20,139 bases of DNA from a virus. The notes beneath the pieces were generated by a model that had not been told where the DNA came from, did not search any database, and worked only from the letters and a program-made list of their open reading frames with translations. Made by a program: the position numbers and the translations under genes. Shown piece by piece: positions 1-20,139 of this stretch (position 1 is the first letter of the stretch; each line of letters starts with the position of its first letter). Location of the stretch: positions 1 to 20,139 of IMG/VR virus record IMGVR_UViG_3300013113_000999; one strand, written 5' to 3'.

Positions 1-457
1 TGGTAAGGCTTGAGCAGGCGAAAAAAGTAAAAGACCCAATCGAAGTCACGCTATCAGGAATAGTTATGCTTTCAAGATCTTCGCAGGAGCCAAAAGCATA
101 ATCCCCAATAGAAGTCACGCTATCAGAAATAATTACGCTTGTAAGATTTTCACAGGTATAAAAAGCATATATCCCAATCGAAGTCACATTACTTCCAACG
201 TAAATAGAAGTAAGATTTTCATTTTCAAAATATCCTTCCGAGCTAGTAATACTCGTAAGATTCCGTGTCTGCTCTGTGCTAGACTGAAAGTCCGTTGTGT
301 AGGGGTAAGATTGCGCAAGAGCAGCATCGCTCATTGGCAAATTAGCCAAGGTAATTTTCTTAGTTTCCCCAGCGCTAGTATCGACAACTGGCAAAATGTC
401 AGTTGCTGCGTTAGCCGAAGTAAGTTCCGTGAGTTGTGATATTTTCTTGTCTGCCAT
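1..457 (-). CDS. Leucine-rich-repeat (BspA/LRR_5-type) phage fibre or adhesin, C-terminus outside window
   Basis: This gene reads leftward from ATG at 457 and runs off the window edge after 152 codons, with no stop. Residues 2-41 ([20 protein letters not shown] onward, to LANLP) resemble the short N-terminal segment of many phage fibre and structural proteins, ISQL-x-ELT...DxLPVVD...TKKITLANL, which I infer attaches the protein to the virion. From about residue 81 there are 23-residue repeats of the form NLTSVxIxDSVTSIGxYAFxxCE, typical of BspA-like LRR_5 repeats: three full units and the start of a fourth. Such repeats generally form solenoids that bind proteins or surface ligands. The likely role is a receptor-binding fibre or virion decoration protein, but a moron-type adhesin is possible. 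There is no signal peptide, which fits assembly in the cytoplasm. The start lacks a Shine-Dalgarno sequence and is preceded by GTGTAATATAAATT, the leader shared with other genes here. Confidence 0.8.
11..217 (-). repeat. Three tandem 69-bp units encoding 23-residue leucine-rich repeats
   Basis: Units lie at 149-217, 80-148 and 11-79 and continue past the left edge. Each encodes one LRR_5 repeat with a central VTSIG core and a C near its end. The units differ at both silent and amino-acid-changing positions, so they are older duplications under protein-level constraint rather than fresh copies. Confidence 0.85.
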
Positions 458-471
458 AATTTATATTACAC
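458..471 (-). promoter_or_regulatory. Promoter-like leader GTGTAATATAAATT abutting the LRR gene start
   Basis: Read on the - strand, this 14-mer ends directly at the ATG at 457. It contains TAATAT five bases before ATG and no Shine-Dalgarno sequence. The first nine bases, GTGTAATAT, recur at the same distance from the kinase-fold gene start (975-988 of the 15 kb region, i.e. 15975-15988), and related leaders precede the starts at 1614, 1655 and 14786. No convincing -35 box lies 16-18 bases upstream. Confidence 0.5.
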
Positions 472-506
472 TTAAAGAATAGAATTTTAACAAAACATTG
501 CCTAAT

Positions 507-1016
507 TTAAATTGTTGTGTTCTCACGGAAATATGATTCATAATTTATTTCCAAAAGATAGCAATCAGTATATAAACTTTTTATATATTCATCTTTGGGG
601 TCAAACTGTTTATTGGATCTGAAAAATATTTTGTTGTGTTTTTTAAAAACTTCGAAATTTTTTCTATTTTTGTCTAAAGGCAAAATCGCGCAAGAAATAT
701 TTTTTTGGGAAGTCCTTTTAAAAAATTCTTCAAAAAACCATCTAACAATTTCCATATTATATTCATAAGACATCTCATTCCAAAAGAAAATGTCTATAAA
801 AACCTTGTCCTCATATATATATCCCAAAGCTCCGCACAATAAACGATTGTCTTTTTGTAAAAAAAGTTTGTATTCTTTTTGACCATTGAAAAGTTCATTA
901 AAATTGTAACTAAATTTTATCTCATTAAAATTATTAATAATTTTTGTAAATTGAAGTTTCGCAATTAAATAAGATTCTTTATAATTTGCTTCTTCTGTAA
1001 AATAATATTGGCTCAT
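507..1016 (-). CDS. Possible GNAT-fold N-acyltransferase
   Basis: A 169-residue protein starting at ATG 1016 (MSQYYF). An in-frame TTG nine bases upstream, at 1025, is less likely. The stop of the preceding gene lies one base before the ATG (TAATATG), so the two are probably translationally coupled. The order of elements looks like a divergent GNAT fold: a strand and turn NRLLCGALGYIYEDKVFIDI, then a helix (EIVRWFFEEFFKR), a strand (ISCAILP) and a final helix with a GNAT-like aromatic tail (FKKHNKIFF). I do not see the canonical R/Q-x-x-G-x-G/A acetyl-CoA loop, so this is a fold guess from pattern. The protein is rich in Phe, Tyr, Asn and Lys like the rest of the region. There is no signal peptide or membrane segment. 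A second, much clearer GNAT gene lies at 9935-10381. Confidence 0.4.
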   Translation of the reverse strand: MSQYYFTEEANYKESYLIAKLQFTKIINNFNEIKFSYNFNELFNGQKEYKLFLQKDNRLLCGALGYIYEDKVFIDIFFWNEMSYEYNMEIVRWFFEEFFKRTSQKNISCAILPLDKNRKNFEVFKKHNKIFFRSNKQFDPKDEYIKSLYTDCYLLEINYESYFRENTTI

Positions 1017-1017
1017 A

Positions 1018-1614
1018 TTAATCAAAATAAAATGTTTTTTTGTTGCTGTATTCGCTGTATGTATCTAAATCAAACCCCAAACTGTTCATTTTGCCTACAA
1101 TTTCATGTTCTAAAGAATTTATGTTTATCTGTTCTATGATTTTTTCATCCTTTCTCATTGTTGTGACGTATTTGCCAACTTGATAAATTTTGTCCCTTAT
1201 TTTTGCTCCTGAACTTCTGCGAAATTCTTTGCAAAAAATTTGAGAAAAGTCTTTTTTTAAGAAATAAATTTTGATTTCATCATTTTCTATATCCCAGCCA
1301 ATCCCATACCATTGGAAGCCGTCTGGTTCCGACTCTTGAATATTAAGAGCTTTTAGCATTTTTTGAGCATTTTTTTGGAATAAATTCGGATTGGTTTTAG
1401 TCCCAAAGATAAATCTAGAGCAATTTACAGATTTACCGCAAATGCTAATGGGATAAGAATAACTGGATAAATGTCTGTTTTCCCGAATGTCGTCCTCGCT
1501 TATTAAAGATAGGGTTTTCACAATAAAGTCGTACTCTTGATGGCTAACTAAATCGATTATTAAGCAAACTTCTTTCTGAAAAATGTAAAATTTCTCTTTA
1601 ACTTCTTCAAGCAT
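1018..1614 (-). CDS. Unrecognised 198-residue protein
   Basis: I do not recognise this protein. It starts at ATG 1614, with TATAAT five bases upstream, and is the first gene of a leftward pair with the possible GNAT gene one base downstream. It looks cytoplasmic and mixed alpha/beta. The most distinctive stretch is FQWYGIGWDIENDEIKIYFL near residues 100-120, a strand-turn-strand segment that would suit a beta-sheet core. This is followed by KKDF and a basic EFRRSSGAKIRDK segment. Five cysteines are scattered with no metal-binding spacing. It ends in a Tyr-rich tail. Its divergent position, 40 bp from the start of the tail-tip operon, suggests an accessory or 'moron' gene rather than a structural one, but the sequence itself does not decide. 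Confidence 0.6.
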   Translation of the reverse strand: MLEEVKEKFYIFQKEVCLIIDLVSHQEYDFIVKTLSLISEDDIRENRHLSSYSYPISICGKSVNCSRFIFGTKTNPNLFQKNAQKMLKALNIQESEPDGFQWYGIGWDIENDEIKIYFLKKDFSQIFCKEFRRSSGAKIRDKIYQVGKYVTTMRKDEKIIEQININSLEHEIVGKMNSLGFDLDTYSEYSNKKTFYFD

Positions 1615-1628
1615 AATTTATTATAAAT
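1615..1628 (-). promoter_or_regulatory. Promoter-like leader with TATAAT for the 198-residue gene
   Basis: On the - strand the bases before ATG 1614 read ATTTATAATAAATT, a perfect TATAAT exactly five bases before the start codon. It shares the 40-bp divergent gap 1615-1654 with the + strand tail operon leader, so this small gap appears to hold two back-to-back promoters. No Shine-Dalgarno sequence is present. Confidence 0.5.
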
Positions 1629-1640
1629 TTAATTTAAAAA

Positions 1641-1654
1641 GTGTAAACTTAAAT
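1641..1654 (+). promoter_or_regulatory. Promoter-like leader GTGTAAACTTAAAT at head of tail-tip operon
   Basis: This leader ends directly at ATG 1655. It shares GTGTAA with the leaders at 458-471 and 15975-15988, and carries TAAACT (TANNNT) five bases before the start. There is no Shine-Dalgarno sequence. It would drive the whole + strand operon 1655-9940, since every later gene in that run overlaps its predecessor. Confidence 0.5.
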
Positions 1655-2626
1655 ATGGCGGAAGGAATAAATCAAAAAGTAGCTTCAGAGGCAATGTCTC
1701 TTGATCCAAGTCAAATTTTGGAATTTTATTTGATATATTATGATTGGCCAGAAGATCAAAATAGTGTTTTAGCTCTAACCCCATATCAAAAATCAATTTC
1801 AGATAGGATCATATGGCAAGGGCAGGAATTTATATCATACCCAATGGAAGCCGAAGGTTTCGAAGTCAAAGGGGATAATAGTTTACCAAGACCTAGGCTC
1901 AAAGTATCCAACATACAATATGTTATATCTAAATATTTAAAAGTCCATAATAATCTAATCGGGGCAAAAGTAGTTAGAAAGCGAACTTTTGCAAGGTTTT
2001 TGGATGACATAAATTTTGAAGGAGGTAAAAACCCATATTTTGACATTTCTACACAAGCAAGCGAGGCTTCTGGCGAAATGTTTCTGCCTGATCAGACCTT
2101 TTACATAAACAGAAGAACTACAGAAACAAAAGAATTAGTTGAATTTGAATTGTCTACCGTTTTTGAGTTAGATAATGTTTATATACCAAATAGAAACGTT
2201 TATTCTAGATATTGTACATGGATATACAGAGGGCATGGCTGTAGGTACGCGGGGAAGCCAAAAACAACCTCAAATTCTCAACCATTTACGGATTCTAGCG
2301 GAGCTACTGTTACTCCATCGACAAATAAAGGATTATGGAAAAGCGGCTCAACTTACAGTAAAGGTGATTACGTTTTCGTCCAAATTGAAAATTTCGTCAT
2401 AAGAAAAGAAGATGAAACAGATTTATCTGCACCAGCAGAAAGGCTAAAAACATTTTATGTTTGTGTCGCTAATAGTGTATCGGGGAATGAAAATTTTCCA
2501 CCGATATCAAAAAATTGGCAAAAAGATGAATGCTCAAAAAAAGTCTCTGATTGTAAATTAAGATTTGGAGGTCAATTAAGGTTTGGAGGATACCCAGGAA
2601 CTCATGCATACCCACCAAAAGGATAA
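1655..2626 (+). CDS. L: Phage minor tail protein L (lambda gpL-like Fe-S tail-tip protein) with inserted CBM5/12-like domain
   Basis: This is a tail-tip protein of the lambda gpL family, which joins the distal tail to the J hub and carries an iron-sulfur cluster. It has 323 residues against about 232 in lambda. Two conserved cysteine pairs are visible: C187-x8-C196 (CTWIYRGHGC) and C293-x6-C300 (CSKKVSDC). These spacings match the cluster ligands of lambda gpL (C173/C182 and C205/C212). The family's C-terminal signature CKLRFG...RFGGYPG follows. Between the pairs, where lambda has 22 residues, there are 96. About residues 226-291 of these fit a carbohydrate-binding module family 5/12 pattern: GLWKSGSTYSKGDYVF, then FYVC and a closing P...NW. 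The gene starts the + strand operon, and its last 23 bases overlap the next gene. Confidence 0.88.
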   Translation: MAEGINQKVASEAMSLDPSQILEFYLIYYDWPEDQNSVLALTPYQKSISDRIIWQGQEFISYPMEAEGFEVKGDNSLPRPRLKVSNIQYVISKYLKVHNNLIGAKVVRKRTFARFLDDINFEGGKNPYFDISTQASEASGEMFLPDQTFYINRRTTETKELVEFELSTVFELDNVYIPNRNVYSRYCTWIYRGHGCRYAGKPKTTSNSQPFTDSSGATVTPSTNKGLWKSGSTYSKGDYVFVQIENFVIRKEDETDLSAPAERLKTFYVCVANSVSGNENFPPISKNWQKDECSKKVSDCKLRFGGQLRFGGYPGTHAYPPKG

Positions 2627-2996
2627 ATTTATAAACGATCTTGTAAAATATGCAAATACAGACACGAGTAAAGAGGTTTGTGGTTTTGTATGTTATAGAG
2701 ACGGAGAGCTTTTTTTAAAGCCAGCAAAGAATCATTCAAAAGATAATGATATTTTTATAATAAACCCCGCAGATTTTTTAGAAAGAAAATTAAGCGGCGA
2801 GCTTTTGGCAATATTCCACACTCACGTTAATGCTAAAGAAGATCCCTCTGAGTATGATATTGAAAATTCAAAAAATTGTCTTTACCCCTTTTTGATATAT
2901 TCTTTAGCTACTGAAAGATTTCACTTATTTGACATGCCTCATTTCGAAAGACCAGAAAAAGGTGTAATAAGATTAAAGGAGTTTTTGGATGACTAA
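2604..2996 (+). CDS. JAMM/MPN metallopeptidase, stand-alone N-terminal half of lambda gpK
   Basis: A 130-residue JAB1/MPN/Mov34 metalloprotease-fold protein. The full zinc-binding JAMM pattern is present: a glutamate in KEVCGF (E24), then HTH (H72, H74), seven residues, S82, two residues and D85. Lambda gpK carries this domain at its N-terminus followed by an NlpC/P60 cysteine peptidase; here the second domain is absent. I chose ATG 2604 because AGGA lies a few bases upstream, inside the end of the L gene. A TTG at 2583 would add seven residues that are not typical of the family. The gene overlaps L by 23 bases and the I-like gene by 8. The likely role is tail-tip assembly or processing, but the substrate is unknown even for lambda. 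Confidence 0.85.
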   Translation: MHTHQKDKFINDLVKYANTDTSKEVCGFVCYRDGELFLKPAKNHSKDNDIFIINPADFLERKLSGELLAIFHTHVNAKEDPSEYDIENSKNCLYPFLIYSLATERFHLFDMPHFERPEKGVIRLKEFLDD

Positions 2997-3591
2997 TGTT
3001 ATAATACATGGAGAATTAGCTACAATCTGCGGCAAACAGCACGGATTTAAAGTAAACAAGCTTTTGGATATAACAAGAGCTTTGAATGCGAATAACCCCA
3101 GAGTTAGAAATTTTTTAATTTCTAAATTTAAAGAAGGACTAAGTTATGCGTTTATAGATCCAAAGAATCCAAATAAAAAATGGGAAACTGTGGAGCAACT
3201 TTCTTCTGCCAAAGCTCCCGAAGAAGTGCATATAGTCCCCGTTGTAAATGGAGCTTTTGTGGTGTCAGCCGTTGTGGCAGCTGTAACGGCAGTAGCTGGT
3301 TTTGTAGGTGCAGCTTTTGCTGCACTGGGAACCGCATTAGCTAGTGGCGGATTTTTGGCAAATTTGGGCATAGGCCTATTAATACAAGGTGTTATGTCTT
3401 TATTGTTTCCTGTTGAAATGCCAAAGCTTGCCGATCAGAAGGTGGAAACCAAAATCGATCAATCTAGTTATATTTTTAGCAATTTAGAAAACAATGTAGT
3501 GCAAGGATTTCCTATTCCTTTAGTTTATGGAGAGTTGAGGATTGGATCAAATATTATCTCAACAAACGTTATTGCTGAAGATTTAGTATAA
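2989..3591 (+). CDS. I: Tail assembly protein I (lambda gpI-like)
   Basis: A 200-residue protein matching the layout of lambda tail assembly protein I. Residues 1-80 should form a ubiquitin-like beta-grasp domain. Residues about 85-140 are a long Ala/Val/Gly-rich hydrophobic stretch, glycine-rich toward its end (FVGAAFAALGTALASGGF, GIGLLIQG) and typical of the family. The C-terminus has the signature SYIFSNLENNVVQG, then PIPLVYGELRIGS, which resembles the family's N-x-x-x-QG-x-P-x-P-x-x-YG pattern. The hydrophobic stretch could span a membrane and is thought to matter for tail-tip function or DNA entry. A strong Shine-Dalgarno sequence AAAGGAG (2975-2981) lies seven bases before ATG. The stop overlaps the J start by one base (TAATG), the lambda order K-I-J. 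Confidence 0.85.
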   Translation: MTNVIIHGELATICGKQHGFKVNKLLDITRALNANNPRVRNFLISKFKEGLSYAFIDPKNPNKKWETVEQLSSAKAPEEVHIVPVVNGAFVVSAVVAAVTAVAGFVGAAFAALGTALASGGFLANLGIGLLIQGVMSLLFPVEMPKLADQKVETKIDQSSYIFSNLENNVVQGFPIPLVYGELRIGSNIISTNVIAEDLV

Positions 3592-6500
3592 TGAGTTTTT
3601 ATAAAAACAGATTTAGGAAAAAAATATCAATCGCTGGTAGAAGTAAGGGAGCTAAGCCCTCTTATCTTATGCCTCCGAATGGAGCTTTTTCAAAAATTGG
3701 TTTCCAGATTTATGAAGCATTAGATTTGATATGCGAAGGCCCAGTAGCTGGCCTCACAGATAAAAGAGGATTACTTTTGCAGGGGGATTACGCCAAAAAA
3801 GAGTTTAAACAAGACGATAATAAAATTGGCAGTTCAACAAATGGAATTGATAAAGGTATTTACTTTAACGATGTCTCATTAAGGGAAGAGACTAACCAGC
3901 CAACGCATTCAAAATATGATGTAGAATTTAGAGATGGATCTGAATTTCAAAAAGCTAGTTCTATAGTAAAAACGCCAAGTAAGCTACATAAAATATCAAC
4001 TCCGATAAAGGGGCCATACGAAATGGGCGTTCCATTGTTTGAAGGTTCTGTTGCTAGTGTATCTTGGATTGATCCTAATGATTATATCGAAACAATAAAC
4101 CAAACGTCATCGGGATTTGCGCGTTTATTTTTGTTCTTTGCATTGCTGGGTAATAAAAATGAAAAATATCGAGTGATCACGTCCTCGCCTCATGGAATAA
4201 CAAATGATGATATGGGATATGCTTTTGTTGTTTCTGGCTCTAACAATCTAAATCTTAATGGCACCTACGCTGCAATAGAACGATCCGTAAGTCCTACAGA
4301 AATTGTAGTGTCTTTGCCTAAGAGTAATAATAACTATTATAACGCTACGGGCGGAACATATAAAGTTTTAGAGTTGGGTTCAGAAAACGGAGCGAGAAAA
4401 GGTACGGGAAGTAGAGATGTAAGAAGGGAGGGTACGAGCGCTAGAGACTTTGTAAATTGGCAAAATCTTGGAGTAAGAGAGGTTTTAGAAAAACCATATA
4501 ACTATGTAAATTACGATAAAAATGTAAACAAATTAACAATCGGTTTGCAAATAGACGGTCTTAGCGATACAAAAAGTTATGCAACCGCAAGTGAAAATGA
4601 TGCAGGAAGAAGCAGAATGGGTACGCCGCTGCCATTAACCGTAACTCTCCAGGTGCTCGTAGGAAAGGTTGATAAGGATGGTATAGAAACAATCCAAACA
4701 GCATCATTCACAACAAGAAGCGGCAAAGGGGTGACTCTCGGCGATGGTAACGGGATAATCTCAATAAGCGGAATCATATCTGCTCCATATTCAATTAGTT
4801 TGGAAAATATAACTTTGCCAGCTTTATCTGATACTGATATATATAATTTTGTAAGAGTGAGAAAATCACAATACGAAACTTATTCCAATTTAATTAAAAG
4901 AGATATTGGGGTCGCCACTATAACAGAAATAAATGATCAGACTTATGTATATCCCAATTCCTGTTATGTAGCGACTTCTATAGATTCAAAATATTTCCCG
5001 CAAGTTCCGAGTAGAACTTTCAGACTTAAAGGTAAGAAAATTTTAATACCATCGAATTATAACCCAATTAATGCGAATGGGTCTGATAGAAGATTTTCTA
5101 GTGACGGATCAACAAGAGGTAATCAAATTTACAGTGGCAACTGGGATGGAACATTCAAATTTGGATGGTCCGATAATCCTGCTTGGATTTATTATGATCT
5201 TTTAATCAATACTAGATATGGAATAGGGTCCCACTTAAGGGATGTAGAAATTGTTGATAAGTGGACTTTATATGAAATAGGTATGTATTGTGATGCGGTC
5301 ACAATGAATGACGGAAGCAAAACAACAAATGATTATGGCGGTGCTGGCTATTTCATTGGTTTAGATGATGGATTTGGAGGCTTAGAACCAAGATTTAGCT
5401 GCAATATTATTATAAAAGATCAATTAGGGGCTTTTGAAGCGCTTCAAGATTTGGCTCGGTCTTTCAGGGCGATGACTTACTTTAATAATTCTTGTGTGAC
5501 TGTCAAAGTGGATAGGCCGTATTTTTTTGAAGACTTCAATAATACGGCCACCACAGCACCAAAAGAAAATAAGTTTCCCCCTCATCTAATTTTTAATAAT
5601 TTAAATGTTAAAGACGGAATGTTTTCTTATGCAGATGTAGATAAATCAACTAAATTATCTGCTGTAGAAGTTTCTTTTTTAGATAAAAAAAATAATTACA
5701 GAAGCGCAACAGAATACGTCGAAGATACTGAGGCTATTAAATATGTCGGATTAAACTTTAAACAAATAGATGGCATTGGTGTCACTTCCAGGTCTCAAGC
5801 TCATAGATTAGCTAAATACATTTTATTTGAATCTCAATACACGACCGAAACAGTTTCTTTTAGTGCTGGGTTTGAAGGTCTTCTAATAGAACCAGGAGAT
5901 ATAATCATGGTTGAAGACGAAATGAGAAATTTTACTAAAAATTTCGGAACAATATTGGGGGCAAGTGGAGAGACGACTTACTACGATCCAGATGGAGTTG
6001 GAAATCTTGCAACATTAACTACTGGGAAAGGCCCAGAAGCTATAATTGTGGAACCAGCTATTGGCAGCGATCAATTAGATTATATAACTGGAGGGAATAT
6101 ACACATATATAATCCAGTAGGCAAATCTGGAATCGATGATTTTTACAAAAATCCATCTAGTAATAATGAACTTTATAAGGAAATACATAATCCACAAGTA
6201 ATATCTTTGCAAATTAAACCAGGTGGTTCTGGATTAAGCTATGATATAGTAGATAGTGGAGTAGCTATATATATAAATGGCTTAAACAATTTTGCAAATG
6301 GGAATGCTCAAAGCCAATGGTTCTCGGAAAAAGATGTGAATATAAGACATGGATCTATCTACAATATTGATGCAAGCGGTAGATCTCCAAACTATTATAG
6401 AGTATTAAATATACAAGAAGATAAAGAAAAAGGATTCAATATATCTGCGACAATTCACCATACTGGCAAATTTAAATTTGTTGAAGAAAATATAGCCTTT

Positions 6501-9047
6501 GATATAGAAGATGATACGTTCCAACCAGATTTAAGATTAACTGAAGTTATTAGACCAGTAAAGCCAGCTTCAGTAGTCACTGGAGCAAAAATTGAAAACG
6601 CTGATAATTCTTTAAGTTTGCCTATAACCATAACAGATCCAGCTTCGGGGATACCTGAAAAATATATTGTATTTCTAGAAGAGCCGAATACAAATGTTAT
6701 AATTTCTGAAGTTTTTAAAAGTCCTAGTTCGCAAACAGTATTTACTTTAAGTGGGACAGCGAAAATAGATCAAGTTGGAGATTATGAAATCAATGTATTT
6801 TCGGAAAATATAACTCCAATTAAATCAAGAAGTACCGATGCGACATCGGTATCTTTTACTACACAAGTGTCCGATTTCGGATTAAGTCCTCAGGATAATT
6901 TTGTTGAATATCAAAATATTTTTATAAATACTGCATACCAGTCATCATATGACAATACAAACGAAACTGGAACTGCTCAAAATTCTTTTTTTGAAAATGA
7001 TCCGAATATAAATGCCGTTATTAATTTTGAATTTGAAGATATATTTGGTAATAGCGGCGCATCTGTAACGGACACAGTAAATGATCAAGTAATTAATTTA
7101 AAAGATTCTGAGGGCAATATTATACAAAATAATTTTAAAACACTTTCTAATCAAAGTTCTGTAACTATATTAAATTCAGAATTAAATAATGCATTTAATT
7201 ACACTGGAGACGGAAAATATATAATGCCTCCAAGTCTAGACTTTGAAGTTTCAAGTTTTGAATTAGCTGGCTCCGAACCAACAACTCAAATTTTTGATTT
7301 TGAGCAAAGCTTTGATGAGACTCCTACTGTTTTTATGTATGAAGTAGTTGATGGAGATTATAGTGATTTTTCTAAGCCTATCGGAAGAGTAAGTTCTACA
7401 AGTGAGAGTTTTTCTGTTACTGGTGTTTCAGATAGAGCTGCAAAATACGCTTATATAGCCTCAAAAACAGGGGTTTTTAAATTTAATGGAGCTTCAAAAA
7501 CAATACAAATAGGCAATGCAAATAACGATAATACTTCCAATTATCAATTTGTAGGTTTTCATGAAGATTTTAATGTCGCTCCTAAAGTATTCGTACAGCT
7601 TCAAAAACCCGACACCGCAACAGAAACTTATTTTTCAAATACTTGTATAACAGGGGTTTCTACAAGCGGCTTCTTCTTTAAATCTTTTCAATCAGATTTG
7701 ACTGTTGCCGATGGAACTGGATTATATGCTTATATAGCTTTAGATCAGAATATTTTTAATGTTTCCTCTTCTAGTAATCTTCCAATATTATCATTGAATT
7801 ATTGCGCTACTGGGGAACAATCTTATCAATTTTCATCTGATAATATTTTAGAGCCAGCAAATGGATCCAATAATGTGGGATTAAGATTTGACCACGATCA
7901 ATATGCTGTTATGTGTCAAAGATCTGGAGATAATTCATACTTCAATGATAAATTCTTTGTTGTTCATAGGACAGGAAATGAAAATAAAGTTTTCCAGCAT
8001 ATGTTAGAAACGGGTTTGGAGCCAGGACTTAGATCTCAATTAACTGGAGGTGCTACAAACCATATACTTATTACTGGAGGCGGTTTGCAAATAGACACTG
8101 GTAATTTCACATTAGCTGCTTGGGTGAAATTTAATAACAATTTAAATGGCAAACAATATCTATTAGAGTCTCACAAAAATGGAACTGGCGTGGCTTGGTT
8201 CCAATCTGGCGATGGAAAAAATTATTTAAATTTAAATGGAACGGATTATTTGGCAGCTACTGGCGCAACTACATTAAATGATGATAATTTACATTTCTTG
8301 CAAATAGTTGTTGATAGAGAAAATGGTTTAACGGGGTATTTGGACGACGCTACAAATTTCAATGTAAATACGTCTATAACTGGTCTTAGAGATGAATCTT
8401 TTATAACTGAATTTAATATTACTGGAGTTGGAACTGGTGTTTCTGGAAATGCAAATACATTTGATGGAGAATATACTGGATCTTCATCTTTGTTCCAAAA
8501 TACAACCACAAGTGGATTAAGATTTAAATTAGATGGAGTTAAATGGATATTGACTGACGAAGATGTTGGGAGTCCAAGTTTTGGGAAAATAGCTTGGGAA
8601 GGTGGTAACAATATTAATTACCCTTGGAATGTAACTTCTTGGACTGGGGTGGACGCTTTGGGGACAAGTTCTGCTCCATCTTTCTCTGGACTTTCTCCTT
8701 TTGTTGGTGTGAGTTTAAATTCCCAAACAGGTTTTAAAGTTTTAGGAAATTCGGAACTAAACGGAGAAGCCTTAACTAGTGGACATATTAATAAATATTT
8801 CTCATTAATAAGCGGAACAACCGTAGGAAATTATTTTAGCAATCCAAACAGTTTTTTCACTAGCTTTACAGGAAATACAAATACAGAATTTATATTCAAT
8901 ATAACAGGCTTCCCATCATTGATAGATGCCTCCGAAAATACAACAATAAGCTTATTAGGCAATATAGAAAGATCAGAAGAAATAATAAATAGATCATTTA
9001 GCTCTAATTTTAATTTTATGCAAATAGGGGTTACAGGTACATTATGA
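3591..9047 (+). CDS. J: Host-specificity / receptor-binding tail-tip protein J (lambda gpJ-like), greatly enlarged
   Basis: The central hub and receptor-binding protein of a lambda-type tail, 1818 residues against 1132 in lambda. J-family landmarks are YEALDLICEGPVAGL (41-55); a small beta insertion with HGI...VSGSNNLNLNGTY (about 200-260); SGNWDGTFKFGWSDNPAWI (515-533) followed by YDLL..TRYGIG; CNIIIKDQLGAFEALQDLAR (604-623); and FEGLLIEPGDIIMVEDE (761-777). A fibronectin-III-like segment follows near 990-1090. The C-terminal 700 residues have no lambda counterpart. They hold two related beta units (about 1232-1299 and 1317-1389), each with a P-x-V-F-[MV] strand and ending AYIA, that resemble H-type-lectin-like repeats. 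A LamG/concanavalin-like domain (about 1490-1603, core FTLAAWVKFN) comes next, then further Gly/Thr/Ser-rich beta sequence. These are probable receptor-binding domains. The stop overlaps the next gene (ATGA). Confidence 0.88.
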   Translation: MSFYKNRFRKKISIAGRSKGAKPSYLMPPNGAFSKIGFQIYEALDLICEGPVAGLTDKRGLLLQGDYAKKEFKQDDNKIGSSTNGIDKGIYFNDVSLREETNQPTHSKYDVEFRDGSEFQKASSIVKTPSKLHKISTPIKGPYEMGVPLFEGSVASVSWIDPNDYIETINQTSSGFARLFLFFALLGNKNEKYRVITSSPHGITNDDMGYAFVVSGSNNLNLNGTYAAIERSVSPTEIVVSLPKSNNNYYNATGGTYKVLELGSENGARKGTGSRDVRREGTSARDFVNWQNLGVREVLEKPYNYVNYDKNVNKLTIGLQIDGLSDTKSYATASENDAGRSRMGTPLPLTVTLQVLVGKVDKDGIETIQTASFTTRSGKGVTLGDGNGIISISGIISAPYSISLENITLPALSDTDIYNFVRVRKSQYETYSNLIKRDIGVATITEINDQTYVYPNSCYVATSIDSKYFPQVPSRTFRLKGKKILIPSNYNPINANGSDRRFSSDGSTRGNQIYSGNWDGTFKFGWSDNPAWIYYDLLINTRYGIGSHLRDVEIVDKWTLYEIGMYCDAVTMNDGSKTTNDYGGAGYFIGLDDGFGGLEPRFSCNIIIKDQLGAFEALQDLARSFRAMTYFNNSCVTVKVDRPYFFEDFNNTATTAPKENKFPPHLIFNNLNVKDGMFSYADVDKSTKLSAVEVSFLDKKNNYRSATEYVEDTEAIKYVGLNFKQIDGIGVTSRSQAHRLAKYILFESQYTTETVSFSAGFEGLLIEPGDIIMVEDEMRNFTKNFGTILGASGETTYYDPDGVGNLATLTTGKGPEAIIVEPAIGSDQLDYITGGNIHIYNPVGKSGIDDFYKNPSSNNELYKEIHNPQVISLQIKPGGSGLSYDIVDSGVAIYINGLNNFANGNAQSQWFSEKDVNIRHGSIYNIDASGRSPNYYRVLNIQEDKEKGFNISATIHHTGKFKFVEENIAFDIEDDTFQPDLRLTEVIRPVKPASVVTGAKIENADNSLSLPITITDPASGIPEKYIVFLEEPNTNVIISEVFKSPSSQTVFTLSGTAKIDQVGDYEINVFSENITPIKSRSTDATSVSFTTQVSDFGLSPQDNFVEYQNIFINTAYQSSYDNTNETGTAQNSFFENDPNINAVINFEFEDIFGNSGASVTDTVNDQVINLKDSEGNIIQNNFKTLSNQSSVTILNSELNNAFNYTGDGKYIMPPSLDFEVSSFELAGSEPTTQIFDFEQSFDETPTVFMYEVVDGDYSDFSKPIGRVSSTSESFSVTGVSDRAAKYAYIASKTGVFKFNGASKTIQIGNANNDNTSNYQFVGFHEDFNVAPKVFVQLQKPDTATETYFSNTCITGVSTSGFFFKSFQSDLTVADGTGLYAYIALDQNIFNVSSSSNLPILSLNYCATGEQSYQFSSDNILEPANGSNNVGLRFDHDQYAVMCQRSGDNSYFNDKFFVVHRTGNENKVFQHMLETGLEPGLRSQLTGGATNHILITGGGLQIDTGNFTLAAWVKFNNNLNGKQYLLESHKNGTGVAWFQSGDGKNYLNLNGTDYLAATGATTLNDDNLHFLQIVVDRENGLTGYLDDATNFNVNTSITGLRDESFITEFNITGVGTGVSGNANTFDGEYTGSSSLFQNTTTSGLRFKLDGVKWILTDEDVGSPSFGKIAWEGGNNINYPWNVTSWTGVDALGTSSAPSFSGLSPFVGVSLNSQTGFKVLGNSELNGEALTSGHINKYFSLISGTTVGNYFSNPNSFFTSFTGNTNTEFIFNITGFPSLIDASENTTISLLGNIERSEEIINRSFSSNFNFMQIGVTGTL

Positions 9048-9940
9048 GACTAAATCAACCAGTAGTAGGGCAGCATCCAGCAACATCTGGATATCAACTT
9101 GAATGCTTTGTCAGTTCAGATGGCGGAGCTGGCTTTTCTAGCGGGTCTGGAACTTTGAACGTCGAATTCCCAAGGTTCGCAATCACGGGAATGGAATTCA
9201 ATGGCGAAAATCTTCTTTTTGAGCCGACTGGTGAAGGATTATTGCTCATGGAAGATATAAACGTTTTAGAAGGTTTTATAACTTTAGAAACTTTTTTTTC
9301 TGGCGATTTAAATGGTAATACTGGCCTATCAATCCAAAACATAAAAAGTGTTGATATTTATACTGGATCCGACCCAACATTTAAACCAGATACTATTAAT
9401 TTCGAAAATAGAATTGATTCTGAACCCGTCTCATTGCAATCTGGAGATGAATCTATATTCATAACAATTAATTCTGGCGATATCGACAATAGAATCGAGG
9501 AGAATATATTTTACAAAGCATTGCCAGTTGATTATTTAACTTTTGGTCAAGAGTCTAATGCGGTTAGCGGTACTATGTTCGGGGGATTTGAAGATTTTTC
9601 TAAAATCACAAGTTCATCAGATGTTGTCATTTCTAGATCAAATGGAAATGATATAAGATATTATTCTGCCTCAATAACAGATATATATACAGGTGTTAAA
9701 ATTATCATTTCAAACGAAGTCCCAAAAGATTTTGTAGCTAGTTTTAGGGTTAGAACAAACAGCGAAGATATTATAATTTCTGGAAGTGGCAGCGCAAATT
9801 TGCAGTCTTCTGACGATAACTTTGTCGTTTCAAATAATTCAATAACGCTGCCAGCTGGAAATGATCTTGCGGAATTTGAAATTAGTTCTTTATTAGACCA
9901 AAATGAAACAAGAACGGCTTTTGTGGTGGGTGGTTTATAA
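9044..9940 (+). CDS. Unrecognised beta-rich tail-tip accessory protein
   Basis: A 298-residue protein that I do not recognise. It is translationally coupled to J by an ATGA overlap, so it very probably belongs to the tail tip or to a fibre attached to it. It has strong beta-strand character, rich in Ser, Gly, Asn, Asp, Ile and Phe, with one cysteine (C21), no signal peptide and no membrane segment. The N-terminal MRLNQPVVGQHPATSGYQLE could be an attachment segment. The C-terminal third (SADLQSSDDNF-like turns followed by VSNNSITLPAGNDLAEFEI) resembles a final Ig-like or bacterial adhesin beta-sandwich. Candidate roles are a J-associated side fibre, a fibre adaptor or a chaperone-like cap. It is the last gene of the + strand operon; its stop overlaps the stop of the facing GNAT gene by several bases. 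Confidence 0.65.
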   Translation: MRLNQPVVGQHPATSGYQLECFVSSDGGAGFSSGSGTLNVEFPRFAITGMEFNGENLLFEPTGEGLLLMEDINVLEGFITLETFFSGDLNGNTGLSIQNIKSVDIYTGSDPTFKPDTINFENRIDSEPVSLQSGDESIFITINSGDIDNRIEENIFYKALPVDYLTFGQESNAVSGTMFGGFEDFSKITSSSDVVISRSNGNDIRYYSASITDIYTGVKIIISNEVPKDFVASFRVRTNSEDIIISGSGSANLQSSDDNFVVSNNSITLPAGNDLAEFEISSLLDQNETRTAFVVGGL

Positions 9941-10381
9941 TTCTTTTAAATACATACTCTCTATATGTTTGTATTTTTTTCTTGTATAGAGCTTTTTTAA
10001 TTTATCTGGCATTGAATTTTCCAAATGGACCATTGCAATTCTTTTACAGCCTATAGATTTTGCATAATCTTCAAATTTATTAAAAATTTTAATCCCAGAC
10101 CCTCTGTAATTCTCATGGACATACCAAAAAGCTTCAGTACAACATAAAGCGCCATCTTCTACTGCGGGAGTTATAAAAAAACCCAGAGCGCCAATGATCT
10201 TTTTGTCTTTTTCCAGAGCGAAAATTTTACCACTTTTGGTTTCAATTAATTTTTTCCAGGTTGGAAGCCAGTTTTTTCTAAAACCATTTACATCTTCTTT
10301 ATAGGGCAAGGTTTTATAAAAGATTTCAATAATATCTTGAAGCTCCCTTAACTGGTCAACTGTTTTTACTTCAAATATCAT
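9935..10381 (-). CDS. GNAT-family N-acetyltransferase
   Basis: A 148-residue acetyl-CoA-dependent N-acyltransferase of the GNAT fold. The pantetheine/pyrophosphate-binding motif A is clear: WYVHENYRGSGIKIFNKFED, with the R-G-S-G-I loop (residues 93-97) between a strand and the alpha3 helix. It is preceded by the expected strand pair KIFALEKDKKIIGALGFF, and followed by CKRIAMVHLEN and the closing helix with YTRKKYKHIE. I chose ATG 10381 (MIFEV) because it overlaps the previous stop by one base (TAATG), the usual coupling in this region. An ATG at 10408 would add nine residues and overlap the preceding gene by 28 bases. The acceptor is unknown: free amines, antibiotics, peptides or protein N-termini are all possible. 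It is the last gene of the - strand operon and converges on the tail operon. Confidence 0.8.
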   Translation of the reverse strand: MIFEVKTVDQLRELQDIIEIFYKTLPYKEDVNGFRKNWLPTWKKLIETKSGKIFALEKDKKIIGALGFFITPAVEDGALCCTEAFWYVHENYRGSGIKIFNKFEDYAKSIGCKRIAMVHLENSMPDKLKKLYTRKKYKHIESMYLKEL

Positions 10382-11139
10382 TACATTAGCTTGAGTAGCT
10401 TCCGACATTCTTTTGCTGGAATATCTTTGTAGTTTTTCCAGGTCTTAATGACCTCTGGGTCATTTTCATATTTATTATCCACGTAAAGCTTTCGTAGCTT
10501 AGTTAGAAATGAATTGAAGTCTGTACCCGCCTTTTCTTTTAGAATCCCTTGTGGGCTAATATCCTTAGCTCCAGAGGACGATGGAGGAGCTACAATGGGA
10601 GACTTATTCTTGGACGAGTCAATCTCGTCAGCCCCCACAATATGAATACCCAGAAAGTTACGCACAGCGCGAACAAAAGCACGATTTTCTGCGATACATT
10701 CTAAGAACTTCGCAGCAAAACCATTTGTATTGTGAAGTGTTGCATTAGCAATGGAGGAGAACTTCGCACCATGATCACTGCAAAGGTGTGTTGGATTTTC
10801 ATAATTGCAAATAAAAGTGATAACGCACTTGACGACAGATCTCTCTTCAGAAGACTCAACGATGTCGTAATTAACAGTGTCGATACCTCTAAGCTTCGCA
10901 AGCTCCTTAATCCCAGCAAGCTTAATTAGAAGCTGGTTGTCTTCCAATCCTTCGATAGAATCTGGAACTGGCATCTTGCGCATTTCAAAGTGATCTTTGT
11001 TTGGGTATAGATGTTCTGGGCTAATCATAGCTCGCCAATTGACGGAGCCATCCTCGTTAAATACATATGCAACAGACTCAAGGAGTCCATGTTCGTCGCG
11101 CTTCCAGATATCTGGGCCAAATAATTTATTTTTCTTCAT
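10381..11139 (-). CDS. Possible single-strand annealing / Rad52- or Erf-like recombination protein
   Basis: A 252-residue protein that is not firmly recognised. The core (about 70-175) alternates strands and helices: IKLAGIKELAKLRGI, VVKCVITFICNY, GAKFSSIANATLHN, then a helix FAAKFLECIAENRAFVRAVR and FLGIHIVGADEI. The last helix resembles the [ED]-x-RA-x-x-RA-[LV]-[RK] helix of Rad52-, Erf- and related ssDNA-annealing proteins, which fits a replication/recombination neighbourhood. A Pro/Ser-rich disordered linker (about 175-197) leads to a small helical C-terminal domain. Blocks sampled inside the gene (10561-10680) are near 50% GC, clearly above flanking genes. The gene overlaps the upstream GT9 half by 14 bases and the GNAT gene by one. 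Another DNA-binding or scaffold function is possible. Confidence 0.4.
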   Translation of the reverse strand: MKKNKLFGPDIWKRDEHGLLESVAYVFNEDGSVNWRAMISPEHLYPNKDHFEMRKMPVPDSIEGLEDNQLLIKLAGIKELAKLRGIDTVNYDIVESSEERSVVKCVITFICNYENPTHLCSDHGAKFSSIANATLHNTNGFAAKFLECIAENRAFVRAVRNFLGIHIVGADEIDSSKNKSPIVAPPSSSGAKDISPQGILKEKAGTDFNSFLTKLRKLYVDNKYENDPEVIKTWKNYKDIPAKECRKLLKLM

Positions 11140-12247
11140 ATAGGTATAAACTTTCTAATTCTTTAGATGAAGCTTCATCATAGACGAAGCTGTTTGATTT
11201 GTCAAGTCTTTTTGCAGAAGATTCTGATTTAAAAACTTGACCATCGGATACGAATATTTTTTTGGAAATAAATTTTGCGGCTTTTATTTCTTGATGAGGG
11301 TTTTTATCTTCCAATACATTAAAATCAAAATACTTTAAACGTACCGAGGAAATCTTACTCTTATCTTTGACTCTGATTATGACTTGAATTTTTTTATTTT
11401 TTAAAGTTTTAAAAAATTCTGAAAGATCGGTTTCTTTAGGCTCGTCATATTCGTAAATGACTTGCTTAAGGTTAGGCATATATTGCAAGGCTTCGGTATT
11501 AAAAATTTCAGACAAATGTAAGCTCACTATGCACATTTGACTCCATTTACAAACATTCTCTAAATTAAAGAATAAATCTCCTCTTATGTTTACTGACTTG
11601 TTAACTAATTCTTTTGAGTATGCAAAAAAGTTAGGTACGATCTCGATGGTCTCATTATTGAAATTTGATCCCACTCTAATTGTTTTGAATTTGATTTTTT
11701 GTTTAACGCCTATTTGATCTAAAATAGCTTGAGCGATTTGTTCTGGTTTGATTTCGTTAATTCTATTGCAATTGGAAGAAAAGGATGGTTTTGTTTTTGA
11801 AAAATCTGGCTCAATACTTATGCAAGAATTGTCCTTATGCCATATTGGTTTTGAATTTTCTTTATAAAGATTAAAGTGCAAAATGATTGAAGGTATATCG
11901 TAAACGCTAGCAATATGTGCGGGAAGGCTGTCGCAGCCACAATGAGCTTTAGCATTTTTAATCACATAATTCATTTGTTTATAAGAATTACCTAGAGTAG
12001 TTAAATCTATTCCACTTATTCGATTATCATTTGGACCTCCGACTTGAACTATCTTTATATCACCAAGATGAGGTTTTATCAAACCGATTACTAGGTCCCA
12101 ATACAAATAATTTGCTGCTGGCATCTTGTTTGATGCTTGAATAGTTATATATTCATTAGGTAATCCTGGAAAAAAATGATCTGTTATTACAGGCTGGCCA
12201 ATCTTGACCCCTAGATCTTTTGCGTAAACTTCAGCTATATGACTCAT
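11126..12247 (-). CDS. C-terminal half of a GT9 (heptosyltransferase-like) glycosyltransferase plus unknown domain
   Basis: A 373-residue protein. Residues about 30-175 look like the nucleotide-sugar-binding C-terminal Rossmann half of family 9 glycosyltransferases: YITIQASNK (phosphate loop region), IKIVQVGGPNDNRI, then CGCDSLPAHIASVYDIPSIILH (103-124), corresponding to the family's DSG-x-x-H-x-A-x-x-x-x-x-P signature with D106 and H111. The N-terminal Rossmann half is missing. Instead, the protein begins with MSHIAEVYAKDLGV, which looks like the interdomain linker. The missing half appears fused to the glycosyltransferase at 12631-14319. Residues about 185-373 start with KTIRVGSNFNNETIEIVPNF and include a second alpha/beta unit of unknown function. 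The start overlaps the DUF6165 stop by 17 bases, consistent with coupled translation of all three genes. Confidence 0.75.
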   Translation of the reverse strand: MSHIAEVYAKDLGVKIGQPVITDHFFPGLPNEYITIQASNKMPAANYLYWDLVIGLIKPHLGDIKIVQVGGPNDNRISGIDLTTLGNSYKQMNYVIKNAKAHCGCDSLPAHIASVYDIPSIILHFNLYKENSKPIWHKDNSCISIEPDFSKTKPSFSSNCNRINEIKPEQIAQAILDQIGVKQKIKFKTIRVGSNFNNETIEIVPNFFAYSKELVNKSVNIRGDLFFNLENVCKWSQMCIVSLHLSEIFNTEALQYMPNLKQVIYEYDEPKETDLSEFFKTLKNKKIQVIIRVKDKSKISSVRLKYFDFNVLEDKNPHQEIKAAKFISKKIFVSDGQVFKSESSAKRLDKSNSFVYDEASSKELESLYLYEEK

Positions 12248-12641
12248 ATGATTTTACTTCTTTTATGTCTGAATTTGTTATTTGATTAATTTTGTTTTTG
12301 ATATTAAAACGTTCGTCGTTTGTGTAATAAACATCTCTTGCAAGTCGAATAAATACTGCACCAAAATCTTTGTTTCGTTCACATTCTCTGATTTGATCTT
12401 CAATCTTCCATAACCCTAGATTGATTTGATACAGATCCGCTTTTAAAGCGCAAAGATCTGCTCTGGAAAAGTTAAAACCAAGCGCTGGATTAATCAAATC
12501 TGCAAATTTTTTATTTAATTCAACTCTTTCATTTTTAACTTCTTGTAGCTTCTCTACATCTTTAATCATTGACGATTTGATTTCAAGGATTGTTAGTTTA
12601 TCAAGAAGCTCACCTACTGATATAGGGATATTAATTTTCAT
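12231..12641 (-). CDS. DUF6165 family protein
   Basis: A 136-residue helical protein matching DUF6165. The N-terminus INIPISVGELLDKLTILEIK is the family hallmark. The middle has LKADLYQINLGLWKIEDQIR, and the C-terminal part FIRLARDVYYTNDERFNIKN ends in EVKSYESY, again typical. The function is unknown. From memory, members often lie next to or fused with glycosyltransferases and LPS/O-antigen genes, and that is the context here: it is sandwiched between a GT4-GT9 fusion (11-base overlap) and the second GT9 half (17-base overlap). It may act as a small partner or scaffold of that enzyme. No catalytic motif, signal peptide or membrane segment is visible. Confidence 0.8.
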   Translation of the reverse strand: MKINIPISVGELLDKLTILEIKSSMIKDVEKLQEVKNERVELNKKFADLINPALGFNFSRADLCALKADLYQINLGLWKIEDQIRECERNKDFGAVFIRLARDVYYTNDERFNIKNKINQITNSDIKEVKSYESYS

Positions 12642-14319
12642 ATAATTCGAACTGTGTTTTGTCTTGACCGTTATGGTGGTAATTATGGAAGCGCTGAGTC
12701 CCGTAGTGCGGCAAAAACGCTATATCAAAAAATCCTTTATGGCCTTGTTTGCCCTCTAGAAAATGCAAGTTATCAATTTCTTGGGAGTATGGCAGTATTT
12801 TGTAAACCGCTGGATGGTCTTCTATATAATCAAAGAATTGAGATTTGGTAAAAACATAAATGTCATGAGAGGGGTAAAGCTCTTTAAGGTTATGCATTAA
12901 TGAATTAACCCATAAAACATCTCCAGCGGATTCTGGCATAAGAACGGCAATTCGACTTCCTTCATCTAGTAGATCTTCTATATTTATTCCTTGTTTTTCT
13001 TCTTTCCCCCAATCAAAGTCATAATCAACGTCTGGCATTGCATCTAGAATCTTTTCGAGCTTCTTGCCTACGGCTTCTGTTGAGTAGTTATCTATAGTCC
13101 ATTGTCGGCCTTTTTTACCCATCTGAATGCGTTTGTTTTCATCCATTTGCCAAACTTTTTTAAGCTGTTTTGCTATGCTTGATGGATAAGTAGAAGCTTT
13201 AATAAACTGGGTTCCTGGTTCTCTGTATTCCGACCAATCAAGGGCGAAACTCCCAGATTCGGTTGTGGAAGAATCCTCGCCGCATGAATAATTTGTTACA
13301 AGGGTAACAAGTTCAGTCATCTTCGCTTCAAAAATTGGAATTTCCATGCCGCCGCTTGTAAAAGGGTGGCAATAAACATCCATAAGATTATAAACCTCAT
13401 TAAGCTGTTGTTCATTAACTCCTGCTTTTGTGTTTGTTGTATTGAGGGATTTTTCAGTCCCGCAAAAACGACATTTTTGTTCTTGGCCTGTAAACGGGCG
13501 AACTTCATATTGGCCGCAAGCAGTGCAATAATAAGTGGTTAGAATGTCATCTTTATTTAATCCTTTTTCTTCAATAAGCCTTGGAATATCCCAACCCTCA
13601 GACCAATGGGTGTGTAAAAGCAGTTTTGCTTTAGGGCAATCTTTTTTAAATATTTTAAAACCTTCCATCAGATTTGGAACGCTTTTTCTTAATTGATTTC
13701 TAAATACAAAACCAATAATGAACTCATCTGAAAGGCCTAATTTTTTTCTAAGTCCTTCCCGTTCGGAATTTGAAAAACGGTAAAAATCACCTGTATCAAC
13801 ACTTCCATGGAGAGTGTCAACATGATCGTGGCCCATTTCTTTTAAATCTCTTTCTGCAAAAGACGCCCAGCTATAAAAGTTTTTTGTTTTAAGTGCAGCC
13901 TCTACGGCTTGTGGTAAAATTGGTTGACTATCTAATGTAGTCCAAATCATATGATTGATTTTATTCCACCACGGCTTTTCCCAATAGCCACCAAAGGCCC
14001 AAATATCTTCGCAGCCTATGTAGATATCTGGCTTATATTCTTTGATTGCTAAATCAATAGTTTCCGCTCCATATCCAGCAGCACGACCTCTTTGTGGGTC
14101 TTGGTTTAATTGTCGAATAATTGATGGATCGTTTGGTAGGGAACCTTGAGCCCTCCAGGGTCTTAATTTTAATGACGCATCATTCCATTGCATTCCATTC
14201 GCGAATTCAATAATTTCATACTTGCCAGTTTTATAAAGATGACGAAGAATGTTTTTTGCGTTTTTACCAAAGCCTGTAAAAGCTTTTGCAGAATTTGAAT
14301 GAAAAAGAATCCGCTTCAT
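12631..14319 (-). CDS. GT4-type glycosyltransferase with inserted zinc ribbon, fused to N-terminal half of GT9
   Basis: A 562-residue protein. Residues 1-430 form a GT-B glycosyltransferase of the GT4 type: an N-terminal Rossmann domain (MKRILFHSNSAKAFTGFGKN), a C-domain start FIIGFVFRNQLRKSVPNLME with the phosphate-binding R/K pair, and HPFTSGGMEIPIFEA (318-332) ending in the conserved family glutamate E331. Inserted at about 262-290 is a zinc-ribbon-like unit, C265-x2-C268 and C283-x2-C286. Residues about 454-562 look like the acceptor-binding N-terminal half of a GT9 enzyme: SRIAVLMPESAGDVLWVNSL, LKELYPSHDIYVFT, then DIAFLPHYG. The protein stops where a GT9 enzyme would enter its C-terminal half, which is encoded two genes downstream. 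The start overlaps the preceding stop (TAATG). The acceptor is unknown. Confidence 0.82.
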   Translation of the reverse strand: MKRILFHSNSAKAFTGFGKNAKNILRHLYKTGKYEIIEFANGMQWNDASLKLRPWRAQGSLPNDPSIIRQLNQDPQRGRAAGYGAETIDLAIKEYKPDIYIGCEDIWAFGGYWEKPWWNKINHMIWTTLDSQPILPQAVEAALKTKNFYSWASFAERDLKEMGHDHVDTLHGSVDTGDFYRFSNSEREGLRKKLGLSDEFIIGFVFRNQLRKSVPNLMEGFKIFKKDCPKAKLLLHTHWSEGWDIPRLIEEKGLNKDDILTTYYCTACGQYEVRPFTGQEQKCRFCGTEKSLNTTNTKAGVNEQQLNEVYNLMDVYCHPFTSGGMEIPIFEAKMTELVTLVTNYSCGEDSSTTESGSFALDWSEYREPGTQFIKASTYPSSIAKQLKKVWQMDENKRIQMGKKGRQWTIDNYSTEAVGKKLEKILDAMPDVDYDFDWGKEEKQGINIEDLLDEGSRIAVLMPESAGDVLWVNSLMHNLKELYPSHDIYVFTKSQFFDYIEDHPAVYKILPYSQEIDNLHFLEGKQGHKGFFDIAFLPHYGTQRFHNYHHNGQDKTQFELYEN

Positions 14320-14786
14320 TAGTAATTAAAATACTTAAATAAGAAAAGGTCAAACAATCCTTTGAGCGTTCTAGCTTCCGCCAATTCGACACCCATTCCA
14401 AATTTTAAAGTAGAATTTTTTACCACGCTAAAGGAAAAAGCTTTTTGTCCGTTTTTCTTTGTATACGGCTTAAAAGAAATTTGAGTTTTATCATCATTAT
14501 AACTATGAAATGCAGAAAATTCTGTATAGTTTTCAATTGCATTTAACATGCCTCCAACTTCATTTTCACCAAGCTTGAAGTAAATGTTTTTTTCTGGATC
14601 CTTGGCGTTTGCGCTAAACGAGCCAGTTTTCTTTTTGCTATCCCAAGTCGCTTGTTTAATTGACTGGACGAGCAAAGTTGGTTTAATTTTGTTTCCTTCT
14701 TTATCTGTTTCAACGATCTTGAAGGAAAACGCACAACCAGTATTGAAAGAATTTGGCTTGTAAATATCGTGTTGTTTATGACTCAT
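14319..14786 (-). CDS. Possible PC4/whirly-fold ssDNA-binding protein
   Basis: A 155-residue protein without firm family assignment. It is beta-rich with one long amphipathic helix: strands FSFKIVETD, TLLVQSIKQATWD, a basic turn KKKTGSFSA, NIYFKLGENEVGGMLNAIEN (strand then helix), FSAFHSYNDDKTQISFKPY, KAFSFSVVKNSTLKFGMGVE, and a final helix LAEARTLKGLFDLFLF. Two beta-sheet-plus-helix units of this kind suggest a PC4/whirly-type nucleic-acid-binding fold, and the N-terminal half carries many lysines. The position next to recombination genes fits ssDNA binding, but unlike many phage SSBs it lacks an acidic C-terminal tail. Upstream, GTTTATAATCTCGC places TATAAT five bases before ATG. The gene begins 30 bases after the kinase-fold gene and is coupled to the glycosyltransferase by TAATG. 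Confidence 0.45.
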   Translation of the reverse strand: MSHKQHDIYKPNSFNTGCAFSFKIVETDKEGNKIKPTLLVQSIKQATWDSKKKTGSFSANAKDPEKNIYFKLGENEVGGMLNAIENYTEFSAFHSYNDDKTQISFKPYTKKNGQKAFSFSVVKNSTLKFGMGVELAEARTLKGLFDLFLFKYFNY

Positions 14787-14800
14787 GCGAGATTATAAAC
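14787..14800 (-). promoter_or_regulatory. Promoter-like leader GTTTATAATCTCGC
   Basis: On the - strand this 14-mer abuts ATG 14786 and holds a perfect TATAAT five bases before the start, the same geometry as the four other leaders in the window. It lies in the 30-bp gap after the kinase-fold gene and could start a separate transcript for 14786-9935. No Shine-Dalgarno sequence is visible. Confidence 0.45.
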
Positions 14801-14816
14801 TATAAAATGCAATATT

Positions 14817-15974
14817 CTATGTATCTTCTCCCATTTCGGTAATAATTTTTAATTCTTCCATGTCATAAGTTTTAACTGATGGAACTGGGGTATAAAATAA
14901 TTTATCGAAACTCTTGACGTGTTCTGGGAAATACTTTTCAACTGTTGGTCTGAGATTGTTATAAAGATTTAAATAGTGAACTAAATTTTTGCATCTATAA
15001 AAAGCTCCATACGCATGAAAATGAAAAAGTATCTTATGTAAAAGATCTTGAAAGAGCAAAAGCCTGTTTGTTTCTTTTTTTTCTTCATATTTCGCTAAAA
15101 AATCAGGCAACGAAACTTCTTTAAGAAGATTTGAGCATTCGTAATACTTTTTAAGAAAATTTTGTACATCTTTTCGAGAAAAATATAATCCCAAATTATT
15201 AACAACCTTTAATAAGCTATAATACAAGTCAGATTGATGCGCCTTCTCAAAATTGATAAATTTAATGAATCCTGACTGATACAAAATATTACTTTTTTTT
15301 AAATCGGAATGACATAAAACACAAATATCTTCAGAGTAATTTTGTTGGTAAATTTCTTTTAATTTCGAGAAAATGCAAGAAAGTTTTTCAAGGTTTAAAT
15401 CAACAAGTTTTTCAAAAATAACAAGTTCTTGTGGTTCTCCTTCTTGAACTACATCAAGGATTGATTCATTTTGCATAAATTTTTCTTCAAAAGAGGGTAA
15501 TTTTGAATTGTCGGATTCATGGACAAAATCTAGATTGCAAGCAAACGTACCGATATTAAAAATGAGATCATTGATTCCATAATGATCGAAGTTTTCCCCA
15601 TTTTCCCATGTTGTTAATAGAAATTCCAAATCATGATCGATATTTTTTGTATAATTAATGATTTTTGGTGAAATTAAATCACTGACAGAGGTTAAGCAAA
15701 AATTTTCTATTTTTAACTTTTGGTTTTCTGGGTCTAGGCTAATTTTTAATAAATATTTTTTATCTTCAATTAAAAGCGAGTAGCTTTCATAAAAAAAATT
15801 TGAACTTATTAATGCTATATCCGCTTCTTTAATTTCGTAATTTGGGAAAAGGTCTTTTAGATACCTTCTTATCAAACTTGTTTCAAATTCAGATATTTCA
15901 GAATCTCTTTCTTCTGTTTTGTTATCCAGAACAACAAAATTATTTAACCGAAACTCTTTTTCCTTTTCAACCAT
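14817..15974 (-). CDS. Aminoglycoside phosphotransferase/choline-kinase-fold protein with altered metal-binding motif
   Basis: A 385-residue protein of the APH/choline-kinase-like fold. The N-lobe includes a strand with the expected ATP-binding lysine (YLLKISLD, K77) and a later LEFLLTTWENGENF hinge-like segment. The catalytic loop is CHSDLKKSNILY (221-232), matching H-x-D-x4-N with H222, D224 and N229. The following motif, normally [IV]-D-[FW]-[ED], reads KFINFEKA, so the metal-binding aspartate is an asparagine at 241. The C-terminal part is helical. The fold call is good but activity is uncertain: it may be a pseudokinase, or tolerate Asn as some kinase-like proteins do. Substrates in this superfamily are small hydroxylated molecules or sugars, and the glycosyltransferases nearby make a sugar substrate plausible. 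It is the first gene after the terminator at 15993-16014. Confidence 0.7.
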   Translation of the reverse strand: MVEKEKEFRLNNFVVLDNKTEERDSEISEFETSLIRRYLKDLFPNYEIKEADIALISSNFFYESYSLLIEDKKYLLKISLDPENQKLKIENFCLTSVSDLISPKIINYTKNIDHDLEFLLTTWENGENFDHYGINDLIFNIGTFACNLDFVHESDNSKLPSFEEKFMQNESILDVVQEGEPQELVIFEKLVDLNLEKLSCIFSKLKEIYQQNYSEDICVLCHSDLKKSNILYQSGFIKFINFEKAHQSDLYYSLLKVVNNLGLYFSRKDVQNFLKKYYECSNLLKEVSLPDFLAKYEEKKETNRLLLFQDLLHKILFHFHAYGAFYRCKNLVHYLNLYNNLRPTVEKYFPEHVKSFDKLFYTPVPSVKTYDMEELKIITEMGEDT

Positions 15975-15988
15975 ATGTTATATTACAC
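15975..15988 (-). promoter_or_regulatory. Promoter-like leader GTGTAATATAACAT of the kinase-fold gene
   Basis: On the - strand this 14-mer abuts ATG 15974. Its first eleven bases, GTGTAATATAA, are identical to the leader at 458-471, at the same distance from ATG, although the two genes are unrelated. TAATAT lies five bases before the start. It sits directly after an intrinsic terminator, so a new transcript must begin here or read-through must occur, which supports a promoter role. Confidence 0.55.
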
Positions 15989-16014
15989 AAAAAAGGCGGT
16001 ATTTCTACCGCCTT
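15989..16014 (-). terminator. Rho-independent terminator after the small basic gene
   Basis: A perfect 9-bp GC-rich stem, AAGGCGGTA / TACCGCCTT, lies at 15993-16001 and 16006-16014 with a four-base loop. On the - strand it is followed by a run of T residues (15994 to 15989), the classic intrinsic terminator form. It lies a few bases after the stop of the gene at 16020 and would end the dnaE-clp-small-protein transcript. On the + strand no T run follows. Confidence 0.88.
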
Positions 16015-16019
16015 AGATG

Positions 16020-16229
16020 TTAGATCTGAGTCTTGCCCATTGAGAGCGTTTGAAGACTCGTTTTGGCAAATTTTCGCATTACGCTCGCGTTTCGATCTCG
16101 AACTACCACGTATTTAGGGGTCTCTCGCACGAATTGAGCGTTAAGTGTTTCGCCTTGCCGAGTAGTGAGGCCAAAAAAACGGCCCTTACTTGCGCTGATT
16201 GCTTTTACAATACGGTTTGTCTTATTCAT
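16020..16229 (-). CDS. Small basic, probable nucleic-acid-binding protein
   Basis: A 69-residue protein with about 14 Lys/Arg against 3 Asp/Glu. It is predicted to be a small beta-barrel-like unit from strands GRFFGLTTRQGETLNAQFV, KYVVVRDRNA and KTSLQTLSMG. I do not recognise a named family, but small basic proteins with a KGRFFGLTT-like core seem familiar from phage genomes; this is memory, not a search. Strong positive charge and position behind DNA polymerase and a Clp-type ATPase suggest a nucleic-acid-binding or architectural role. GC content is about 45% by my count, well above the AT-rich clp gene beside it. The start at 16229 lacks a Shine-Dalgarno sequence and is preceded by an A/T tandem repeat. 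An intrinsic terminator follows immediately. Confidence 0.7.
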   Translation of the reverse strand: MNKTNRIVKAISASKGRFFGLTTRQGETLNAQFVRETPKYVVVRDRNASVMRKFAKTSLQTLSMGKTQI

Positions 16230-16230
16230 T

Positions 16231-16248
16231 TTATTTATTTTATTTATT
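16231..16248. repeat. Two tandem copies of TTATTTATT between the clp-like gene and the small basic gene
   Basis: The 21-bp gap between the clp-like stop and the small-gene start is almost wholly the 9-mer repeated twice. On the mRNA strand it reads AATAAATAAAATAAATAA, so the leader is unstructured and purine/A-rich instead of carrying a Shine-Dalgarno sequence. It may act as an A-rich translation enhancer. Confidence 0.6.
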
Positions 16249-16250
16249 TG

Positions 16251-17753
16251 TTAAAATCCTATTCTACCAGAAGATGGTATATTTTTGTTTTCTTTAATGT
16301 TTTCTTTCGAGGTATTTAATTTATTTGCAAATATATCATATATAGTATCCATGTCAACATTAAAAACTTTATTTTCCAAACTTTCTCCCCATTTTTGTAT
16401 AATCTTTGAATACTTCTTGTGGAATTTTTCGTATTCGGGAGTTTTTTGGAACTCTTTGTCAGTTAGTTTGTCCTCCATATCTTTGGCTTTTTGTGGTCGT
16501 ACTATATTTGTCTTTTTTGTTTTTGCCCCCGATTCGTCCAAGATGTCAAAAGCTTTGTCTGGAAATTTTTTATCATTTAAATAAATATCGCACAAGTCTA
16601 CAATTTTTTTAATCAGGTCTTCTTTGTACTCTACTTGGTGAAATTTTTCATAAGATTTTTTTGCACTCTTAATTAATTCAAAAGTTTCTTCTTTAGTTGG
16701 CTCTGAAACGTCTATTTTTTCAAATCTACGATTTAGTGCCGAATCTTTCTTAAAAAAACGATCATATTCATCTTTAGTCGTAGCTCCAATGCAGGATATG
16801 TTGCCCCTTGATAATGCTGGCTTCAAAATGTTAGCAAAATCTAAGCTACCTTCTGAGCTTCCAGCTCCAACTATAGTGTGAATTTCATCAATAAACAAAA
16901 TATAATGATCTTCTTTTGATAAGTGTTCTAAAATGTTTTTAAGTTTTTCTTCCATCTGTCCTCTGTAGATAGTGCCAGCTAAGACGGAAGTTAAATCTAG
17001 CGAAAGTATATTCTTGTGAAGCAGTAAGTCTGGACATTCTCTCTTGATGATTTTTTCCGCCATGCCTTCTACAATAGCTGTTTTACCAACACCAGCTTCT
17101 CCGACTAAAATAACATTACTTTTATTTCTACGCAACAAAATTTCAAAAATTCTTTCTATTTCTTTGTCTCTGCCAAAAATTTCAAACTCTTCTTTTTGGG
17201 AAATTTTATCATTTAAGTTTTCACACCAATTTTCCATTTGGTTAAGAGCCTCTTCTGGTTTTTTGTTTGCAGAATTTGAGCCTACAGAACATGGAACGTT
17301 CTGCATTGGAATGCCATCTTTAATAATTTTGCTTAAATCCTTGATTAGCTTAGTTAGGTCTATATCCAAACTAATTAAAAAGTCTACGATCTCCTCTCTG
17401 GTGCTGAGTATAGAAAGAAATATGTGGTCAATACCAATATAATCATCTTTGAATTTTCTTGATTTTAAAGCAGCAAAATCTAAAATTTCTTTGATTTCTG
17501 GCGCAAAGATTGATTTTTTTCTTTTGGGTTCTTTGTAATTTAATAAAGCGTACTCTATACTTTTGTTAATACCTTCTTTAATTAGATCGTTTGATATTAA
17601 AACATAATCAATATTACTGTGATCTAATTGCAATATACAAGTCATTAAGTGTAAGTCTATGACTTTGAGGTGGCCAAAGTCTTTAGCAATAGAGACTGAG
17701 TCGCTAATCGCTTTTTTGGCAGAAGGAGTTAGGTTATAACTGGAAAGATCCAT
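16251..17753 (-). CDS. ClpA/ClpC-like AAA+ unfoldase with N-domain and D1 only
   Basis: A 500-residue member of the Clp/Hsp100 AAA+ unfoldases, which thread proteins through a hexameric ring. Residues 1-145 form a double Clp N-domain (two similar helical repeats, each with LTPSAK/FAALKSRK-like and H/D-x-x-x-IL segments). The AAA+ D1 module follows: IFGRDKEIERIFEIL (192-206), Walker A GEAGVGKT (218-225), pore-loop segment AGTIYRGQMEE (259-269), Walker B ILFIDEIHT (285-293), arginine-finger segment LNRRFEKI (340-347) and sensor-2-like FPDKAFDILDESGA (397-410). ClpA and ClpC (about 750-850 residues) then have a second ATPase module; here there are only about 90 helical residues ending GRIGF. IGF is a ClpP-docking tripeptide in full-length Clp ATPases. 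The start overlaps the dnaE stop (TAATG), and the small basic gene follows. Confidence 0.88.
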   Translation of the reverse strand: MDLSSYNLTPSAKKAISDSVSIAKDFGHLKVIDLHLMTCILQLDHSNIDYVLISNDLIKEGINKSIEYALLNYKEPKRKKSIFAPEIKEILDFAALKSRKFKDDYIGIDHIFLSILSTREEIVDFLISLDIDLTKLIKDLSKIIKDGIPMQNVPCSVGSNSANKKPEEALNQMENWCENLNDKISQKEEFEIFGRDKEIERIFEILLRRNKSNVILVGEAGVGKTAIVEGMAEKIIKRECPDLLLHKNILSLDLTSVLAGTIYRGQMEEKLKNILEHLSKEDHYILFIDEIHTIVGAGSSEGSLDFANILKPALSRGNISCIGATTKDEYDRFFKKDSALNRRFEKIDVSEPTKEETFELIKSAKKSYEKFHQVEYKEDLIKKIVDLCDIYLNDKKFPDKAFDILDESGAKTKKTNIVRPQKAKDMEDKLTDKEFQKTPEYEKFHKKYSKIIQKWGESLENKVFNVDMDTIYDIFANKLNTSKENIKENKNIPSSGRIGF

Positions 17754-20139
17754 TATTTTATTTCTGATAGTTTTGTGTAAATTTTTTCGTCAAGAATGGT
17801 TATTTTATCTCCAAAGACAATATCTTCTCCTTTACTTCCGTAAATAAAGACGATTTGTTCTTCCTTTGGTTTTTTGCCTCCATTGTTTAAATAGTTATCC
17901 AAAGTAGCGGATCGCCTATTATTCATAAGCATAAAATTGATTTTACCAAAATCATCTTGAATCTCTACTCTCATATATTTATTTCCTGCCGCACTTGTTC
18001 GCGATACGCAGTCTGTGACAACTCCCACAAATTTAACTCTATCGTTATTTGTTAAAGACTTCAGGGTTATGCTATTATACATATCTCCGCAGTTTTCAAA
18101 CACATCTTTGATTTCTGTAGAGTGACTATAACCAAGATACTTGCGTTCGAAGAACCAATTTGCAAATTTTAAATGGTCTTTGTTCTTGTCGTAAATTTTT
18201 CTATAAGAAGAGTATTTTTTCTTAAAGGTTTCAAATCGTGATGGTTTCATGATGGGTTTGCCGTCATCAGCTATTAGAGAATCTTTAATAACGGAATGAA
18301 TAGTATTCAATACGTCATAATCAAATTTCTCGCCTAAATGCACTACGTTACGCTTCTCTCTTTCTGTTAGTATGTTGAAGGCTTGAGATTCTAAAACTAA
18401 TCGACAGCGGTTTGGTATCTTTGAACTTGACTCACAAAAAGAGTCCATCATGCCTCCTTGTATCAAGCCAGAAAGCACGCCAATGTTGAGGCTACATTGT
18501 TTTGCTGTAAGGAATATATCGTATTTATTTTGATTGCTTTCTTGAGCTTTTCTGAAGCCAACCAAACTCTCTAGTGTTTTTTCTGAAACTCCTTTAATGC
18601 TATTTACTCCAAATCTGATATTACGGCCTTCGATACCAAAGTTAATGTCGGACTTAGATAAGTCTGGTGGGAGGAGCTTCATATTAAATAAACAAAACTC
18701 TTGATTGATCAGAGCAATCTCTGCATGTGAATCTGGCTCATGCTTTGTCATTTTCAACAAACTAAGAAAAAACTCTTTAGGATGCTTGAATTTAAGGTAG
18801 GTGGTAATTGCAGCTAGAATAGCGTAACTGATTGAGTGGGATTTATTAAACGAATAGTTTGCTGAATCTTCAGCCACTTTCCACAAAACTTCCCCTACCT
18901 CTTTATCCAGATTATTTTGAGCAATTTTTTGCTCAATCTTAACTTTCCAAGCTGACATTTGATCCACTTTTTTCTTACCAACAATACGCCTGAGTTGTTC
19001 TGATTCGTCGAGGGTAAACCCAACCTTTACTGCCATCTTCATTAACTGCTCTTGGTAAAGTGGAATGCCACCAGTGTAAGAGAGGATATCGTCAAAATGT
19101 TTATTAACAGACTGGAATTCACCAGTGCGGGTATAATCGCTATAGACATCAAGATAGTCAAGTGCGCCAGGGCGAGCAATAGCAACAACGGCCGAAAGCT
19201 CTTCAAGATTTCTGGGAGATACTTTTTTACATACTTTAAAATTTGTGTCTGCTTCGATTTGAAATAGCCCTTTAGGCGCTTCGATGTTTTTAAAGTTTTC
19301 ATAAATTTCTGGTAATTGTACATCAATATCTTCTATATTGATTCCTAATTGTTTGCAAGTGTCGTTGACAACTGACAGGGTGCGTAAGCCAAGGATATCA
19401 AACTTAACCATTAAAGCTGCGACATCGTTCATGTCGTATGCGGAGATTAAATCCCCGTCGCTAGTTTTCTGCATTGGCATAATCTCTTCAACATCATAGA
19501 AGCTAATAGCGATTCCTGATGGGTGAACCCCAGTATTTTTATTTAAACCCTCTAGCTTTTTTGCTATTCTAAAAACTTTGGGATTTTTATCTGCAAACTC
19601 TTTGAATTTTTCGCTTTCTTCGTAAGCTTTATCTAGTTTTGCTACCTTTCCGAATTGCTTTGGAATTTGAGAACTGACTGAATTTACATCATCTTCCGAT
19701 AGCTCTCCAACTATTTTACCGCACTCTTTAACGCACAGCTTACTACTTAAAGTATTTAATGTCAGTATTTTGCAAGTTCTACCTTTGTGTTTTCTTTCGA
19801 TGTACTTAATTACTTCTTTTCGTCTGTCGTAAGAGATATCATTATCAACATCCGCTAGTAGCGATCCATCGAGATAGGTAATTCCATCAACTATTGTTTT
19901 TTTAGCTCGACTCTTGGAAACGAATCTCTCGAAGAAAAGATCGTATTTAATTGGATCTACGTTCGTAACTCGTAACAGGTACAAAACCAAAGAACCAGCG
20001 GCAGATCCTCGACCTGGCCCAGTGGGTATCTTGTTTTCATGGCAAAAATTTAAAACATCCCAATTGAGCAGTATATAATCTATAAAGCCTAAATCTTTTA
20101 AAACATCAAGCTCTATTTTAACTCTATCAAAATACTTCT
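17753..20139 (-). CDS. dnaE: DNA polymerase III alpha subunit (family C replicative polymerase), 5' end outside window
   Basis: A replicative family C DNA polymerase; 794 residues are visible and the frame runs open to the right edge, so the N-terminal PHP part lies outside. Visible landmarks: GPGRGSAAGSLVLYLLRVTN at the palm start, DPIKYDLFFERFVS, the catalytic pair in LLADVDNDISYDRR (for the usual PD-x-D-x-D), GVHPSGIAIS, the third catalytic Asp in LMVKFDILGLRTLSVV, GLFQIE, LYQEQLMKMA and NYSFNKSHSISYAILA of the fingers, a tandem helix-hairpin-helix segment with NSIKGVSEKTLE, and a C-terminal OB fold beginning KFVGVVTDC. It ends soon after the OB fold, so the tau-binding tail of cellular DnaE seems short or absent. 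A TTG at 19990 is internal to conserved sequence and is not the start. It is coupled to the clp-like gene by TAATG. Confidence 0.93.
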   Translation of the reverse strand, partial: KYFDRVKIELDVLKDLGFIDYILLNWDVLNFCHENKIPTGPGRGSAAGSLVLYLLRVTNVDPIKYDLFFERFVSKSRAKKTIVDGITYLDGSLLADVDNDISYDRRKEVIKYIERKHKGRTCKILTLNTLSSKLCVKECGKIVGELSEDDVNSVSSQIPKQFGKVAKLDKAYEESEKFKEFADKNPKVFRIAKKLEGLNKNTGVHPSGIAISFYDVEEIMPMQKTSDGDLISAYDMNDVAALMVKFDILGLRTLSVVNDTCKQLGINIEDIDVQLPEIYENFKNIEAPKGLFQIEADTNFKVCKKVSPRNLEELSAVVAIARPGALDYLDVYSDYTRTGEFQSVNKHFDDILSYTGGIPLYQEQLMKMAVKVGFTLDESEQLRRIVGKKKVDQMSAWKVKIEQKIAQNNLDKEVGEVLWKVAEDSANYSFNKSHSISYAILAAITTYLKFKHPKEFFLSLLKMTKHEPDSHAEIALINQEFCLFNMKLLPPDLSKSDINFGIEGRNIRFGVNSIKGVSEKTLESLVGFRKAQESNQNKYDIFLTAKQCSLNIGVLSGLIQGGMMDSFCESSSKIPNRCRLVLESQAFNILTEREKRNVVHLGEKFDYDVLNTIHSVIKDSLIADDGKPIMKPSRFETFKKKYSSYRKIYDKNKDHLKFANWFFERKYLGYSHSTEIKDVFENCGDMYNSITLKSLTNNDRVKFVGVVTDCVSRTSAAGNKYMRVEIQDDFGKINFMLMNNRRSATLDNYLNNGGKKPKEEQIVFIYGSKGEDIVFGDKITILDEKIYTKLSEIK

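Follow-up and report, generated by a model that had tools for sequence, protein, structure and literature searches.

How a glycosyltransferase of family GT9 comes to be encoded as two halves on either side of a DUF6165 gene is the question raised by this locus. The window, which is the whole stretch of DNA analysed here (20,139 nucleotides), is a phage fragment carrying three genes of interest, all on the minus strand (Table 1). We re-derived the open reading frames and recovered the coordinates of the initial annotation, together with the overlaps of 11 nt between the GT4-GT9N and DUF6165 genes and of 17 nt between the DUF6165 and C-half genes. The split-gene observation itself is real and is confirmed. 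The GT4 domain of the first protein passed the PF00534 cut-off (27.9 bits against 26.4, residues 296-407) and its GT4 part matched the glycosyltransferase family phrog_2170 (9.7e-23, residues 3-426). Sixteen aligned sequences of the tail domain of the C-half protein yielded neither a consistent match in Pfam nor a convincing one among PDB sequences.

Table 1. Genes and putative domains of the split GT9 locus in the window.
Feature	Position	Strand	Remarks
GT4 + GT9 N-half protein	12631-14319	-	562 aa ORF
GT4 domain, residues 1 to ~440	13000..14319	-	PF00534 + phrog_2170
GT9 N-half, residues 441-562, first Rossmann domain	12634..12999	-	hhalign, PDB profile matches
DUF6165 gene, between GT9 halves	12231-12641	-	136 aa; predicted four-helix bundle; PF19662 41.1 bits, above the cut-off of 27
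GT9 C-half protein	11126-12247	-	373 aa ORF
GT9 C-half, residues 1-190, second Rossmann domain, motif CGCDSLPAHIA	11678..12247	-	hhalign, PDB profile match
Tail domain of C-half protein, residues 191-373, C-terminal	11129..11677	-	conserved across family

The relationship of both halves to GT9 was examined with profiles. The C-half of the window scored 14.6-15.9 bits against PF01075, under the cut-off of 22, and no PF01075 match was found in the N-half of the window or in any of 21 N-halves, which the model scarcely covers because its first position corresponds to roughly residue 74 of a complete GT9. At E values up to 1, PF01075 was matched by 20 of 21 C-halves (best 1.8e-8). Among 20 related contigs, 15 carry a C-half above the cut-off, and that of the window fell short, so that the window proteins alone do not belong to PF01075 by score while members of their family do. 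Profile-profile comparison (hhalign) was performed against 12 intact GT9s, all of them PF01075 matches: the N-half aligned to columns 3-73 with 96.5% probability and the C-half to columns 135-347 with 98.0%. Among PDB profiles, the N-half weakly matched 3tov (E 0.05) and 1psw (E 1.8), in both cases at the N-terminus, and the C-half matched 1psw (E 2.2e-4). The N-match preceded the C-match in all 31 intact bacterial ORFs matched by both half-profiles, which came from 52 loci picked for one half-profile match or a long frame. These results bear out the initial annotation, which had described complementary GT9 halves in the correct order and a GT9-like end of the GT4 protein. The N-profile matched none of 131 C-half ORFs, indicating that the C-half protein probably contains no second GT9 N-domain, as had also been proposed. 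The two halves are very probably one GT9 enzyme in two chains.

Alignments place D467 of the N-half (codon 12919-12921) at the putative catalytic-base position of GT9 enzymes, and D106 of the C-half (codon 11930-11932) lies in CGCDSLPAHIA. The window thus appears to possess equivalents of HepI D13 and D261, whose replacement by alanine is reported in PMC5713226 to decrease activity 4,688-fold and 2,027-fold, respectively; each half would therefore carry one of two activity-critical residues. At the position deduced for the HepI K192 column from our own reading of the alignment, lysine occurs in 57 and arginine in 18 of 105 distinct loci, and the window has alanine.

A structural model was obtained for a proxy chain (P0004), made of the N- and C-halves of a relative, L007, read through two TAA codons; the folding input (A8) contained 5 N rows and 20 C rows picked for proper alignment. 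Its best structure matches were GT9s, namely WaaC (2h1h, E 8.8e-7), 3tov (1.1e-6) and WaaF (1psw, 1.7e-6). All three were matched across both domains with Z scores of 13.4-13.8, that for 3tov being 13.8 (model residues 12-291 on chain residues 3-345). The prediction was confident within domains, while the domain packing is uncertain given a pTM of 0.67, a pLDDT under 50 in the junction stretch (98-144) and an rmsd of 5-6 Å to the GT9s. L007 belongs to a lineage lacking the C-half Asp. The model is consistent with a GT9-type two-domain GT-B fold, predicted on this proxy rather than on the window pair and with unsure packing.

We then assessed how widely the arrangement recurs. We retained the 80 best of the 591 stretches with similarity to the GT4-GT9N protein, and all 80 showed it. 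In these and further matches, the C-half was a separate gene in 131 of the 132 GT4-GT9N loci with downstream sequence; the halves co-occur, and the refuting case named at the outset, that they never do so, did not arise. Not one of the 131 loci that have both halves encodes a continuous GT4-GT9 chain. Pattern matches on viral contigs likewise gave 0/22 continuous junctions (5 of those contigs are also in the locus set), and four genome_contigs matches, which carry phage-like genes, were all split. Against cultured phages, neither the C-half of the window nor that of L090 found a match. For the GT4-GT9N protein, three records aligned with its residues 1-349 only, the GT4 part, sharing 23-24% identity, and its L091 counterpart matched none. 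The split is no local accident.

This recurrence bears on two readings in which the split would be only apparent or degenerate. An error of sequencing or assembly has a negligible probability, as has decay into a pseudogene; both are refuted by the 105 distinct loci from many samples, by a split point so fixed that the C-half starts 6 or 7 residues ahead of a YA motif in 104/105 loci, and by dN/dS values well under 1 (0.016-0.24 where defined, 14 pairs), which place the parts under purifying selection. No evidence for such an error or decay was found. A frameshift or read-through fusing both ORFs could be imagined, as in most loci without DUF6165 they overlap or abut within 14 nt. However, in the 83 loci of this kind the C-half frame relative to the N-half is +2 in 60, +1 in 21 and 0 in 2, and gaps reach 32 nt, or 453 nt in L113, where two other ORFs separate the halves. 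A whole gene intervenes in 22 further loci, and L007, an in-frame case, has two consecutive stops at the junction. With junctions in all three frames and none of the 22 pattern-found ones continuous, we rejected this mechanism as highly improbable, and with it the idea of a fused product obtained through programmed expression.

Two other alternatives accept the split and question its origin or its meaning. DUF6165 sits between the halves in 22/105 distinct loci and is found in two separate clades; L038 retains a 19-codon remnant comprising both ends of a deleted DUF6165 gene, so loss does happen. These observations would suit an invasion of an intact GT9 gene by DUF6165, which made the split and was then lost in most lineages. 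Against this origin, which the initial annotation had listed as one possibility, 83/105 loci show the same split without DUF6165, including an entire 19-row clade with L090, L107 and L113, and wherever DUF6165 has a GT9 neighbour in the bacterial plasmid records, it follows GT9 and is never inside it. DUF6165 need not have made the split, given its presence in only 22/105 loci and its deletion in L038, and we regard the invasion as improbable. Slightly less improbable, though still unlikely, is that the N-half is an accessory domain of GT4 and the C-half a separate (pseudo)enzyme or regulator keeping the nucleotide-sugar-binding fold, with no joint enzyme. The C-half Asp is lost in 10/105 loci and purifying selection persists in the three such pairs examined, so some C-half copies may be non-catalytic; one 47.9-kb contig (L136) has the N-half alone; and the alanine in the K192-like column of the window points the same way. 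On the other side, the N-half Asp is kept in 105/105 distinct loci, even where the C-half Asp is missing, the C-half Asp is itself kept in 94/105, the neighbourhood is maintained in all but one of the 132 loci, and C-half ORFs do not match the N-profile.

The best reading, to which we give a probability of about 0.78, is therefore a GT9 made of two chains, one of them joined to a GT4, with DUF6165 optional. The C-terminal extension of the GT4 would be the acceptor-side GT9 Rossmann domain bearing the catalytic Asp, and the separately translated protein would provide the nucleotide-sugar-binding Rossmann domain and the tail domain. Encoded by neighbouring, mostly overlapping genes, the chains are expected to pair and to form one GT-B active site, which would bring GT4 and GT9 activities together in one complex. 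DUF6165, a small protein predicted to be helical, would join the complex as an optional third member; in some lineages its gene is located at the split. We infer the pairing, the enzyme activity and the donor sugar (heptose or other), as well as the target, which may be a glycan on the host surface or a structure of the phage itself. Among heptose-nucleotide genes, rfaE_dom_II-like matches occurred on 6/20 phage contigs, none above cut-off.

In bacteria, DUF6165 repeatedly occurs next to GT9: it is fused to, or directly 3' of, a GT9-like protein in 10/11 plasmid records. It also occurs apart from GT9, on an Azospirillum thermophilum plasmid, in S-SRM01 and in L155, L156 and L161, and was absent from 288 genomes of the phylum of a Verrucomicrobiales MAG (G005). 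This bacterial association indirectly supports the partner role first suggested for DUF6165, the physical partnership being putative. The AlphaFold model of the window protein (mean pLDDT 88.3) predicts the four-helix bundle, for which the best PDB match had an E value of 0.13; our literature search found no paper on DUF6165. We also tried DUF6165 as a circular permutation of DUF4254. The case was weak, as permutation did not raise the hhalign score (20.6-23.8 over 15 cuts, compared to 23.8 unpermuted). Doubling gave a score of 23.4, against a maximum of 22.2 among 100 doubled controls with shuffled columns, so the relation inferred from these profiles is suggestive only.

More tentatively, the split GT9 may be an exchangeable two-part module in which the GT4-linked acceptor half is kept and the donor-binding C-half is swapped between lineages, with or without DUF6165, as a natural GT-B mix-and-match; DUF6165, and perhaps DUF4254, would then be a real GT9 subunit or helper generally. 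We consider this possible rather than likely. Swapping is supported by the rejection of a C-half clade (L007, L021, L026 and L031) by the GT4-GT9N data (p-AU 1e-5), the clade having been chosen after the tree was viewed. We also counted in favour that DUF6165 is missing from every one of the 10 loci that lost the C-half Asp; in the clade of the window the Asp is lost in 0/16 loci with DUF6165 and 10/15 without, an association that is not significant since it represents 3 independent pairs only. Counted against it, Asp or Asn persists at this position in 73 of the 83 DUF6165-free loci.

According to PMC10937113 (2024), the few natural dimeric GT-B enzymes are all closely related to Alg13/Alg14. 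A split GT9 that is fixed across a broad set of aquatic phages would add a second natural example from a different family, one whose acceptor half is attached to another glycosyltransferase; it also points to a role of DUF6165 as a GT9 partner. We found no split GT9 in the open-access PMC literature, where PMC6892558 mentions only split genes of HP0619. In Alg13/Alg14 and EpsE/EpsF, the N- and C-domains of a GT-B enzyme are separate proteins that arose from a gene split (PMC8993221). The phage domains likewise lie in separate genes, kept across relatives. Unlike these MurG-related systems, the phage pair is GT9-like, its N-half is fused to GT4, its C-half has a tail, other genes may intervene and no re-fused copy occurs in the loci with both halves. 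By analogy the phage split would work like the Alg13/Alg14 kind; we found no sign that it belongs to that group, and its sequence and structure matches point to GT9.

With WaaC/HepI, WaaF and TibC (PF01075) the phage proteins appear to share both Rossmann domains, the GDV-motif Asp of the N-domain and the DS motif of the C-domain. The GT9s compared here are single chains, whereas the phage enzyme would be two polypeptides, two ORFs being found in 131/131 loci with both halves. As in the TPR-GT9-DUF6165 fusions and GT9/DUF6165 pairs of Alphaproteobacteria, DUF6165 stands beside a GT9-like protein, but there an intact GT9 precedes DUF6165, while the phage gene lies between the halves. A small-protein gene also adjoins GT9 in DUF4254-GT9 pairs, which account for 11/13 above-cut-off DUF4254 genes in 99 genomes from the phylum of a Flavobacteriaceae MAG (G003); all 11 of these GT9s are PF01075 matches, and a table of PMC9425974 links DUF4254 to RfaF. 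In those pairs, unlike in the phages, DUF4254 lies ahead of an intact GT9. Finally, PMC10937113 reports that separately made GT-B halves can self-assemble into an active enzyme; its chimeras are artificial, derived from UGT74, and the cut pair NB1//CB1 was inactive. The phage N- and C-domains are likewise made apart, with a predicted pairing, and supply many natural half-pairs for testing GT-B domain exchange.

Among the best 80 of 591 viral stretches related to the GT4-GT9N protein (a GT4 glycosyltransferase carrying the N-terminal half of a GT9 enzyme), all 80 loci have this gene followed by a separate one for the C-terminal half, GT9C. With further searches added, a separate GT9C was found in 131 of the 132 GT4-GT9N loci for which downstream sequence is available, the exception, L136, having no C-half anywhere in its 47.9 kb contig. 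The continuous GT4-GT9 homologue envisaged by the initial annotation was not encountered: none of these 132 loci, which include the best 80 of the 591 stretches, holds both halves in one ORF, and none of 22 junctions in a pattern scan of viral contigs is continuous. The count excludes L081-L087 (repeats of counted contigs or of the window, S-SRM01, and L082, which lacks the N-half), L135, truncated where its contig ends, and L137-L142, in which only GT4 is present. As the same contig was sometimes retrieved twice, copies were removed, leaving 105 distinct loci.

The split point is fixed across loci. The N-half ends 11-18 residues past an HN motif in 104/105 distinct loci and the C-half begins 6 or 7 residues ahead of a YA motif, also in 104/105. 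Of the 105, 22 have DUF6165 between the halves; in the 83 loci without it the C-half starts -14 to +32 nt relative to the N-half end (453 in L113), in frame +2 in 60, +1 in 21 and 0 in 2. In L113, the GT9 halves are separated by a pair of short ORFs of 63 and 98 aa (7847-8338) with no PHROG match, showing that other genes can occupy the split site. In L038, a 19-codon ORF (MKINI...YESHS) holds both ends of DUF6165, a remnant implying that DUF6165 can disappear without the split being undone. Wherever defined, dN/dS was 0.016-0.24 (14 pairs).

The window, a virus record, spans 20.1 kb; a contig of 112.8 kb (L001) contains a GT4-GT9N gene identical to that of the window. By Pfam and PHROG profiles, the neighbours comprise lambda-like tail genes together with genes for a ClpA-like ATPase and a protein resembling DNA polymerase III alpha. 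The ATPase (16251-17753) matches phrog_4871 at positions 7-494 of 764 only, the second AAA half being absent here; a ClpA-D2-like ORF (2-1141, read by eye) lies upstream of the GT genes in L091. The tail domain of the C-half protein has invariant D35, R114 and F118 (tail numbering) across 16 rows, and no known relatives were identified for these 16 aligned tails. The CxxC...CxxC pattern of the GT4 insertion is present in 105/105 distinct loci.

Features of the split GT9 region in the window
Feature	Position	Strand	Remarks
GT4-GT9N	12631-14319	minus	ORF
DUF6165	12231-12641	minus	ORF; 11 nt overlap with GT4-GT9N
GT9C	11126-12247	minus	ORF; 17 nt overlap with DUF6165
Tail domain of C-half protein	11129-11677	minus	conserved
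CxxC...CxxC zinc-ribbon-like insertion in GT4	13462-13527		GT4 protein residues 265-286; weak PF14319 match

Family-level profiles were compared because single-sequence Pfam scores are low and the GT9 model PF01075 covers an intact GT9 only from about residue 74 on. The window C-half scores 14.6 bits, under the cut-off of 22, which C-halves pass on 15 of 20 chosen related contigs (not on the window's, L010, L063, L107 and L108), and none of 21 N-halves matches the model. We aligned 21 C-halves (A1), 21 N-halves (A2) and 12 intact GT9 proteins (A3; 12/12 PF01075 matches). In hhalign, the N-half profile fell on columns 3-73 of A3 with a probability of 96.5%, bearing out the initial assignment of residues 454-562 to GT9, and the C-half profile on columns 135-347 with 98.0%. 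Against PDB sequences, the N-half profile found the N-termini of 3tov (E 0.05) and 1psw (1.8) among 7 weak matches, and the C-half profile the C-part of 1psw (E 2.2e-4). ORFs matched by the half-profiles in 296 genomes of one phylum are mostly 315-415 aa. In the 52 loci read, the C-profile matches 48 ORFs, the N-profile 45 and both 31; the N-match precedes the C-match in 31/31 (about 28 distinct places by coordinates).

The fold was modelled on a read-through proxy (P0004) from L007, where the C-half follows the N-half in the same frame after two TAA codons, read as Gln; the input alignment had 5 N-rows and 20 C-rows. Mean pLDDT of the model is 82.3 and pTM 0.67, with residues 98-144 around the junction below 50. 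GT9 enzymes took the top Foldseek ranks (WaaC 8.8e-7, 3tov 1.1e-6, WaaF 1.7e-6, TibC 3.4e-6), and VIA-align placed model residues 12-291 on chain 3-345 of 3tov (Z 13.8, 234 residues, rmsd 6.2). The prediction supports one GT9 fold formed by both halves together but does not prove how the domains pack; L007 belongs to a lineage in which the C-half Asp has been lost. Two viral BFVD proteins, A0A6J5SVC1 (924 aa) and A0A7S9XE01 (985 aa), match the proxy GT9 structurally at 14% identity; their sizes would suffice for continuous GT4-GT9 chains.

In HepI, D13 and D261, and also K192, are described as catalytically important, D13 being the proposed catalytic base (PMC5713226). The N-half Asp (D467 in the window) is present in 105/105 distinct loci and the C-half Asp (D106) in 94/105, with Asn in 1 and other residues in 10; this conservation places the two Asp of one presumed active site on two chains. 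The probable K192 position holds K in 57 and R in 18 of the 105, and Ala in the window. The C-half Asp, in a DS motif, is lost in L007, L010, L011, L021, L022, L023, L025, L026, L031 and L033, at three places in the C-half tree, and purifying selection persists in all three tested pairs of such C-halves. DUF6165 is absent from all ten. Within the window's clade of 31, the Asp is lost in 0/16 loci with DUF6165 versus 10/15 without (Fisher p 7e-5 if rows are independent, not significant with 3 independent pairs); Asp or Asn is kept in 73/83 loci without DUF6165.

Phages commonly exchange genes. The GT4-GT9N data rejected a C-half clade of L007+L021+L026+L031, whose support is 99/99.6 (p-AU 1e-5). 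The C data did not reject the N-clade L031+L033 (p 0.09), and the N data did not reject L002+L016 (p 0.36); the tested groups were named after the trees had been seen.

DUF6165 is also associated with GT9 elsewhere. Relatives of the window's DUF6165 were found in 11 plasmid records, all of which we read; nine come from two genera, so the records are not independent. Fused forms, for which the initial annotation advised a search, do occur: four Azospirillum records encode a single 723-732 aa protein of TPR, GT9 (22.5-23.8 bits against a cut-off of 22) and DUF6165 (26.7-28.9 bits against 27). In Paroceanicella and four Paracoccus yeei records a GT9-like gene, under the PF01075 cut-off (21.3 and 17.4-18.9 bits, respectively), shares its last 4 nt with DUF6165. 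In Sulfitobacter it lies 33 nt behind a GT4-GT9 ORF (GT9 48.9 bits) adjoining heptose genes, and A. thermophilum is the sole record without a GT9 neighbour. On the Sulfitobacter sp. S223 plasmid (L164 570-3958) GT4 is apparently divided: a TPR protein whose end weakly matches the GT4 N-domain (E 0.0094) precedes an ORF of GT4 C-domain plus GT9, then DUF6165; this may be a frameshift, as the full-length match is in one plasmid record only. Among 296 genomes from the phylum that includes G003, a Flavobacteriaceae MAG, seven DUF6165 matches occurred: three behind a GT9-containing protein (L157, L158 and L160; 25.0-27.1 bits), three alone and one in the phage locus. DUF6165 is predicted to be a four-helix bundle (pLDDT 88.3), its model had no clear match among PDB structures, and no paper on it was found. 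DUF4254, linked to GT9 in one table row of PMC9425974, precedes GT9 in 11 of 13 cases (L172-L184). Partial Pfam matches show two short motifs common to DUF6165 and DUF4254 in reversed order, as if circularly permuted; profile tests of this permutation (A4/A5) were weak.

Phage glycosyltransferases often modify host surface glycans. We propose that the split GT9 is most likely part of a bifunctional GT4/GT9 complex of two chains, with DUF6165 optional: the GT4 protein would present the GT9 acceptor domain and recruit the separately made donor domain. No literature on a split GT9 was found among open-access papers. Engineered GT-B halves can assemble, one cut enzyme being inactive, and the same source states that the natural split cases reported are Alg13/14-related (PMC10937113). 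The phage system resembles Alg13/Alg14 in being a split GT-B (PMC8993221), but differs in that the matches of its halves fall with GT9.
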